Source: Pseudomonas neustonica (GTDB lineage Bacteria; Pseudomonadota; Gammaproteobacteria; Pseudomonadales; Pseudomonadaceae). Taken from it: a stretch of DNA of 64,000 bases. The notes under the pieces are model-generated. The model was not told the origin of the DNA and did no database searches. It worked only from the letters and a program-made list of their open reading frames with translations. The position numbers and the translations under genes were made by a program. The stretch lies in assembly GCF_003797945.1 (NCBI RefSeq), contig NZ_RKKU01000003.1:62001-126000 (forward strand), in the 5' to 3' direction. Of the stretch, positions 1 to 64,000 are shown piece after piece (the first letter of the stretch is position 1; each line of letters opens with the position of its first letter).

Positions 1-939
1 CTGCAGATAGTCGCGCTGAACGATCTTGCTGATCGCGAGAGCATTGAATATTTGACGCGCTTTGATTCGACCCATGGACGTTTTCCCGGTGACGTAAAAC
101 TCGCCGGGGATGACCTGCTGATCAACGGCAGTCCGATTCGCGTGCTGCGCCAAGCCGAGCCCGAGGGCATCGACTGGCACGGACTAGGTGTCGATCTGCT
201 GCTGGAGTGCTCGGGGCAGTACACTACGCGCGAACAGGGCCTGCGTTTTATCCATGCTGGCGTGCCAAAAGTGCTCTTCTCTCAGCCAATGGCCAACGAG
301 CAGGCGGTGGATGCGACTCTGGTCTACGGTGTCAATCAGCATCAGTTGCCCAGCGATGCGCGCTTGGTCTCCAATGCCTCCTGCACGACCAACTGTGGTG
401 TGCCGCTACTCAAGTTGCTGAACGAACAGCTGGGGCTGGATTATGTGTCCATCACTACTATCCATTCGGCGATGAACGATCAGCCGGTGATCGATGCTTA
501 TCACCATACCGATCTGCGTCGCACGCGCTCTGCCTTCCAGTCGATTATTCCGGTATCCACCGGCCTGGCTCGCGGCATTGAGCGTCTGCTGCCTGAGTTG
601 GCAGGTCGTATCCAGGCCAAAGCGGTGCGCGTGCCCACCGTGAACGTCTCAGCGTTGGACATAACCCTGCAGACCACCCGCGATACCAGTGCTGCCGAGG
701 TTAACCGGCTGCTCCGTGAGGCCGCTGAAGGGCCGCTCGCCGGGTTGTTGGATTACACCGAATTACCGCACGCCAGTTGCGATTTCAATCATGATCCCCA
801 TTCCGCGGTGATAGATGCCAGCCAGACTCGGGTGTCCGGTCCCCGGCTGGTTAATTTGCTGGTCTGGTTTGATAACGAGTGGGGCTTTGCCAATCGCATG
901 CTGGATGTTGCGCGCTATTGGTTGCGGCGCGAAGACTGA
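1..939 (+). CDS. epd: D-erythrose-4-phosphate dehydrogenase, 5' truncated by the window
   Basis: GAPDH-fold enzyme that oxidises erythrose 4-phosphate to 4-phosphoerythronate, feeding pyridoxal phosphate synthesis. The frame is open from base 1, so the first part of the NAD-binding fold, including the start codon, lies upstream. The catalytic cysteine is in SNASCTTNC (Cys codon at 382). The following segment TIHSAMNDQPVID is the Epd form of the active-site histidine region rather than the GapA form, and the order epd-pgk-fba supports the call. The C-terminal VWFDNEWGFANRM is typical of the superfamily. pgk follows after about 55 bases, so co-transcription is likely. Confidence 0.93.
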   Translation: MQIVALNDLADRESIEYLTRFDSTHGRFPGDVKLAGDDLLINGSPIRVLRQAEPEGIDWHGLGVDLLLECSGQYTTREQGLRFIHAGVPKVLFSQPMANEQAVDATLVYGVNQHQLPSDARLVSNASCTTNCGVPLLKLLNEQLGLDYVSITTIHSAMNDQPVIDAYHHTDLRRTRSAFQSIIPVSTGLARGIERLLPELAGRIQAKAVRVPTVNVSALDITLQTTRDTSAAEVNRLLREAAEGPLAGLLDYTELPHASCDFNHDPHSAVIDASQTRVSGPRLVNLLVWFDNEWGFANRMLDVARYWLRRED

Positions 940-994
940 CGGCTTTTAGCGCGTTGATCTGCAAAAATTCTTAGTTAATTACAAGGAGCGGGCT

Positions 995-2155
995 ATGACC
1001 GTACTCACCATGCAGGAGCTGGACCTCAAGGGCCAGCGTGTACTCATTCGTGAAGATCTCAACGTGCCGGTGAAGAACGGGCAGGTCGCGAGCGACGCAC
1101 GCATTCTTGCCGCCTTGCCGACCATCAAGCTGGCGCTGGAACAGGGCGCGGCCGTGATGGTCTGCTCGCATCTGGGCCGTCCGGAAGAAGGCGTGTTCAG
1201 TGAAGAGAACAGCCTGGCGCCGGTAGCCGCTTATTTGAGCAAGGCCCTGGGCTGTGAGGTGCCGTTGGTGCGCGATTACCTGGGTGGCGTTAGCGTTGAG
1301 CCCGGCAAGGTGGTTTTGCTTGAGAACGTCCGTTTCAACAGCGGCGAAAAGAAAAATACCGATACCCTGGCGCAAGAATATGCCGCGCTCTGCGATATCT
1401 TTGTTATGGATGCCTTTGGTACCGCGCATCGCGCTCAGGGTTCGACCCATGGCGTCGCCAAGTTTGCCCGCATTGCCTGCGCCGGCCCTTTGTTGGCTGC
1501 TGAACTCGATGCGTTGGGCAAGGCATTGGATAAGCCCGCGCGGCCGATGGCCGCGATCGTTGCTGGCTCCAAGGTGTCGACCAAGCTCGACGTGCTCAAC
1601 TCGTTGTCGGAGAAATGCGATCAACTGATCGTCGGTGGCGGGATCGCCAATACTTTCCTGGCCGCTGCCGGTTTGCCGGTTGGCAAGTCGCTTTATGAAG
1701 CTGACCTGGTTGAAACGGCCAAGGCGATCGCCGCCAAGGTCAGCGTGCCGCTGCCGGTCGATGTGGTGGTTGCCAAGGCTTTTGCAGAAGATGCCGAAGC
1801 CACGGTCAAGGCGGTGGCAGATGTCGCCGAAGACGACATGATTCTGGATATTGGCCCGCAGACGGCGGCGCAGTTCGCTGAATTACTCAAGTCGTCCGGT
1901 ACTATTCTGTGGAATGGTCCGGTCGGCGTGTTTGAGTTCGATCAGTTTGGTGAGGGCACCAAGGCGCTGGCATTGGCTATTGCGGCGAGCCCTGCATTCT
2001 CGATTGCTGGCGGGGGTGACACCCTTGCCGCAATCGACAAGTACGGCGTGGCCGAACAGATTTCTTACATATCCACTGGCGGCGGTGCTTTCCTCGAATT
2101 TGTTGAGGGTAAGGCCTTGCCAGCGGTCGAAATACTCGAAGAGCGCGCCCGCTGA
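995..2155 (+). CDS. pgk: Phosphoglycerate kinase
   Basis: Cytoplasmic glycolytic and gluconeogenic kinase interconverting 1,3-bisphosphoglycerate plus ADP and 3-phosphoglycerate plus ATP. At 386 residues it is normal bacterial length. Visible signatures are the substrate-binding N-terminal region [35 protein letters not shown], the hinge [10 protein letters not shown], and the C-terminal nucleotide-binding loop with WNGPVGVFE and [10 protein letters not shown]. The start ATG is preceded by a good ribosome site (aaggagc, about 8 bases upstream). It lies between epd and fba on the same strand. A hairpin in the 144-base gap before fba may tune expression of the two genes. Confidence 0.97.
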
Positions 2156-2185
2156 GCGGGTAGCAGCAAACCCAGATCAATTAGC

Positions 2186-2213
2186 CCCCTTGCCGGCGTC
2201 GCCAGCAAAGGGG
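2186..2213 (+). terminator. Imperfect hairpin between pgk and fba
   Basis: The arms CCCCTTGCCGGCG and CGCCAGCAAAGGGG pair with one bulge and one G-U pair around a very short loop. No T-run follows, so this is not a clear intrinsic terminator. It could be a partial terminator, an RNA-processing site or a stabilising stem separating pgk and fba messages. Confidence 0.4.
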
Positions 2214-2299
2214 TGACCAAGCTTGAGTGAGATGAGTAAACTGTCAGCAGATTCGTTGGCAGTTTGCCGCTCTAGATAACTTTTACGGAGAGATTAATT

Positions 2300-3364
2300 A
2301 TGGCCCTCATCAGTTTGCGCCAGATGCTCGACCACGCTGCCGAGTACGGCTACGGCGTACCTGCCTTCAACGTCAACAATCTGGAACAGATGCGTGCCAT
2401 CATGGAAGCGGCGGATAAAACCGACTCTCCGGTGATCGTGCAAGCCTCTGCTGGTGCGCGTAAATATGCGGGTGCGCCTTTCCTGCGCCACCTCATTCTG
2501 GCTGCGATTGAAGAGTTTCCGCACATCCCGGTTTGTATGCACCAGGATCACGGCACCAGCCCGGGCGTTTGTCAACGTTCCATTCAGTTGGGTTTTTCTT
2601 CGGTGATGATGGACGGCTCCCTGGGTACCGACGGCAAGACCCCAATGGATTATGAGTACAACGTCGATGTGACTCGTCGCACCGTTGAAATGGCTCACGC
2701 CTGCGGTGTTTCGGTTGAAGGCGAGCTGGGTTGCTTGGGTAGCCTGGAAACCGGTCAGGCCGGCGAAGAAGATGGTATTGGTGCCGAAGGTATTCTGGAC
2801 CACAGCCAGATGCTGACCGATCCGGAAGAAGCGGCTGATTTCGTCAAGCAGACCGGGGTTGATGCGCTGGCCATTGCGATTGGTACCAGCCATGGCGCCT
2901 ATAAGTTCACCCGTCCGCCGACAGGCGATATTCTGGCAATTGAGCAGATCAAGGCGATCCACAAGCGTATTCCGGATACGCACCTGGTGATGCACGGCTC
3001 TTCTTCCGTGCCACAGGAGTGGCTGAAAATCATCAACGAGTTTGGCGGTGAAATCCCCGAGACTTATGGTGTGCCGGTAGAAGAAATCGTGGAAGGCATC
3101 AAGTTTGGCGTGCGCAAGGTGAATATTGATACCGACCTGCGTCTGGCCTCGACTGGCGCTGTCCGCCGCTTCCTGGCTGAGCACCCGAGCGAGTTTGACC
3201 CGCGCAAGTTCTTGGCGAAGACAGTCGACGCTATGCGTGATGTCTGCATCGCTCGTTACGAGGCCTTTGGTACTGCCGGTAATGCATCCAAGATCAAACC
3301 GATCTGCCTGGATGACATGTTTGAGCGTTACGCCCGCGGCGAGCTTGATCCCAAGATCAACTAA
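2300..3364 (+). CDS. fba: Class II fructose-1,6-bisphosphate aldolase
   Basis: Zinc-dependent aldolase cleaving fructose 1,6-bisphosphate to glyceraldehyde 3-phosphate and dihydroxyacetone phosphate. The 354 residues match the Pseudomonas/Calvin-type class IIB length. The metal-binding region is [10 protein letters not shown], followed by [23 protein letters not shown], the glycine-rich [20 protein letters not shown] and [11 protein letters not shown]. The ribosome site is acggagag, 9 bases before the ATG. It is the third gene of the epd-pgk-fba group and is followed by a strong UUCG-loop hairpin. Confidence 0.97.
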
Positions 3365-3374
3365 GCGCTTTCAG

Positions 3375-3396
3375 CAAGGCGGCTTCGGCCGCCTTG
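3375..3396 (+). terminator. UUCG-tetraloop hairpin after fba
   Basis: A perfect 9-base stem (CAAGGCGGC with GCCGCCTTG) closes a TTCG loop 11 bases after the fba stop codon. Only a weak T-rich stretch (ttacctt) follows. It is probably a terminator or a stabilising 3' end, possibly leaky into the next gene, which starts 27 bases later. Confidence 0.7.
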
Positions 3397-3422
3397 TTAC
3401 CTTGTGGCTCGGAGAAAATGAC

Positions 3423-3707
3423 ATGCAGCCAATTGATGAAGAACCGGATGAGGAGTTTGCCCAGAGCAAACTGATCGAGGCCGTTGAAAACCAACTTGCC
3501 AGTGGCGAGCCGGCCGCGGCCCAAGCCACGCTGAACAAGTTGACGCTGGTAGGGTATGGCCATGATGAAAGCCTGGAGCTGATGGCGCAGGTACTGGCGC
3601 ACTGTATCGGGGTCATGCTGGATACGGATCAGCCTTTTGACAATCAGGCCTATGAGCAGGGACTGCGCAACCTACCAGAACTGCCTGAAGGCCCTGCTGA
3701 AGATTGA
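3423..3707 (+). CDS. Small acidic conserved hypothetical protein (94 aa)
   Basis: Unrecognised soluble protein, rich in Glu, Asp and Ala, with no signal peptide, membrane segment or cysteine pair. I start it at the ATG (MQPIDEEPDEEF) because of the ggagaa site just upstream. The longer frame reading back to 3126 lies inside fba and is a shadow. The middle part (SKLIEAVENQLASGEPAAAQATLNKLTLVGYG) looks like two helices, as in small regulatory or adaptor proteins, but no family is assigned. It lies between fba and a small membrane protein on the same strand. Confidence 0.7.
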   Translation: MQPIDEEPDEEFAQSKLIEAVENQLASGEPAAAQATLNKLTLVGYGHDESLELMAQVLAHCIGVMLDTDQPFDNQAYEQGLRNLPELPEGPAED

Positions 3708-3745
3708 AGTGACACCCCATTACTGACTGATCAGGAACAATAAGA

Positions 3746-4219
3746 ATGAAGCTAGCATCCGTCTTGCGGATCCTCTTTTGCTATCTGCTGAGCGTGGCAC
3801 TGGGCACAGTGCTTGGCAGCTTGGTGCAAACCCAGTTCAACCTGTTTTTTCTGCAGGAAATGGGCGTGCCGGTTGAATTGCCAACGCGCTTCGCTACCAG
3901 TTGGCATGACCTGATGCATTTTACGCCCTTGTTTTCCGTGATGGTGGCCGCGACTCTGCTGCTGGCGTTACCGGTAGCAGAGGGCCTGGGGCGTATCTTC
4001 AAGCCGTGGCGCGGCCTGCTGTACCTGCTGGCTGGTGGCGGCGGTATTTGGGTCGCCTTTACCCTGGCCAATTACCTGTTGCCGATGCCCACATTTATTG
4101 CTGCTACGCGCGGTACCGCCGGCTTGCTATGCATGATGTTGGCGGTGGGGATTGCTAGCTGGCTATTCGGTCGCCTGACTAAACCTAAAGCGCGGCGCGG
4201 GCTGCGGGTGCTGGGCTGA
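3746..4219 (+). CDS. Small integral membrane protein, function unknown (157 aa)
   Basis: Four hydrophobic segments are visible at roughly residues 5-25, 52-72, 87-108 and 122-142, ending in a basic tail (LTKPKARRGLRVLG) that should be cytoplasmic. No catalytic motif is recognised. The start has a caggaa ribosome site. It follows the 94-residue protein by 38 bases and precedes the sugar dehydrogenase by 26 bases, so the three may form one transcript, but nothing in the sequence gives a function. Confidence 0.75.
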   Translation: MKLASVLRILFCYLLSVALGTVLGSLVQTQFNLFFLQEMGVPVELPTRFATSWHDLMHFTPLFSVMVAATLLLALPVAEGLGRIFKPWRGLLYLLAGGGGIWVAFTLANYLLPMPTFIAATRGTAGLLCMMLAVGIASWLFGRLTKPKARRGLRVLG

Positions 4220-4245
4220 CTTGCTGGCCCGAGGAGAATACAACA

Positions 4246-5346
4246 ATGTTGAGTAAATCTGTTTTTGGCGCAGCGCTCTTGCTGGCGGCTGGCTCGGGTG
4301 TTCAGGCCGCAGACTACCAGATCGAAACCGTTGCCGAGGGTCTGTCCTTCCCCTGGGCGTTGGCGTTTCTGCCGGATGGCGGCATGCTGGTCACAGAGCG
4401 CGCGGGTCGTCTGCGTTTGATCAATGCCGAGGGTGAGTTGCAGGCTGAACCCATTGCCGGCGTGCCGGAAGCGTTCGTCAACAGTCAGGCGGGGCTGATG
4501 GGGTTGGCCCTGGCCCCGGATTTTGCGCAGTCGGGTGAGCTGTTCATGAGTTATGCCTGCGGCACCATCGAAGCCAACCATACCTGCCTCGCGTCGGCGC
4601 GTTTTAATGGCACTTCGCTGGAAAATACCCAGGAAATCTTTCGCGTGCAGCCAGCCAAGAAGGGCAGCGCACATTACGGCGGGCGCATGGCTTTTCTGCC
4701 GGACGACACCCTGCTGCTAACCCTGGGTGATGGTTTCGATTACCGCGAACAGGCGCAGAATACGGCTAACCATCTGGGCAGTATTGTGCGCCTGAACCGC
4801 GATGGCTCGGCGCCTGAGGATAACCCTTTTGTCGCTCAGGATGGCGCACAGCCAGAGCTGTTCAGTATTGGCCACCGCAGTGTGCAGGCGATTCTTTACG
4901 ACGCGCAGACGCAACGTATTTTCAGTAATGAGCATGGGCCGCGCGGTGGTGACGAAGTCAACCTGATCGAAGCGGGCAAGAACTACGGTTGGCCAAAAAT
5001 CACCTATGGTATCGATTACGATGGTGCGCAGATATCGCCCTATACCGAGCTGCCAGGGCTTGAGCAGCCGCTGCTGTACTGGACTCCGTCCATCGCGCCC
5101 TCGGGTATGACCCTGTACCGCGGCGAACTGTTTCCGCAGTGGCAAGGTAATCTGCTGGTGTCTGCATTGGCCGGACGGGAAGTCCGCCGGGTAGTGCTCG
5201 ATGGTACCGAAGTGGTTGAGCAGGAAAGTCTATTCAAGGAGTTGGGTGCTCGTTTTCGTGATGTACGCACCGGGCCGGATGGGGCTGTCTATCTGTTGAC
5301 GGATAGCGCCAATGGCAGCGTGTTACGGGTCACTCCCGGTAATTGA
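4246..5346 (+). CDS. Periplasmic PQQ-dependent sugar (aldose/sorbosone-type) dehydrogenase
   Basis: Secreted six-bladed beta-propeller of the soluble glucose/sorbosone dehydrogenase family (YliI/Asd-like). A signal peptide ends near residue 21 (GSGVQAA). Family marks are SFPWALAFLPDG at the mature start, AHYGGRMAF with the catalytic-type histidine, TLGDG for metal binding, IGHRSVQ, and EHGPRGGDEVNLIEAGKNYGWP. The 366 residues match the family. The ribosome site is gaggag. Substrate is not determined by sequence, and cofactor use depends on PQQ made or taken up elsewhere. It converges on the AraC gene with a 2-base gap. Confidence 0.85.
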   Translation: MLSKSVFGAALLLAAGSGVQAADYQIETVAEGLSFPWALAFLPDGGMLVTERAGRLRLINAEGELQAEPIAGVPEAFVNSQAGLMGLALAPDFAQSGELFMSYACGTIEANHTCLASARFNGTSLENTQEIFRVQPAKKGSAHYGGRMAFLPDDTLLLTLGDGFDYREQAQNTANHLGSIVRLNRDGSAPEDNPFVAQDGAQPELFSIGHRSVQAILYDAQTQRIFSNEHGPRGGDEVNLIEAGKNYGWPKITYGIDYDGAQISPYTELPGLEQPLLYWTPSIAPSGMTLYRGELFPQWQGNLLVSALAGREVRRVVLDGTEVVEQESLFKELGARFRDVRTGPDGAVYLLTDSANGSVLRVTPGN

Positions 5347-5348
5347 AA

Positions 5349-6395
5349 TCAGTCGCTTGGCCGCTGTGTTTTGTCCCGCTGAAATTGGGCGCGATACGTT
5401 TTTGGTGTCGCGCCGTACCAGCGGCGAAACGTGCGGCTGAAGTTGCTGGTGTCCTGGTAACCCAGCTTTTCTGCTACGCGCTCTACGCTTAGTTCGGTAT
5501 GGGCGAGCAGCCAACCCGCTTGCTCACTGCGCAACCTATCCATAATCTGCTGATAGCTACTCCCCTCGCTGTGCAAATGGCGAATCAGGGTTCGCGCGGT
5601 GACGTGTTCCTGTTCGGCCATTTGCGCCAGCGTGGGGTAGTCTTGCTCACATTCCAGCAACCGCTGCTTTATGCGTTCACTTAGTGCGCCGCCACGTTGC
5701 TGGCGCTGAAGTTGATTTTCGCAATCACGTACAGCGTGCTGGCAAGCCTCGCTATCCGCGCCAAGGCACGGCTCCTCCATTAGCCCCGCTGGTAGGTGGA
5801 TGCGCAGGGCATCTGCATCGAAGCGCCAGTCGCGCGCGTAACCTCTAATCTCTTTCGACCAGTCCGGTTCTGGCAGCGGCCAGTCAATGCGGATGACGTC
5901 ATGCAGCGGCTGGCCGCCAAGGGTTTCCAGTAGGCGTAGCAGGGCAGTAGTGAAGTGGCCCAACAGGTACTCGCGAATGGCTGCGGGCATCCGCGACTCG
6001 TCCAGCACCAGTACGGGTGGCTGCTTGCGCTCCCATCGGAAAGCGCCCAAGTGCTGGCGCAGGCTGCTGTAGTGTTCGGTGAGGCCGATGGCTTCGCCAA
6101 TGGTGTTGGCGGTGACCGCGGCGTAGCCCGCTGGGCCATGCGCGCTAACGTCGGTGTGCATGCCTACCGCAAAGCCCAGCCAGGGACAGCCGCTAAGCCT
6201 GATGGCGCTAGCTAACAGGCTTTGCAGGCTGCTCATGTTAAGGAAGTGATTGCTGTGCAGTAGCGCGTCCCAGTCTAGCGGGCTGTCGGCCTGTATCTGT
6301 TCGCTACTCAGCCCCTGACGTAACAACTCGGCGTAGACCAATCGAGCGTATACGGGATGAACAGCCGGGCTGAGCCAGAATTGGTTGGACTGCAT
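5349..6395 (-). CDS. AraC-family transcriptional regulator, likely regulator of alkB
   Basis: 348-residue regulator with an N-terminal arabinose-binding-type (OruR-like) domain to about residue 200 and a C-terminal double helix-turn-helix (HVTARTLIRHLHSEG and SVERVAEKLGYQDTSNFSRTFRRWYG). It is divergent from alkB with a 144-base shared promoter region, which is the usual position of an alkane-responsive AraC activator. The effector is inferred to be an alkane or an oxidation product. The intergenic region has related half-sites (cggttgcaac and tgttgcggttaac) that could be its operator. Confidence 0.85.
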   Translation of the reverse strand: MQSNQFWLSPAVHPVYARLVYAELLRQGLSSEQIQADSPLDWDALLHSNHFLNMSSLQSLLASAIRLSGCPWLGFAVGMHTDVSAHGPAGYAAVTANTIGEAIGLTEHYSSLRQHLGAFRWERKQPPVLVLDESRMPAAIREYLLGHFTTALLRLLETLGGQPLHDVIRIDWPLPEPDWSKEIRGYARDWRFDADALRIHLPAGLMEEPCLGADSEACQHAVRDCENQLQRQQRGGALSERIKQRLLECEQDYPTLAQMAEQEHVTARTLIRHLHSEGSSYQQIMDRLRSEQAGWLLAHTELSVERVAEKLGYQDTSNFSRTFRRWYGATPKTYRAQFQRDKTQRPSD

Positions 6396-6539
6396 ACTGA
6401 ACCTTGTTGTGTTTTATGAGTTGGCGGCAGTAGCTGTTGTCACAATATGACGATAATTTGCCGGTTGCAACGGGTGTTGCGGTTAACGGCTGAGCAGAAG
6501 ATAGGACGGTCATAGCCATAACAACAAGAGGATGACTGC

Positions 6540-7742
6540 ATGACTGCAACTGCTGCGCAAGATAATGGCCTTTCAGGCTACGTGGACCGCAAACGCCGCC
6601 TTTGGCTGTTTTCGTTGATGGTGCCAGGGCTGGCACTGGTCGGTCCGTTGCTTTATATGCTGGTGTCGCCGCAGATCATCTGGCTGTGGTTGTCGACCCT
6701 GTTCGGCTACGTCGTAATCCCCATGCTGGACGGCGTGCTGGGAGAAGATCTGAGTAATCCGCCGGAAGAGGCGGTTCCCGCCCTTGAAGCTGATAGCTAC
6801 TACCGTTACGTGACCTACGCTCTGGTGCCCATTCTGTGGATCAGCTTTCTGGTCAATATCATTTTTCTCGGTACCCACGATCTGCCCTGGTATGGAACTC
6901 TGGCTGTCATTCTGGCGACCGGCGGCTCGCTCGGTTTTGGCCTGAATCTCGGGCATGAGATGGGGCACAAGAAGACCACGCTGGAGCGATGGTTGGCAAA
7001 GATTACTCTGGCTTTGGGCTGTTATGGGCACTTTTTTGTAGAGCATAACCGCGGTCATCATCGCGATGTGGCTACTCCGGAGGATCCCGCTTCAGCTCGC
7101 ATGGGCGAGAGTATTTACCGTTTTGTGTTTCGCGAGATGCCCGGCGCCTTCTTTCGTGCCTGGGATCTTGAAGCTCAGCGGCTGGATCGCTGCGGCAAGT
7201 CGGTATGGAGTCTGGAAAACGAGATTCTGCAGCCTGCGCTGATCAGTGCTGTGCTCTATGGTGGGCTAATTGCCTGGCTGGGTATCGAGATGCTGCCAAT
7301 CATGCTGCTGATTGCCTTTTGGGGCGCTTTCCAATTGACTCAGGCCAATTACATCGAACATTACGGCCTGCTGCGTGCCAAGCAGGCGAATGGGCGCTAC
7401 GAGCGTTGTCAGCCGCACCATTCGTGGAACAGCAATCACCTGTTTTCCAATTGGGCGCTTTTTCATCTTCAGCGTCACTCTGATCATCACGCTCACCCAA
7501 CACGGCGATATCAGTCGCTGCGTGACTTCCCCGATCTGCCACGTTTACCGAATGGCTACTTTGGTATGTACCTGCTGGCCTACTTCCCGCAGCTCTGGGC
7601 TAAGGTGATGGATAAACGCCTGCTAGCTGCGGTTGATCGTGATCCGGAGCGCATCAATTTCTTGCCGGCGAAGAAAGAGATGTTGATGCGCCGCTACAAT
7701 CTGGGGCCGCAAGAACAGGTGCCAGAGGAGGTTTTGGCATGA
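6540..7742 (+). CDS. alkB: Alkane 1-monooxygenase (membrane di-iron hydroxylase)
   Basis: Inner-membrane non-haem di-iron enzyme that hydroxylates the terminal carbon of n-alkanes with electrons from rubredoxin. All histidine boxes are present: HEMGH (139-143), EHNRGHH (168-174), the NYIEHYG motif (270-276), and LQRHSDHHA (310-318). Six hydrophobic segments precede or separate them. Ungapped comparison to the remembered P. putida GPo1 enzyme puts Gly56 where that enzyme has the bulky gate Trp55, suggesting a longer substrate range. The ribosome site is agagga. The stop codon overlaps the rubredoxin start (ATGA). Confidence 0.97.
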   Translation: MTATAAQDNGLSGYVDRKRRLWLFSLMVPGLALVGPLLYMLVSPQIIWLWLSTLFGYVVIPMLDGVLGEDLSNPPEEAVPALEADSYYRYVTYALVPILWISFLVNIIFLGTHDLPWYGTLAVILATGGSLGFGLNLGHEMGHKKTTLERWLAKITLALGCYGHFFVEHNRGHHRDVATPEDPASARMGESIYRFVFREMPGAFFRAWDLEAQRLDRCGKSVWSLENEILQPALISAVLYGGLIAWLGIEMLPIMLLIAFWGAFQLTQANYIEHYGLLRAKQANGRYERCQPHHSWNSNHLFSNWALFHLQRHSDHHAHPTRRYQSLRDFPDLPRLPNGYFGMYLLAYFPQLWAKVMDKRLLAAVDRDPERINFLPAKKEMLMRRYNLGPQEQVPEEVLA

Positions 7743-7909
7743 CGCGATACCGTTGCCCGGAATGTGACTACGAGTATGCCGAAGCGCAGGGTGATCCCCA
7801 TCAGGGATTCGCGCCGGGTACGCCCTGGGAGGCGTTGCCGGACAGTTTTACCTGTCCGGATTGCGCGGTGCGCTTCAAGGAGGACTTTACGCTGGTCGAG
7901 GATTCATAG
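7739..7909 (+). CDS. AlkG1-type rubredoxin (56 aa)
   Basis: One-iron electron carrier expected to serve a membrane alkane hydroxylase. Cysteines are in CPEC (6-9) and CPDC (39-42). The residues after the second pair, AVRFKEDF, carry the extra arginine-containing position of the AlkG1 class (GPo1 AlkG N-terminal domain has CPDCAVRDKLDF as I recall). Both glycines that usually follow the CxxC pairs are replaced (Asp10, Ala43). Translation is coupled to alkB through ATGA. The last six bases overlap the stop end of the convergent transporter gene. Confidence 0.95.
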   Translation: MTRYRCPECDYEYAEAQGDPHQGFAPGTPWEALPDSFTCPDCAVRFKEDFTLVEDS

Positions 7910-9802
7910 CGGCCACACCCACAGCAGCATGGGTATGCTGACGGTAACGACCAGCAGCTCCAGCGGCAAACCGAGGCGCCAGTAATCTCCGAAGCGAAAG
8001 CCACCGGGACCGAGGATCAGGGTATTGTTCTGATGGCCAATAGGTGTCAGAAAGGCGCAGGAGGCGCCTATCGCCACGGCCATCAGAAAGCTGTCGGCAT
8101 TGACGTGTAACTGCCCGGCCACGCTCAAGGCGATGGGGCACATGACGGCGGCGGTAGCCGCGTTGTTCATGAAGTCGGATAGCGTCATGGTGACGATCAG
8201 GATTAACGCCAGGGCAATGATCGCATTGCCCTGAGCCAGATGTTCCAGCAGCGTTTTGGCCAGCAGGTCAGCAGCGCCGGTACTCGCCATGGCGGCGGCC
8301 AGCGGCATTAACGCAGCCAGCAATACGACAATCGGCCAATCCACTGCCTCGTAGATTCGGCGTAACGGAATGACGCGTGTCAGCATGTACCCCAGCACGC
8401 CGGCGATAAAAGCAACGGCTGCCGGGAGTATGCCAAAGGCGGCAAGACCGATGGCCCCCAGCATAATACTGATGGCGTATAGAGCCTTGCGGCGGTCAGG
8501 GATCAGAATGCTGCGTGCCGCCAACGGCACACAGCCATACTCACTGGCAAAGCCGGAGATGGCCTCTGGTGGTCCCTGCATCAGGAGTACGTCACCGGCT
8601 TCAATCGCGGTCCAGCGCAGGCGACGAATGGACCTGTGGCCCTGCCGCGATATCGCCAGCAAATTGATACCAAACCGGGTGCGTAGTTGAATGTCCGATG
8701 CGCTTCGACCCAGAATGTCTGCGCTGGGCTGAACGGCCAACTCGCGCAGGGTTATTTCATCGGACTGATCGGGTTTGCTGTTTTTTTCTTTGCTCGTCTC
8801 TTCGCTCGCGTCCGGATCTTCCTGCGGGCGGCTAGCATCGCTTACGTTGGCATCCTGCTCGGCGTGTTCGTCGCCATCTTCCGACTCGCTGTGTTTTTCT
8901 GTCGTACTGGTAGGTACCGCTTCTTCCAGTTTTAAGCCAAGGCGTGTCAACGAAGCGCCAAGTCCCTCTGGTTCTGCCTCAATAACCAGGATGTCACCGG
9001 CATGCAGTATTCGGCTGGGCATAGGGGCGGTGACGCGGAAGTCGTTGCGGACCATACCGACAATCTGGGCATCGCTCTCGTCCAGCAGTTTCTCCACTTC
9101 CGCGAGGGTCTTGCCGTCGGCCTTGCTGTCAGCGTCGATATGCACTTCGGTCAGATAGGTGCCGGTATCGAAACTTCCGACATCGGGTTGCGTGCGATGC
9201 GGCACCAGCCAGCGGCTGGTCAGCACGACAAAGACAATCCCTGCTGCCGCAACTGACAGGCCCACGGGAGTGAAATCAAACATGCCAAAGCTGCCCAGCT
9301 CCTGTTGCGCGCGAAAGCCCGCTACGATCAAGTTGGGTGGGGTGCCAATCAGCGTAGTCATGCCGCCGAGAATGGTGCCGAAGGCCAAGGGCATGAGCAC
9401 TTTGCCGGGTGGTAGCCCTTCGCGCGCAGCGAGTTGCAGGGCCAGTGGCATCAATAGCGCCATGGCACCTACGTTATTCATGAAGGCGGAGAGGAAAGCG
9501 CCAAGCAGAGTCAGCACTATCAGGCTGAGCAAGGCGCCGCCGCGCTTGGGCAGGACGCGCTGCGCCAGCGCCTCAACAGCGCCGGTGGTCTGCAAGCCTT
9601 TGCTGAGAATCAACACTGCTGCCACGGTGATGACTGCAGGATGGCCGAAGCCGACAAAGGCGTCAGCCGCTGGCGTCAACCCGCTTACTACGCAGGCCAT
9701 CAGCGCGGCCAGGGCGACCACATCGTGTCGCCAGCGCCCCCAGAGGAACAGGGCAATAGTACAACCCAGAATCAACAGAATCAGTTGCTGACTGGCATCC
9801 AT
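7904..9802 (-). CDS. SLC13/DASS-type anion permease with two RCK-C (TrkA-C) domains
   Basis: Inner-membrane transporter of about 11-12 segments in two repeats (residues about 1-200 and 430-632) flanking a cytoplasmic block. Each half has the family hairpin signature (IGTPPNLIVAGFR; TPIGHQNNTLILGPGG). The central block holds two RCK-C domains (about 215-300 and 355-435). Unusually, they are separated by about 50 residues that are almost all Glu, Asp, Ser, Lys and Gln. The substrate could be sulfate, a dicarboxylate or another anion, and sequence does not decide. It converges on the rubredoxin gene with a six-base overlap. Confidence 0.85.
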   Translation of the reverse strand: MDASQQLILLILGCTIALFLWGRWRHDVVALAALMACVVSGLTPAADAFVGFGHPAVITVAAVLILSKGLQTTGAVEALAQRVLPKRGGALLSLIVLTLLGAFLSAFMNNVGAMALLMPLALQLAAREGLPPGKVLMPLAFGTILGGMTTLIGTPPNLIVAGFRAQQELGSFGMFDFTPVGLSVAAAGIVFVVLTSRWLVPHRTQPDVGSFDTGTYLTEVHIDADSKADGKTLAEVEKLLDESDAQIVGMVRNDFRVTAPMPSRILHAGDILVIEAEPEGLGASLTRLGLKLEEAVPTSTTEKHSESEDGDEHAEQDANVSDASRPQEDPDASEETSKEKNSKPDQSDEITLRELAVQPSADILGRSASDIQLRTRFGINLLAISRQGHRSIRRLRWTAIEAGDVLLMQGPPEAISGFASEYGCVPLAARSILIPDRRKALYAISIMLGAIGLAAFGILPAAVAFIAGVLGYMLTRVIPLRRIYEAVDWPIVVLLAALMPLAAAMASTGAADLLAKTLLEHLAQGNAIIALALILIVTMTLSDFMNNAATAAVMCPIALSVAGQLHVNADSFLMAVAIGASCAFLTPIGHQNNTLILGPGGFRFGDYWRLGLPLELLVVTVSIPMLLWVWPL

Positions 9803-9853
9803 GAACAGCCCTCGTTTCGGCCCGGTTACGCTGAAGGTGCGTTGCGTGTGCGC

Positions 9854-11236
9854 TTACGACAGTAAGCGAACTTTAAAGCGACGGCCTTTGATCTTGCCTT
9901 CACTCAGTCGAGCTAACGCTTTTTTGGCCTGATCCCGGCGAATAGCGACCAATGCTTGATAGTCGCTGATGCTGATTTTGCCAATAGCATCGCTCGCTAA
10001 TCCGGCTTCACCGGTCAGCGCCCCCAACAAGTCGCCGGGACGCAGCTTGTCCTTGCGACCGCCTGCGATAGCCAGTGTAAGCATTGGTGCTACCAGGGGT
10101 TCGGTGAGTGTGGTCGGCAAGCTATCCAGCTCCTGCCAGTCCAGGGGCTCTTTACTATTGTCTTCGATTGCGCGCGCGCGCTTTAGCTCACGTGGTGCGA
10201 CCAGACTGAGTGCCAGGCCTGACTGCCCGGCACGACCACTGCGGCCGATGCGATGAGTATGCGCCGAAGGATCGCCAGAAAGTTCAACGTTGATGACCGC
10301 TTCCACGCCTTCAATATCGATACCGCGCGCAGCGACATCGGTGGCGGTCAGGACACTGCAGCTTTGGTTGGCAAATAGTGCCAGCACCTGATCTCGATCA
10401 CGTTGCTCCATATCGCCGTGAATGGCCTGCGCACTGATGCTGTTGGCATTCAGGAAGTCTGCCAGCTCCTGGCACTGCTGGCGCGTGTGGCAGAAGGCGA
10501 TGCATGGCTGCGGACGATTGGCCGCCAGCAGTCGCAAAACGGCGTCAAAGCGTTGAGCGTCTTCGATTTCGTAGAAACGCTGGGTTATGGGGTTGCTCGG
10601 GCTCGCGTCATTGATGGTGACTTGTTTGGGGTTGCGCATGAAGTCACTGGCCAAGGATTTCAGCCCTGCCGGGTAGGTCGCGGAGAACATCAGCGTCTGC
10701 CGCCGCTTGGGCGTGTGGCCGATAATCTCGCGTATGGGATCGACGAAGCCCATATCGAGCATGCGATCAGCTTCGTCCAGTACCAGGCAGTTAAGGCTAT
10801 CGAGCTTGAGGGTGCCGCGGGCCAGGTGGTCCTGGATGCGCCCTGGGGTCCCAACGATAACGTGCGCACCTTGTTCCAGAGAGGCCGCTTGCGGCCCAAA
10901 GGGCGTGCCACCACAGAGCGTGATGATCTTGATATTGGGCAGTCCCCGAGCGAGGTTGCGCAGCGCTGTGGCGGTTTGCGTTGCCAGTTCACGGGTTGGG
11001 CTCAGCACCAGTGCCTGGCAACCAAAGAACTGAGGATTCAGCGGTGTAAGCAGCCCAATACCGAATGCAGCGGTCTTGCCACTGCCGGTGCGTGATTGGG
11101 CTAACAGGTCATCACCCTGCAGAATCAGCGGCAGCGCTTCTGCTTGAATCGGCGTCATGCTCGCATAGCCCATTTGTTGCAGGGTTTCGAGCATGGCCTG
11201 AGGAAGTGTTAGCGAGTCGAAGGAAGTCTGGGTCAC
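9854..11236 (-). CDS. dbpA: ATP-dependent 23S rRNA DEAD-box helicase
   Basis: Helicase that assists late assembly of the large ribosomal subunit. Motifs in order: Q motif (MTPIQAEALP), SRTGSGKT, PTRELA, VLDEADRML, SAT, HRIGRSGRAG. The C-terminal 75 residues (LRPGDLLGALTGEAGLASDAIGKI) are the DbpA RNA-binding domain that recognises the peptidyl-transferase hairpin. I place the start at the GTG (11236) that aligns with the family start VTQTSFDSL; a TTG at 11254 would add six residues, and neither has a clear ribosome site. It stands alone between the transporter and a diguanylate cyclase on the same strand. Confidence 0.93.
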   Translation of the reverse strand: MTQTSFDSLTLPQAMLETLQQMGYASMTPIQAEALPLILQGDDLLAQSRTGSGKTAAFGIGLLTPLNPQFFGCQALVLSPTRELATQTATALRNLARGLPNIKIITLCGGTPFGPQAASLEQGAHVIVGTPGRIQDHLARGTLKLDSLNCLVLDEADRMLDMGFVDPIREIIGHTPKRRQTLMFSATYPAGLKSLASDFMRNPKQVTINDASPSNPITQRFYEIEDAQRFDAVLRLLAANRPQPCIAFCHTRQQCQELADFLNANSISAQAIHGDMEQRDRDQVLALFANQSCSVLTATDVAARGIDIEGVEAVINVELSGDPSAHTHRIGRSGRAGQSGLALSLVAPRELKRARAIEDNSKEPLDWQELDSLPTTLTEPLVAPMLTLAIAGGRKDKLRPGDLLGALTGEAGLASDAIGKISISDYQALVAIRRDQAKKALARLSEGKIKGRRFKVRLLS

Positions 11237-11354
11237 GGGGCAAGCCTGGCGCAAAGAAAGGGCCTGCAGTGTATCAGATCGCAGCTCTCTACTAGCAGCA
11301 GGTCAGCGCTTGGCGGGCCTGGCAATCAAGTCGGATGGAGAGAGAGCTCGCCGT

Positions 11355-12308
11355 TTATTGCCATACAGTCGTGCGGTTTCGCCCCTCTGCTTTGGAGCGA
11401 TAGAGCGCTTTGTCTGCGCGCTCGATCAGATCCTGATACTTTTCAATATCGGGCGTTATTCCCGCAACGCCGACGCTGACAGTGAACTTCAGCGGTGTGC
11501 CCTGATGCTCAATCTGTTGCCGCTCAATACTCTCCCTGAGACGCTCGGCAAACTGCTCGGCACCTTCCAGCGAGGTATCCGGCAGCAGTATGGCAAACTC
11601 TTCACCACCGTAGCGCCCGCAGAAGTCGGTCTCTCTGGCCAACTGTTCGGTCAGTCTTGCTGCTGTGCGGATGACTTCGTCGCCAGCCTGGTGGCCAAAG
11701 CTATCATTGATTTTTTTGAACTGATCGATATCCATCATTACCAGGCTGACCTGATTGTCGTAGCGCTGGTAGCGAGCGAACTCGTGCTCAAGACAGCTTT
11801 CCCAGTAGCGGCGGTTGAGTAGCCCGGTTAAACCATCGCGCAGTGCCAATTCCTGCAGCTTGGTGTTGGCCGACTCCAGCTGACGCTTATTCACGGCAAC
11901 GCCGGTCACGTCATAGATAATCAGACATACGCGGTCGGTTTTGCCGGTAATGCTGCTCAGCGGCAGGATAGTAACGTTCTGGTACATCTCGTCGGCCAGC
12001 CCGGTGATGGGCTGGTAGCTTTTGAAACGAAACAGGTTGGGGCGCTGCTCCCAGATGGTAAAGGCACGGGTACCCAGCATCACCGAGGTTTCAACTTTCT
12101 GTGTGAACCAGGCCTGGTCAATTTCCGGGAATAGCTCGAACAGCGATTGCTGGTTTACCTTGTCCGAGCCGAAGCCGGAATGGTTCTCCATAAAGCTGTT
12201 CCATACTTCTATCTTGTAGTCGCGATCCATGACTACCAGGCCTACATCGATACTTTGCACAATATCGAGCAGCCAGTGAAGTTCATTGATGTCAAACTGA
12301 GCAGCCAT
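11355..12308 (-). CDS. PAS-domain diguanylate cyclase
   Basis: Soluble cyclic-di-GMP synthase. An N-terminal PAS domain (about 8-135) is followed by a short linker helix and a GGDEF domain (about 150-317). The active site GGEEF is at 234-238, and the RxxD inhibitory site RETD is at 225-228, exactly five residues before it, so product inhibition is expected. It starts 14 bases after the stop of the receiver-CheC gene, so the two are almost certainly one operon and probably one pathway. The C-terminus ends normally in ADKALYRSKAEGRNR. Confidence 0.93.
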   Translation of the reverse strand: MAAQFDINELHWLLDIVQSIDVGLVVMDRDYKIEVWNSFMENHSGFGSDKVNQQSLFELFPEIDQAWFTQKVETSVMLGTRAFTIWEQRPNLFRFKSYQPITGLADEMYQNVTILPLSSITGKTDRVCLIIYDVTGVAVNKRQLESANTKLQELALRDGLTGLLNRRYWESCLEHEFARYQRYDNQVSLVMMDIDQFKKINDSFGHQAGDEVIRTAARLTEQLARETDFCGRYGGEEFAILLPDTSLEGAEQFAERLRESIERQQIEHQGTPLKFTVSVGVAGITPDIEKYQDLIERADKALYRSKAEGRNRTTVWQ

Positions 12309-12322
12309 GCACCTTGCCTTTT

Positions 12323-13327
12323 TCAGTTGATCATAAAGTCTAGAGTTTCCCGCAGCCGAGGCACGGAATCTTCGGTGAACAGCAGCAACAGGTCGAAATG
12401 AATCTCCAGGTCTTCCAACCCGTAGCTGATCTCTACAGCCAGGGTGCGCTTCCAGCGACGCTGATTAATGCGTATCAAATCTTCAATGGGGCAATGTTGC
12501 CCAAGCACCATTGGGTGGCCCTGTGAAAGGGAAATATTGAGCTGTTCAGACAGGCCGTTGAGGCAGGCTCCAATGATGATGCTGGCTAGATCGAGCAGCA
12601 TCTCAAGCTGAGCGCTCTCATCTTCCCGCGTGTTCAGGAGGTGTGCAACGTCGCCGATCTCTGAATCATGAAATATCAGCAATGCCTCGCCGGCCACCCC
12701 GGCGCCAATAAAGCCCTGACAGATCGCAGAAAGGCGCTGACCGCGCTGTGCGTCGGCTAACGCCATATGCAGCTCGCCGACTTCCAGGATGTTGACGTTG
12801 GGAATAGGTAACTTGATAAAAATACCGAGTACCCGGCCCAACAGCTCTGCGGCGCGGCCCATCGCGACGTTCGAGACCTCGCGAAAGGCATCTCGGAAAG
12901 ACACGGTAGGCAGATGCAGATCGCTTTCTCTGCTCTCTGCAGGTGCCTCTGTCAAAGGGATCTCAACACCGAGCGAATTTAGGGCTTCGGCAAGTTGTAA
13001 TGGATCGGCCGGCTTTTTCAGGAACGCCTTGGCTCCCAGTGCCTTTGCCCGCCGTACGGCTTCTTCCTGCACATCGCCGGATACAACGATGACGTCCGGT
13101 GTCAGCGCCTCTTCGCGCAGCGCCGCAAGGACGCCGAAGCCATCCAGCTCAGGCATCGTCAGATCCAGGAGTACTACCTGCCCAGCTCCGGCACGAATGG
13201 CTGCAAGTCCCTCAAGGCCATTTGTAGCTTGCGTGATCCGGAATGGCCAATTTGCTGGCAGCGCCCGAATCAGCTGCTTGCGAGCCATATTGGAGTCGTC
13301 ACATACCAGCAGGGAAATTGCGGTCAC
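12323..13327 (-). CDS. Receiver domain fused to a CheC-type phosphatase domain
   Basis: 334 residues. Residues 1-120 form a CheY-like receiver with acidic pair Asp10/Asp11, phosphoacceptor Asp55, Ser83 and Lys104/105. Residues about 143-334 form a CheC/CheX-like fold. Its first half keeps the CheY-phosphate phosphatase pattern (D/S)xxxExxN-x22-P as Asp146, Glu150, Asn153 and Pro176. The equivalent segment in the second half (near DLASIIIGACLNGL) has lost Glu and Asn, so one active site is predicted. It is the first gene of an operon with the PAS-diguanylate cyclase. It may dephosphorylate itself or a partner receiver; no chemotaxis genes are nearby. Confidence 0.85.
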   Translation of the reverse strand: MTAISLLVCDDSNMARKQLIRALPANWPFRITQATNGLEGLAAIRAGAGQVVLLDLTMPELDGFGVLAALREEALTPDVIVVSGDVQEEAVRRAKALGAKAFLKKPADPLQLAEALNSLGVEIPLTEAPAESRESDLHLPTVSFRDAFREVSNVAMGRAAELLGRVLGIFIKLPIPNVNILEVGELHMALADAQRGQRLSAICQGFIGAGVAGEALLIFHDSEIGDVAHLLNTREDESAQLEMLLDLASIIIGACLNGLSEQLNISLSQGHPMVLGQHCPIEDLIRINQRRWKRTLAVEISYGLEDLEIHFDLLLLFTEDSVPRLRETLDFMIN

Positions 13328-13572
13328 TTTGAGATCCTTGGCACTATTGTCGGTTATCGCTGCTACTATCTAGTCTCTGGGCAGATGGCCATCACCTGAT
13401 TTGTGTTGCAGCATGACAACATCTTGGCCCATTGAGAAGCGATTGAGGTAAAAGTTAGCGTTTTTTTGATCATTATTCGCACTACTTCCGGTTATGTGGA
13501 TACTATTGTCCTCTCCTTTGTTCTGAAGTCTGTTGCCTCGCTCCAAGAAAAGAGTATTTCAAGAGGAAAAGA

Positions 13573-14622
13573 ATGGCCGAGCAACTTGAGCAAGATCAAA
13601 GCCATCGCCGCTCCGTGTTGCGCGCGCTGTTGTGGCTTACGCTCCTCTTTGGTTTTACCTTTGCAGGTTTAAATATCTATCGAGGGCTATATCTTTTGGC
13701 TGCCATTGAGGTGGCCTATGCTTTATTCAGCTTCAGTTTGTTGCCCATCATTCCCAAGACAAAGCATCTTGATGCTTGGACAATCGCGTTTCTGGTTCCT
13801 TTTTTCTGCATCATGGTGTTCGCTTTGGTGCTGCCCAATACGTCCTTCACCGTCTTTGCCTGGATTCAGACTATCCCCATTATTTCTTACCTGCTATTGG
13901 GGCAGCGCGGTGGGCTGTGGATGTCATGCATCTTTATTTCAGCCGCGATTGTTGCCTTCAACGTGCGCTATATAACGGGTGAAAATGCGATGAATGCGCT
14001 CATTGTTACCAACCTGGCGTTCAGCAGTTTGGCCGTTATGCTTTTTTCGCATATTTATGAGCGTAGTCGAACGCGTAATGAAGCCCGGTTGATTGAGCTT
14101 GCCGGTACCGACAGTTTGACCGGCATTGCCAATCGGATGCGTATGGGTGAGGAATTCACTCGCTTACGCAGCCAGGCCGAGCGCAGCGCAATGGCGTTGT
14201 CTCTGGTGGTGCTGGACGTCGACAAGTTCAAGCACGTCAATGATCAATATGGACACGAGACAGGTGACAGGGCGTTGCAGCATATTGCGGGCAAACTCTC
14301 AGAGCGTTTGCGCGGTTCTGATATGGTCTGTCGATTGGGTGGCGAAGAGTTCGCTCTTTTGTTGCTGGGCGCGGATCATCAGCAGGCGGCAAAGTTGGCT
14401 GATCATTTGCGTCAGCAGGTCTTTGCAACGCCGTTGAAGTTGAACGGTACCGAGCTGCAGATCAGTTTCAGCGGGGGGGTCGCCACCTTGTCAGATGATG
14501 GCGATGACCTCAGTACGTTGTTGAAAGTGGCTGACCAACGCATGTACGAGGCCAAGAGCTCCGGGCGTAACCGGATCGTTTCTGCGCATAACCCTGTTCC
14601 AGAATCCTTGGTCAGCAGCTGA
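13573..14622 (+). CDS. Membrane-anchored diguanylate cyclase
   Basis: Residues about 15-160 contain six hydrophobic segments with little soluble loop. A helical linker (RSRTRNEARLIEL) joins them to a GGDEF domain. The active site GGEEF is at 256-260, with inhibitory site RGSD at 247-250. The ATG has an aagagga site about 6 bases upstream. It is divergent from the receiver-CheC operon across 245 bases that must hold both promoters. The N-terminal membrane domain probably senses a membrane or redox signal, but I do not recognise a named sensor family. Confidence 0.92.
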   Translation: MAEQLEQDQSHRRSVLRALLWLTLLFGFTFAGLNIYRGLYLLAAIEVAYALFSFSLLPIIPKTKHLDAWTIAFLVPFFCIMVFALVLPNTSFTVFAWIQTIPIISYLLLGQRGGLWMSCIFISAAIVAFNVRYITGENAMNALIVTNLAFSSLAVMLFSHIYERSRTRNEARLIELAGTDSLTGIANRMRMGEEFTRLRSQAERSAMALSLVVLDVDKFKHVNDQYGHETGDRALQHIAGKLSERLRGSDMVCRLGGEEFALLLLGADHQQAAKLADHLRQQVFATPLKLNGTELQISFSGGVATLSDDGDDLSTLLKVADQRMYEAKSSGRNRIVSAHNPVPESLVSS

Positions 14623-14716
14623 TCATCGGCTTTCGTTGTGTTTGGTTCTCGGCGTTTCTCTCTTATCTCCAGCTACACTGGTAACTGAAGGTCTGATTAG
14701 TCAGGAGGGCAGAGCC

Positions 14717-15841
14717 ATGCAGATTGGCGTTCCAAAAGAGATCAAGAATCACGAGTACCGCGTGGGTCTGACGCCGCAGTCGGTACGCGAACTGGTACGG
14801 CAGGGGCACCAGGTGTTCATCGAGTATGACGCGGGCACGGCCATCGGCTACAACGACGCTCTTTACCGTCAGGCGGGAGCCGAGCTGGTATCAGTTGATG
14901 ACCTGTTTTCGCAGGCTGACTTGCTGGTTAAGGTCAAGGAGCCACAAGCCGAGGAGCGCGCCCGGTTGCGGCCGGGACAGGTGTTGTTTACTTATCTGCA
15001 TTTGGCGCCGGATCGCGTTCAGACTGAGGAGCTGCTGGCCAGCGGCGCTATCTGTATTGCCTATGAAACGGTGACCGATGCGCACGGGCGGTTACCGTTG
15101 TTGGCACCCATGTCAGAGGTGGCCGGGCGTATGGCTATTCAAGCTGGCGCTGGCTGCCTGGAGAAAGCGAGAGGCGGTCGCGGCGTACTGCTGGGTGGGG
15201 TGCCGGGTGTGCCGCGTGGCAAGGTAGTTATTCTTGGCGGCGGTGTGGTGGGGAGTAATGCCTTGGCCATGGCTGTTGGCCTGGGTGCAGATGTCACTGT
15301 GCTGGATAAGAATCCGGACGCCTTGCGACGTCTGGATGCCCTGTATGGCAACCGCATCAACACCTTGTACTCAACGGGTGCGACGCTGGAGGAACAGTTG
15401 TTGGGTGCCGATCTGGTTATTGGCGCTGTGCTCATTCCTGGTGCGGCGGCGCCTAAACTCATCAGTGCAGAGTTGGTCGCACGCATGCAGCCTGGGGCTG
15501 TGCTGGTAGATGTGGCTATTGACCAGGGCGGTTGTGCGGAAACGTCCGCCCCCACGACCCATGATCAGCCGACGTATATCGTCGACGAAGTGGTGCATTA
15601 CTGCGTGGCAAATATGCCGGGCGCGTTAGCACGTACCTCGACCCAGGCGCTGAATAACGCAACCTTGCCTTTTGTGCTGGCGCTGGCCAACAAAGGCGTG
15701 AAGCGCGCACTGGCTGATGACGCGCATTTGGCCCATGGGTTGAATGTTAGCGGCGGTGCGCTGTGCAATGCGGAAGTCGCCGAAGCATTGGATATGCCGT
15801 GTCAGGTACTCAGTGAGGTGATTGCCGGGTTACCGGACTAA
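14717..15841 (+). CDS. ald: Alanine dehydrogenase
   Basis: NAD-dependent enzyme interconverting L-alanine and pyruvate plus ammonia. I start at the ATG at 14717 ([20 protein letters not shown]), which has an aggaggg site 7 bases upstream and gives 374 residues, the normal length; the reading frame extends further upstream without support. Marks are [10 protein letters not shown] with the substrate-binding lysine, TYLHLA, the NAD-binding fold ([13 protein letters not shown]), VDVAIDQGG and [10 protein letters not shown]. It stands alone and converges on the acyltransferase. No Lrp-type regulator is seen beside it. Confidence 0.96.
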
Positions 15842-15867
15842 CTATATTGTTGCCCAGCTTTGCGCCG

Positions 15868-16758
15868 CTAAGCGTTTTCCTGGCGCAGCTCGGCAATGAG
15901 CTGGTCTTTTTCTGTCCAGAGCTGGCTGACCCACTGCTGGAAACGCGCGCGATACTCCGGGTCCAGACTGTAGTCACCCGCCACCAGTTCAGCGGGTAGC
16001 GCGCGGCCACGAATGTCGACGGTAATGCGCGATACTTGGCCGCTGACCAACCGCCAAAAGCCTGGCGGACGGTCACCCGGGTAAAGAATCGTGACGTCCA
16101 GCACTGAACTCATTTGCGCGCCGAGCGTGGCGACGACAAAGGCAATGCCACCCGCCTTGGGTTTGAGCAGATAGCGATAGGGCGATTGTTGTTGGCGATG
16201 TTTGGCCGGTGTGAAGCGTGTGCCCTCCAGATAATTGACGACCGTCACCGGTAGTTTCTGAAATTTCTCGCAGGCCCGGCGGGTAATCTCCAGATCCTTG
16301 CCTTGATCCTCCGGATGCTTCGCCAAATGGGCTTTGCTATAGCGCTTCATGAAGGGGTAGTCGAGCGCCCAGAAAGCCAGGCCCAGGAAGGGAACCCAGA
16401 TTAGCTCGCGCTTGAGGAAGAACTTGAAGTAGGGCGTTTTACGATTGAATGCGTTAACCAGCGCGGGGATATCGACCCAGGATTGATGATTGCTGATGAC
16501 CAGGTAGGATTGATCTGCTTTGAGTGGAGTATCGCAGCGCACATCCCATTTGGTCGGCAGCAGAAGGTGAAAAATACCCTTGTTGACCTCTGCCCAGGTT
16601 TCTGCGATCCACATGACGCCCTTGGAGCAATGGCGTCGCAGGTCAGTATTGGGAATAGCGACCTTGATGATACCCAGTATCAGCATCGGGCCGATACCAA
16701 TCAGGGTGTTCAGCAGAATCAACAGGCAGGTCAGCAAACCCGTCAACCAATGGGGCAT
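15868..16758 (-). CDS. 1-acyl-glycerol-3-phosphate acyltransferase family protein (YihG-like)
   Basis: Membrane-associated PlsC-family acyltransferase, probably acting on lysophospholipid. An N-terminal hydrophobic segment (WLTGLLTCLLILLNTLIGIG) anchors it. The catalytic HxxxxD motif is NHQSWVD and the substrate motif is NYLEGTRFTPAK. I use the ATG at 16758 (aaggga ribosome site), giving 296 residues, instead of the upstream in-frame ATG. It is divergent from the Lnt-like gene, so two envelope acylation genes sit back to back. Confidence 0.9.
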   Translation of the reverse strand: MPHWLTGLLTCLLILLNTLIGIGPMLILGIIKVAIPNTDLRRHCSKGVMWIAETWAEVNKGIFHLLLPTKWDVRCDTPLKADQSYLVISNHQSWVDIPALVNAFNRKTPYFKFFLKRELIWVPFLGLAFWALDYPFMKRYSKAHLAKHPEDQGKDLEITRRACEKFQKLPVTVVNYLEGTRFTPAKHRQQQSPYRYLLKPKAGGIAFVVATLGAQMSSVLDVTILYPGDRPPGFWRLVSGQVSRITVDIRGRALPAELVAGDYSLDPEYRARFQQWVSQLWTEKDQLIAELRQENA

Positions 16759-16972
16759 GGGTAAGTATCCCTTTTCGAGCAAAGGAACAAGAATACCGGG
16801 TTTCGCTCGTGCCACGCCAGCCTGCTCTTGGCGGTTAACTCACCCTAACGGGTGATGTTGCGTTGGCGGTGGCGCTTCTATTGTCATGGCATCGCTATAA
16901 CCGACAGATCCTGAGGCTTGGCAGCAAGGTGCCAAGCTGGTGGGGCACCGCTGAATAATAACAAGAGGTTAC

Positions 16973-18601
16973 ATGTCGTCGTCTGATGCTCCATCCACGA
17001 CCTTTCTGGATGATGCCCCGGCTGTGGGTCAGCCTACCCTGACCATGCCTTGGAGTACTCGTTTTCTGCTGGCGGCGATCAGCGGTGTGATGATGTTTGC
17101 TCCCTGGGTTAACCCGGCGTTGTTCTGGACCGGTTGGCTGGCCGGTCTGCCACTGCTCTTTGCCGTGCGTGGGACCCGGCTGCCGGCAGCCTTTTTACTT
17201 GGTTGGGTGGCTGGTGCTCTCTGCTTTGCCGGAGCCAGCCATTGGATGATCGACTTTATGATCCATCTCAAGGGGCTCTCATGGCTGGCTAGTGCCTGTC
17301 TGGCGATGCTGTTCTGGTTGTATACAGGGCTTGCCGTGGGCTTTGCTTGTCTGCTGTATCGCTGGGTGGCTGAGCGTTTGCCGCGTCTCGACCTGCTCAC
17401 CTTTCCTCTCGTAGTGACCGCCGTGATGGCTGTTTTTCCGCAGCTTTTCGTTACCGATTTTGCCGAAGGCCAGGTTCGCTTTCTGGTTGCGTTGCAAGGC
17501 GTAGATCTGTTTGGTGCCAAGGGCCTGAATATCATAATGCTGATCTTCAGTACGCTTGTGTTTCATTTTTTGCAGGCTGCTCACCGCGGCGACCGCGCGG
17601 CTGGTTGCGCTATGCTGACGGCCGCAGGTGTATTACTGCTGTGGTTTGGCTACGGCGTATACGCCTTGAATTACTGGGATACCCAGGCGCGTCATTGGGA
17701 GACGACCCGCATTGGATTGGTGCAGCCCAATGACCCGCCGCGTCGGCGTATCCCTGAGCCGCGTGCGGGGTTTACCCGAGAGGCGCCGGAAGAAATGCTG
17801 GCTAGCCGCCGACTGGCGAGGGCGGGAGCACAATGGATAGCTTGGCCTGAAGCACGCTATAAAGGGTATTACGATCTGTTCACCGTTCGTGATGGTTACG
17901 CCAAAGAGGTCAGGCGGTGGGGCGTGCCGTTGTTTTTTCACGATGTTGAAACGCGTTGGTTGAAGTCTCAGCGGGTGAGCTATAACACCGTTGCCTGGTT
18001 GGCCTCCGATGGCGTGCTCGCGGGGCAGTATCGCAAGGTCAAGCGCATGCCGTTTGGTGAATACCTGCCGGCGTTTTTTGAGCTTCCGGGCGTTGTCCAG
18101 GTTACCAAACTTTTTATGGGTGACTATCTGCGGCCGCTGGGAGCCGGTACAGAGCATATGCAGTTCAATGCCGGTACTATGCGGGTGATCCCCAAGGTAT
18201 GTTATGAGACGGCCTTTCCCGAGTTTGTAGCGGACTCCATCGGCGCTGACGCGGCCGGCAAGCTGCTGCTGTTTCTCTCCCAGGACAACTGGTTTGGTGA
18301 AACTTCGCAACCTTTCCAGCATCGCGATATGTCCATCGTACGGGGCGTGGAAAACCGCGTGCCTATGGTGCACCTGATCAATAACGGTCCCTCGGTTGCA
18401 ACCTCTCCCAGCGGGCGAATTATTGCTAGCACACAGGCATTCTCAAGGGCGGAGTTGCTGGTCGATATACCCTTCTCGGCACAGTCGGGTGGCAGCTTTT
18501 ACAGCCGTCATGCTGTGTTGGTGCAGCGTTGTCTCTACGCCGCCCTGGCCTTGCTATTGCTTGGCGCGCTTATGGCTGGGCGCCGCTCGCGGCGCAGTTA
18601 G
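16973..18601 (+). CDS. Lnt-like membrane carbon-nitrogen hydrolase (apolipoprotein N-acyltransferase paralogue)
   Basis: 542 residues: an N-terminal bundle of about seven hydrophobic segments (30-235), a periplasmic nitrilase-fold domain (about 245-510) and a final membrane segment (about 520-538). The triad of the Lnt family is present: Glu293 (WPE), Lys355 (YRKVKRMPFGEYLP) and Cys410 (KVCYETAFPE). NWFGE, QHRDM and NNGP follow as in Lnt. The usual pseudomonad lnt sits with corC/ybeY-type genes, which are absent here, so this is probably a second copy. The stop codon overlaps that of the convergent amidohydrolase (TTAG). Confidence 0.82.
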   Translation: MSSSDAPSTTFLDDAPAVGQPTLTMPWSTRFLLAAISGVMMFAPWVNPALFWTGWLAGLPLLFAVRGTRLPAAFLLGWVAGALCFAGASHWMIDFMIHLKGLSWLASACLAMLFWLYTGLAVGFACLLYRWVAERLPRLDLLTFPLVVTAVMAVFPQLFVTDFAEGQVRFLVALQGVDLFGAKGLNIIMLIFSTLVFHFLQAAHRGDRAAGCAMLTAAGVLLLWFGYGVYALNYWDTQARHWETTRIGLVQPNDPPRRRIPEPRAGFTREAPEEMLASRRLARAGAQWIAWPEARYKGYYDLFTVRDGYAKEVRRWGVPLFFHDVETRWLKSQRVSYNTVAWLASDGVLAGQYRKVKRMPFGEYLPAFFELPGVVQVTKLFMGDYLRPLGAGTEHMQFNAGTMRVIPKVCYETAFPEFVADSIGADAAGKLLLFLSQDNWFGETSQPFQHRDMSIVRGVENRVPMVHLINNGPSVATSPSGRIIASTQAFSRAELLVDIPFSAQSGGSFYSRHAVLVQRCLYAALALLLLGALMAGRRSRRS

Positions 18602-20343
18602 AGGGCGTCTGCACGGTATACGCTTTCCCCGTCCTTAATTGTTTCCATGACCTTCAGCTCCAGCAGCTGCTCACGCGGCAGCGTGATCGGGTTTTGCGAC
18701 AGTACAACCAAGTCAGCAACCTTGCCCTTTTCAATAGAGCCTTTGCTGTTTTCCTCGAAGTGCTGGTAGGCCGGCCAGATGGTCATTGCCTTGAGTGCCG
18801 TCAGCGCATCCAATCGCTCTTCCGGCCCCAGGATGACGCCGCTACGGGTGACTCGATTGGTCGCACTGTGCAAGATGCGCATGGCGCTGGGGAAGGTGAC
18901 GGGCGCATCAGAATGGATGCTGAACTTGATTCCTGCGCGGTGCAGTGTACCTGTCGGCGAGATAAATTTAGCCAGCTCCGGCCCGGCTACCGATGAACTA
19001 TGCCAGTCGCCCCAATAAAAGGTGTGCATGGGATACAGCGAAGGGAAAATGCCGAGTCTGACCAGTTCGGGTATTTGATCCGCTCGCAGATACTGTCCGT
19101 GAATAAGCACGGTGCGAGGATCCCTGGTATCGGGTATATCTTGTTGCACTGCATCGGTCAGGCGGATCAGTTGATCAATAGCCGCGTCGCCGTTTGCATG
19201 CACCAGTACCTGCCAGTCATGGTCATAGGCCTGCTTCATTATCCTGCGTGCTTCGGCCTCGTCAGCGAATAGCGGATGACCGCTATAGTTGGCATCCTCG
19301 TGCTCGGGTGGCTGGAAGTAAGGGTGGGTAAACCAGGCTGTCTTGCCTTGTGGCGAGCCGTCGAAGGTTAGTTTGACGCCGCCGATACGAAAGTGATCGG
19401 CATAGTCACGAGACATCAGCGGCCCTTTAAGCATAGGGTTCTGTAGATTGCTGACCAGGTCCGGATAAGCAACTACGTCGATCTTGAAGTATCCCGCCTT
19501 GGCAGCCTGCGCAAGGCCTTGCAAGGTATCGGGTGAGGTGCGGCCGTCCTGAATAGTGGTGAAGCCGTTGGCCAGGTAAATGTCTTGCGCCTGCATGAGC
19601 ATGTCGATGCTCTGTTGTGGCGTAAACCTGGGTATCAGCTTAAGCAAGGCGCCAATATGCGCGTTCTCTGCCAGCAAGCCGTTAGGAGTGACGCCGTCTT
19701 TCTCACGGTAAATGGTACCGCCCTCTGGATTGGCTGTATCGGCATTGATTCCTAATACTTCCAGCGCCTTGCTGTTGTAAACCCCCAGATGACCTGACTG
19801 GTGAATGGCCATGATGGGCAGGCTGGTAGATACCGCATCCAGCTCCTGTCGGGTGGGGTGGCGCTGCTCCAGCAACTGCGAATCATCGTAGTTGAAGCCG
19901 ATCAGTATGCCGTAGTCCTGCGCGCGCGAACTGCTGTTCAGGTACTCCCTCAGTGCTGCCTGCAGCTCGGCGATCGAGCTGCCGGGGCCGTCTGGAGGCG
20001 GCAACAGATTGGCAGCGATGGCTTGGATGCCAACAAAGGAAAAGTGGCTATGAGCGTCGACAAAGCCAGGAATCAGAGTGCGACCTTTCAGGTCGTGCAG
20101 TTGGGTTTCTGGTCCGAGAAAATCGGCTTCCAGTTCGGCGCGGCTGCCGACACCGACGATGATGCCATCATCAACTGCGACGGCTTCCACGTTTGGCTGG
20201 GCATCGTCCATGGTCAGGATAGGGCCGCCGAAAAAAAACGCGTCCGCTGGGTTTATGACCGCTGCCTGCGCTGCACTGGGCAGGGCGAGGGTTCCTATCA
20301 ACGCTGCTATAGGCAGGTGGAAACCTCGAGGAATGACCGTCAT
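18598..20343 (-). CDS. Exported YtcJ-type amidohydrolase
   Basis: Metal-dependent hydrolase of the amidohydrolase-3/YtcJ family, 581 residues. A signal peptide is present (about 1-28, cleavage after PSAAQA), so it acts in the periplasm. Metal ligands are in VDAHSHF, with further histidines in VLVHANGDAAI, VLIHGQYL and FSIHSDAPV. The family covers N-substituted amino acid, imidazolone-type and carbamate hydrolases; the substrate is unknown. The ribosome site caaggag is strong. It faces the Lnt-like gene, sharing a four-base stop overlap. Confidence 0.85.
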   Translation of the reverse strand: MTVIPRGFHLPIAALIGTLALPSAAQAAVINPADAFFFGGPILTMDDAQPNVEAVAVDDGIIVGVGSRAELEADFLGPETQLHDLKGRTLIPGFVDAHSHFSFVGIQAIAANLLPPPDGPGSSIAELQAALREYLNSSSRAQDYGILIGFNYDDSQLLEQRHPTRQELDAVSTSLPIMAIHQSGHLGVYNSKALEVLGINADTANPEGGTIYREKDGVTPNGLLAENAHIGALLKLIPRFTPQQSIDMLMQAQDIYLANGFTTIQDGRTSPDTLQGLAQAAKAGYFKIDVVAYPDLVSNLQNPMLKGPLMSRDYADHFRIGGVKLTFDGSPQGKTAWFTHPYFQPPEHEDANYSGHPLFADEAEARRIMKQAYDHDWQVLVHANGDAAIDQLIRLTDAVQQDIPDTRDPRTVLIHGQYLRADQIPELVRLGIFPSLYPMHTFYWGDWHSSSVAGPELAKFISPTGTLHRAGIKFSIHSDAPVTFPSAMRILHSATNRVTRSGVILGPEERLDALTALKAMTIWPAYQHFEENSKGSIEKGKVADLVVLSQNPITLPREQLLELKVMETIKDGESVYRADAL

Positions 20344-20513
20344 GTGTACTCCTTGTCCAAAACGTTACACCCGAATGCGGTGAACCCTGCTGTCCAGCAC
20401 ACGCACGCATTGCTATCGTCGTGACAGTGTAGACAAGGTTGATAAGTCAGGGAGTTTAATGCGCGGCCAGATATGCTCATTGTGCGGCTGAAATAGTCAT
20501 CTCAGCCTGGCAG

Positions 20514-21749
20514 TTAGACAAACTGGCCCGCGGTATAGCCAGATGACCAGGCCCACTGGAAGTTGAATCCGCCAAGATGCCCGGTAACGTCCAGCACCTC
20601 GCCAATGAAATACAGGCCTGCTTGATGCTTGGCTTCCATGGTCTTGGAGCTTACGTCGTCGGTATCGACGCCGCCGAGCGTGACTTCGGCGGTGCGGTAG
20701 CCCTCAGTGCCGGAGGGCTTCAGGCACCACGCATTCAGTCGCTGGCCGATGTCGCTCAGCAGTCGATCGCTGAATTCGGCCAATGCCGTATCGTCCTGCT
20801 GCGGCCACCAAAGTTGCTGCAGCTCGCTGACCAGCCCCTTGGCCAAGCGTTTGCCCAATAGCGTTTTCAGTCTGCTACGTGGCTGTTCTCGCTTGGCCTG
20901 CAGTAGCCATTCAAGGGCATCAATGCCGGGGAGTAAATCAATACTGATTTCATCGCCAGGTGCCCAGTAGTTGGATATCTGCAATATTGCCGGGCCGCTG
21001 ATGCCGCGATGGGTAAACAGCATGGCCTCGCTGAACGACTGGCCATTGCAGCTGACTTCAATATCCAGTGCGAGCCCGGACAGTCGCTCGCACAGTGGCT
21101 TCATGGTGTCGCTGAACATGAAGGGCACCAACCCGGCCTGCCTGGGTATGAGTTTCAGGCCAAACTGTTCGGCCAGTTGGTAGCCGATGCCTGAACCACC
21201 TAATGTGGGTACCGACAGCGCGCCGGTGGCAACCACCACGGTGGTGCAGGTCAGCTTCTGGGGCCGCCCGCTTTGCTGCAGATGCAAGCGATAGCGCGCA
21301 GCATTGCCGGTCTCGTTTAGCGCTTCCAGCCGCTCCAGTTCGCACTGAGTGCGGATCTCGACGCCAGCCTGTATACACTCATCTTCCAGCATGGCGACGA
21401 TCTGTTTGGCTGAGTCCTGGCAAAACAGCTGGCTGTGCTTGCGCTCTTCATAGGCAATGCCGTGCTGCTCGACCAGGGATATGAACTCCCATTGGTTGTA
21501 GCGCTGGAGGGCAGATTTGCAAAAGTGTGGGTTGCGCGACAGGAAATTGTTTGGCTCGACCATTTGATTGGTGAAGTTGCAGCGTCCGCCACCGGACATC
21601 AGGATCTTTTTGCCGATCTTGTTGGCGCGCTCCAGCACCAATACCCGTCTCCCACGTTGGGCCGCGGTAAAGGCGCAGAACAGCCCGGAGGCGCCGGCAC
21701 CAAGCACTATAACGTCGAAGTCTGCGGAGGTGTGAGTCACGGCGGGCAC
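20514..21749 (-). CDS. FAD-dependent oxidoreductase of the HI0933/YhiN family
   Basis: 411-residue flavoprotein. The N-terminal dinucleotide fold is VIVLGAGASGLFCAFTAA. Family marks are KKILMSGGGRCNFTN, TVVVATGALSVPTLGGSGIGY, and the C-terminal FIGEVLDVTGHLGGFNFQWAWSSG. The reaction is not established for most members. The likely start is GTG at 21749, directly after the TAA of the methyltransferase, with a second GTG three codons later as an alternative. It is therefore the downstream member of a two-gene operon. Confidence 0.9.
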   Translation of the reverse strand: MPAVTHTSADFDVIVLGAGASGLFCAFTAAQRGRRVLVLERANKIGKKILMSGGGRCNFTNQMVEPNNFLSRNPHFCKSALQRYNQWEFISLVEQHGIAYEERKHSQLFCQDSAKQIVAMLEDECIQAGVEIRTQCELERLEALNETGNAARYRLHLQQSGRPQKLTCTTVVVATGALSVPTLGGSGIGYQLAEQFGLKLIPRQAGLVPFMFSDTMKPLCERLSGLALDIEVSCNGQSFSEAMLFTHRGISGPAILQISNYWAPGDEISIDLLPGIDALEWLLQAKREQPRSRLKTLLGKRLAKGLVSELQQLWWPQQDDTALAEFSDRLLSDIGQRLNAWCLKPSGTEGYRTAEVTLGGVDTDDVSSKTMEAKHQAGLYFIGEVLDVTGHLGGFNFQWAWSSGYTAGQFV

Positions 21750-22277
21750 TTATCGTTGGCTGGCAGGTTTGCCGCGGATTCTAACATTGTTGTTGGTATC
21801 CCGGCTGCGACGAATCAGTTCGTCGCCGCGAGCATACTGAGGGTCTTTGCATAAACGGTCGTAGAGCACCAGATTGACGGTCGCAGCCAGGTTGAGGCAG
21901 CCTTGGGTAGGGATATATACCACCGCGTCAGCGCGGTCGATGAGCGCCTGCTCCAGAGTGCCGTCCTCTGGGCCAAACACATAGAGCGCACGCTGCGGAT
22001 GGACGAACTCCGGCAGTGCAACCGCGCCTTCAACCAGCTCAATGCAAACGATCTGCGTGCCAGCGGGCAGTGGCTCCAGCAGAGACTCCACACGTGTGGC
22101 AGGAATACGCTGATTAACCTTCTGGGTATCGGTATTGAATTGCGCCGCTCGATCATGTCGTGTGCCGGTATAGCGCACTGCATTCGCGTTGAAACAACCC
22201 GCAGCGCGCAGTATGGCACCCACGTTGGTCGGGCTCTTGGGATTACTCAGGCCGATCAGAACCTGGGGATCATTCAT
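21750..22277 (-). CDS. SPOUT-fold RNA 2'-O-methyltransferase (TrmH/SpoU family)
   Basis: 175 residues with the three SpoU motifs: motif 1 NPKSPTNVGAILRAAGC, motif 2 YVFGPEDGTL, motif 3 CLNLAATVNLVLYDRL. These form the knotted AdoMet site and dimer interface. It lacks an N-terminal RNA-binding extension, resembling TrmL-type enzymes in size, but the target nucleotide cannot be read from sequence. It is translated immediately before the flavoprotein gene with no gap. Confidence 0.88.
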   Translation of the reverse strand: MNDPQVLIGLSNPKSPTNVGAILRAAGCFNANAVRYTGTRHDRAAQFNTDTQKVNQRIPATRVESLLEPLPAGTQIVCIELVEGAVALPEFVHPQRALYVFGPEDGTLEQALIDRADAVVYIPTQGCLNLAATVNLVLYDRLCKDPQYARGDELIRRSRDTNNNVRIRGKPASQR

Positions 22278-22411
22278 CTGCTATTCCATTTCTACCGAGG
22301 CTGAATTCGCGGGTCGGGGCTGGGCAAGCAGCCCGCTGCGGGTAGAATACAGACTTTCGCCGCTTAGCTCAGCAGAGCCTTGGCGGTAAACAGATCAATC
22401 AGGATACCGAT

Positions 22412-22642
22412 ATGCCGCAAGAGCCCAGCGAGATCAAGCACGCAGACCCGCTGCATGGGGTAACGCTAAAGACGATTGTTGGCGATCTGGTTGAGCAGTA
22501 TGGCTGGGAGGAGTTGGGCAGGCGCATTCCGATCAACTGTTTTCTCAGTCAGCCGAGCATCAACTCGAGCCTCAAATTCTTGCGCAAGACACCCTGGGCG
22601 CGGACCAAGGTTGAGGCTTTATATATTCAGTCGCAGCGCTAA
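22412..22642 (+). CDS. VF530-family (DUF2132) small DNA-binding protein
   Basis: 76-residue protein matching the VF530 family: [33 protein letters not shown], then [24 protein letters not shown]. The family is a compact helical domain reported to bind DNA. It stands alone on this strand. A GC-rich leader with two hairpins lies upstream (CCCG/CGGG near 22332 and GCTC/GAGC near 22367). Its TAA overlaps the TAG of the convergent YqaA gene (CTAA). Confidence 0.9.
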
Positions 22643-23106
22643 GTGGCACCTTGCGCCGGCGCTTCTGCCGGAACCCAGCCAAGGGTAGCGGCGGCCAGCA
22701 GCAGGTAACGCCCGCCCTTGGCTAGCGTGACGATCAGCATGAAGCGCCACAGGGGTTCGCGCATCAAGCCGGCAACGATGGTCAGCGGGTCGCCAATGAA
22801 GGGCGCCCAACTCATCAGCAGCGACCAATAACCCCAGCGGTGATAAGTAGCCTGCGCGCGATGAAGTTGTTTAGGCTTTAGAGGAAACCAGCGCTTGTGT
22901 TGCAACTGTTCAAGATAGCGCCCCAAAACCCAGTTGAGCATGGCGCCGAGTACGTTGCCGGCAGTGGCTACCAGCAACAGCAGGGATACGGGGTGAAGGT
23001 TCTGCAGGAGCAGGGCGACCAACGCAAATTCTGATTGCGCGGGTAGTACCGTGGCGGCACCAAACGCGATCAGAAAGAGTCCTGCGTAACTTGTCATATC
23101 CCACAT
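22639..23106 (-). CDS. YqaA/SNARE-associated (VTT-domain) membrane protein
   Basis: DedA-relative membrane protein with about four hydrophobic segments. Marks are [61 protein letters not shown] and the C-terminal [12 protein letters not shown] choose the ATG at 23106 (MWDMTSYAG), which has an aggaaaa ribosome site; the longer frame to 23139 lacks one. The length is 155 residues. Members are linked to envelope lipid transport or cell shape, but the exact role is unknown. Confidence 0.85.
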
Positions 23107-23327
23107 GCAGCTTTTTCCTGATTCCGGGGTGGCCAGCATACCGGATTACTGACCTTAGCTCGATTTGACGCAGTATTAAGCGCTGTTTTCGCGGATGTAT
23201 TGCGGCGAAATAATGGGTTTTCTGCCTATTTCCGTAAATTATTGCGGAATCACTGCGGCAAGGGTTCACCTCTGTAGGCAAAGGGCGAATAATCGCCCCT
23301 TTTTTCTACTACACGACAGGAATCTGC
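23107..23327 (+). promoter_or_regulatory. Structured leader upstream of the MFS exporter
   Basis: This stretch has no gene. From 23223 it contains an outer stem (TGCCTA at 23223-23228 with TAGGCA at 23275-23280). Inside that stem is a hairpin (TTCCG 23230-23234 with CGGAA 23245-23249) and a short stem (AGG 23261 with CCT 23271). An intrinsic terminator follows at once. The outer stem could extend into the terminator's left arm. This is the layout of a transcription attenuator or riboswitch, or of a short terminated sRNA. I recognise no known riboswitch consensus. Confidence 0.45.
23283..23305 (+). terminator. Intrinsic terminator just upstream of the MFS gene
   Basis: A six-base stem GGGCGA/TCGCCC with loop ATAA is followed by C and six T. 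It ends only 22 bases before the MFS start codon, and no gene on this strand ends nearby. It must therefore terminate either a leader transcript of the MFS gene or a small RNA. Confidence 0.8.
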
Positions 23328-24542
23328 ATGTCTGATTCATCGCTGGAAGCCCTCCCGTCCGCAGCCGAAGTGCCGGCCAAAGTTGCTTCCTGGCTGATTT
23401 TGCTGGCGCTCGCGGTCGGTGGTTTTGCCATTGGCACCGGGGAATTTGTGATTATGGGCCTGATGCCTGACATGGCGGCTGACCTTAACGTGAGTGAGCC
23501 TCAGGTTGGTCACGTGATCAGCAGCTACGCAGTTGGCGTGATGGTGGGGGCGCCTGTTTTGGCAATCTTTGGCGCGCGGCTGCGGCGACGGCATCTGTTG
23601 CTGCTGCTGATGCTGTTTTTTGCTGCAGGCAATATGGGTAGCGCGCTGGCACCGGGATATCAGAGCTTGATGCTGGCGCGCTTTATCGCGGGTTTGCCGC
23701 ACGGTGCCTATTTTGGTGTTGCCGCGCTGGTTGCAGCCTCGCTGGTTGCGCCTAATAAACGAGCTGCTGCCGTCAGCCAGGTGATGTTGGGGCTTACGCT
23801 GGCCATTCTGATTGGTAATCCTTTAGCTACCATGCTGGGACAGTCCATCAGTTGGCGTTACGCTTTCGTTGCGGTAGCGGTTATCGCGTTAATCACGGTT
23901 GCGATGATTGCCCTGTTTTTGCCGCTCGATGCGCGGCATAAACCCAGCAATCCATTAACCGAACTGCAGGCCTTTCGTCGGCCTCAGGTCTGGTTCGCGC
24001 TTGGCATCGGCGCCATCGGTTTTGCCGGTATGTTTTGTGTTTTCAGCTATCTGGCGATGACGCTGCTGGACGTAACCAAGGTCGACCGCGCGCTGGTGCC
24101 GCTGGCTATGGCGGCGTTTGGTGTTGGCGCCATTATCGGTAACCTGGCAGGTGGCTGGTTGTTTGAGCGCTTGCAGTTCCGCGCGGTAGGTGTAGTGCTG
24201 GTCTGGAGCACGCTGGTATTGCTGCTGTTTCCGCTTGCGGCCCAAGCCATGTGGAGCATCCTGCTGGCGTCCGTTGCGGTGGGCAGTATGGTGGCCTTGT
24301 CACCGCCATTGCAGACCCGCCTGATGGATGTGGCGGCTGATGCGCAGACGCTGGCTGCCTCTGCTCATCATGCGGCCTTTAACATTGCTAATGCCTTGGG
24401 GCCTTGGCTGGGCGGCATGGCGATTGTTGCCGGGTTTGGCTGGACGTCCACCGGATACGTGGGGGCTTTTACTGCACTGGGTGGGCTGGGGCTCTATTGG
24501 TTGGCGCGGCGTCATGAGCGTCGCCATCCATTGCCTGCCTGA
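23328..24542 (+). CDS. MFS exporter, DHA1 family (AraJ/YdhP-like)
   Basis: 404-residue, 12-segment proton-coupled exporter. Motif D/E-type sequence FAIGTGEFVIMGLMPDMA in segment 1, the loop RLRRRHLLL after segment 2, and RFIAGLPHGAYFG in segment 4 fit the sugar/purine/drug efflux branch that includes AraJ, YdhP and PbuE. The substrate is unknown. The ribosome site caggaa lies between the start codon and an upstream terminator, so expression is probably controlled by attenuation. Confidence 0.88.
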   Translation: MSDSSLEALPSAAEVPAKVASWLILLALAVGGFAIGTGEFVIMGLMPDMAADLNVSEPQVGHVISSYAVGVMVGAPVLAIFGARLRRRHLLLLLMLFFAAGNMGSALAPGYQSLMLARFIAGLPHGAYFGVAALVAASLVAPNKRAAAVSQVMLGLTLAILIGNPLATMLGQSISWRYAFVAVAVIALITVAMIALFLPLDARHKPSNPLTELQAFRRPQVWFALGIGAIGFAGMFCVFSYLAMTLLDVTKVDRALVPLAMAAFGVGAIIGNLAGGWLFERLQFRAVGVVLVWSTLVLLLFPLAAQAMWSILLASVAVGSMVALSPPLQTRLMDVAADAQTLAASAHHAAFNIANALGPWLGGMAIVAGFGWTSTGYVGAFTALGGLGLYWLARRHERRHPLPA

Positions 24543-24647
24543 TAGCCTTCAGCTAGTCAGATCAAAACGGTGTTTTTTGCAGCAGTCTGGTTGCCCGGCT
24601 AAGGTAGTAGGCAGCCAGTCTTTTTCCTCTCTGCAAGGATACCGCCT

Positions 24648-26090
24648 ATGTCGCTGCGCAATGCCGTCCAACTCATCTGCTATCCCAATCGCCTTGGCAG
24701 CAATCTTAAAGACCTGCATGCCACGCTGGATAAGCATTTAGCTGACGCTATTGGTGGTGTGCATATACTGCCGTTTTTCCCCTCCAATGCCGATGGCGGT
24801 TTTTCTCCCCTGACGCATAAGGAAGTGGACCCTGAGTTCGGCGACTGGGGGGATATTGAGCGACTGGCCGCTGACTATGATCTGTGTTGCGATCTCACCG
24901 TCAACCATATCTCTGACGAGTCGGTTGAGTTTCTCGACTTTCTCGATAAAGGATATGACTCGCCGCATGCCGAGCTTTTTGTGCACGTTGAGCGCTTCGG
25001 CGAGATTACACCGGATGATCTCGCCAAAATCCATATCCGCAAGGAGAAGGAGCCTTTTCGCGACGTGACCTTTGCCGACGGCAGCCGCGGGCGGGTTTGG
25101 TGTACCTTTACCGAACGGCAGATCGACCTTAACTACGAGTCTCCGCTGACCTATGCGTTGATGGAAGAATACATCCGCTTCCTGACCGCGCGGGGGGTAA
25201 AGCTGCTGCGATTGGACGCCTTTGGTTATACCACCAAGCGCATCGGCACCAGCTGTTTTCTGGTTGAGCCTGATGTTTATCGCATTCTCGAGTGGATCAA
25301 TGACGTCGCGTTGCGCCACGGTGCGCAATGCTTGCCTGAAGTGCATGACCACACCAGCTACCAGTACGCGATTTCACGCCGAAATATGCATCCCTACGGT
25401 TTTGCTCTACCGCCCTTGATGCTGTATTCACTGCTGGATGCTAATAGCGTCTATTTGAAAAACTGGTTGCGTATGTGCCCGCGCAATATGATCACCGTAC
25501 TGGATACGCACGATGGCATTTGTATTCCTGATGTTGAAGGTGTGCTGCCGGATGACAAGATCAAGGAGCTGATTGATAACATCAACGAGCGCAGCGCCGA
25601 CCCCATACTGAGGCGCTCTGCTGCCCGGGTTAACAGTGTCGGCGCGATCTACCAGCTGACCTGTACCTTTTACGATGCGTTGATGCAGAACGATGACGCC
25701 TACATCGCGGCGCGCGCCATCCAGTTTTTCTGTCCTGGCATTCCTCAGGTTTACTATGTTGGTCTGCTCGCTGGCTGTAACGACGAGGATCTGATGCAGC
25801 AGACCGGCGAGCTGCGCGACATCAACCGGCATTACTACAGCCTGGGGGAGGTGGACGAGGCGATTGAGCAGCCGGTGGTGCAGCGGCTACTGAAATTGAT
25901 GCGCTTTCGCAGTAATTACCCGGCTTTTGATGGCCGTTTCGAGTTGAACTATTCCAATGACAGCAGCGTCGCCATGGCTTGGCGGCATGGCGAGCACTAT
26001 TGTCATCTCACGGTCGACCTGCGGTTCAAAACAGCGCGTGTTCTCTATCTGGATGAGCAGGACCTGAGTGAGCAGCACTTCACTTGCTGA
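24648..26090 (+). CDS. GH13_18 glucoside phosphorylase (sucrose phosphorylase-like)
   Basis: 480-residue cytoplasmic alpha-amylase-fold enzyme of the sucrose phosphorylase subfamily. The nucleophile is Asp190 (LLRLDAFGYTTKRIGTSCF), the acid/base Glu231 (CLPEVHDH) and the third carboxylate Asp286 (VLDTHDGI). FFCPGIPQVYYVGLLAGCND and DINRHYYS are subfamily marks. The acceptor-site residues differ from those I recall for sucrose phosphorylase: RKEKEP instead of RPRP, and Ala333 before IYQ where the Bifidobacterium enzyme has Asp342. Glucosylglycerol, glucosylglycerate or sucrose 6-phosphate are alternative substrates. No sugar transporter or regulator is beside it. Confidence 0.88.
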   Translation: MSLRNAVQLICYPNRLGSNLKDLHATLDKHLADAIGGVHILPFFPSNADGGFSPLTHKEVDPEFGDWGDIERLAADYDLCCDLTVNHISDESVEFLDFLDKGYDSPHAELFVHVERFGEITPDDLAKIHIRKEKEPFRDVTFADGSRGRVWCTFTERQIDLNYESPLTYALMEEYIRFLTARGVKLLRLDAFGYTTKRIGTSCFLVEPDVYRILEWINDVALRHGAQCLPEVHDHTSYQYAISRRNMHPYGFALPPLMLYSLLDANSVYLKNWLRMCPRNMITVLDTHDGICIPDVEGVLPDDKIKELIDNINERSADPILRRSAARVNSVGAIYQLTCTFYDALMQNDDAYIAARAIQFFCPGIPQVYYVGLLAGCNDEDLMQQTGELRDINRHYYSLGEVDEAIEQPVVQRLLKLMRFRSNYPAFDGRFELNYSNDSSVAMAWRHGEHYCHLTVDLRFKTARVLYLDEQDLSEQHFTC

Positions 26091-26112
26091 CCGAAAGCGC
26101 GTCGCGGGTAAG

Positions 26113-26718
26113 TCAGCCGCCGTTTAGTCGATCTGCTGCCACGTGGGCCGGTCGGGCATAGGCGCGTTCCACATAGCGTGCAAAGGTCGGGCGTTTTTCT
26201 ATAGTGCCGAGCATCATGCCCCAACCTAACTGAGATGCGATGTAGACGTCTGCACCGGTAAATTGCGCGCCGCACAGCCACGGGCCGTCCTGCAAGGCCG
26301 TTTCCAGCGCATTGATCGTATCCGCGTAACTACCGAATCCTGCCATGCGGCTTTGCCCTTCAGGCACTTCCCAGCCCAGAGTACGAGCAGTTACCGCTGT
26401 CTCCAGCGGGCCTGCGGCAAAAAACAGCCAGCGCAGGTAAATAGCTCGGCGCGGATCATCTATTGCCGGTGCTAGATTATTCGTCGGAAAGCGATCAGCC
26501 AGATAGGCACAAATGGCCGCGCACTCGGTAACGATCATGGACCCATGCACCATTGCCGGGACCTTGCCCATTGGGTTGATCGCCAGGTACTCGGGGCTCT
26601 TCATCTGCTCGCCATACTCGATCCACACCGTCTCATAAGGAGTGCCGGTTTCCTCCAGCATCCAGTGCGCGATGCGGCCGCGTGATTGTGCATTGGAATA
26701 GAGCTTCAATTCGGTCAT
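26113..26718 (-). CDS. Glutathione S-transferase family protein
   Basis: 201 residues: a thioredoxin-like N-terminal domain (to about 78) with the SNAQSRGRIAHWMLEE start, cis-proline GKVPAMV and TECAAICAYLADRF, followed by the helical C-terminal domain with FTGADVYIASQLGWG. The family conjugates glutathione to electrophiles or reduces peroxides; the substrate is unknown. The caggag ribosome site is 9 bases before the ATG. It converges on the GH13_18 gene with a 22-base gap. Confidence 0.92.
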   Translation of the reverse strand: MTELKLYSNAQSRGRIAHWMLEETGTPYETVWIEYGEQMKSPEYLAINPMGKVPAMVHGSMIVTECAAICAYLADRFPTNNLAPAIDDPRRAIYLRWLFFAAGPLETAVTARTLGWEVPEGQSRMAGFGSYADTINALETALQDGPWLCGAQFTGADVYIASQLGWGMMLGTIEKRPTFARYVERAYARPAHVAADRLNGG

Positions 26719-26759
26719 CTAATGGCTCCTGTAAGAGCTGGTTCTTGAGCTTGCGTGGG

Positions 26760-27542
26760 CTAGGCAGCCAGAATCTCCCAAAGGCCAATACAACTGATGG
26801 CTAACAGGGTGATACCAAGAATGCGGAAGAATTTGCTGGTTTCGCCTTTAAGCATGTGGTCGTGAAAGCGTAGGCCAATAAAATGGCCCAGGGTGACGCA
26901 GGGCAGTAACCATAGGTGGTGTATCAGTTGCAGATCGACGCCAGCGTAGATGAACGCGGCCATCTTGATTGCAACCAGAATAAACCAGAGGGCAAACAGG
27001 GTGTCGCGCAATTTTTCCTTGGCTACATGCTGTGCCGCTACGGCGATGATCAAGGGTGCGCCAATTAACGAGGTACCACTGACGTAACCGCCCAGCATCA
27101 GGAACACGGTGTCCACCAGTTTGCTGTTACTGCGAAAGGGGCGGTTGAGAATGTAGGACACCGAATAGGTGCCGACGATGCAGAAAATGATGATGCTCAT
27201 TACGCTGGCCGGCAGCGTCAGTAGACCCAGCACGCCAATCATCTTCGGCACTATCATGATCCCCAACATACGCCACAAATAGCGCCAGTCGACGGTGCTC
27301 TCGCGCACCTCGCCATCGGCTTTGGGGGCACGCTTGCGGTTGTTCAAGAAGATGGTGAGCGAGGAGAACAGCAGCAGGTGTGCGGCAATCAGCGGCAAAA
27401 AAACCAACGGATCGTTATCGACCAGCAGCAGAAAGGGCAGTGATAGCACCGCGCCGCCAAATCCTAACCCCGAGCGAACAAAACCACTCCAGACAAATAT
27501 GAGGCCAATCAGGGCGAGCTGGGATAGCGACAGGTCAGACAT
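26760..27542 (-). CDS. TauE/SafE (TSUP) family permease
   Basis: 260-residue inner-membrane protein with about eight hydrophobic segments in two repeats. The repeats begin FVWSGFVRSGLGFGGAVLSLPFLL and MLGGYVSGTSLIGAPLIIAVAAQ, as in the sulfite/organosulfonate exporter family. A charged cytoplasmic loop (NNRKRAPKADGEVRES) follows segment 2. The substrate is unassigned. A cggag site precedes the ATG. It lies 41 bases upstream of the GST gene, so a two-gene operon is plausible. Confidence 0.9.
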   Translation of the reverse strand: MSDLSLSQLALIGLIFVWSGFVRSGLGFGGAVLSLPFLLLVDNDPLVFLPLIAAHLLLFSSLTIFLNNRKRAPKADGEVRESTVDWRYLWRMLGIMIVPKMIGVLGLLTLPASVMSIIIFCIVGTYSVSYILNRPFRSNSKLVDTVFLMLGGYVSGTSLIGAPLIIAVAAQHVAKEKLRDTLFALWFILVAIKMAAFIYAGVDLQLIHHLWLLPCVTLGHFIGLRFHDHMLKGETSKFFRILGITLLAISCIGLWEILAA

Positions 27543-27661
27543 GGTGCTCCGCTGAGGCAGGCGAGAAGGGCGCTCAGTTTAGCGGTTAGGCATCCGCTGA
27601 AACAATTGTAGCTACCGCAACAGACTGATCCAGCTCGCCTGCGGTGAGCTTCGCAAAGCGG

Positions 27662-28381
27662 TCAGCGACAGTAACCAAAGTTACTGTTGTCGAGGTGGAA
27701 ATGATTGGCATGCGGGGCATTGTAGTCCGGCCCGAGGACAGTGCCGAAATAATCACAGGCGGCGTCATGTACGTCATGCAGGAATGCTGACTTGTTTGCT
27801 GCGCTTTGATTATTCCAGTCCTTGAGGACGCTGACCCGCACGCCACTTTGGGTAGTAAAGCCGGCGACATCGAAGGCTGCCGCGCTAGCGTGCTGACTAC
27901 GGCGGGCGTTTTTGCGGTGATAAATGTTGCGGCAAGCAAAGGTGCCGAAGTGCTGGATGCGGCTGATGGACTCACCAAAATGTTGCTCTGCCAGTGGCTG
28001 CAGGCGCTGGCGCTCGAACATAAGCCAACTGACGGCGACCGGACAGGTCAGGGTGAAAGGTGCACTAAAGCGAACGCCCGTGCGCTGCACGCGCACTACG
28101 TTGCTCAGTGGGCAGCCGGCGACCGGCGTGTAGTCCTCAAGCGGCATATGCTGCAGGGCGTCAGGCTCGGCGCTGTTGAGCAGCGCCAGACAGTGCTGGG
28201 GCGCACTTTGCAGTTGGTGCATTTTCCAGCGGGTAACCGGGGTGATGGCATCATCCAGGCTCAGCGGCGTACGCGGGTTCCAGGCTGATGGCAGCGTCCA
28301 CCAGGGTTGCAGTAGCGCGAACAGAGTCAAAAGTAAGAGCAGGCAGAACAGGGCTGCAAAGCCGGATTTGAATAAACGCAC
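27662..28381 (-). CDS. Extensin-like family protein (membrane-anchored)
   Basis: 239 residues with an N-terminal hydrophobic anchor (ALFCLLLLLTLFALL) and a periplasmic extensin-C-like domain. Histidines and aspartates in QHASAAAFDVAGF and NHFHLDNS resemble the zinc-binding HxxxxxxD...HxH arrangement of LAS-type peptidoglycan carboxypeptidases, suggesting a cell-wall role. Cys pairs (HCLALL, GCPL, LTCPV, ACRN, ACDY, YCR) could form disulfides. It follows the phosphoesterase with a 3-base gap in a three-gene operon. Confidence 0.82.
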   Translation of the reverse strand: MRLFKSGFAALFCLLLLLTLFALLQPWWTLPSAWNPRTPLSLDDAITPVTRWKMHQLQSAPQHCLALLNSAEPDALQHMPLEDYTPVAGCPLSNVVRVQRTGVRFSAPFTLTCPVAVSWLMFERQRLQPLAEQHFGESISRIQHFGTFACRNIYHRKNARRSQHASAAAFDVAGFTTQSGVRVSVLKDWNNQSAANKSAFLHDVHDAACDYFGTVLGPDYNAPHANHFHLDNSNFGYCR

Positions 28382-28384
28382 GTG

Positions 28385-29194
28385 TTAACGGCTCCGGTAC
28401 AAAGCCAGATCAGTTTCGCTGAATAACTGGAACTCGTCCTCTTGCTCAGCATAATCCCAGCGCTCAACGCTGCACTGGTGGCGTCCCTCATGGCACTCGT
28501 GCCTGATCAGATTGACCGAGTTGGGGATGCTGCCGCGCACGCGTTGCGATACGGCGGTGCCGGCCTGTGCTGTCCAGCCGGTACGCTGCGTTTCCTGCCC
28601 GCTGAGGGGGCGTATGTAAGGCAGGTGAATATGCCCGGCCAACAGCAGGTCCATGCCAGCATCAATCCATTCGGGTACTGCTTGCGCGCGACCAATCAGC
28701 AGGTTGGCCTGGTCGGACGCTTCGATGGCGCTCACGGGATGGTGCTGCATCACGACGCGTAACTGTCCCGGATTAGCCTGCCTTAGCCGCTTGGCGACGC
28801 GCGCTATCTGCTCCGCGCTCACTTCGCCGTTCTTGTGCCGGGATGGTTTGGTTGAGTTGACGCTGATCACCAGCAGGTGCTCGGTGTCGAGTACGGGTTC
28901 CAGTTCTTTGCCGAATGCCGCTTGATAGTTGCGATATGGATAAAAAAGGCGTGCCACTACATTGAGGATCAGCGGGATGTCGTGATTACCGGGCACGGTC
29001 AAAACGGGCGCCGGTAACTGGTCGGTGAACGCCTTGGCGGCAGCAAATTGGCCTGGCCGTGCTCGCTGGGTAATGTCGCCACTGAGTAGTACGTGGTCCG
29101 GCGCCTGTTGCCTGGCCAAGCGCAGCAGTGCGTCCGGGACGCTGTTTTGTTCGGTACCAAAGTGCGGGTCAGAGATATGCAGTAGGCAGGTCAT
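28385..29194 (-). CDS. Calcineurin-like metallophosphoesterase
   Basis: 269-residue cytoplasmic phosphoesterase. Di-metal motifs in order are HISDPHFG, LLSGDITQ, VPGNHDIP, MQHHPV and LLAGHIHLP, close to the class III cyclic nucleotide phosphodiesterase or UDP-diacylglucosamine-like layout. The start overlaps the stop of the lipid kinase by four bases, so translation is coupled. The neighbours suggest a phospholipid or cell-wall precursor substrate, but that is inference. Confidence 0.9.
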   Translation of the reverse strand: MTCLLHISDPHFGTEQNSVPDALLRLARQQAPDHVLLSGDITQRARPGQFAAAKAFTDQLPAPVLTVPGNHDIPLILNVVARLFYPYRNYQAAFGKELEPVLDTEHLLVISVNSTKPSRHKNGEVSAEQIARVAKRLRQANPGQLRVVMQHHPVSAIEASDQANLLIGRAQAVPEWIDAGMDLLLAGHIHLPYIRPLSGQETQRTGWTAQAGTAVSQRVRGSIPNSVNLIRHECHEGRHQCSVERWDYAEQEDEFQLFSETDLALYRSR

Positions 29195-30177
29195 ACGCGC
29201 TCCCGCAGTAACTCATTGCGTGGCACCAGCAGGGGTAGATAGTCCTTGGGCACATGAAATTCCAGGGGGGCGCGCAAGCGAAATATCTCACCGTCCATTG
29301 CCACCTTGATTCGTCGCCGTGTTGGCCCCAGGCGGACTGTCATTTTGCTGAATCCGAAGCTGATCAGGTTGTCCGCTTCGCCCATGCGGCTGATAAGGCC
29401 GCGCGCTACCAGGCCGTAAAGAGCCAGGGTGCTCAGCGGTTTTGCCGTCATGGCCACCAGGTGATCGCGCTGTAGCTCAACTTGCTGATCAACTCCTATG
29501 TGTTCTAACTGTAGTGCGTTGTTGCCAATGACGATGGTCTGCGTTTGCAGGGAGCGTGTACTGCCTTCGAAATCGAGCTGCACCGAGAGCTGGCGATGCG
29601 CGCGGAACAAGGTGACCAGAGCTGACCACAAGGCAACCCAGCGGCTGCGGCCATAGCGCTGTTTATAGGCCTCACGATCTTCCAGCAAGGTTGGATACAG
29701 CCCCAGGCTAGCGTTCACCAGGAATACTTTGCCGTTCAGCATGCCAACCTGTACTGGCTCAATTACCGAATCAAGCAGGTTTCGAGTGGCGGTTTCAGTA
29801 TCCTGTGATATACCGTAGGTACGTCCGAAGTAATTGAAAGTGCCCTGCGGCAGAATGCCAAAGGGTAAGCCAGTACCCAGTACCGCGTTGCTGACGGCAT
29901 TCAGTGTTCCGTCACCGCCGGCAGCAACCACTACCCCCTTATTGGCGCGCGCCAATTCAACTGCTTGCTTGGCTGCTACTGCCAGGTTGGCGCCACCCTT
30001 TACTTCTATCAGCTCGAATTGCCGACCAGCGGCATTCAGTACTTGTCTGATGCAGTCCTGTACTTCGCTGCCCTGATGTTTGCCCGAGCCGGTATTGAGC
30101 ACGATATAAAAGGTTTCGTCACCGCGCAGTTGGGGCTGGGGCGCAGCAGGGCGTGAGTCGGTAAAGTTCCGCGGCAT
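29191..30177 (-). CDS. Diacylglycerol kinase-family lipid kinase (YegS/DagK-like)
   Basis: Soluble lipid kinase of the DAGK catalytic family. Marks are YIVLNTGSGKHQG, VVAAGGDGTLNAV (ATP site), and GILPQGTFNYFGRTYGI in place of the usual GTaNdfA. I place the start at ATG 30177 (MPRNFTDSR), giving 328 residues; the frame continues upstream to 30321, but that extension is low-complexity and unlike the family. It is the first gene of a kinase-phosphoesterase-extensin operon. Confidence 0.87.
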   Translation of the reverse strand: MPRNFTDSRPAAPQPQLRGDETFYIVLNTGSGKHQGSEVQDCIRQVLNAAGRQFELIEVKGGANLAVAAKQAVELARANKGVVVAAGGDGTLNAVSNAVLGTGLPFGILPQGTFNYFGRTYGISQDTETATRNLLDSVIEPVQVGMLNGKVFLVNASLGLYPTLLEDREAYKQRYGRSRWVALWSALVTLFRAHRQLSVQLDFEGSTRSLQTQTIVIGNNALQLEHIGVDQQVELQRDHLVAMTAKPLSTLALYGLVARGLISRMGEADNLISFGFSKMTVRLGPTRRRIKVAMDGEIFRLRAPLEFHVPKDYLPLLVPRNELLRERV

Positions 30178-30319
30178 TCCATTACCCTGAGGTGGTGGAC
30201 GCCAGACAGTCTTGCCTGTCGGCGCCAAAGAAATTGAGTCGCTAGTGTTGCTTAGGTCAGTCAAGCAGCTGATGGTTCCCTTGCCGCTTGGCTGAGTGTG
30301 AGGGGCGGGGGATGTGAGC

Positions 30320-30337
30320 AATCGCTTTTGAGCGATT
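30320..30337. repeat. 7-bp inverted repeat in the b561/lipid kinase promoter region
   Basis: AATCGCT and AGCGATT flank a 4-base loop (TTTG). It lies about 80 bases before the cytochrome b561 start and 140 bases before the lipid kinase start. It could be an operator for either divergent gene; no regulator gene is adjacent. Confidence 0.4.
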
Positions 30338-30415
30338 AGCGGAACCTTAAGCAGAAGTTAAGCTGCTGAGCATAGGCTTGGCAGCACATTAAACCAAGAC
30401 AGGGAATTTCTGATC

Positions 30416-30955
30416 ATGACACCCGCTCCAGCCCGTTATCACCGCTTGAATATCAGCCTGCACTGGCTGATGTTGTTATTGATCGCTGCGGTTTATGCCT
30501 GCATCGAGCTAAGGGGGAATTTTCCACGCGGTAGCGATACCCGTGACTTGCTAAAACACCTGCATTTTGCGCTGGGTATGTCGGTGTTTGTGCTGGTCTG
30601 GCTGCGACTACTTGGGCGTGCCCTGTTCAAGGCTCCGGCAATCCAGCCAGTGCCGCCGCAATGGCAGACTCGTGTTGCCGGGCTGATGCATCTGGCGTTG
30701 TACGCGCTGATGATCGGACTACCTTTGCTCGGCTGGCTGATACTAAGCGCGAGTGGCAAAACGCAGATTTTCGACTGGCTGACCTTGCCTTCGTTGTTGG
30801 CGCCTAACAAGGCATTGGCTGGCGACTTGAAGGAAATTCATGAGTGGGGTGGCGTGGCGGGCTACTGGCTGATTGGTTTGCATGCAGCGGCAGGCGTTGC
30901 CCATCACTATTTCTGGCGTGATAACACTCTGACGCGAATGTTGCCAGGCAAGTAG
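30416..30955 (+). CDS. Cytochrome b561 family protein
   Basis: 179-residue four-helix inner-membrane dihaem cytochrome. Haem-ligand candidates are His9/His16 in YHRLNISLHW, His49/His51 in KHLHFALG and His in HEWGGVAGYWLIGLHAAAGVAHHY. It probably passes electrons between quinone and periplasmic acceptors such as superoxide or polyisoprenoid-binding YceI partners; no yceI gene is adjacent. It is divergent from the lipid kinase operon and converges on a diguanylate cyclase, with an inverted repeat between them. Confidence 0.92.
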   Translation: MTPAPARYHRLNISLHWLMLLLIAAVYACIELRGNFPRGSDTRDLLKHLHFALGMSVFVLVWLRLLGRALFKAPAIQPVPPQWQTRVAGLMHLALYALMIGLPLLGWLILSASGKTQIFDWLTLPSLLAPNKALAGDLKEIHEWGGVAGYWLIGLHAAAGVAHHYFWRDNTLTRMLPGK

Positions 30956-30965
30956 ACAAGGGTTG

Positions 30966-30994
30966 CTGGCAGAGTGAGCGGCTTACTCTGCCAG
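30966..30994. repeat. Perfect 10-bp inverted repeat at a convergent gene junction
   Basis: CTGGCAGAGT (30966-30975) and ACTCTGCCAG (30985-30994) form a perfect stem with a 9-base loop. The right arm is the last codons of the minus-strand diguanylate cyclase, so its stop codon sits in the hairpin. There is no T-run on either strand. It may end or stabilise both convergent transcripts. Confidence 0.65.
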
Positions 30995-32290
30995 TGCATA
31001 GCGGTTACCGCCCTGCTGTTTGGCGCGGTACATTGCCTGGTCTGCGCGCTTGAGCAGGTGTTCCGAGCCTTCGGTGGGGGTCAGGTTTACCGCGATGCCG
31101 ATGCTGGTTCCGCACTGTACCTCGTGGCCGTCCAGATGATAGGCAGCGTTTAGCTTATTGCAGACTTTTTCGGCGACCTGGCAGGCGTCTTCTTCGTGCG
31201 TAATACTTTCCAGCAGCAGCACAAACTCATCGCCGCCCATGCGCGCGACCGTGTCGGCTGCGCGCACGACGCTGCGCAGCCTGCTTGCGACTTCCTGTAG
31301 TAGCAAGTCGCCAATCGCATGGCCCATGCTGTCGTTGATCTCCTTGAAGCGGTCCAGGTCGAGAAAAAGGAGTGCGATTCCGCTGCCCTCGCGCTCTGCG
31401 CGGCTGCGCGCCATTACCAGTCGATCGTTTAACAGTGCTCGATTGGGGAGGCCGGTCAACTGGTCGTGATGTGACAGAAATTGTAGCCTGGACTGCATCT
31501 GCACACGCTGAACGGCGGTGGCTATCTGCGTGGAGACATATTGCAGCAGTGCGCGGTCCTCTTCGCTAAAAGTAGCGCCGCCCGCTTGACGATGCAGAAC
31601 CAGTGCACCAAAGGCGGTTTCTCTGGCCAGCAGTGGCACGCCTAGCCAGTTGGCCTCGGTTGTGTCGGTTTCGTCGCCAGCGGTAAATAGCTGTTGTTTG
31701 CCATCCGCGATGGTTCTTGAAGCCAGCTCTGTTGGGGTTAGATTGCTGTCACTGCCGTGATAGCGAAAATGAATCTCGCCACTACCGGGGTCGTGCAGCG
31801 CCAGGCTGAAAATACTGACGGGGAGTAGCCGGTCAACAATCTGATGGACGTGACTGCACAGCGTATTCAGATCCTCAGCGTTGTTGGCTGCTTCTGAAAT
31901 GGCGTATACCGCCGACTGCATGACTTCGTATTGTTTGCGTTCAGTGATGTCGCGCGCGACGGCGATACGTAATTGGTCTTCTTCGGACCAGCGCGACGAC
32001 CACATGATATGGACGACGCTGCCATCCTTGCGCAGGTAGCGATTTTCGAAGTGCGGGATCAACTCACCGTTACGCACGCGCTGCGCCGCCAGCAGGGTGG
32101 CATCAATATCATCGGGGTGAAGCAGACCGAGTATGTGGCGTCCGATCAACTCATCCTGGGTATAACCAAAAATGCGCTCGCACGCGGCGCTGACGTAAAC
32201 GAATGTGCCATGTTCGTCGACCATGCAAACGGCATCAAGCAACATGTCGACAAGATGGGTCGCAGGTGACATCGGAATCGTTGAGCTCAT
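30983..32290 (-). CDS. PAS-GAF diguanylate cyclase
   Basis: 435-residue soluble cyclic-di-GMP synthase. A PAS domain (about 10-120, with YVSAACERIFGYTQDELIG) is followed by a GAF domain (about 125-262, with VPLLARETAFGALVLHR) and a GGDEF domain (about 268-435). The active site GGDEF is at 352-356, with inhibitory site RAAD at 343-346. PAS may bind haem, flavin or a small ligand; nothing in the sequence decides. It stands alone, with 163 bases to the PAP2 gene upstream. Confidence 0.94.
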   Translation of the reverse strand: MSSTIPMSPATHLVDMLLDAVCMVDEHGTFVYVSAACERIFGYTQDELIGRHILGLLHPDDIDATLLAAQRVRNGELIPHFENRYLRKDGSVVHIMWSSRWSEEDQLRIAVARDITERKQYEVMQSAVYAISEAANNAEDLNTLCSHVHQIVDRLLPVSIFSLALHDPGSGEIHFRYHGSDSNLTPTELASRTIADGKQQLFTAGDETDTTEANWLGVPLLARETAFGALVLHRQAGGATFSEEDRALLQYVSTQIATAVQRVQMQSRLQFLSHHDQLTGLPNRALLNDRLVMARSRAEREGSGIALLFLDLDRFKEINDSMGHAIGDLLLQEVASRLRSVVRAADTVARMGGDEFVLLLESITHEEDACQVAEKVCNKLNAAYHLDGHEVQCGTSIGIAVNLTPTEGSEHLLKRADQAMYRAKQQGGNRYALAE

Positions 32291-32453
32291 GGGTGCGGCT
32301 TACGCATTGTGCATGAAATAAGGCCTATGGACTGGTGTTTGGAAGGACGTCCGTATCCTGATGTTATGATGGCATTATAGTCATGTTACGACGGTTAGTC
32401 GCTCAACTTTACACTGAAGTGGCGCGCTCTTGGCGCGCATTGTGAACGCAAGA

Positions 32454-33221
32454 TCAATTCTCCTGACTTTGCTCGTTCACCCCGGGGATGCGTCTTTCTG
32501 CGGGCCTTATGGCATTAAACGTGAGTTGCAGCAGTATGGGCACAACCGTGCCGAGGCAAGCTGCAACCAGTACGTCGGTTGGCCAGTGTACGCCCAGCAC
32601 CAGGCGTGATAACGCCACCAGCGCTATCCATAGGCCTGCCAATATGATTGCTGGCAGGCGCGCCGCTGGCCAAAAGCTAGTCGCGCACAGAGCCAGCGCG
32701 GTGGCGCAGGCTGCGGTCCCCATGGTATGACCGCTGGGAAAGCTGTAGCCCCAATACCACGCGGTATCCCAGAGTGCCGGCCGCTCGCGCGCGACTGCCA
32801 TCTTGATCAGGTAGATCAGTAATCCACTACTGATCATTGAGGTCGCCAATAAAAGCGCTTCGCGGCGGTGACGAGCAACGAGCAATACGGCGGTAAGTAC
32901 TGCGCCGAGCGGTGTCAGGAAGTGCGAAGACCCCGCCAGGGTGACCCATTGGAAGAAGGTGACGGTCGTGGCAGAGGCGTGCTGGTGAAGAAACTCGAGG
33001 ATCGCAATATCCAGCTCACTGGTTTCACCGCCTAGCACCTCTTGGCTGACCTGGATTGCGATCACCGATAAGGACAGCAGCAACAGCGTTACCGCTCGCC
33101 TTTCCTGTAAGCGGGTGTGCCAATGGGGTCGCCGCCAGCGCGCGTAGCTCAACAAGCTGAAGTAAAGCAGTGCGATGCTCAGGAGCACCCCGCCGAAGTC
33201 GATTAGGCTGTCTGTCAGCAT
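32454..33221 (-). CDS. PAP2-family membrane phosphatase
   Basis: 255-residue inner-membrane phosphatase with six hydrophobic segments. The three catalytic motifs are KMAVARERP, PSGHT and SRLVLGVHWPTDVL. Likely substrates are phosphatidic acid, phosphatidylglycerophosphate or undecaprenyl pyrophosphate. It lies about 38 bases downstream of the exported lipase gene on the same strand, so a lipid-related operon with that gene and the 7TMR-DISM cyclase is possible. Confidence 0.93.
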   Translation of the reverse strand: MLTDSLIDFGGVLLSIALLYFSLLSYARWRRPHWHTRLQERRAVTLLLLSLSVIAIQVSQEVLGGETSELDIAILEFLHQHASATTVTFFQWVTLAGSSHFLTPLGAVLTAVLLVARHRREALLLATSMISSGLLIYLIKMAVARERPALWDTAWYWGYSFPSGHTMGTAACATALALCATSFWPAARLPAIILAGLWIALVALSRLVLGVHWPTDVLVAACLGTVVPILLQLTFNAIRPAERRIPGVNEQSQEN

Positions 33222-33259
33222 GCTGGGCCTTGTTGTTTGAATGATGTTGCGACGTGATA

Positions 33260-33994
33260 TTAACGTACCGAGGCGTGTTCTGAATGGTTGAATTTGCCGT
33301 TGGCGAGAAAGTGCAGCGTCTGCGCGATGACGTCGGGTGCTTGCATAATGAAGGTATGGGTGACAGGCAAGCTGATGTGGTCGGTCATACCTTCGAGTTT
33401 GGTACTTTGTACTGAAACCTTGCCATCATCCGGGTCGGGCAGCATGGTTGAAAGAATCAGGTTGATACTTTGGGTGCCGGCAATAATGCCCAGACTGAAG
33501 TTCGGTTGTCCCAGTTGCTTGGGTACGTCTTCAGCTCCGGTGCCCAGTTCTAGTCCGGCAGGACCATTTAACCAACTGAAACCGGCTACATCGGCAAGAT
33601 TATCAACCACCTCACTGCCCTGATTTGGCGGTGCCAGCATCACCACGTGGCCCAGCTGGCCAAGCTCGTGCTGCGCCAGATAATAACGTACCAGAATACC
33701 TCCCAGCGAATGGGTAACGAAGTGCACGGTGACGTCCGGTGCGCAGGCTTGCAATGCGGGTGGTATGGCTATCTCGGCTAACCTGGCTACGGCAAAGTCG
33801 CGTGACGGGTAGTTGAGGTTGACCACCTGATAGCCCGCCTTATTGAGCGCCTCTTGCATATCGTTCATGGAGTTACTGGTACGCGCGAGTCCATGCAGGA
33901 GAACAACACATTCGCTGGCGCGCGCCTGCGCGACGGCAACAGTGCACAGCACGATGATGACCAGCAAGCGCAATCCGAATCGCAAGGTAGGCAT
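33260..33994 (-). CDS. Exported lipase/esterase (alpha/beta hydrolase)
   Basis: Secreted hydrolase with a clean signal peptide when started at ATG 33994 (MPTLRFGLRLLVIIVLCTVAVAQA, cleavage after ARA); 244 residues. The oxyanion segment is VVLLHGLARTS and the nucleophile elbow is VTHSLGG, with Thr in place of the usual first Gly. NYPSRD and LAPPNQGSEV resemble the PGAP1/triacylglycerol lipase branch. The start is 7 bases after the stop of the upstream cyclase. An alternative ATG at 34024 would overlap that gene's end. Either way translation is probably coupled. Confidence 0.85.
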   Translation of the reverse strand: MPTLRFGLRLLVIIVLCTVAVAQARASECVVLLHGLARTSNSMNDMQEALNKAGYQVVNLNYPSRDFAVARLAEIAIPPALQACAPDVTVHFVTHSLGGILVRYYLAQHELGQLGHVVMLAPPNQGSEVVDNLADVAGFSWLNGPAGLELGTGAEDVPKQLGQPNFSLGIIAGTQSINLILSTMLPDPDDGKVSVQSTKLEGMTDHISLPVTHTFIMQAPDVIAQTLHFLANGKFNHSEHASVR

Positions 33995-34001
33995 TTGCAG
34001 C

Positions 34002-35873
34002 TCAGATAGTTGGCTTTTCGTCATACATGGCTCTATCGGCATGGTTGAACAGCAGCGTTGCGTTGGCTGCATCGTCTGGATAAAAGGCGGACCCAATACT
34101 GACGCCCACGCTCACTGTCTCTCCACCGCTCAGCACAATCGGGGTGCAGATCGCTTCTCGTATCTTGGTATGCAGTTTTGGCAAGTCAGCGTGATCGCCA
34201 ACCGACTCAAGCACCAGTATGAACTCGTCGCCACCCATGCGCGCTACCACGTCAGTGGCGCGCACTGATGCGTTTAGCCGCCTTGCTATTTCGACCAGCA
34301 CTTCATCGCCGGCCGCATGACCGAGTCTGTCATTGATATTTTTGAACCTGTCCAGATCTGCAACCAATAGCGCGAAGCGTGTCTGGCGTCGATCAGCACG
34401 AGCTTGTGCCTCCTGCAGTCGCTCAGCCAGCAGCGAGCGATTGCCAAGCCCGGTAAGAGGATCATATTTGGCTTGCTGTTCCAGTAGTTGCTGGCTTTGT
34501 TGTAATTGCTTGTTGGCCTGCTCGAGTTCGAGTGTGCGCTCGGTTACTCGTGCTTCCAGCAGGCGCTCGCTTTCGCGGACGTTCTCCAGCATCTGCTGAC
34601 GAATGTGCAGGCTTAATGCTTGCGCTTGGTCGCGTGAGTGCTGAATGTCACTGATCCGATCGGCGAGTGCCAGCGATAGCAGCAACATCTCGAGTCCAGA
34701 GCCAATAGCTAGCGCGTTCGCAGTTAGTGCATTAGACGGCAATATGCCGAGATTGTGCAGTGAAATAACGGCTACGCCGGACAAAAAGGATACCCAGGCA
34801 AGGACGAAAAAGCGCGCCCCCGGCTCTTTGAAGTAAAGACTTACTGCGCCCAGAAGAAAGGCGCTAGCCGCGAATAGCAGGGAAATCAGATTCACCGCAA
34901 CGGCGGCCAGATGGTAAGACCAGAATATCGCGCAGATAGCGGTCGCCGCGTAGGCGCAGCTGATCGATGGCATCAGCCACTGCAAATGAATACGCCGAGG
35001 CGTTTGTGCTAAAAAGCGCTGCACAAACATGGCGCCAAAAAAACCGGCCGCAGCAACGGCAGTGGTAGGGGTCAGATTGGTAAGCCACGCATTATCTGGC
35101 CAGATGAACTGCCCAACCAGTCCTGAAAGCCCGGCCTGGCCGATTGCCAGGCAGCTGATAAAGGCGACATAGATCAGGTATAGCGGGTCGCGCAGTGAGA
35201 GGTAAAGAAACAGGTTGTAGACCAGTAGAGCAAGCAGCAGGCCGTAGTAGACGCTCAGCATTGAGTAGGTTAATTGGTCCTGGTGCCAGAGCGCATAGGG
35301 TTGCCATAGGCTGACCGGCGCAGCCAGCGTGCCTTCTGAGTCGACACTCAGGTACAGGATGTAGTGGCTGTTCGGTTGTAGTTGTAACTCGAATACATGA
35401 TTGCGGTGCTGGATGGGTTTGGCGCTAAAGGCGATATGGTCGCCAGAGTGCTGGTGTTGAAAAGGTTCTCCTTCGCGGGCCAGGTAGAGGTCAACATCGT
35501 CCAGTGAGGCATGAGCTACTTCCAGCAGCCAGGTGGTTGGCGTATCGCTGGGTGTGTCCAGCTCTGTGCGTAACCAGATTTGTGCCTGGGTCAGGCCAAA
35601 GTTACTGGCTTTGGCGCTACTGCTGGCGGGAGCGAAAGCCTGTCGGGAGTAGGCGAGTTGGGCGCCATGCAGATCGGTGGGGGAGCCTTGATGCTGATAT
35701 ACCGACAGTTGCGGTGACAGATTGATATGTGGCTTTGATTCCAGCTCATAGGCTTTTGCGCCGGTACTGAGCAGCAGTGCCAACAGACAGCAAGTCAGCA
35801 TCAGGCAAAATGTGGGCAGGCTGCGATAACGGTTGGGCATAAGAGTCCGTTTGGTGCTTTTTTTGTCATCCAT
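34002..35873 (-). CDS. 7TMR-DISM sensor diguanylate cyclase
   Basis: 623 residues: signal anchor, periplasmic 7TMR-DISM extracellular domain 2 (about 45-185), seven membrane helices (about 190-400), a coiled coil (about 405-465, rich in Gln, Leu and Glu) and a GGDEF domain. The active site GGDEF is at 547-551, with inhibitory site RATD at 538-541. The domain ends early at ADRAMYDEKPTI, lacking the usual GRNR tail. The periplasmic domain of this family is expected to bind carbohydrate-like ligands. The exported lipase follows immediately. Confidence 0.92.
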   Translation of the reverse strand: MDDKKSTKRTLMPNRYRSLPTFCLMLTCCLLALLLSTGAKAYELESKPHINLSPQLSVYQHQGSPTDLHGAQLAYSRQAFAPASSSAKASNFGLTQAQIWLRTELDTPSDTPTTWLLEVAHASLDDVDLYLAREGEPFQHQHSGDHIAFSAKPIQHRNHVFELQLQPNSHYILYLSVDSEGTLAAPVSLWQPYALWHQDQLTYSMLSVYYGLLLALLVYNLFLYLSLRDPLYLIYVAFISCLAIGQAGLSGLVGQFIWPDNAWLTNLTPTTAVAAAGFFGAMFVQRFLAQTPRRIHLQWLMPSISCAYAATAICAIFWSYHLAAVAVNLISLLFAASAFLLGAVSLYFKEPGARFFVLAWVSFLSGVAVISLHNLGILPSNALTANALAIGSGLEMLLLSLALADRISDIQHSRDQAQALSLHIRQQMLENVRESERLLEARVTERTLELEQANKQLQQSQQLLEQQAKYDPLTGLGNRSLLAERLQEAQARADRRQTRFALLVADLDRFKNINDRLGHAAGDEVLVEIARRLNASVRATDVVARMGGDEFILVLESVGDHADLPKLHTKIREAICTPIVLSGGETVSVGVSIGSAFYPDDAANATLLFNHADRAMYDEKPTI

Positions 35874-36008
35874 GCATAGGCACCCAGTTTGCCTTGTGGC
35901 AGCAGAGTGCGTTGACCTTCAGTGTAACGGAGCTTGAGCAGACTGGCGAAATTAGCTGCGAGTCCTCCGTCAGTGACTGGCGTGACTTATAGCAAACGGG
36001 TTATTGCG

Positions 36009-36833
36009 CTAAAAGGTGTAGGTTTCGTGCGCCTTGGTGGGTTCCAGTATGGCGGGCGCGGTGGGTGTCGGCTTACTCGGGGGTGGTGATACCGACTGCG
36101 GCGCTGGCGCGCTGACGGCGTACTGGCGGAGCGTATTGCTCCATAGCGTCCCCACTTCGCCCACGAAGTGATCGAAACTGGCGGCTTCTGATTCGACTCG
36201 GGCCCGGTCCACGGCGTCGGCGCTATCCCACACGCTGGTGCGTTGCTCATTGCGTTCGGTCGCCTCGGCTACGCCATAGATATAACCAGTCCGCACGTCG
36301 ACCAGCAGGCCCGAGGTGGTTGAAGATACAAAGGCTTTCTTGCTGGGCAGGAAGCCCAGTGTGATGGCAGTGAGAGGCCCCAATGCCTTGCCTTCAACGT
36401 GGAAGGCGGTATCGATCGAGTAAATCAGCAGCATATCGGCCTTCAAGCGCGCCGCTGACAGTCGCAGATCCTTGATGCTATCCAGTTGCTCGGGTAGCAG
36501 TAGTCGGCCTATTGGGGCTACACCGGCAATTCTATCCATGCTCGCCAGCGTGCTGAAGTCGGCTTCGTCTTCAATGTCGCGGGTGGTTACGACGCTGTAG
36601 CGGCCGATACCATAGCTGTCGGTAGTTCGTGAGCTGTAGCCGGGAGATTGCACTCGCGCTACGGCAAGGCGAGCAGGGAACCTGGCGGCAGGCTCGATCG
36701 CCATGAGTTCGGCGATGTCACCATCGCCAAGCGATGGAATATTGACCCCGCCAGCAGGCGTTGTATAGGTGGCGCAGCCTTGGATAACGGCAAGGCAAAG
36801 CGTCAGGGCGAGGGCGGGCAACTGGCGAAACAT
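36009..36833 (-). CDS. Predicted lipoprotein, function unknown (274 aa)
   Basis: A lipobox ends at Cys20 (LAVIQGC), followed by Ala, so it is a probable outer-membrane lipoprotein. The mature part has an alpha/beta-looking core (LKADMLLIYSIDTAFHVEGK; SGLLVDVRTGYIYGVAEATE) that resembles lipoproteins of the GNA1162/CsgG-like fold only loosely. The last 30 residues are proline-rich, suggesting a flexible tail. It has a caggac ribosome site and stands alone; no family is assigned. Confidence 0.7.
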   Translation of the reverse strand: MFRQLPALALTLCLAVIQGCATYTTPAGGVNIPSLGDGDIAELMAIEPAARFPARLAVARVQSPGYSSRTTDSYGIGRYSVVTTRDIEDEADFSTLASMDRIAGVAPIGRLLLPEQLDSIKDLRLSAARLKADMLLIYSIDTAFHVEGKALGPLTAITLGFLPSKKAFVSSTTSGLLVDVRTGYIYGVAEATERNEQRTSVWDSADAVDRARVESEAASFDHFVGEVGTLWSNTLRQYAVSAPAPQSVSPPPSKPTPTAPAILEPTKAHETYTF

Positions 36834-36952
36834 GATGGTAGTCCTGATTGAATATGACTAATCCAGCTCGCGTCTATAGGAGTGGCGTGAGCTGGATGAT
36901 GAGCAATAAAGAGTGTGCAAGGGCGCACGGCACATTCGCGGCGCGATCCTGG

Positions 36953-36979
36953 TTCGCTACGCGAATATTCGTAGGCGAA
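36953..36979. repeat. Near-palindromic dyad element
   Basis: Arms TTCGCTACG and CGTAGGCGAA pair with one bulged base around the self-complementary core CGAATATTCG. It sits about 120 bases upstream of the lipoprotein gene. It could be an operator, a REP-like element or a transcript-stabilising hairpin. Confidence 0.4.
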
Positions 36980-37019
36980 TCTTATCCTGTTGCCCCCCGG
37001 CTACCAAGGGCCAGATAAC

Positions 37020-37178
37020 TTAATTGGGGGCAAACAATTTCTCGATCAGATCTTCTCGCAGCTGCTCGGGAGCGCTTTTCCCTGCGATGCCTTCAGCGAG
37101 GATCAGGGGTTTACCTTCCTGGCTGAGCTGCAGCCTGAAGAGCTGGATCACTCGACCCTTGTGGTCGGTGCTGCTCAT
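37020..37178 (-). CDS. Possible small basic/acidic protein (52 aa)
   Basis: Starting at ATG 37178, the frame encodes MSSTDHKGRVIQLFRLQLSQ followed by a soluble mixed-charge tail ending EKLFAPN. Composition and the alternation in RVIQLFRLQL look protein-like (a beta strand then helices), unlike the opposite-strand reading. There is no clear ribosome site, and the frame stays open upstream to 37292 without a better start. I regard it as possibly real, function unknown. Confidence 0.35.
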   Translation of the reverse strand: MSSTDHKGRVIQLFRLQLSQEGKPLILAEGIAGKSAPEQLREDLIEKLFAPN

Positions 37179-37320
37179 GCTGCTTTGGAGTGCCAGTTGA
37201 TCTGGCTGCTTTGCGGCCTGTTTTCCTTGCGCTCCTGACTGACATCCGTGATTCCTTGGTTTGGCGGCGTGGCAGTAAGCGATTAATGGCAAGTCGCTCT
37301 GAGATCAGCCCGGCAGATAT

Positions 37321-38001
37321 TTAACGCAGCGCTTTGGCGTTTAGTTGAAACGAGTCGATAAAGTCGCGGATGCGTTGCTCTGCCCCTGGCGTGGCGCCTG
37401 CCTGATCAGGTTGTGGGCGGTTGATCCAGATAAAAGCCGCGTTATCGCCGCGTTCCAGGTAGTAATAGCTGTGCCAGATATCCACTTCATCGGCCGTCAT
37501 ACCCAGCGCGCTGCGCTGCGGGATGTGTTGGCCGAAGGTCGCGCTGGTCGCTGTTACACCACTGATTTGCTGGTCCTGCAGGGTGATAGGCTCCAGCGTT
37601 GTATTGTAGCGTTCCTCAAACAACTCAAAATACTGGGCGGTAGCCTGGCGGTAAAGCTCGCCCTCCGCGGGTATATTGCCCTTGAACAGGTGCACGCGGT
37701 AAACCTCGACAGGGGCTGCCGAGGAGGTGAATTGTACTTGGCTTTCGCTGATATCGAAGGACTCGGCAATGTGCATGCTGCGATAGCTGCCAGTACCGGG
37801 TCGGAAGGGCGCGTCAGCCTGGAAGCTGTTGTCCGCTGCGCGGTAGTGCCCATTGTGCAGCTTGCCGGTTATCACGCTGTTGACCATCTGCTCGGTTTCG
37901 CTTTGATCTGCTTGCTGTATTGCGCAGGCGCTTAGCAAAAAGGCCAGGCAGGTGGTCGTCAGCAAGCGCAAGCTGAATGAGCGGAGGCGATAAATAGGCA
38001 T
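37321..38001 (-). CDS. Predicted lipoprotein, function unknown (226 aa)
   Basis: Started at ATG 38001, which gives a proper lipoprotein signal (MPIYRLRSFSLRLLTTTCLAF, Cys26 in LLSAC). The upstream extension to 38115 is not signal-like. The mature protein has a beta-rich pattern and ends in a helix typical of periplasmic binding or assembly factors (QRIRDFIDSFQLNAKALR). I do not recognise a family. It is divergent from the DUF3087 gene, with 125 bases between. Confidence 0.7.
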   Translation of the reverse strand: MPIYRLRSFSLRLLTTTCLAFLLSACAIQQADQSETEQMVNSVITGKLHNGHYRAADNSFQADAPFRPGTGSYRSMHIAESFDISESQVQFTSSAAPVEVYRVHLFKGNIPAEGELYRQATAQYFELFEERYNTTLEPITLQDQQISGVTATSATFGQHIPQRSALGMTADEVDIWHSYYYLERGDNAAFIWINRPQPDQAGATPGAEQRIRDFIDSFQLNAKALR

Positions 38002-38126
38002 GAGCAGACCATGTTGTAGTTTGGGTTGGAGGGCTAAGTTCAGAGTACAGTATAGCGGGCGCGCAGCTGCCTTTTGCATTCGGACTGCGTACACTGCAGC
38101 GCAGTGATAAAGCATAGAGGTATAGC

Positions 38127-38666
38127 ATGGCGATTCTATTTGAAATTGAACAGCGCGATCCGGTGGTTTATCGCCAGCAGACGCGTAAAAGCACGCTGGT
38201 GGTCATTTGCCTGTTTGTCTTGCTGGCGATGTCATTATCCGCTCTGTTGGTGGCTTTGTTTGGGCAGCCAGAGGTGAGTAATTTCAAGTGGAATCTGACC
38301 GGGGTGATTTTGGGCCTGACGTTGACTGCGCTGATTGTGCGCTATGGGCTGTGGCATCTTGAGCTGATGCGGCCAGCTGCCTATGGCTGGGGTTTGAAGC
38401 GCAGTCTGATGCGGATTACCAATATCATGCATCAGGTCAAAGATGGTGTGGCAAGTAATCATCCAGCTGCTATGCAGTTACTGCGTTTCTATCATCTTGG
38501 GCTGCTGGAGATGCATCGCCTGGACGGCAACACCAGCGCGCTGGAAGATCTGGTGGCGGAGCGTGAGCAACTGGCCCAGGCCATGCAGACGCAGGGGTTG
38601 GCCAGCGACTGTTATCAATTGCACAGCGAGTGGCTGGAGTCAGTCAAGGCGTCAGCGCGCGCTTGA
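38127..38666 (+). CDS. DUF3087-like membrane protein (179 aa)
   Basis: Two hydrophobic helices (about 24-46 and 55-75) follow a short cytoplasmic start with YRQQTRKST. The remainder is a helical soluble domain (RSLMRITNIMHQVKDGVASNHPAAMQLLRFYHLGLLEMHRLDGNTSALEDL). Layout and length fit the DUF3087 family found in marine gammaproteobacteria; function is unknown. The ATG has only a weak aggtata ribosome site. Confidence 0.72.
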   Translation: MAILFEIEQRDPVVYRQQTRKSTLVVICLFVLLAMSLSALLVALFGQPEVSNFKWNLTGVILGLTLTALIVRYGLWHLELMRPAAYGWGLKRSLMRITNIMHQVKDGVASNHPAAMQLLRFYHLGLLEMHRLDGNTSALEDLVAEREQLAQAMQTQGLASDCYQLHSEWLESVKASARA

Positions 38667-38687
38667 GCTAGCCAAGTTAGTGCAAGC

Positions 38688-39002
38688 TCAAGAGGCGGGT
38701 GGTATGACCCGCCATTCTGGATCTTCAAATTCGCCAATCAGCCGGATATCGCAGTAACGCGAAGCGCCTTTGATGATGCTGGCGATCTCCGGGTTCGGCT
38801 TGCCCTCCATAGCGTCGCGATTGGCCTTGCTGTCCCAGTGGGCAATGGCGATCAATGTGCGCGGATCCCCTATCTTGCGATGAAGCTCTGTGCCCCGCGC
38901 ACCCGGCGCCTGCTGAATCAGCTGGCTGGCGCGAACCCAGGCCTCGGCGTAATCCTCAGCCCGGTAGCCCTCCTTGATCGTTACCTCGAAAATAAATTTC
39001 AT
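38688..39002 (-). CDS. ABM-type dimeric alpha/beta-barrel protein
   Basis: 104-residue protein with the antibiotic biosynthesis monooxygenase fold: strand KFIFEVTIKEG, helix AEAWVRASQLIQQAPGARGTELHRKIGDP, strand RTLIAIAHWDSKANRDAM. Members include small oxygenases and haem-degrading enzymes. No haem-ligand Asn-His pattern is evident, so function is open. The ribosome site caggagg is excellent. It is monocistronic, upstream of the glcB terminator. Confidence 0.8.
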   Translation of the reverse strand: MKFIFEVTIKEGYRAEDYAEAWVRASQLIQQAPGARGTELHRKIGDPRTLIAIAHWDSKANRDAMEGKPNPEIASIIKGASRYCDIRLIGEFEDPEWRVIPPAS

Positions 39003-39151
39003 GCGAGTGCCTCCTGTTGCAGTAGGGCGCTAGTGAACCTGGCATTTTGCGTTGTGTTAACAACACCCCTATTGCGCACCACCGTAGCAGCGACGTTTTT
39101 CTTTGTCGCGGCCAATAGCCTTTTGCTGTTCTTTATTGCCTGTCCCAAACC

Positions 39152-39182
39152 AAAAGAACCCGGCTCAAGGCCGGGTTCTTTT
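39152..39182. terminator. Bidirectional intrinsic terminator beyond glcB
   Basis: A perfect 13-base stem (AAAAGAACCCGGC with GCCGGGTTCTTTT) has a 5-base loop. A and T runs on the two flanks let it work on both strands; it lies 16 bases past the glcB stop codon. Confidence 0.9.
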
Positions 39183-39198
39183 TATCGCTGCGCTGTGC

Positions 39199-41376
39199 TT
39201 ACAGGCCGAACTTCGCCTTGAACTCACGGCGACGGCGATGCAGAACCGGCTCGGTGTAGCCGTTTGGCTGCTTGGTCCCTTCAACACAGAGTTCAACCGC
39301 TGCTTGGAAAGCTACGCTGTCATCAAAGTTGGGTGCCATCGGCTTGTAGGCCGGATCGCTTTCATTCTGACGATCAACAACCGCCGCCATGCGCTGCATG
39401 GTTTCCATCACCTGCTCTTCACTGCAGATGCCGTGGCGCAACCAGTTGGCGATATGCTGGCTGGAGATACGCAGAGTAGCGCGGTCTTCCATCAGGCCCA
39501 CATCGTTGATGTCCGGCACCTTGGAGCAGCCTACGCCCTGGTCGATCCAGCGCACAACGTAACCGAGGATGCCCTGGGCGTTGTTGTCCAGCTCCTGCTG
39601 AATATCTTCCTTGGACCAGTCGGTGCTGGCGGCCAGCGGAATGGTCAGGATGTCATCGACAGAAGCCGGCGTGCGCTTGGCCAGTTCGTCCTGACGCTCG
39701 GCAACGTTAACCTGATGGTAGTGCAGTGCGTGCAGGGTAGCTGCAGTCGGTGAAGGTACCCAGGCAGTGTTGGCACCGGCCATCGGGTGGCCGATTTTCT
39801 GCTCCAACATGGCCGCCATCAGATCGGGCATGGCCCACATGCCTTTACCGATTTGGGCACGGCCCTTGAGGCCAGTGGCCAGGCCGATATCAACGTTGTT
39901 GTTTTCATAGGCGCCGATCCACACCGCACCTTTGATTTCACCCTTGCGAATGAAGGCGCCAGCTTCCATAGAAGTATGGATTTCGTCGCCGGTACGATCC
40001 AGGAAGCCGGTGTTGATAAATACAACGCGCTCGCTGGCTGCCTTGATGCAGGCTTTCAGGTTGACCGTAGTGCGGCGCTCTTCGTCCATGATGCCGACTT
40101 TCAGCGTGTTGCGGGTCAGGCCCAGCAGGTCTTCCACGCGACCGAAGATTTCGGTGGTGAAGGCCACTTCCTCTGGTCCGTGCATCTTCGGCTTAACGAT
40201 ATAGACCGAGCCGGTGCGGGTGTTCTTGCGGCTGGTGTTGCCGTTCAGGTTATGCATGGCAATCAGGCTGGTGACAACGCCGTCCATGATCCCTTCTGGT
40301 ATTTCATTGCCTTCCTTGTCGAGGATGGCGTTGTTGGTCATGAGATGACCAACGTTACGAATGAACAGCAGAGAGCGCCCGTGCAGGGTAAGGCTGGAGC
40401 CGTCGGCCTGGGTGTACTCACGATCGGGGTTCATGGTGCGGGTAAAATTGCTGCCACCCTTGCTGACTGTTTCAGCCAGGTCGCCTTTCATCAGGCCGAG
40501 CCAGTTGCTGTAGACCACGGTTTTGTCGTCAGCGTCGACAGCGGCAATAGAGTCTTCGCAGTCCATGATGGTGGTCAGCGCGGACTCCATCAGTACGTCT
40601 TTTACGCCCGCAGCGTCGGTTTGGCCAACGTTGCTGGTCGCGTCGATCTGGATTTCAAAGTGCAGGCCGTTGTGCTTGAGCAACACCGCGGTAGGTGCGT
40701 CTTCGGCGCCGTGGAAGCCGACAAACTGAGCTGGCGTCTTCAGGCCAGTGCTGCTGCCATCTTTCAGGGCAACAGTGAGCTGGCCATCCTTGATGGCGTA
40801 AGCCGTTGAATCGACATGGGAACCTTTTGCCAGCGGCGCTGCCTGATCGAGGAAGCTACGAGCGAAAGCGATGACTTTGTTGCCACGGATTTCGTTGTAT
40901 CCCGGCCCTTTGGTTGCGCCGCCTTCTTCGGAGATGGCATCGGTACCGTAGAGCGCGTCATACAGCGAGCCCCAGCGAGCGTTGGCAGCGTTCAGCGCGA
41001 AACGTGCATTCATGACCGGTACCACGAGTTGCGGACCTGCCATGATGGCGATTTCGTCGTCTACGTTCTCTGTGGTGGCATGGAAGTCTGCAGGCTCGGG
41101 TAACAGGTAACCGATCTGTTGCAGGAAGGTTTTGTAGGCAGAAGCGTCGTGGTGTTGCCCCTTGTGCGCGTGATGCCAAGCGTCAATTTGCGCCTGAAAG
41201 TCATCGCGCTTGGCCAGCAGGGCCTTGTTTTTGGGTGCCAGGTCGTTGATCAGGGCTTCAAAGCCAGCCCAGAAGGCAGTGGCGTCAACGCCGGTGCCGG
41301 GGATAGCTTGCTGGTTAATGAAGTCGTGGAGAACCTTGGCAACTTGCAAACCGCCAACTTGGACGCGCTCTGTCAT
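39199..41376 (-). CDS. glcB: Malate synthase G
   Basis: Glyoxylate-cycle enzyme condensing glyoxylate and acetyl-CoA to malate. I start at ATG 41376 ([19 protein letters not shown]), which has a tgaggg ribosome site and gives the family length of 725; the longer frame is spurious. Marks are [28 protein letters not shown]-type segment [46 protein letters not shown], and [15 protein letters not shown]. It is monocistronic here, without glcDEF. Its presence next to alkane oxidation genes fits growth on C2 units from beta-oxidation, but that is inference. Confidence 0.97.
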
Positions 41377-41559
41377 TTTGAAAACCCTCACTCTGCTAAC
41401 AACCTGCGCGCTTTGCGCATCAGGACGTGGAATTTGGAGAGGCAGCATGTTACACGATGATCGGTTGCAAATCATGCTCATAACGTGGAATTCTGTGTGG
41501 CCGCGCGGCGTCAAGATCGCTGGTGCGGGCGCGTATCCCTTTTTCTGACTGGACACTTA

Positions 41560-42492
41560 ATGGACCAGGCTTTTATTACTTCCTTTGTCGACCAACTGCC
41601 AGGCCTTGAGCCGGGGCGGGCGGTGGACGCGGCTGCGCGACGTTATGCCGGTTACTACGGTATCGATTTCAGCGAGCGTTCGGCACAGCATCTCGGCCTT
41701 ATTGAGGTGGACGGTTTCAGCGTTGCAGTGCAGGTCTGGAAACCGCCGGTGGCGCGCGGCACCCTGCTTATTCTGCATGGGTACTATGACCACATGGGGC
41801 TGTATCGGCATTTGATCGAGTGGGCGCTGGAACAACGGTTTGCCGTGTTGGCCTTTGATCTGCCCGGTCACGGCTTGTCCAGCGGCGAACGCGCCAGTAT
41901 CGATTGCTTTCTGCGCTATCAGAAAGTGCTTGATGGCGTGCTCGAACAGGCGATGTTGTGGGAGCTGCCAGCGCCCTGGCACATGCTCGGTCAGAGTACG
42001 GGTGGGGCTATTCTGATTGATCGCCTGTTGCACGGGCCTTTACCGCAGGAGTTGGGCCAAACCATTCTAATGGCGCCGCTGGTTCGCCCCAGGCAGTGGG
42101 GTTTTTCGCAGATGGGGCTGCGCCTGCTGGGCGGCTTTGTGCAACAGTTGGGGCGTAAATTCACCGATAATTCCAGTGATCAGGCGTTCCTGGATTTTAT
42201 TCGCACACATGATCCGTTGCAGCCGCAGGTGTTGCCGGTGGCCTGGGTGCAGGCACTTGAGCGCTGGATTCCGCGTATCGAGTCGGCCGAGGCAGTGGGG
42301 CATCGGCCCTTGATCATTCAGGGGCAGGACGACGGTACGGTAGACTGGCAGCACAATATCCGCATACTGGAAAGCAAATTTGCTGAACCCGATACGCTTT
42401 ATCTGCCTACCGCAAGGCATCATTTGGCCAATGAAGATTTAAAACTCCGTGAGACATATCTGGCCTGGCTAGCGCCGCGCTTAGGCGGCTAG
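41560..42492 (+). CDS. Alpha/beta hydrolase, serine hydrolase superfamily
   Basis: 310 residues from the ATG at 41560 (MDQAFITSFVDQL). An upstream in-frame start at 41485 overlaps the glcB promoter and is less likely. Marks are LLILHGYYDHMG (oxyanion), FDLPGHGLSSGER, the nucleophile elbow LGQSTGGA, and HHLANED near the end for the histidine. It resembles monoglyceride lipase or lysophospholipase L2 proteins. It is followed by a strong terminator shared with the convergent DUF2059 gene. Confidence 0.87.
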   Translation: MDQAFITSFVDQLPGLEPGRAVDAAARRYAGYYGIDFSERSAQHLGLIEVDGFSVAVQVWKPPVARGTLLILHGYYDHMGLYRHLIEWALEQRFAVLAFDLPGHGLSSGERASIDCFLRYQKVLDGVLEQAMLWELPAPWHMLGQSTGGAILIDRLLHGPLPQELGQTILMAPLVRPRQWGFSQMGLRLLGGFVQQLGRKFTDNSSDQAFLDFIRTHDPLQPQVLPVAWVQALERWIPRIESAEAVGHRPLIIQGQDDGTVDWQHNIRILESKFAEPDTLYLPTARHHLANEDLKLRETYLAWLAPRLGG

Positions 42493-42510
42493 GGGCTGGC
42501 TCGAAAAAGA

Positions 42511-42535
42511 AAAAGGGGCGCTTTGCGCCCCTTTT
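42511..42535. terminator. Bidirectional intrinsic terminator
   Basis: An 11-base perfect stem (AAAAGGGGCGC with GCGCCCCTTTT) has a TTT loop and A/T runs on both sides. It sits between the convergent hydrolase and DUF2059 genes and should end both transcripts. Confidence 0.93.
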
Positions 42536-42557
42536 CTTGTGGTCTAAATGCTGACAA

Positions 42558-43304
42558 TCAGGGATTCAGAGCATCATGCGCCGCTGCGTTGGCGGCCTTG
42601 AAAAAGGCGCGGCCGTTGTCGGATTCGCTCCAGTCTGCGTAGCTTTTTAACTGGTTGTCATCCAGGTCACGATAAACGTAAAGCAGCGTTTGCGGCAGGT
42701 TTGGCTCCATCTGCGCGCGCAGTGCGCCGCGTTGCTGTGTCGCCAGTCCATCAGGAATCTGGAACAGGCCGCCCAGTATCTGGTTGGCGCTTTGCGTCGC
42801 CATGTTGGCTAAGGCCATGGACACCTCTTCGCCCATGTCCAGTGCGGGTAGCTGGCTGGCCAGTCGATCTATCATGGCTTGGCGCTCGGCACTGACCTTC
42901 TGCAGGGGTACCCCATTTTGCATGGCGCTGACTTCTGCGGGGGAGGTTGCGCGCGTTTCGGCAGCGACGACTTGCTGGCCTATCTCGCTCCGGTAAAACG
43001 TCAGCGCCTGTTCCAACTCGTTGTCGCTGAGGTTGACCTGCATGGTGGCAGCAGCGCGCGCGTGCATCCGGTCTGGCTCGAAGCGCGCGGTGCTTTGGCG
43101 CATGAGGTTGTCGGCCACAGCGGCGGGTAGCTGCGAAGCGTAACGCTGCTGGGCTTTTTTCAATGCCTGTTGAAAGTGCTCCTGATGCGTTTGCATGCCG
43201 GAGAGCTGATACAGCTCGTTGGTGTTGGCGAAGGCCGGAATGCTGAGTGCCAACAGGCCGCTCATTAGGGTTGTTCGAGCGGCGGAGAACAGGGTGTGAC
43301 GCAT
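42558..43304 (-). CDS. DUF2059-family exported protein
   Basis: 248 residues from ATG 43304 (aagagg ribosome site) with a signal peptide ending near residue 25 (IPAFANT). The repeated helical pattern, with MQVNLSDNELEQALTFYRSEIGQQVVAAE and YRDLDDNQLKSYADWSESDNGRAFFKA, is the DUF2059 arrangement of two related C-terminal helices. It is periplasmic, function unknown. Reading further upstream to 43466 is not supported. Confidence 0.82.
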   Translation of the reverse strand: MRHTLFSAARTTLMSGLLALSIPAFANTNELYQLSGMQTHQEHFQQALKKAQQRYASQLPAAVADNLMRQSTARFEPDRMHARAAATMQVNLSDNELEQALTFYRSEIGQQVVAAETRATSPAEVSAMQNGVPLQKVSAERQAMIDRLASQLPALDMGEEVSMALANMATQSANQILGGLFQIPDGLATQQRGALRAQMEPNLPQTLLYVYRDLDDNQLKSYADWSESDNGRAFFKAANAAAHDALNP

Positions 43305-43519
43305 AGAAGCCTCTTGTGATGACGAGCGGGCGTCTGCCCGCGCGGAAAAAATCTTGCCAGAGTGTAACCATGACATACAATGCCCGCGCCCATTTTTGTT
43401 GGGGCGCGTCGCCGTCCGGCAGCGCGCAATGGAATGCTGGCGGTGGTGTTGGTTGGGCGTTTGCACTCTTCGGTGCGGGCTCGCGGCAAGCCGTCGTATC
43501 CAGTTCGAGTGTCACAGCC

Positions 43520-44155
43520 ATGTTCGAGTTCCCCGAGGTGCCGGTCAGCCGCTTTGAGCGGATAGCAGACGAGTTGGCTGAACGCGGCTGGTCCGTACAG
43601 GAGCAATTGCTGCCCGAGGCTTTGGCCCAGGCCCTGGGGCGTGAGTGCCGGGCACTATGGCAGCAGGCAGACCTCACTCCCGCTGCGATCGGCCGGGGTG
43701 CCGAGCAAGTAGTGGTTCCGCGTATTCGGGGTGATTACACGCGCTGGTTGGATGATTGCCCCCCCTGTGCGGCCAATACGGCTTACCTGGCACTGATGGC
43801 TGAATTGCGTAGTGTATTGAATCGTAGCCTGTTTCTCGGGCTCGACAGCTTTGAAACCCATTACGCGCTTTACCCGCCAGGTGCCGGTTATCAGCGGCAC
43901 CTGGATCGTTTTGCTGATAGCCCGCTCCGCACCATCTCTGTAGTCTCCTACCTGAACCACGCCTGGCAACCGGGCGACGGCGGTGAGCTGCGCCTGCATC
44001 TGGACGCAGGTATGCAAGATTTCGCACCGCGGGCTGGCACGGTCGCTATATTTACCAGTGCCGATATTGAGCATGAAGTGCTGGCGGCTGCGAAGGAGCG
44101 GGCAAGTCTGGCGGGCTGGTTCCGCCGTCGGCCCGACAACCCGCTGCTGCGTTGA
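43520..44155 (+). CDS. 2-oxoglutarate/Fe(II)-dependent oxygenase (prolyl 4-hydroxylase-like)
   Basis: 211 residues from ATG 43520 (MFEFPEVPVSRFERIADEL). Double-stranded beta-helix oxygenase of the SM-20/P4Hc family. The iron site is HxD in YQRHLDRFAD and the distal His in DIEHEVLAA; the arginine for 2-oxoglutarate follows in ERASLAGWFRR. LFLGLDSFETHYALYPPGAGY and YLNHAWQPGDGGELRL are family marks. The substrate may be a translation-factor residue, as known for the Pseudomonas EF-Tu prolyl hydroxylase, but this is inferred from similarity only. Confidence 0.9.
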   Translation: MFEFPEVPVSRFERIADELAERGWSVQEQLLPEALAQALGRECRALWQQADLTPAAIGRGAEQVVVPRIRGDYTRWLDDCPPCAANTAYLALMAELRSVLNRSLFLGLDSFETHYALYPPGAGYQRHLDRFADSPLRTISVVSYLNHAWQPGDGGELRLHLDAGMQDFAPRAGTVAIFTSADIEHEVLAAAKERASLAGWFRRRPDNPLLR

Positions 44156-44222
44156 CGGTTTTGCTGCGACCCCGCGCCGACTGCACTTTGGCGTTGATGT
44201 GCGTTGAATTCAGGGGGCTTTA

Positions 44223-44702
44223 ATGGAGAAGATTCTGGTCAGTCGCTGTCTGCTTGGCCATCCGGTGCGTTATGACGGTGGTGGGTTTGATCCGCAGGCG
44301 CAGTTGCTGCGTTGGCAGGACGAGGGGCGGGTGGTGGCGGTCTGTCCTGAAGTGGCAGGTGGGCTCCCGACCCCAAGGCCGCCTGCAGAGATTCTGGGTG
44401 GGCAAGGCGCGATGGTACTCGACGGTCTGTTACCCGTGCGGACAATTGAAGGCCAGGACGTTAGCCGCGCTTTTGTCAGCGGCGCTGAACAAGCTGTGCA
44501 ACTGGCCGATAGCCAGGCTATTCGCTTCGCGCTGCTCAAGGCGCGCAGCCCTTCCTGTGGTAATCACGAAAATTACGATGGCAGCTTTACCGGTACCCGC
44601 GTGAGGGGAGAGGGCGTTACTGCCGCCGCGCTGCGCCGAGCGGGTGTGAGGGTCTTCAATGAGAGTGAAATAGAGCAGTTGGCCACGCTGCTCGGCGAAT
44701 AG
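44223..44702 (+). CDS. DUF523-family protein
   Basis: 159 residues. Cysteines are conserved as in the family: SRCLLGHPVRYDGG, AVCPEVAGGLPTPRPPAEI and LLKARSPSCGNHENYDGSFTG, suggesting a metal or thiol site. The domain also occurs fused to other domains in larger proteins. The ribosome site caggggg is strong. It follows the 2OG oxygenase by 67 bases on the same strand and converges on the response regulator gene. Confidence 0.9.
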   Translation: MEKILVSRCLLGHPVRYDGGGFDPQAQLLRWQDEGRVVAVCPEVAGGLPTPRPPAEILGGQGAMVLDGLLPVRTIEGQDVSRAFVSGAEQAVQLADSQAIRFALLKARSPSCGNHENYDGSFTGTRVRGEGVTAAALRRAGVRVFNESEIEQLATLLGE

Positions 44703-44708
44703 GGGTGC

Positions 44709-45650
44709 TTAGGCTGTCAGGCGTTGCCGCAAACGCCCGAGCATGCCCATAAAGTTGTTCACCCGGCTCTGTTCTTCTTCAGCGCGTGGCGCCTCGGCTT
44801 GGCGCAGCGATGGCGCGTGGGGTTGCCGTCTTGACTCAGCCACCTGGGTCACTGCGGTCTTGATCGCACGCTCCAGCATGCCGCGGCGAACCGGCTTGGG
44901 TAAATAGCGAAATATTTGTGCCTGGTTGATCAGCTTTAGCAGCAGTTGGGTGTCCTGGAAAGGGGTTACCACGACAGTGAGTAGTTGCGGGTGAGCCTGC
45001 GCCAGGCTCATTAGCAGTGGCCGCAAGTCGTCGTCACCCAAGCGAATATCGCTAAGTAAAATGTCGATTTCGTCTTCGTTAAGTCTGGCCATTGCGCCGT
45101 CCAGGCTGCTGACCGCCTGCAGCCCAACACCCAGTCTCGCACAGATGTCCCGGCTTAGTTGCAGGGTTTCGCTGTCGTCATCGATCAGCAGCAGGCGTAT
45201 CCGTTTTTCCTCCACTAAGCTTGCAGGTTCTGGCGCAGCGACGGGGTTGCGCTTCAGGTAACGTCGGCGATGGCGCACTATTTCTGCCGCTTGTGCCAGG
45301 GTGTTGGCAAGATCCTGCTGGTCCCACGGCTTGGTCAGGTAGCGGAAAATGCCGCCACTGTTGAGGGCGTCGACGGCGGCGTCCAGGTCAGAGTAGCCGG
45401 TCAGCAGAATGCGCAGGCTATCGGGGTGGGCGTGTTGTATCTGGCTGAGCAGTTGGCTACCGGTCATCTGCTGCATGCGCTGATCGCTGACGATGATGTC
45501 GAACGTGTCACCCGCCAGACGCTCCATTACCTTTGCCGGATTGGTCTCGGTGGCGACCTGATACTGGCGCCGAAACTGCAGTGCCAGGCTGCGCAATATG
45601 CGTTCTTCATCGTCCACAAACAAAATGCGTACTGCGTCATTGTCGTTCAT
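44709..45650 (-). CDS. Response regulator with two receiver domains and no output domain
   Basis: 313 residues. Receiver 1 (about 8-125) has the DDE acidic set, phosphoacceptor in IIVSDQRM, Thr in LLTGYSD and Lys in YLTKPW; this form is usual in RpfG-type regulators. Receiver 2 (about 150-275) has LIDDDSE, LLSDIRL, VVVTPF and YLPKPV, also complete. The last 40 residues are charged and unstructured, with no DNA-binding or enzymatic domain. Its start follows the kinase stop by one base, so the kinase is its likely partner and output must be by protein interaction. Confidence 0.88.
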   Translation of the reverse strand: MNDNDAVRILFVDDEERILRSLALQFRRQYQVATETNPAKVMERLAGDTFDIIVSDQRMQQMTGSQLLSQIQHAHPDSLRILLTGYSDLDAAVDALNSGGIFRYLTKPWDQQDLANTLAQAAEIVRHRRRYLKRNPVAAPEPASLVEEKRIRLLLIDDDSETLQLSRDICARLGVGLQAVSSLDGAMARLNEDEIDILLSDIRLGDDDLRPLLMSLAQAHPQLLTVVVTPFQDTQLLLKLINQAQIFRYLPKPVRRGMLERAIKTAVTQVAESRRQPHAPSLRQAEAPRAEEEQSRVNNFMGMLGRLRQRLTA

Positions 45651-45651
45651 T

Positions 45652-46956
45652 TCAGGCGCTCCGTTGCAGAGGGGACGGTTGGCTCAGTGGCAGGCTGATG
45701 ACAAAACGGGTACCGCGACCAGGTTCAGAGGCAAAGCGAATAGTGCCGCCGTGCTGCTGTACTATTTTGTAGCTGATCGCCAGCCCTAACCCGGTGCCTT
45801 CGCCCACCGCCTTGGTGGTAAAAAAGGGGTCGAAAATACGCTGCTGGATGTCGTTCGGGATGCCTGCACCGTTGTCCTGAATGGATAGATAGGCGCAGCG
45901 CGTATCGGCCCAGCTTTTGATTAAAATCTGACCGCTGTTGGTCATGGCCTGCGCGGCGTTGTTGAGAATGTTCAGCAATACCTGATTGATCTGGGATGGC
46001 GTGCAGGTCAGTAGCGGCAGCTCACCTAGCCGGGTTGTCACCAGTGCCTTGTCTTTGAGCGCGTTGCGTGCAATGACCAGCGCGCTGCGCACGCAGTCGT
46101 TCAGGTCGATATCCTCGCTCATGGCGCGGTCGAGGCGGGCAAAGTCCTTCAGGCTGACCGCCAGCTCGCCGATCTGCTCAAGCCCGTACAGAGTGTCTTC
46201 CAGCAGCGGAGTGAAGTCTTCTTCAAACGTGGCGGGTGAGGCTTGATCAGTCGCCTGCTGTACCCGAGAAAATATCGCCTCGACGGTGTCGGTCGGAGTC
46301 GCCGGGTCTTGCAAACACTGGCTTAATTGCGCTTGCGCCGCGGCTAGCTCCAGCAGTGGCTGAACCAGGTCGCGCAGCAGCTGGACATTGTTTTTCACAT
46401 AGCCCAGCGGCGTATTCAGTTCATGTGCAACACCCGCTACCATCTGGCCCAGCGAGGCCATTTTTTCCGATTGGATCAAGTGTGCCTGTGAATTTTTCAG
46501 CTCCTGCAGGGCGCGGCTGAGTGCCTGGTTGCGCTGGTCTATTCGGCTTTCCATCGCCTTGAGCAGGTCCAGTACCGTCCCCAGTCCCTGATAACAGCCG
46601 TGCTTATCGACCAGGATAAAGTCTTCGGTAATGGGGTATTGCAGCTGCGCGGTGACAATACGTGCTGCTTCATCGAGTGAGGTGTCGAGCGCGATCACCA
46701 GGGATTCGGTATTGACCGCCTCGGTGACCGAGCGCTTACCCCAGAGGTCACGGCCAAAGCGCTGCATAAAAATATCCTGCAGGCGGTAGCGGCTGATCAG
46801 ACCTAGCGGCCGACCTTGCCTGTTTACCACCGGCAAGGAGAGAAATGCCTTGTGGCTAGGTTGCAGCAGTTGGTCGGCTACATCGCTGATGGTCATCTCG
46901 GGGCTCAATGAGCCTACGGGTTTGATCAGGGCGGCGAGGGACTGGATGCTGGACAT
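45652..46956 (-). CDS. Sensor histidine kinase with a tandem CBS sensor
   Basis: 434 residues from [10 protein letters not shown] (an ATG 11 codons upstream is the alternative; neither has a good ribosome site). Two CBS motifs span about 10-150 ([54 protein letters not shown]). A coiled coil leads to the H-box with [21 protein letters not shown], then N-box [11 protein letters not shown] and G-boxes DNGAGIP and [18 protein letters not shown]. No membrane segment is seen, so it senses a cytoplasmic ligand, probably an adenosyl compound. A terminator separates it from serA. Confidence 0.88.
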
Positions 46957-47111
46957 GGTCTGGCTTCGGTTGCCGGGTTGAAGCGTCATTCAACCAGCGC
47001 GAGGTTTCCAGCGTATGACAGTGAAGGGCTCTGTTTTGGGAATCCGGGGTATCAATGGATTAACTTTCAGCGCGCTACTGCCTGCGGGCCAGCCCCGCTC
47101 TTGCGCCATAA

Positions 47112-47143
47112 AAAAGGGGCGCGACCGAAGTCGCACCCCTTTT
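47112..47143 (-). terminator. Intrinsic terminator downstream of serA
   Basis: Arms AAAAGGGGCGCGAC and GTCGCACCCCTTTT with loop CGAA pair with a single mismatch. On the minus strand the stem is followed by a T-run. It ends serA transcription before the histidine kinase gene. Confidence 0.88.
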
Positions 47144-47179
47144 CAAGCATAGCCAGGCAAGCCCGGCTATAGGCTTCGC

Positions 47180-48409
47180 TTAGAACAATACGCGGACGCG
47201 AATAGTGCCCTTGACCTGCAGGATCTTTTCAAACGCCAGATCAGAGTTGTCGGCGTCAACGTCGACTACGACGTAACCGACTTTCTCGTTGGTCTGCAGG
47301 AACTGACCACAGATGTTGATGCCATTGGCGGCAAACACGCTGTTGATTTCGCTCATGACGCCGGGCACGTTCTGGTGAATGTGCAGCAAACGGTGCTTGC
47401 CCGGATGCGAAGGCAGCGCCACTTCCGGGAAGTTGACCGAGGTGATGGAAGTACCGTTGTCGCTGTAACGCACCAGCTTCTCGGCCACTTCCAGACCGAT
47501 ATTGGCCTGAGCCTCCATGGTGGAGCCGCCAACGTGCGGGGTCAGGATGCAGTTCTGGAACTCGCGCAGCGGGCTGACAAACTCATCACCGTTGGCCCGT
47601 GGCTCAACCGGGAACACATCAATGGCGGCGCCGTTCAGGTGCTTGTCGCGCAGGGCGGCGGCCAGGGCGTCGATATCAACTACGGTGCCGCGCGCGGCGT
47701 TAATCAGAATGCCGCCTTGCTTGATTGCGCGGATTTCCTTCTCGCCCATCATCCACTTGGTGGCGGCGGTTTCCGGTACGTGCAGGGTGACGATGTCAGC
47801 CATGCCCAGCAGCTCAGTCAGTGAGCCAACCTGAGTGGCATTGCCTAGCGGTAGCTTGGTGACTACGTCGTAGAAGTAAACTTGCATGCCCAGGCTTTCG
47901 GCCAGAACCGACAGCTGCGTGCCGATTGAGCCGTAGCCGATGATGCCCAGCTTCTTGCCACGAATTTCGTAGGAGTTGTTTGCGCTCTTCATCCAGCCGC
48001 CTTCATGGCAGGCTGCGTTCTTTTCAGGAATGCCGCGCAGCAGCAGGATCGCCTCGGCCAGCACCAGCTCGGCTACCGAACGGGTGTTGGAATAAGGCGC
48101 GTTGAATACGGCAACGCCCATTTCCATAGCGGCATCGAGATCAACCTGGTTGGTGCCGATGCAGAAACAGCCGACCGCGACCAGTTTGTGGGCGTGGCTG
48201 AATACCTCAGCAGTGAGCTGGGTGCGCGAGCGCAAGCCGATGAAATGTGCGTCGGCAACGGCTTCTTTTAGTTGCTCTTCTGGCAGTGAGCCAGAGTGAT
48301 ACTCGATATTGGTGTAACCGGCTGCCTTCAGTGTGTCGACGGCAGTCTGGTGTACGCCCTCGAGGAGCAGAAACTTGATTTTGCTTTTGTCCAGCGAGGT
48401 TTTGGCCAT
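47180..48409 (-). CDS. serA: D-3-phosphoglycerate dehydrogenase
   Basis: First enzyme of serine synthesis. 409 residues in the E. coli-type layout: substrate domain, NAD-binding domain (KKLGIIGYGSIGTQLS) and C-terminal ACT domain (RLLHIHQNVPGVMSEINSVFAANGIN) for serine feedback. Active-site Arg/Glu/His lie in INAARGTVVDI, DVFPVEP and LTPHVGGST. Family members can use 2-oxoglutarate as acceptor and yield D-2-hydroxyglutarate. The divergent neighbour is the enzyme that removes it, with 175 bases between them. Confidence 0.97.
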   Translation of the reverse strand: MAKTSLDKSKIKFLLLEGVHQTAVDTLKAAGYTNIEYHSGSLPEEQLKEAVADAHFIGLRSRTQLTAEVFSHAHKLVAVGCFCIGTNQVDLDAAMEMGVAVFNAPYSNTRSVAELVLAEAILLLRGIPEKNAACHEGGWMKSANNSYEIRGKKLGIIGYGSIGTQLSVLAESLGMQVYFYDVVTKLPLGNATQVGSLTELLGMADIVTLHVPETAATKWMMGEKEIRAIKQGGILINAARGTVVDIDALAAALRDKHLNGAAIDVFPVEPRANGDEFVSPLREFQNCILTPHVGGSTMEAQANIGLEVAEKLVRYSDNGTSITSVNFPEVALPSHPGKHRLLHIHQNVPGVMSEINSVFAANGINICGQFLQTNEKVGYVVVDVDADNSDLAFEKILQVKGTIRVRVLF

Positions 48410-48499
48410 GGTGTCAGTTACCCGAATGCTGTTTGAGATGAGCCGAGCAAAACCTTCTGCGATTTAGTCCGACAGAAGTGTCCTGTTTCGGAAGCCGCG

Positions 48500-48511
48500 T
48501 ATGCTAGCATA
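48500..48511. promoter_or_regulatory. Perfect 12-bp palindrome between serA and the D-2HG dehydrogenase gene
   Basis: TATGCTAGCATA is fully self-complementary and lies between the divergent starts, about 90 bases from the serA start and 75 from the dehydrogenase start. It overlaps a CATAAT that could be the -10 of the dehydrogenase gene. It is a candidate operator for a regulator encoded elsewhere. Confidence 0.4.
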
Positions 48512-48584
48512 ATCTGCCTTTTTTGATGCCTGTCACTGCATGAAATGTACTCAGGCTTGCATGAATTCTGTTTGAGAGCCCGCC

Positions 48585-49976
48585 ATGACCCCAGAAGCCG
48601 TGATCGAAACCCTAAAAACCCTGGTTGAACCGGACAAGGTTCGGGTTGACGCCGAGTCGCTCAATACGTGGGGCAAGGACTGGACCAAACACTTTGAGCC
48701 AGCCCCTCTCGCCATCGTTTTCCCCAAGACAGTGGAGCAGGTGCAGGCCGTGGTGCGCTTTGCCAATGAGCACACCTTGGCGCTGGTGCCCTCCGGTGGT
48801 CGTACCGGCCTGTCGGCGGCGGCTGTTGCTGCCAATGGCGAGATCGTGGTGTCCTTCGACTACATGAATCAGATCAGTGACTTTAATCAGTTTGATCGCA
48901 CGGTCGTGTGTCAGCCTGGTGTGGTGACGGCGCAGCTGCAGTCGTTTGCCGAGGAGCAGGGGCTGTATTATCCGGTTGACTTTGCTTCTGCCGGCTCTAG
49001 CCAAATTGGCGGCAATATCGGTACCAATGCCGGCGGTATCAAGGTTATTCGCTACGGCATGACACGTAACTGGGTGGCTGGCCTGAAGGTAGTGACCGGT
49101 ACTGGCGAGCTGCTGGAGTTGAACAAAGACCTGATCAAGAACGCCACAGGCTACGATCTGCGTCAGTTGTTCATCGGTGCCGAAGGTACGCTCGGGTTCG
49201 TCGTCGAGGCGACCATGCGGCTGGAACGCGCACCCAAGAACCTGACCGCCATGGTGCTGGGTACGCCGGACTTCGACTCCATCATGCCGGTATTGCATGC
49301 TTTTCAGGATAAGCTCGACCTGACTGCCTTTGAATTCTTCTCCGATAAAGCCATGGCCAAAATTATGGGCCGTGGCGATGTGCCTGCGCCCTTTGAAACG
49401 GACTGTCCGTTTTACGCTCTGCTGGAGTTTGAGGCGATCAGTGAAGACATAGCCAACGATGCGTTGGCTACCTTTGAGCACTGCGTGGAGCAGGGGTGGG
49501 TGGTCGATGGTGTGATGAGTCAGAGCGAGCAGCAATTGCAGAATCTATGGAAGCTGCGCGAGTTTATTTCCGAAACCATTTCTCACTGGACGCCCTACAA
49601 GAACGATATTTCGGTAACGGTGGGCAAAGTGCCAGCTTTCTTACATGAAATTGACACTATCGTAGGCGAACATTATCCCGACTTTGAAATTGTCTGGTTT
49701 GGGCATATCGGTGATGGCAATCTGCATCTGAATATTCTCAAGCCGGAAGCGTTGTCCAAGGACGAGTTCTTTGACAAGTGCGCGACCGTCAACAAGTGGG
49801 TATTCGAGGTGGTTGAGAAGTACAACGGCTCGATTTCCGCTGAACATGGTGTTGGGATGACCAAACGTGATTATCTCACCTACAGCCGCAGTCCGGCTGA
49901 AATTGCCGTGATGAAGTCGATCAAGGCGGTGTTTGATCCGAACGGCATCATGAACCCGGGCAAGATCTTTGCCTGA
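48585..49976 (+). CDS. FAD-linked D-2-hydroxyglutarate dehydrogenase (GlcD/VAO family)
   Basis: 463-residue flavoenzyme oxidising a D-2-hydroxyacid, most likely D-2-hydroxyglutarate, to the keto acid with electrons going to ETF. The FAD-binding domain has LVPSGGRTGLSAAA and GSSQIGGNIGTNAGGIKVIRYG; the metal-histidine motif WFGHIGDGNLHLNI and AEHGVGMTK are in the C-terminal domain. In pseudomonads this enzyme is known to pull the SerA reaction by removing D-2-hydroxyglutarate. The divergent arrangement with serA supports the assignment over glycolate or D-lactate oxidase. Confidence 0.9.
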   Translation: MTPEAVIETLKTLVEPDKVRVDAESLNTWGKDWTKHFEPAPLAIVFPKTVEQVQAVVRFANEHTLALVPSGGRTGLSAAAVAANGEIVVSFDYMNQISDFNQFDRTVVCQPGVVTAQLQSFAEEQGLYYPVDFASAGSSQIGGNIGTNAGGIKVIRYGMTRNWVAGLKVVTGTGELLELNKDLIKNATGYDLRQLFIGAEGTLGFVVEATMRLERAPKNLTAMVLGTPDFDSIMPVLHAFQDKLDLTAFEFFSDKAMAKIMGRGDVPAPFETDCPFYALLEFEAISEDIANDALATFEHCVEQGWVVDGVMSQSEQQLQNLWKLREFISETISHWTPYKNDISVTVGKVPAFLHEIDTIVGEHYPDFEIVWFGHIGDGNLHLNILKPEALSKDEFFDKCATVNKWVFEVVEKYNGSISAEHGVGMTKRDYLTYSRSPAEIAVMKSIKAVFDPNGIMNPGKIFA

Positions 49977-50050
49977 GTCGAGAACGTCTGCCTGTGAATG
50001 TGCATACTTGTTGCAACCGCGTTACCCACTCTTGAATCTGGAGGAATGGC

Positions 50051-50719
50051 ATGATCTATCACCATCGTTATCTGGATGGCTCAGCGGCAAACCTGCCCAT
50101 GGGCAAGGTGGTCTGCGTCGGTCGTAATTACGCCGAGCATGCGCGCGAACTGAATAATCCGGTGCCGACTGAGCCGCTTCTGTTTATCAAGCCGGCAACC
50201 TCTGTGGTTGGCATGGCAGGCGAGATCGAGTTGGTGCAAGGCCGTGGCCCGGTGCATTACGAGACCGAGATTGCGCTATTGATCGGTGAGGTGCTTTCCG
50301 GTGAGGTAAGCGACGGCGAAGTCGAAGAGGCTATCTTCGGGGTTGGCCTGGCGCTGGATTTAACCTTGCGTGAGCTGCAGGATGAGCTCAAGGCCAAGTC
50401 GCATCCGTGGGAGCGTGCCAAGAGCTTTGATGGCGCTTGCCCGCTTTCGCATTTTGTGCCGGGCGCCGACATCGGCGAACTGGATGCTCTGGCATTGCAG
50501 CTGGATATCAATGGTGAGCTTCGTCAGCAGGGCAAGGCGGCTGACATGATTACGCCTATCCTGGCGCTGATAAAGCATATCGCTACCCAGTTCACCCTGT
50601 TGCCGGGTGATGTCGTCATTACCGGCACGCCGGCTGGTGTGGGGGTGCTGCATGCGGGTGACACCCTGACGCTGTCGATACCGGGTAAGCTGCAGGTCAC
50701 TACGCGTATCGCTGGCTGA
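50051..50719 (+). CDS. Fumarylacetoacetate hydrolase-family protein
   Basis: 222-residue FAH-fold enzyme. Metal ligands are in VHYETEIALLIG (Glu/Glu) and the downstream Asp in GLALDLTLRE; VCVGRNYAEHARELNN and TPAGVGVLHAGDTL are family marks. Small members act as oxaloacetate decarboxylases/tautomerases or acylpyruvate hydrolases. The ribosome site gaggaat precedes the ATG. It follows the D-2HG dehydrogenase gene by 75 bases on the same strand. Confidence 0.9.
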   Translation: MIYHHRYLDGSAANLPMGKVVCVGRNYAEHARELNNPVPTEPLLFIKPATSVVGMAGEIELVQGRGPVHYETEIALLIGEVLSGEVSDGEVEEAIFGVGLALDLTLRELQDELKAKSHPWERAKSFDGACPLSHFVPGADIGELDALALQLDINGELRQQGKAADMITPILALIKHIATQFTLLPGDVVITGTPAGVGVLHAGDTLTLSIPGKLQVTTRIAG

Positions 50720-50781
50720 GGCGCAGTGCGACAAGGCAGCGCTCTAGATGCCCCAGATGCCACTAATTGCTGGCGGCTCTA

Positions 50782-51675
50782 ATGAAAAAAGTGATTGCTT
50801 GCTTTCTGTTTCTGCTCCTTCTGGGCACGGCCGTTTTGCATTATCTGCACTTGGATGCGCTGCTCTGGCATGCCTGGCGTCTGAATGGTGAAGCTCACCA
50901 GCACGGTGGGCTTTTGCTTAACGACTACCGCGTTGATGTAGAGGAGAGAGCGATTGAAGGGCTCCGTGACGATGTCTCTGCGCTGACCTATAACAACGAA
51001 ACCAATACCTTGTTTGCCGTGCTCAATGGCGAACCCTTGTTGGTCGAGTTGAGTTTAGAGGGCGCTCTGCTGCGTAAGCTGCGGATCGATGGTGTGCAGG
51101 ATATGGAAGGGCTGACCCATGTCAGCGGCAACCGCTATGTGGTTGCGGAAGAGCGCAGTCAGCGCCTTTTGGTTATTGACGTGCCGCCGCAAGCTGAGCG
51201 GATCGACGTATCGAATGTGCCGAGTCTGGTCATCGGGCTGGATCTGAACGGCAACAAGGGGTTTGAGGGTTTGTCCTGGGATGATAAGGACAAGCGCCTC
51301 TTGGTGGTCAAGGAGCGTGATCCGCTGCGGGTGCTGTCGGTTACCGGCTTTGTTGATGCATTGGCTGGTGGGCCGATGGCGGTGCAGATTCAGGAGTTAA
51401 CGTCCCCAGGTTCGCCTCGCCTTTTTATGCACGATTTGTCTTCGTTGAGCCTGCATGATGAGACCGGTCATCTGCTATTGCTGAGCGACGAGTCACATAT
51501 GGTGGTGGAGTATGCGGAGAGCGGTGAACCGCTCAGTCTGTTGGGGCTCTGGCGTGGCATGAGCGGCCTGCAGAAGACGGTTCCGCAGGCCGAGGGGCTG
51601 GCGATGGATGACCAGCGGAGGCTATACCTGGTCAGCGAGCCTAATTTGTTCTATCGCTTTGTGCCGGGGCGCTGA
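50782..51675 (+). CDS. SdiA-regulated (YjiK-like) beta-propeller protein
   Basis: 297 residues from ATG 50782. An N-terminal hydrophobic anchor (VIACFLFLLLLGTAVLHYL) places the domain in the periplasm. The repeats DVSALTYNNETNTLFAVLN, DMEGLTHVSGNRYVVAEER, FEGLSWDDKDKRLLVVKER and AEGLAMDDQRRLYLVSEP show the propeller of the SdiA-regulated family. Function is unknown; the family is usually near core metabolic genes. It ends 7 bases before the convergent rpiA stop. Confidence 0.85.
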   Translation: MKKVIACFLFLLLLGTAVLHYLHLDALLWHAWRLNGEAHQHGGLLLNDYRVDVEERAIEGLRDDVSALTYNNETNTLFAVLNGEPLLVELSLEGALLRKLRIDGVQDMEGLTHVSGNRYVVAEERSQRLLVIDVPPQAERIDVSNVPSLVIGLDLNGNKGFEGLSWDDKDKRLLVVKERDPLRVLSVTGFVDALAGGPMAVQIQELTSPGSPRLFMHDLSSLSLHDETGHLLLLSDESHMVVEYAESGEPLSLLGLWRGMSGLQKTVPQAEGLAMDDQRRLYLVSEPNLFYRFVPGR

Positions 51676-51682
51676 ACCGGGT

Positions 51683-52357
51683 TCAGTCACGTTCCAGCGT
51701 CTTTACCCCATCCTTGGTGCCGAGCAGCAGAACATCTGCTGGACGAGCGGCAAACAGCCCATTACATACCACGCCGACAATGGCATTCAGGTCGCTTTCC
51801 AGCTGCTGCGGATCGACGATAGACATGTTGTAGATGTCGATAATCACGTTGCCGTTATCGGTGACACAGCCCTCTCGATACACCGGGTCACCGCCGAGTT
51901 TGACGATTTCACGGGCCACGTGGCTGCGCGCCATGGGAATGACCTCGACCGGCAGCGGGAAATTGCCTAGCACCGGCACCAGTTTGCTGGCGTCGGCGAT
52001 GCAGATAAAGGTTTTGGCGACCGCGGCGACAATTTTCTCGCGGGTCAGGGCTGCGCCGCCGCCCTTGATCAGCTCAAGACGTTCGTTGCTCTCGTCGGCA
52101 CCATCGACATAAAAGTCCAGGTGGGCAACGCTGTTGAGTTCATACACAGCAATACCGTGGCTTTTTAGCCGTTCAGCCGTCGCTTCTGAGCTGGCGACGG
52201 CGCCCTCAAAGGCCAGTTTGTGCTTGGCCAGCGCATCAATAAAGCAGTTGGCGGTAGAGCCGGTGCCTACGCCAATGATGCTTTGGGCGTCCAGGTGTGG
52301 CAGCAGGCGGTCTACGGCAGCTTGGCCTACGGCCTGTTTCAGTTCGTCCTGGGTCAT
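51683..52357 (-). CDS. rpiA: Ribose-5-phosphate isomerase A
   Basis: 224-residue pentose-phosphate isomerase interconverting ribose 5-phosphate and ribulose 5-phosphate. Marks are [65 protein letters not shown] and NVIIDIYNM. It is divergent from ilvA, sharing a promoter region of 125 bases, an arrangement known in pseudomonads. The ribosome site is aaggag. Confidence 0.97.
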
Positions 52358-52482
52358 GGTCGGCTCCTTTGGGGCGCTAGTGAAATACCGATTATACGGG
52401 CTTGCGGTGGCTCACGTGTAGTCGCGCAGGCAGGGATTCGCTAGACTGGCGGCTTTTCACCCGGAACAAGCTGACCTCGCCC

Positions 52483-53997
52483 ATGCTGGAAACCTACGTC
52501 AAGAAAATCCTCTCCTCACGCGTGTACGATGTGGCCGTTGAAACCCCTGTGCACGCCGCGCCTTTTTTGTCTGAGCGACTGGGTAACACCGTGCTGCTAA
52601 AGCGCGAGGATCTTCAGCCGGTTTTTTCCTTCAAGATTCGTGGGGCCTATAACAAGCTGGCGCAGTTGACTGATGAGCAACGTGCCTGTGGTGTGGTGGC
52701 TGCCTCTGCCGGCAACCATGCGCAAGGGCTGGCCTACGCCGCCCGGCATATGGGCGTCAAGGCGACTATCGTAATGCCCCGCACGACGCCCGAGATCAAG
52801 GTCAAGGCGGTGCGTGCACGTGGCGGCAAGGTAATATTGCACGGTGATGCCTTTGATGAGGCGCTGGCCTATTCGCAGAAGCTGGTCAAGGAAAAGGGCT
52901 TCGTTTACATCCACCCCTATGATGATCCCGACACCATTGCTGGTCAGGGTACTGTGGCGATGGAGGTACTGCGCCAGGTCCAGGGGCCGTTGAACGCTAT
53001 TTTTGTACCAGTGGGCGGCGGTGGGCTGATTGCCGGTATTGCGGCTTACGTGAAGTACCTGCGTCCGGATATCAAGGTGATCGGCGTTGAGCCGGAAGAC
53101 TCCGCCTGCCTGAAGGCGGCCATGGCCGCTGATGAGCGGGTGGTGCTGAGTCAGGTGGGGTTGTTTGCCGATGGCGTCGCGGTAGCCCAGATTGGTGAGC
53201 ATACGTTTGAGGTTTGCCGTCACTACGTCGATGAGGTCGTGACGGTGACGACCGACGAAATGTGTGCGGCGATCAAGGATATCTATGACGATACGCGTTC
53301 GATCTGTGAGCCGGCTGGGTGTCTGGGCGTAGCGGGTATCAAGAAGTACGTAGCGCGCGAAGGCTGTACCGGCCAGGTGCTGGTAGCGATCGATTCGGGC
53401 GCCAATGTGAACTTTGATCGTTTGCGGCATGTTGCTGAGCGAGCGGAGCTTGGCGAGAAGCGTGAAGCCTTGCTGGCAGTAACCATTCCGGAGAAGCCCG
53501 GCAGCTTCAAGAATTTCTGTGAGGCTATTGGTAAGCGCGCCATCACTGAATTCAATTATCGTTATCACAGTGGCAGCGAGGCGCATATTTTCGTCGGTGT
53601 GCAAACGCATCCAGAGCTGGACCCAAGAGACGTGTTGGTAGCTCAGCTGGAAAAGGAAGGCTTTCCGGTACTGGACCTGACAGACAATGAGCTGGCCAAG
53701 CTGCATGTGCGCCATATGGTGGGCGGCCATGCCGAGCACGTCACTGATGAAGTTGTGTTCCGCTTCGAGTTTCCCGAGCGGCCGGGCGCGCTGTTTAACT
53801 TTCTAAACAAGTTGGGTGGGCGCTGGAATATTTCGATGTTCCACTACCGTAACCATGGCGCAGCTTACGGTCGAGTGGTGGCGGGGCTGCAAGTGCCAAA
53901 GAGTGAGCGGCACCTCGTCTCGCAAGCACTGGATGCTATTGGCTATCAGTACTGGGATGAAAGCGATAACCCAGCCTACCGTCTGTATTTAGGTTAG
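52483..53997 (+). CDS. ilvA: Threonine ammonia-lyase, biosynthetic
   Basis: PLP enzyme converting threonine to 2-oxobutyrate, first step of isoleucine synthesis. 504 residues from ATG 52483. The PLP lysine is in FSFKIRGAYNK and the phosphate-binding loop is PVGGGGLIAGI. Two C-terminal ACT-like regulatory domains begin near ALLAVTIPEKPGSFKNF and VVFRFEFPERPGALFNFL, so allosteric control by isoleucine and valine is expected. Its TAG overlaps the TAA of the convergent diguanylate cyclase (TTAG). Confidence 0.97.
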   Translation: MLETYVKKILSSRVYDVAVETPVHAAPFLSERLGNTVLLKREDLQPVFSFKIRGAYNKLAQLTDEQRACGVVAASAGNHAQGLAYAARHMGVKATIVMPRTTPEIKVKAVRARGGKVILHGDAFDEALAYSQKLVKEKGFVYIHPYDDPDTIAGQGTVAMEVLRQVQGPLNAIFVPVGGGGLIAGIAAYVKYLRPDIKVIGVEPEDSACLKAAMAADERVVLSQVGLFADGVAVAQIGEHTFEVCRHYVDEVVTVTTDEMCAAIKDIYDDTRSICEPAGCLGVAGIKKYVAREGCTGQVLVAIDSGANVNFDRLRHVAERAELGEKREALLAVTIPEKPGSFKNFCEAIGKRAITEFNYRYHSGSEAHIFVGVQTHPELDPRDVLVAQLEKEGFPVLDLTDNELAKLHVRHMVGGHAEHVTDEVVFRFEFPERPGALFNFLNKLGGRWNISMFHYRNHGAAYGRVVAGLQVPKSERHLVSQALDAIGYQYWDESDNPAYRLYLG

Positions 53998-55853
53998 AGC
54001 GCAGTGTTCTCGTCGGCGCTGCATGTGCGGTTCCGGCCCTGCTCTTTGGCGCGGTAGAGCGCCGCATCGGCCAATTTAATCAGGTCGTGAGGGCGCCACT
54101 CCGGCGCTGGTTGCTTGCTTGCTGCGCCGATACTGACGCTGAGTAAGCCGCTGGGATTGCTGGTTTGCGGGTGTGGTAAGCCCATGCTGGCGACCGATTC
54201 GTGGATACGTTCGGCCGCTTGCAGGCACTGCTTCAGGTCTGCGCCCGGCAAAATCACAGCGAACTCCTCCCCACCATAGCGACAGACACTGTCTCCCTCT
54301 CGGGTGAGGCAGCCAGTCAGCGCTCTGGCCAGGCGTTGCAAGGCATCATCTCCGGCCTGGTGCCCGAGCCGATCGTTGAAATCCTTGAAGTGGTCAACGT
54401 CCAGCATTAAAAGTCCTAGCGCAAGTTTGTCGCGTCGTAATCTGCGCCACTCTCCCTGTAACGTCTTGTCGAAATAGCGCCGATTGTAGAGGCCGGTCAA
54501 GCCATCCTGGTTGGATAGTCTTTTCAGGCGATCAGCGATATCCAGCTGCTCGCTGTTGTTGCGGCCGACGCAGATCAGGTAGTCGCGGCCCATGCGTTGG
54601 AGGTGTCGTACACTGATCTCCAGTGGCGTGGACTTTCCTTCACGGTTGACCACGTGTTGCTGAAAAATGGCGTTACCCTGATTGTTAATAAGGCTTTTGA
54701 CTGCACCTATCCAGGTGCTGGCGTCCGGCATGATCTTTTGCGGTGCGGTGCTGATCAGCTTGCGCAACTCTTCTTCGCTATAGCCCAGGCTTTGCCAGCA
54801 TGTGCGGTTGAGATACACCAATTCCTGCGGCTCCAGGCCAATAATGAAAAGCGCGTCGTGACTGTGATCGGTCATGTCGATAATCAGCTTGGTACGAGCC
54901 TGAGTTCGTTTCAGGCTCTGTTCAATAGTCTGGCGCCTGACTACCTCTGCCTGTAGTTGATGATTGGTCTTTCTCAGGATGGTGTTGCGGCGAGCGCCCA
55001 GCAGCGCCAGGTATAGGGAACAGCACAGTAATAGCGCCGTTAGCGTCCCGCTGAGCATGACGATCAGGGGTAGGCGGGTACTGGTGTTGTTCATCAGATG
55101 CTGGGTGGGATGAACAACCAGAACAAAATTACGATTTTCACCGAGCATAACCGGGCTGGTAACGCGCCAGCTGTTGGCGATTTGGTCAGTGGTAGGCCGG
55201 TTTATCAGTGTCTGGCCGAGTTCTTTCAGTTCGATGCTTAAGCGGTTGGCCTGGAGGTCTCTGAGTAGGTCTGCCATGAGCACTTCAACGCGAAAGATAC
55301 CCAGAAGAAAGCCGTCAAATTGGGTTTTGGTCTCGCCATCCCGATAAATAGGTACGTAGTAAGCCAGGCCCTGGCCACCCTGTATCAACTTGAATGAGTT
55401 GCTAAGTTGCGGCTGGCCTGTAGCTTGTGCTTTGACCAGTAGTGGGTAATTGGGGTGCGCCTTCGGATAGGCGAAGTTCGCCGCTGCTTCATTTCCCGCC
55501 AGTGGCTCAATCCAGCGCATGTGGTAGTCAGCGTCGAGCCATTCGATGGCCTGGAAGTTCTCGAAGTCGCGCAGCAATCTTTTTGCGTCGCTTTGCCACA
55601 AGTCTGGCTTGCCGTGCTGAAATTCCCAGCGTTGCGCCATACGCACTAACGTCGTTGCCTGTTGCTGAAAACGGGACTCGATCTGTTTGGCGAGACTATT
55701 GGACTCTAACTGCAAGCGCGCGCGCGCTTGTTCCTGTTCGGCAGTGAGTAGGGCCTGCCAGGCATAGAAAACAGCAATTAACAGCAGTGCGAACAAAGCT
55801 ATGATCAGGGCAAAGGTTTTTTTCGCATTGTGGGTGGCTGAGCTAAGTAGCAT
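53994..55853 (-). CDS. Periplasmic-sensor PAS diguanylate cyclase
   Basis: 619 residues: membrane helix (about 13-32), a periplasmic CHASE-like sensory domain (about 35-270), a second helix (about 272-290), a linker coiled coil, a PAS domain (about 322-440) and GGDEF. The active site GGEEF is at 527-531, with inhibitory site REGD at 518-521. It is the largest sensor set among the five cyclases in the window. It converges on ilvA with a four-base overlap and no terminator. Confidence 0.93.
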   Translation of the reverse strand: MLLSSATHNAKKTFALIIALFALLLIAVFYAWQALLTAEQEQARARLQLESNSLAKQIESRFQQQATTLVRMAQRWEFQHGKPDLWQSDAKRLLRDFENFQAIEWLDADYHMRWIEPLAGNEAAANFAYPKAHPNYPLLVKAQATGQPQLSNSFKLIQGGQGLAYYVPIYRDGETKTQFDGFLLGIFRVEVLMADLLRDLQANRLSIELKELGQTLINRPTTDQIANSWRVTSPVMLGENRNFVLVVHPTQHLMNNTSTRLPLIVMLSGTLTALLLCCSLYLALLGARRNTILRKTNHQLQAEVVRRQTIEQSLKRTQARTKLIIDMTDHSHDALFIIGLEPQELVYLNRTCWQSLGYSEEELRKLISTAPQKIMPDASTWIGAVKSLINNQGNAIFQQHVVNREGKSTPLEISVRHLQRMGRDYLICVGRNNSEQLDIADRLKRLSNQDGLTGLYNRRYFDKTLQGEWRRLRRDKLALGLLMLDVDHFKDFNDRLGHQAGDDALQRLARALTGCLTREGDSVCRYGGEEFAVILPGADLKQCLQAAERIHESVASMGLPHPQTSNPSGLLSVSIGAASKQPAPEWRPHDLIKLADAALYRAKEQGRNRTCSADENTAL

Positions 55854-55954
55854 GGCTGCACTCTACTGATGTTGCCTTACTGATAGCACATTGCTGGCTT
55901 TTGTAGTAGCCGGTTTTGCCGCTTTGGGGGGGTAGCCCCTTCGGATTAATCGTT

Positions 55955-56407
55955 CTAGTCGACGCTTGTCAGTATTGCCCACTGTTTTTCGGTGATAGGC
56001 ATGACCGACAAGCGGTTGCCTTTGTGCAGGAGAGGCAGCTCCGCAAGGCCGTCCATCAGCCTTATTTCCGCCAACGATAGAAGCTTGTGGAACTTTCTTG
56101 ACAGGGCGACGTCAACCGCCAGCCAAGGCAGGTTTTCTGCGCTGGCTTTAAGGTCGTGGTACGGGCTGCTTGGGTCCAGTGCTGCGCGGTCTGGATAAGG
56201 GTTACTGACAATAGTGCCTATGCCTGCGATGCCCGGTGGTTTGCAGCTGGAGTGATAGAACAGAAAACTGTCTCCTGCTTGCATGTTGCGGATGAAGTTG
56301 CGAGCTTGATAGTTACGAACGCCATCCCATGGGGACGGGCTGTTACAGGCTAGATCGTCGATGGAAAAACTGTCTGGTTCTGACTTCATTAGCCAGTAGT
56401 TCATCAA
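55955..56407 (-). CDS. EVE-domain protein
   Basis: 150 residues matching the EVE (PUA-like) fold: YWLMKSEPDSFSIDDL, WDGVRNYQARNFIRNMQAGDSFLFYHSSC and GIAGIGTIVSNPYPD. The domain binds modified bases in nucleic acids. The housekeeping form beside ygfA-zapA, as here, is not part of a restriction module. Either of two adjacent ATG codons could be the start. A 162-base gap with no gene follows upstream. Confidence 0.93.
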   Translation of the reverse strand: MMNYWLMKSEPDSFSIDDLACNSPSPWDGVRNYQARNFIRNMQAGDSFLFYHSSCKPPGIAGIGTIVSNPYPDRAALDPSSPYHDLKASAENLPWLAVDVALSRKFHKLLSLAEIRLMDGLAELPLLHKGNRLSVMPITEKQWAILTSVD

Positions 56408-56569
56408 TAGGTCCTTTTGTCTCGAATATTGACATTGGGTTTTATAAATATTATATGAGATAAACTGATACGCCAGCTTGAAGTGTCTCGGAATCCATCA
56501 GGTTGGATTTCGGCAGGGGTTGGGTACTGAATAATAATATAGATTGCCGGATAGAGAAGGAGGCAACGC

Positions 56570-56698
56570 GTGCGACGTAAGCCAGATTTGTTGTGGGTAT
56601 TGGTTATTGTCTTTGGTTTGGGGGTGGTCACTACCGGGTACACGCAGAGTTATCTGGATAAATCCTCGGAACGTGAAGTGGACGCCAGTTACCCCTGA
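56570..56698 (+). CDS. Small single-span membrane protein (42 aa)
   Basis: GTG start with a near-perfect gaaggagg ribosome site 6 bases upstream. It encodes MRRKPDLLWVLVIVFGLGVV followed by TTGYTQSYLDKSS and an acidic end. One transmembrane helix (about 7-22) with a basic cytoplasmic start puts the C-terminus outside. Small proteins of this kind occur at this locus in other pseudomonads, as far as I recall. It overlaps the stop end of the convergent 5-FTHF cyclo-ligase gene by 10 bases. Confidence 0.8.
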   Translation: MRRKPDLLWVLVIVFGLGVVTTGYTQSYLDKSSEREVDASYP

Positions 56699-57318
56699 TA
56701 TTCGGCCCAACACTTCAGGTGTGGGCGCAGCATCAGCTGCTCTTGGTCAGTCACAATGCCGTCCAGCGGGATATCCCAGCTGGCAGTGGGTAGTGAACGG
56801 GTCTTTTGGCAGTCATGAGCAAGTCCGATGAGTGCCGGCGACCGCCAGGTATTCCTTCTGTGCCTGTACGCAAAGGCGCGATCATAGAAGCCTCCGCCCA
56901 TCCCGAGGCGATTACCCTGCGCATCAAATCCAACGAGCGGCATTAATACCAGGCCCAAACGCCAAGGCTTTACCTGCAAACGGCGGTTGAGTAGGGGTTC
57001 GCGTATGCCATAGCGATTCCGTGTCCAGCGCTGCCCCGGCAGCAATCGTTGGAAACTCATGCGAGTGCTTGGCCAGCGATTCAATACGGGTAGATAGCAC
57101 TGCTTGCGCAGGCGACGGCAGCGAGACATTAACGGTGCCGGATCTATCTCGCCGTCGGCCGCCAGGTAAAAGGCAATATGACGACTGCGCAGAAAAAGCG
57201 CGCTTTGGCCGAGTCGGCGCGCAAGGCGTTTGCTGGCGTTTTTTTGTTCAGCCCGGCTCAAGCCGCGGCGAGCATTGCGCAGTTGCTTGCGTAATTGCTT
57301 GCGGGAGTCGGGCGTCAT
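56689..57318 (-). CDS. 5-formyltetrahydrofolate cyclo-ligase
   Basis: 209-residue ATP-dependent enzyme converting 5-formyl-THF to 5,10-methenyl-THF (YgfA/Fau family). Marks are KQLRNARRGLSRAEQKNAS, IAFYLAADGEIDPAPL and LVLMPLVGFDAQGNRLGMGGGFYDRAF for the nucleotide and folate site. It lies directly downstream of the 6S RNA gene, the classic ssrS-ygfA pairing, and is probably read through from it. The pairing is linked to stationary phase and persister physiology in E. coli. Confidence 0.95.
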   Translation of the reverse strand: MTPDSRKQLRKQLRNARRGLSRAEQKNASKRLARRLGQSALFLRSRHIAFYLAADGEIDPAPLMSRCRRLRKQCYLPVLNRWPSTRMSFQRLLPGQRWTRNRYGIREPLLNRRLQVKPWRLGLVLMPLVGFDAQGNRLGMGGGFYDRAFAYRHRRNTWRSPALIGLAHDCQKTRSLPTASWDIPLDGIVTDQEQLMLRPHLKCWAEYQG

Positions 57319-57324
57319 GGAAAA

Positions 57325-57503
57325 GGTCCCCAGAGTGCCGCTGTCGGGTTAGCCCTTGAACCCGAAAGTTCAAGGTGGGGGACACGGCGCTGCCTCAGGC
57401 TTTCCGTCATGCGGACATGCACACTGGCAACAACGCGTGGCCTCCTGGTACAGGAGTATCGGCTCAGGGACATCTCCGACTGGCAAACACCCCAGGGATG
57501 TTT
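57325..57503 (-). ncRNA. ssrS: 6S RNA (regulator of RNA polymerase)
   Basis: The minus strand reads ATCCCTGGGGTGTTTGCCAG, then GTCGGAGATGTCCCTGAGCC, and later TTGAACTTTCGGGTTCAAGG and ACCCGACAGCGGC. These closely match the 5' arm, stem and terminal hairpin of Pseudomonas 6S RNA as I recall it. A -10-like TATAGT lies just upstream (57512-57507). The position between zapA and the 5-FTHF cyclo-ligase is the conserved ssrS locus. Ends are approximate, about 180 bases. It binds sigma-70 holoenzyme by mimicking an open promoter. Confidence 0.9.
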
Positions 57504-57506
57504 GCC

Positions 57507-57512
57507 ACTATA
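57507..57512 (-). promoter_or_regulatory. -10 element of ssrS
   Basis: TATAGT on the minus strand sits about 7 bases before the inferred 6S RNA start. The -35 at 17-base spacing (TCGAAC) is poor, so the promoter may depend on context or growth phase. Confidence 0.5.
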
Positions 57513-57619
57513 CAGAAAACCCGATGCGAGTTCGATGTCAGTCGCAGTTTGTCTTTCAAAAGGCTTGGTTTTAAGCGTTGAGCTGGCTGGTATAAGCATT
57601 TAAAGCAGCGGGCACCAGT

Positions 57620-57922
57620 TCAGCTTTGGTGGTTTTCCAGCGCTTGATCGAGGCGTTTAACCAAATCGCTGATCTGTGCTTGCTGTTCGTTCAGTGCGCC
57701 GCTTTGATCGTGACTGCCGGTCAGCATTTCGTGGCTGATATTGAGCGCAGCCATGACCGCAATGCGTTCAACGCCGATCACCTTACCGCTATTGCGGATG
57801 TCGCGCATGGTGGTATCAAGATGGCGCGCGGCCTGCTCCAGGTTGCTTCGTTCTTCTGCCGGGCAGCTGACACGATACTCTTTGTCGAGTATGTGCAGGG
57901 TGACTGTCAGGGGTTGGCTCAT
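57620..57922 (-). CDS. zapA: Cell division protein ZapA
   Basis: 100-residue Z-ring stabiliser that cross-links FtsZ filaments. Marks are TVTLHILDKEYRVSCPAEERSNLEQAARHLDTTM and RIAVMAALNISHEML, ending in a coiled coil. The start overlaps the stop of the TIGR02449 gene by four bases, so translation is coupled. 6S RNA and the 5-FTHF cyclo-ligase gene follow. Confidence 0.95.
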   Translation of the reverse strand: MSQPLTVTLHILDKEYRVSCPAEERSNLEQAARHLDTTMRDIRNSGKVIGVERIAVMAALNISHEMLTGSHDQSGALNEQQAQISDLVKRLDQALENHQS

Positions 57923-58137
57923 GAGTCGTGCTCCAGGGATTTGAGTCGCAATATCATGGCTTCGACCTTCTGACGGGCCAAATCGTTCTTTTCAATTAAC
58001 TGTACGCGTTCATCTCGCCACAAACGCTCCTGCGCAAGCAGGTGCTGATTCTGCAGTTTAAGTTGGTCGCAGAGGTCAATCAGTTGGGTAATGCGTTGTG
58101 TGAGTGCGTCGATATCGGGTGCGTCCATTGTTGCCAT
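57919..58137 (-). CDS. TIGR02449-family coiled-coil protein (72 aa)
   Basis: Short, almost wholly helical protein: DIDALTQRITQLIDLCDQLKLQNQHLLAQERLWRDERVQL, a ZapB-like coiled coil. I start at ATG 58137 (ggaag ribosome site); the longer frame to 58188 passes through the promoter. It is translationally coupled to zapA and may assist the Z ring, but that is inferred from position and shape. Confidence 0.87.
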   Translation of the reverse strand: MATMDAPDIDALTQRITQLIDLCDQLKLQNQHLLAQERLWRDERVQLIEKNDLARQKVEAMILRLKSLEHDS

Positions 58138-58159
58138 TCTGTCTTCCCGGTGTTGAGCC

Positions 58160-58188
58160 ACTATAGAGGCGGCCCGCAAGGTGGTCAA
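58160..58188 (-). promoter_or_regulatory. Strong sigma-70 promoter of the TIGR02449-zapA operon
   Basis: On the minus strand, TTGACC (58188-58183), a 17-base spacer and TATAGT (58165-58160) form a near-consensus promoter. Transcription should start near 58153, giving a very short 5' leader to the ATG at 58137. Confidence 0.8.
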
Positions 58189-58388
58189 ACCTCGCGCAAT
58201 GCACTATTGACCGGTGTCCGGATTGGGCTTGCCGCTAGCAGGGCGGTAGATTTACCCCTTGCTGGGCAGGCACAATAGACCCACATTAGTTCATCTGCTT
58301 CGAGCGTCCGCGTGCAGGCCATAGCATACCTGTATTCACGACTCGCGGCAGTGCCTGTTTCTCACTTCCAAGAGGCCCGGAAACCACT

Positions 58389-58961
58389 ATGGCTTTGATG
58401 CCCGCCGTTTTTGACTATGACCGCTACGCCCAGATCTGCAGCGATGTGGGGGCCGTTGCTCACCCGGCCGAGTTGCACGGCCATCTGGTCGGCCGCCTGT
58501 CTGCAGGTGCGCGCCTTGATCATACTACCTGGCTTGCCGTTGCCAACGAGCTGCTGGATGGTTCCGGTAGTTTGCCCGAGGCCGGCAAGGTCGCACTGAT
58601 TCAGCTCTACGACGCCAGTTTGGCGGAACTCACCGGCAGCGGTTTTGATCTCAGTCTGGTGCTGCCCGACGATAGCGCTACTATTGATCACCGCACCGAA
58701 GCTCTCGGGCATTGGTGTGAAGGTTTTCTGGCGGGCTTTGGTCTGGTCGAGCGCAGCGGCGAGCTGAGCGAAGAGGCGGATAGCGTGCTACGTGACTTTG
58801 TGGCGATCTCGCAGGTGCAAACCGATCTGGATGAGTCGGAGGCCAATGAGGTCGACTTTATGGAAGTCATGGAGTACGTGCGTATGGCTGTGCTCATGGT
58901 CTTTAGTGAGTGCCAGCCAGCTACCAGCGAGCAGGACACCCCACCCGCATCACTGCATTGA
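58389..58961 (+). CDS. YgfB/UPF0149-family protein
   Basis: 190-residue helical protein: AEVGAVAHPAELHG-type start VGAVAHPAELHGHLVGRLSAG, then LGHWCEGFLAGFGL and VDFMEVMEYVRMAVLMVF. UPF0149 proteins are cytosolic; YgfB of P. aeruginosa has been linked to control of ampDh3 expression and beta-lactam tolerance. It is divergent from the zapA operon and starts the ygfB-pepP-ubiH-ubiI group, with pepP 12 bases downstream. Confidence 0.92.
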   Translation: MALMPAVFDYDRYAQICSDVGAVAHPAELHGHLVGRLSAGARLDHTTWLAVANELLDGSGSLPEAGKVALIQLYDASLAELTGSGFDLSLVLPDDSATIDHRTEALGHWCEGFLAGFGLVERSGELSEEADSVLRDFVAISQVQTDLDESEANEVDFMEVMEYVRMAVLMVFSECQPATSEQDTPPASLH

Positions 58962-58972
58962 TCGAGGTCTTC

Positions 58973-60313
58973 ATGCAAATCAGCAAGCAGGATTACGCCC
59001 GCCGCCGTAAGGCGCTGATGAATCAGATGGAACCCAACAGCATTGCGATTTTGCCGGCCGCGCCAGTTTATGTGCGCAACCGTGATGTAGAACATAATTA
59101 CCGACAGGATAGCGATTTCCAGTACCTCACAGGCTTTCCCGAGCCGGAAGCGGTTGCCGTCCTGGTGCCGGGCCGTGAGCATGGCGATTACGTGCTTTTT
59201 TGCCGGGAGAAGGACAAGGAACGCGAGCTGTGGGATGGTTATCGTGCCGGGCAGGATGGCGCTGTCAGTGAGTATGGTGCCAGTGATGCGTTCCCGATTA
59301 CGGATATCGATGACATTCTGCCGGGGCTGATCGAAGGGCGCACGCGTGTCTACTACGCGATGGGCGCCAATCCTGAGTTTGATCGTCGTTTGACCAACTG
59401 GATCAATCAGATTCGCAGCAAGGCGCGCCTGGGTGCGCAGCCGCCCAGCGAGTTCGTTGCGCTGGATCACTTGCTGCATGATATGCGGCTGTACAAGAGC
59501 GCTGGTGAACTCAAGGTCATGCAGCGTGCAGCCGATATTTCCTGTGAGGCGCATACCCGTGCCATGCAAGTCTGCCGTCCAGGCATGTATGAGTATCAGC
59601 TGGAAGCCGAGTTGCAGCATACTTTCATGCGCCATGGCAGCCGTTCGCCCGCTTACTCCTCGATTGTGGCTGCGGGCCGCAACGGCTGTATTCTGCACTA
59701 CACCGAAAACACCTCGCAGATTCGCGACGGCGACCTGATTCTGATTGATGCTGGTTGCGAGCTTGACTGCTATGCCAGTGATATTACCCGCACCTTTCCA
59801 GCCAACGGTCGCTTCAGCCCTGAACAACGCGCTATTTATGACATTGTGCTGGCCGCGCAGTACGCATCAATCGAGGCGATTGGGCCGGATCGTAGTTGGA
59901 ACGAGTCGCACGATGCCAGTCTGCGAGTCATTACCGCAGGGCTGGTGGAATTGGGGCTGCTCAAGGGCGATGTGGACGAGCTGATTGCCGCTGAAGCCTA
60001 TCGCCGCTTTTACATGCACCGAGTTGGTCACTGGTTGGGTATGGACGTGCATGACGTGGGTGAGTACCGCGTCGGCGGCGTCTGGCGCGCACTCGAGCCG
60101 GGGATGGTAATGACCGTTGAACCAGGTATTTACATCTCGCCAGACGATGACAGCGTGCCCCGTAAGTGGCGCGGTATCGGCATTCGTATTGAAGATGATG
60201 TGGTGGTCACCAAAACGGGTTGTCAGGTGCTGACCGGCAATGTCGTTAAGGAGCCGGACGAGATAGAAGCACTGATGGCAGCCGCACGCCAGACGGAGGC
60301 GGAGCCCGCGTGA
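58973..60313 (+). CDS. pepP: Xaa-Pro aminopeptidase P
   Basis: 446 residues from ATG 58973 (MQISKQDYARRRKALM). Two-manganese pita-bread peptidase releasing N-terminal residues ahead of proline. Metal ligands: Asp pair in LILIDAGCELDCYASDITRTF, His in MHRVGHWLGMDVHD, Glu in TVEPGIY and Glu in GIGIRIEDDV. The stop overlaps the GTG start of ubiH (GTGA), so the two are translationally coupled. Confidence 0.96.
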   Translation: MQISKQDYARRRKALMNQMEPNSIAILPAAPVYVRNRDVEHNYRQDSDFQYLTGFPEPEAVAVLVPGREHGDYVLFCREKDKERELWDGYRAGQDGAVSEYGASDAFPITDIDDILPGLIEGRTRVYYAMGANPEFDRRLTNWINQIRSKARLGAQPPSEFVALDHLLHDMRLYKSAGELKVMQRAADISCEAHTRAMQVCRPGMYEYQLEAELQHTFMRHGSRSPAYSSIVAAGRNGCILHYTENTSQIRDGDLILIDAGCELDCYASDITRTFPANGRFSPEQRAIYDIVLAAQYASIEAIGPDRSWNESHDASLRVITAGLVELGLLKGDVDELIAAEAYRRFYMHRVGHWLGMDVHDVGEYRVGGVWRALEPGMVMTVEPGIYISPDDDSVPRKWRGIGIRIEDDVVVTKTGCQVLTGNVVKEPDEIEALMAAARQTEAEPA

Positions 60314-61500
60314 GCAAGGTGATCAGCATTGTCGGTGGTGGCATGGTTGGCGCCAGTCTGGCGCTGGCACTGCAATCGCATGCGCAGCAGCATGACTGGC
60401 AGCTGCAGTTGATTGAAAGTCACCCGCCCGGCGCTGTTGATGATCAACCCAGCTACGATGCGCGTTCCACTGCACTGTCCCATGGCAGCCGCTTGTTGCT
60501 TGAGCGACTAGGCCTATGGCCTGCTTTGGCGCAGCGGGTTGAGCCTATTGCGCATATTCACGTCTCGGATCGCGGCCATCCTGGGGTGACTCGTTTAGCG
60601 GCGCAGCGCGAAGGCGTGCCAGCTCTCGGTTATGTCGTTGAGAACGCGGTGCTCGGCGAGGCCTTGCTTGGCGCGCTGGATCATTCGGTGGTGAGCTGGC
60701 AAGCACCAGCGCGGGTTACTCGGGTGGCCGCTGCGCCGCAAGGCTACCAACTGACAGTGGCGGCAGAACAGGGCGAGCATCAGCAGCAATCTGATTTGCT
60801 GGTGATCGCCGATGGCGGACGCTCTGGCTTGCTAGAGCAGCTAGGTATTCATCGCCAGAGTCGGCCTTATGGGCAGACGGCGATCATTGCCAACATTACC
60901 AGCGCTGACGGACACGCGGGTGTGGCTTACGAGCGCTTTACCGAAAGCGGCCCGTTGGCCTTGCTGCCGATGTCAGAGAAGCGCAGCGCCCTGGTCTGGA
61001 CGTTGCCTGCAGACGAAGCGGCTGCGGTCGCTGAGTTGTCGGATGCTGCCTTTCTGGCACGATTGCAGGACGCTTTTGGCTTTCGCATGGGCGCGCTGAA
61101 GAAGGTGGGTTCAAGACACAGTTATCCGCTTAGCCTGACCGAGTCCGAGGAGCAGGTGCGCTCCGGGTTGGTCGTGCTGGGTAATGCTGCGCACAGTCTG
61201 CATCCTATTGCGGGGCAGGGGTTTAATCTGTCGCTGCGCGATGCCATGGCGCTGGCGGATACCCTTGTTGGTGCCGGTCAGGCGCAGTCGCCGGGCGACT
61301 TGCGCTTGCTGCAGCATTACCTGCAACGGCAGCAAGCCGATCAACGGCAGACCATTGCAGTTAGCGACTGGCTGACACGCTTGTTCAGTAATCAACGGCC
61401 GGTCCTGGCGGCTGGTCGCAATCTGGGGTTGCTGGGAATGGATATAGTCTCGCCACTGAAAACGGTTTTTGCGCGTCAGGCCATGGGGTTGAAGGGATGA
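60310..61500 (+). CDS. ubiH: 2-octaprenyl-6-methoxyphenol hydroxylase
   Basis: 396-residue class A flavin monooxygenase of ubiquinone synthesis. FAD motifs: IVGGGMVGASLALAL at the start, LVIADGGRSGLLEQLG, and VVLGNAAHSLHPIAGQGFNLSLRDA with Asn in place of Asp in the GD motif, as is common in UbiH. GTG start coupled to pepP. Its stop overlaps the ubiI start (ATGA). Confidence 0.93.
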   Translation: MSKVISIVGGGMVGASLALALQSHAQQHDWQLQLIESHPPGAVDDQPSYDARSTALSHGSRLLLERLGLWPALAQRVEPIAHIHVSDRGHPGVTRLAAQREGVPALGYVVENAVLGEALLGALDHSVVSWQAPARVTRVAAAPQGYQLTVAAEQGEHQQQSDLLVIADGGRSGLLEQLGIHRQSRPYGQTAIIANITSADGHAGVAYERFTESGPLALLPMSEKRSALVWTLPADEAAAVAELSDAAFLARLQDAFGFRMGALKKVGSRHSYPLSLTESEEQVRSGLVVLGNAAHSLHPIAGQGFNLSLRDAMALADTLVGAGQAQSPGDLRLLQHYLQRQQADQRQTIAVSDWLTRLFSNQRPVLAAGRNLGLLGMDIVSPLKTVFARQAMGLKG

Positions 61501-62750
61501 GCACAGCAGCGCAGCAGACGGATTCAACACAGCACTTCGATGTACTGATTGTCGGTGCCGGTATGGTGGGTTCGGCACTTGCCTGCGCCCTGGCTGATAC
61601 TCGGCTGCGCATCGGCTTGCTCGACAGCCAGGCGCTGGAGCTAATTCCGGCTCCGGTTACCGGTTCGGGCTTTGATCCCCGCGTCAGCGCCTTGAGTGCG
61701 GCCTCGGAACAAATACTCAAGGGCTTGGGTGCCTGGCAGCGGTTTGCTTCTGATGCGGGCGTGGCCTACCGCAGTATGTGCGTGTGGGACGCAGAAGGCA
61801 CTGGTGAGGTGCATTTTGACGCGCAAGCGCTGGGTGAGTCGCGGCTGGGTCATATTGTTGAGAATTACCGGGTGCAGAATGGCTTGCTGCAGCAACTGCA
61901 CGCCAGCCAGGTAACCTTGTTGCCGGGCGTAAAGGTTCGCGGTCTGGTGCGTGAAGATAGCGGCTGGCGAATTGACGGCAATGATGGCCAGCGCCTGCAG
62001 GCACCTTTGGTCGTGGCCGCCGATGGTGCGCGCTCTCGACTGCGCGAGTTGGCTGGCTTTGCCATGCGCGAGTGGGATTATCTGCATCATGCGGTGGTTA
62101 CTACGGTTGAACTGTCTGAGCCACATCAGCACACGGCCTGGCAGCGCTTTTTGCCGAGCGGCCCCCTGGCGTTTCTGCCTTTGCCCTCTCAGGACGCAAA
62201 ACACTACTGCTCCATTGTATGGTCGCTTTTGCCAGACGCGGCCGCAGAGGTGATGGCGCTGGATGATACGGCGTTCTGCGCAGCCATCACCGAGGCGCTG
62301 GAAGCGCGCCTGGGGCCGGTCCTGTCAGTTGATCAAAGAGTCAGCATCCCGCTGCGCCAACGCCATGCCAAGCATTATGCGATGCCGGGATTGGTATTGG
62401 TTGGTGATGCTGCGCACAGCATTCATCCGCTGGCGGGGCAGGGCGTGAACCTGGGTTTTCTCGATGCGGCTGCGCTTAGTGATGTATTGCATGAGGCGTT
62501 AGCGCGCGGAGAAAGCCTGGCCGAGCTCGCGGTACTGCAGCGCTATGAGCGTGCACGCATGGGTAGTAATTTGGCGGTCATGGCGGCGATGGAAGGCTTT
62601 GAACGACTGTTTCATGCGCAGGCCTTGCCGCTGCGCTGGTTGCGCAATGCGGGTATGACGATCTTTGATCAGGCTCCGTTGATCAAGGCAGAAGTGATGC
62701 GACGCGCTATGGGCGTGAGTGGTGAGTTGCCCTCACTGGCCCGGCCATAA
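61497..62750 (+). CDS. ubiI: UbiI/VisC-type ubiquinone biosynthesis hydroxylase
   Basis: 417-residue flavin monooxygenase, paralogue of the preceding gene; introduces the C5 hydroxyl in ubiquinone synthesis. FAD motifs: LIVGAGMVGSALACAL, LVVAADGARSRLRELAGF and LVLVGDAAHSIHPLAGQGVNLGFLDA. It is the last gene of pepP-ubiH-ubiI. UbiF-type activity is usually supplied by Coq7 in pseudomonads, so the UbiI call is favoured over UbiF. Confidence 0.9.
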   Translation: MSTAAQQTDSTQHFDVLIVGAGMVGSALACALADTRLRIGLLDSQALELIPAPVTGSGFDPRVSALSAASEQILKGLGAWQRFASDAGVAYRSMCVWDAEGTGEVHFDAQALGESRLGHIVENYRVQNGLLQQLHASQVTLLPGVKVRGLVREDSGWRIDGNDGQRLQAPLVVAADGARSRLRELAGFAMREWDYLHHAVVTTVELSEPHQHTAWQRFLPSGPLAFLPLPSQDAKHYCSIVWSLLPDAAAEVMALDDTAFCAAITEALEARLGPVLSVDQRVSIPLRQRHAKHYAMPGLVLVGDAAHSIHPLAGQGVNLGFLDAAALSDVLHEALARGESLAELAVLQRYERARMGSNLAVMAAMEGFERLFHAQALPLRWLRNAGMTIFDQAPLIKAEVMRRAMGVSGELPSLARP

Positions 62751-62774
62751 GACTGGGCAGTCAGCACTAATAGT

Positions 62775-62803
62775 TTGATAAGCTAAACTCTAATCATTAT
62801 CAT
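62775..62803 (+). promoter_or_regulatory. Sigma-70 promoter of the iron-binding protein gene
   Basis: TTGATA (62775-62780), a 17-base spacer and TATCAT (62798-62803). The start codon is 34 bases downstream of the -10. A Fur-box-like sequence covers the spacer and reaches into the -10, so repression by iron would block polymerase directly. Confidence 0.72.
62783..62801 (+). promoter_or_regulatory. Fur box
   Basis: CTAAACTCTAATCATTATC matches the 19-base consensus GATAATGATAATCATTATC at 13 positions, with the right 11 bases perfect. The left half is weak. The position inside the promoter and the iron-transport gene downstream support the call. Confidence 0.7.
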
Positions 62804-62836
62804 CTGCCTTCAATTTCTCGACCAAGAGGCGTTTCC

Positions 62837-63838
62837 ATGTCAGTGATTCGCAATGCAGCCGTCATCGGGCTCGCGCTGAGCACACTGGGCAACCTGGCCC
62901 AAGCCAAGGAGCTGGTTGTCTATTCCTCCCGTCAAGATCACCTGATCAAGCCGGTGTTCGATCTGTACACCGAAAAGACCGGCACCAATATCCAGTTTAT
63001 TACTGACAGCGAAGCGCCGCTGCTGGCGCGACTGAAGGCAGAGGGCGCCAACACGCCGGCAGACCTGCTGATTACGGTTGATGCTGGCAACCTCTGGCAG
63101 GCAGAGCAACAGGGTGTGCTGCGTGAGGTTAAATCCGACGTAATTGAAGCCAATATCCCCGCTCAGTATCGTTCGGCCAACGGCTACTGGACCGGTCTTT
63201 CGCTGCGTGCGCGTACCATTGCCTACTCAACCGAACGAGTTGATCCCGAGACGTTGAGTACCTATGAGGCGCTGGCTGACAGTGAGTGGCAGGGTCGCTT
63301 GTGCCTGCGTACCGCGAAAAAGGTGTACAACCAGTCTCTAACCGGCACGATGATCGAGACCCTGGGGGCGGAGCGGACTTCCGAGGTGTTGCAGGGCTGG
63401 GTCAATAACCTGGCGACTCCAGTATTCCCGGATGATACGGCGTTGCTGCAGTCCATCGCAGCGGGTCAGTGCGACGTGGGTATCGTCAATAGCTACTATT
63501 TCGGGCGCCTTGAAGTGGCCAATCCCGACTTGCCGGTCAAGCTGTTCTGGCCGAATCAGGATGACCGTGGTGTGCACGTCAATATCTCTGGTGCCGGTGT
63601 GACGCATTACGCCAAGCACCGCAAGGGCGCGATCGAGTTCCTTGAGTGGCTTACCACCGAGGAAGCGCAACGAGTTTTTGCTGATGTGAATCAGGAGTTT
63701 CCGGCGAATGAGTCGGTCGCACCCTCTGCCGAAGTGGCGTCCTGGGGCGACTTCAAGGCTGACAACGTCAATGTTGAGGTTGCTGGTCGTCGTCAGGCGG
63801 AAGCCATCATGATGATGGATCGCGTTGGCTGGCATTGA
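62837..63838 (+). CDS. Periplasmic Fe(3+) ABC-transporter binding protein (FbpA/HitA-like)
   Basis: 333 residues with a signal peptide cleaved near ALA/AQA (residues 18-23). Type II binding-protein fold: [46 protein letters not shown] and the C-terminal Tyr pair in [10 protein letters not shown], which ligate iron in this family. It captures ferric iron and hands it to an inner-membrane permease. A terminator 40 bases after the stop separates it from any permease genes beyond the window. Regulated by iron through an upstream Fur box. Confidence 0.93.
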
Positions 63839-63878
63839 TCCTGGCGCAGCTCTGAGCGCTATTTGTCGATATACTGCA

Positions 63879-63900
63879 CGCCCGGTCGCTAGACCGGGCG
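63879..63900 (+). terminator. Intrinsic terminator after the iron-binding protein gene
   Basis: A perfect 9-base stem CGCCCGGTC/GACCGGGCG with loop GCTA, then a T-rich run (ttgttgt). The remaining 100 bases to the window edge hold no gene I can support. Confidence 0.88.
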
Positions 63901-64000
63901 TTGTTGTATCTGGGTGGGCAGCCGGTTGAAAGACTAGTTGTCTGGCCAATGCTGTGTTTGAACTGGCCCTTGTCTTGGCTGCTTCGCCTTTATTTTTCAA

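Follow-up and report, generated by a model that had tools for sequence, protein, structure and literature searches.

CheC-type phosphatases and their partners

The closest described systems are the CheC, CheD and CheY-P proteins of Bacillus subtilis and Thermotoga (structures 1xkr and 2f9z). In Bacillus, CheY-P strengthens the binding between CheC and CheD, and this binding is reported to matter more than catalysis (PMC3513319). The locus described here shares with these systems the CheC fold, the active-site motif, a CheY-like receiver and a third partner encoded beside CheC, yet it differs in having one intact active site, a receiver fused to CheC (elsewhere encoded next door), a PAS protein in place of CheD and no chemotaxis genes recognised nearby by eye. 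A second CheY-CheC pair, DifD/DifG of Myxococcus xanthus, has a reported role in exopolysaccharide control (PMC4671073). DifD and DifG belong to the Dif chemosensory proteins, and the available part of that paper names no PAS partner for them, whereas the present module has one.

Within Pseudomonas, a single CheC-like response regulator has been catalogued in each of three strains of P. syringae (PMC2222644). These proteins, PSYR0886, PSPTO1039 and PSPPH0923, have the same REC and CheC architecture as the protein studied here, yet they are listed as orphan regulators with no partner named in the accessible text, whereas the present REC-CheC protein has a PAS partner. The P. syringae-group loci collected in this work contain a REC-CheC gene together with a PAS-only gene, and they resemble the three listed proteins in architecture. 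For purified Psyr_0886, no phosphorylation was detected by BphP1, the sole kinase tried in that work (PMC5654926). More loosely relevant is a CheX-family protein mentioned for V. cholerae in a further paper (PMC8789113).

FliY and CheX are related to CheC in fold, as 4hyn (FliY) was matched by profile and 1squ and 1xko (CheX) by fold comparison. The second half of CheC has no counterpart in CheX, and FliY belongs to the motor. In response-regulator cyclases of the WspR/PleD type, the receiver sits on the cyclase itself and controls its GGDEF output; here, in contrast, the receiver is attached to the phosphatase, and a PAS protein encoded separately provides the cyclase.

Each part of the locus is of a known kind, and receiver-CheC regulators have already been catalogued in P. 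syringae (PMC2222644). The locus represents a genuine module that is conserved widely, and the combination of its known parts into a three-part unit with a dispensable cyclase was not found described in the titles and abstract openings of the open-licence literature; a prior mention is possible.

Architecture of the locus

The window, i.e., the whole stretch of 64,000 nucleotides that was analysed, comes from the 4.33 Mb genome of Pseudomonas neustonica. Among the matches listed, the closest named CheC domain is 96% identical and belongs to a metagenome-assembled genome of Halopseudomonas sabulinigri. The features of the operon are as follows.

12323-13327, minus strand: REC-CheC fusion gene, 334 aa, GTG start (Pfam, profile and fold evidence)
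12974-13318, minus strand: REC domain, aa 4-118, with D10, D11, D55, S83 and K105 (Pfam and conserved residues)
12326-12904, minus strand: CheC domain, aa 142-334 (profile and fold match to 1xkr)
12800-12892, minus strand: CheC site 1, intact, D146-x3-E150-x2-N153-x22-P176 (residue counts, 180 loci)
12512-12604, minus strand: CheC site 2, degenerate, E242-x3-D246-x2-S249-x22-P272 (residue counts, 180 loci)
12309-12322, minus strand: intergenic gap of 14 bases between the REC-CheC gene and the PAS-GGDEF gene
11355-12308, minus strand: PAS-GGDEF gene, 317 aa (Pfam GGDEF 170.6 bits, PAS_4 32.1 bits)
11874-12308, minus strand: PAS domain, aa 1-145, conserved partner of REC-CheC (co-occurrence, and position in 177/180 loci)
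11373-11846, minus strand: GGDEF domain, aa 155-312, with GGEEF and the I-site RETD (Pfam and sequence)

The REC-CheC gene lies upstream of the PAS-GGDEF gene on the same strand, separated by the 14 bases given in the earlier note. That note had also seen no chemotaxis genes near the operon, in agreement with the open reading frames listed for 8-18 kb of the window, among which none was recognised by eye, not all of them having been profile-tested. By the same inspection of the list, no kinase gene was recognised adjoining the operon, and CheD is not encoded in it, the downstream partner being the PAS protein. Promoter and terminator scans gave signals near shuffle level.

Upstream of the operon, a divergent MASE6-GGDEF gene is found at 13573-14622 on the plus strand. 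Apart from the window's own, a MASE6 relative occurs among the fetched loci only in L091-L095; in the clade formed by the window and these five loci, the receiver gene is flanked by two cyclase genes on account of this neighbour.

Relatives were collected as 180 loci with one best CheC each. In the order, a whole-protein query at E<=1e-25 identified 147 carriers among 390 genomes, and 60 loci from 58 of these were chosen by the analyst down the ranking. A further 80 named loci are the best of at least 544 relatives, hence all close ones. In the class, 64 of 369 genomes were positive, and 38 of them supplied the remaining 40 loci. The three sets overlap in species, and the 177 rows of the tree discussed below include 175 different ones.

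The receiver and its probable phosphatase

The receiver scores 70.7 bits against Pfam Response_reg (cut-off 30.2), and the phospho-acceptor Asp, the acidic pair and the Lys of response regulators are all present in the window protein. Among relatives, D10, D11 and D55 are each conserved in 51/51 sequences and S83 in 52/52, while a lysine occurs at position 105 in 52/53 and at 104 in 37/53, which favours K105 over K104 as the catalytic residue. The complete receiver of the earlier note, with Asp55, Ser83 and Lys104/105, is thus upheld, its lysine more likely being K105. From what is known of the family, phosphorylation would be expected at D55.

The second domain of the protein reached the cut-off of no Pfam family: Pfam CheC (PF04509, a model of only 38 positions) had no match in the whole genome, and Pfam CheX scored 14.9 bits, below its cut-off of 27. 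A profile built from 31 relatives nevertheless matched T. maritima CheC (1xkr) and FliY (4hyn), each at E 2e-11, as well as the CheC-CheD complex (2f9z) at E 3e-11. An AlphaFold model of the whole REC-CheC protein, based on an alignment of 81 rows, was predicted with very high local and overall confidence, and its residues 142-334 superposed on 1xkr with Z 19.9 and an rmsd of 2.6 over 186 aligned residues, covering both CheC halves. The model has predicted helices at 144-167 and 237-263, the first of which bears the site-1 motif, so that the active-site helix anticipated by the earlier note is present in the prediction. The high overall confidence also suggests a defined arrangement of the receiver relative to the CheC domain. 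By fold, profile and motif, the domain is filed as CheC despite the missing Pfam match, and CheX was rejected as an alternative assignment because the CheC match in the fold comparison spans both halves.

CheC-type active sites follow the consensus [D/S]-x3-E-x2-N-x22-P. At site 1, E150 and N153 are both present in 180/180 loci, P176 in 178/180 and D146 in 169/180, and the window protein has the motif exactly as the earlier note had read it. At site 2, D occupies position 246 in 166/180 loci and S, N or T position 249 in 172/180, and P272 is invariant (180/180). The catalytic E and N are not kept here, and the second intact E-x2-N site of a two-site CheC is replaced in the window by D246-x2-S249. 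The earlier note was right to call this half degenerate with respect to the catalytic letters, though it overlooked that the spacing and the proline are retained. The simplest reading of these counts is one probably working CheC site and one relic. Given the invariant E150 and N153, the CheC fold and what is known of the family, the domain would hydrolyse the phosphate of the receiver, and the unbroken pair E150/N153 suggests that this module depends on catalysis, which is reported to play a minor role in B. subtilis.

The receiver and the CheC domain are rarely parted. Among the 60 order loci, the two are fused in 30 and encoded by adjacent separate genes in 26, with no adjacent receiver in 4; all 80 named loci have the fusion, and altogether a receiver is fused to or adjoins CheC in 176/180 loci. 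Even the unlinked receivers of G118, G209 and G288 are still 55-57% identical. Two receiver genes of apparent lengths 598 and 1784 aa (L204 and L208) match in the receiver portion only; they are probably over-extended open frames and were set aside. These patterns support the view that receiver and CheC probably act as a pair.

It could instead be argued that the system drains phosphate. CheC might dephosphorylate further CheY-like proteins in trans, in line with the drained distant regulator that the earlier note gave as its second option, or the receiver might take up phosphate from a kinase that it shares with other proteins, as proposed for DifD with DifG. Such a role has a precedent, as DifD was proposed to be a sink and DifG speeds the dephosphorylation of DifD-P (PMC4671073), and the lack of a recognised kinase gene beside the window operon would fit it. 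However, the close linkage of receiver and CheC favours the attached receiver as the substrate, and the drain leaves the PAS partner described below unexplained. Moreover, the host genome already encodes CheZ, which makes it improbable that CheC is the ordinary CheY phosphatase of this host. We consider the drain quite improbable and favour the receiver as the partner of its own CheC domain.

A PAS protein as the constant partner

When 13 PAS domains were combined into a profile and the same 390 order genomes were searched with it, 148 were positive; both PAS and REC-CheC were found in 146, CheC only in 1 and PAS only in 2. Weak whole-protein matches might reflect the receiver alone, and the 31 weakest carriers (G310 apart) were therefore re-searched with the CheC profile: all 31 were positive at E 2e-60 or better, with a CheC that adjoins the PAS position when the two were compared by eye. 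The PAS gene follows immediately downstream, in the same orientation, in 59/60 order, 80/80 named and 38/40 class loci, i.e., in 177/180. Chance neighbourhood of PAS and REC-CheC was ruled out by the co-occurrence, the downstream position and the CheC re-search. No CheC-PAS or REC-PAS fusion occurs in the 180 loci.

The exceptions are few. At a looser threshold, G309, a PAS-only case, has a CheC stub beside the PAS gene that matches the last 56 profile positions, and G310 shows a PAS match, though a weak one, close to another CheC copy; in G033, which has PAS, CheC was not found even at that threshold, and this genome stays an exception. The loci without PAS are L062, L215 and L216, of which L062 is an extra copy in G174, a genome whose other CheC, split over two frames, adjoins a PAS gene. 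A second CheC at E about 1e-56 accompanies a single PAS in three further genomes (G068:C1:2627401-2627994, G195:C15:112005-112598 and G215:C444:39021-39614). As these second copies, together with L062, have no second PAS, the CheC family does include a branch that lacks PAS.

Two side observations concern individual loci. The CheC in two frames at L220 (G174) and the CheC represented only by its end at L219 (G309) point to recent decay or assembly error. At L216, a gene at 6415-9666 encodes a hybrid kinase of 1083 aa (MASE3-PAS-HisKA-HATPase-REC-REC-Hpt) directly upstream of the PAS-less REC-CheC pair, a possible lead to the kinase.

The earlier note had anticipated that the REC-CheC fusion would co-occur with the neighbouring PAS-GGDEF type of gene across genomes, and it does so with 146 shared genomes and 3 mismatches among 390, the constant element being PAS. 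As judged from gene content, the conserved partner of REC-CheC is the PAS protein and not the cyclase. By analogy with CheC-CheD, and given that the two genes are so seldom separated, the PAS protein may bind REC-CheC; vertical inheritance may also account for the co-occurrence and the operon order.

An exchangeable output domain

What the PAS protein carries in addition differs between loci. Among the 177 loci with PAS, 124 encode PAS-GGDEF (including L205, from a separate search, and L214, which also has EAL), 50 encode PAS only and 3 another arrangement. On a FastTree tree of CheC and PAS, whose branches are long and which carries no direction of change, the presence or absence of GGDEF requires 9 changes, at least 7 of them forced by the starred branches. 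Loss of GGDEF is favoured, since almost all of the deep branches drawn contain the domain. For PAS, two PAS-only groups gave median dN/dS values of 0.123 and 0.047, and two groups with PAS-GGDEF gave 0.081 and 0.168; by this measure, purifying selection acts on the PAS-only genes of each group examined.

The arrangements beyond GGDEF include enzymes of other kinds. Among distant relatives, the third gene of L213 encodes a HATPase domain, without a Pfam match to HisKA, and its PAS match is clear at 81 bits; that of L218 encodes a HisKA-HATPase with a PAS match of 34 bits, whereas the third genes of L214 and L217 encode GGDEF-EAL proteins with PAS matches of 36 and 44 bits. The three distant relatives with weak PAS matches (34-44 bits) may belong to a sister system. 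In G734, three copies are found together, namely PAS-only, PAS-GGDEF and PAS-HATPase.

Among 123 PAS-GGDEF genes, the active-site motif is GGEEF or GGDEF in 107, SGEEF in 1 and GGEEY in 5, is cut short in 1 (L191) and is altered in 9; RxxD is present in 108/108 genes fitting the motif pattern. Seven related loci, L069-L075, have a variously altered GGDEF motif with the rest of the operon present, the change in L069, L070 and L074 affecting the fourth letter only. The window protein has GGEEF, the I-site RETD (RxxD) and a Pfam GGDEF score of 170.6 bits, so its cyclase is probably active and should make c-di-GMP.

A further explanation is that the module serves as a dedicated gate on c-di-GMP synthesis, as the earlier note had suggested in proposing a self-resetting switch that gates a c-di-GMP synthase. 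The intact motifs of the window cyclase keep such gating plausible in the window species, and retention of GG[DE]EF in 107/123 PAS-GGDEF genes speaks for it more widely. Against this stands the absence of GGDEF in 50/177 loci, through at least 7 changes, and its alteration in 9 more, in all of which PAS and CheC persist. Of the proposed switch, the part that fared well is the receiver-CheC pair, fused or adjacent with E150/N153 in every locus, together with its tie to the PAS gene; gating as a general function is weakened by the cyclase-free loci, whose PAS genes stay under purifying selection in the two groups examined. As the function of the module, a dedicated gate now seems very unlikely, and an output that can be exchanged is the reading followed below.

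Distribution and flagellar genes

FliM was matched in 273 of the 390 order genomes, in 144/147 carriers against 129/243 non-carriers (Fisher 3e-25), and in the class sample in 56/64 CheC-positive genomes against 126/305 others (Fisher 5e-12); counted by genus, where 59 of the genera in the order have the module and 104/143 have FliM, the gene occurs in 58/59 carrier genera and 46/84 others (Fisher 5e-10), all three values ignoring relatedness, completeness and genome size. The order carriers without a FliM match are G018 (97% complete), G119 (74%) and G275 (64%), and the sole carrier genus without FliM is that of G018. In the class, the CheC-positive genomes without FliM are G420, G421, G422, G436, G467, G564, G670 and G690, and the module is present without a FliM match in G422 and G690. 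The association is one of presence and absence only: among the places listed for FliM and the module, L189 is the one locus with a FliM gene close by (194-1459, about 4 kb away), and linkage to flagellar genes was dropped as evidence. The tie of the module to motility is only a lead, as the presence of FliM does not equal a working flagellum.

These counts bear on the possibility that information flows in the reverse direction, with the PAS sensor adjusting the CheC phosphatase, the phosphorylated receiver acting as a CheY-like output on the flagellum or another machine, and GGDEF forming an accessory branch. Such a flow would suit the PAS-only forms, which have no other enzymatic output, the mostly CheY-sized separate receiver genes, the existence of PAS kinase versions and the FliM matches in nearly all order carriers. 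It sits less well with a PAS protein that bears GGDEF in 124/177 loci, mostly with GG[DE]EF retained (107/123), and with the single instance of FliM near the module. We regard the reverse direction as rather unlikely, though as the most probable of the three rival explanations.

A proposed three-part phospho-signalling module

The reading preferred here is a three-part phospho-signalling module, in which a receiver is joined by a CheC phosphatase of its own and by a PAS partner that resembles CheD and bears an exchangeable output, and we judge its chances of being correct as about even. An unlinked kinase would phosphorylate the receiver at D55, and the CheC domain, through its one working site, would remove this phosphate in cis or between copies, so that the switch resets itself. 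The PAS protein encoded next door would bind the REC-CheC unit, as CheD binds CheC in Bacillus, and the phosphorylation state would be passed to, or tuned by, PAS. The output domain on PAS would then report this state, being GGDEF here and, in other lineages, nothing, GGDEF-EAL or a histidine kinase. Judging from the distribution, the final target would probably be motility related.

Stated more broadly, a general PAS-gated CheC switch can be tentatively proposed, with less confidence than the module itself. In such a switch, PAS would take the place of CheD and either read or set the phosphorylation state of a receiver that erases its own signal. Evolution would have re-wired the core to a histidine kinase, to a cyclase, to a cyclase joined with a phosphodiesterase or to no enzyme at all, chiefly in Gammaproteobacteria with a flagellar motor. 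If this is true, a chemotaxis-type phosphatase would work outside chemotaxis with a sensor partner, the orphan regulators of many Pseudomonas would gain testable partners, and caution would be due before such operons are called c-di-GMP systems by their most visible domain.
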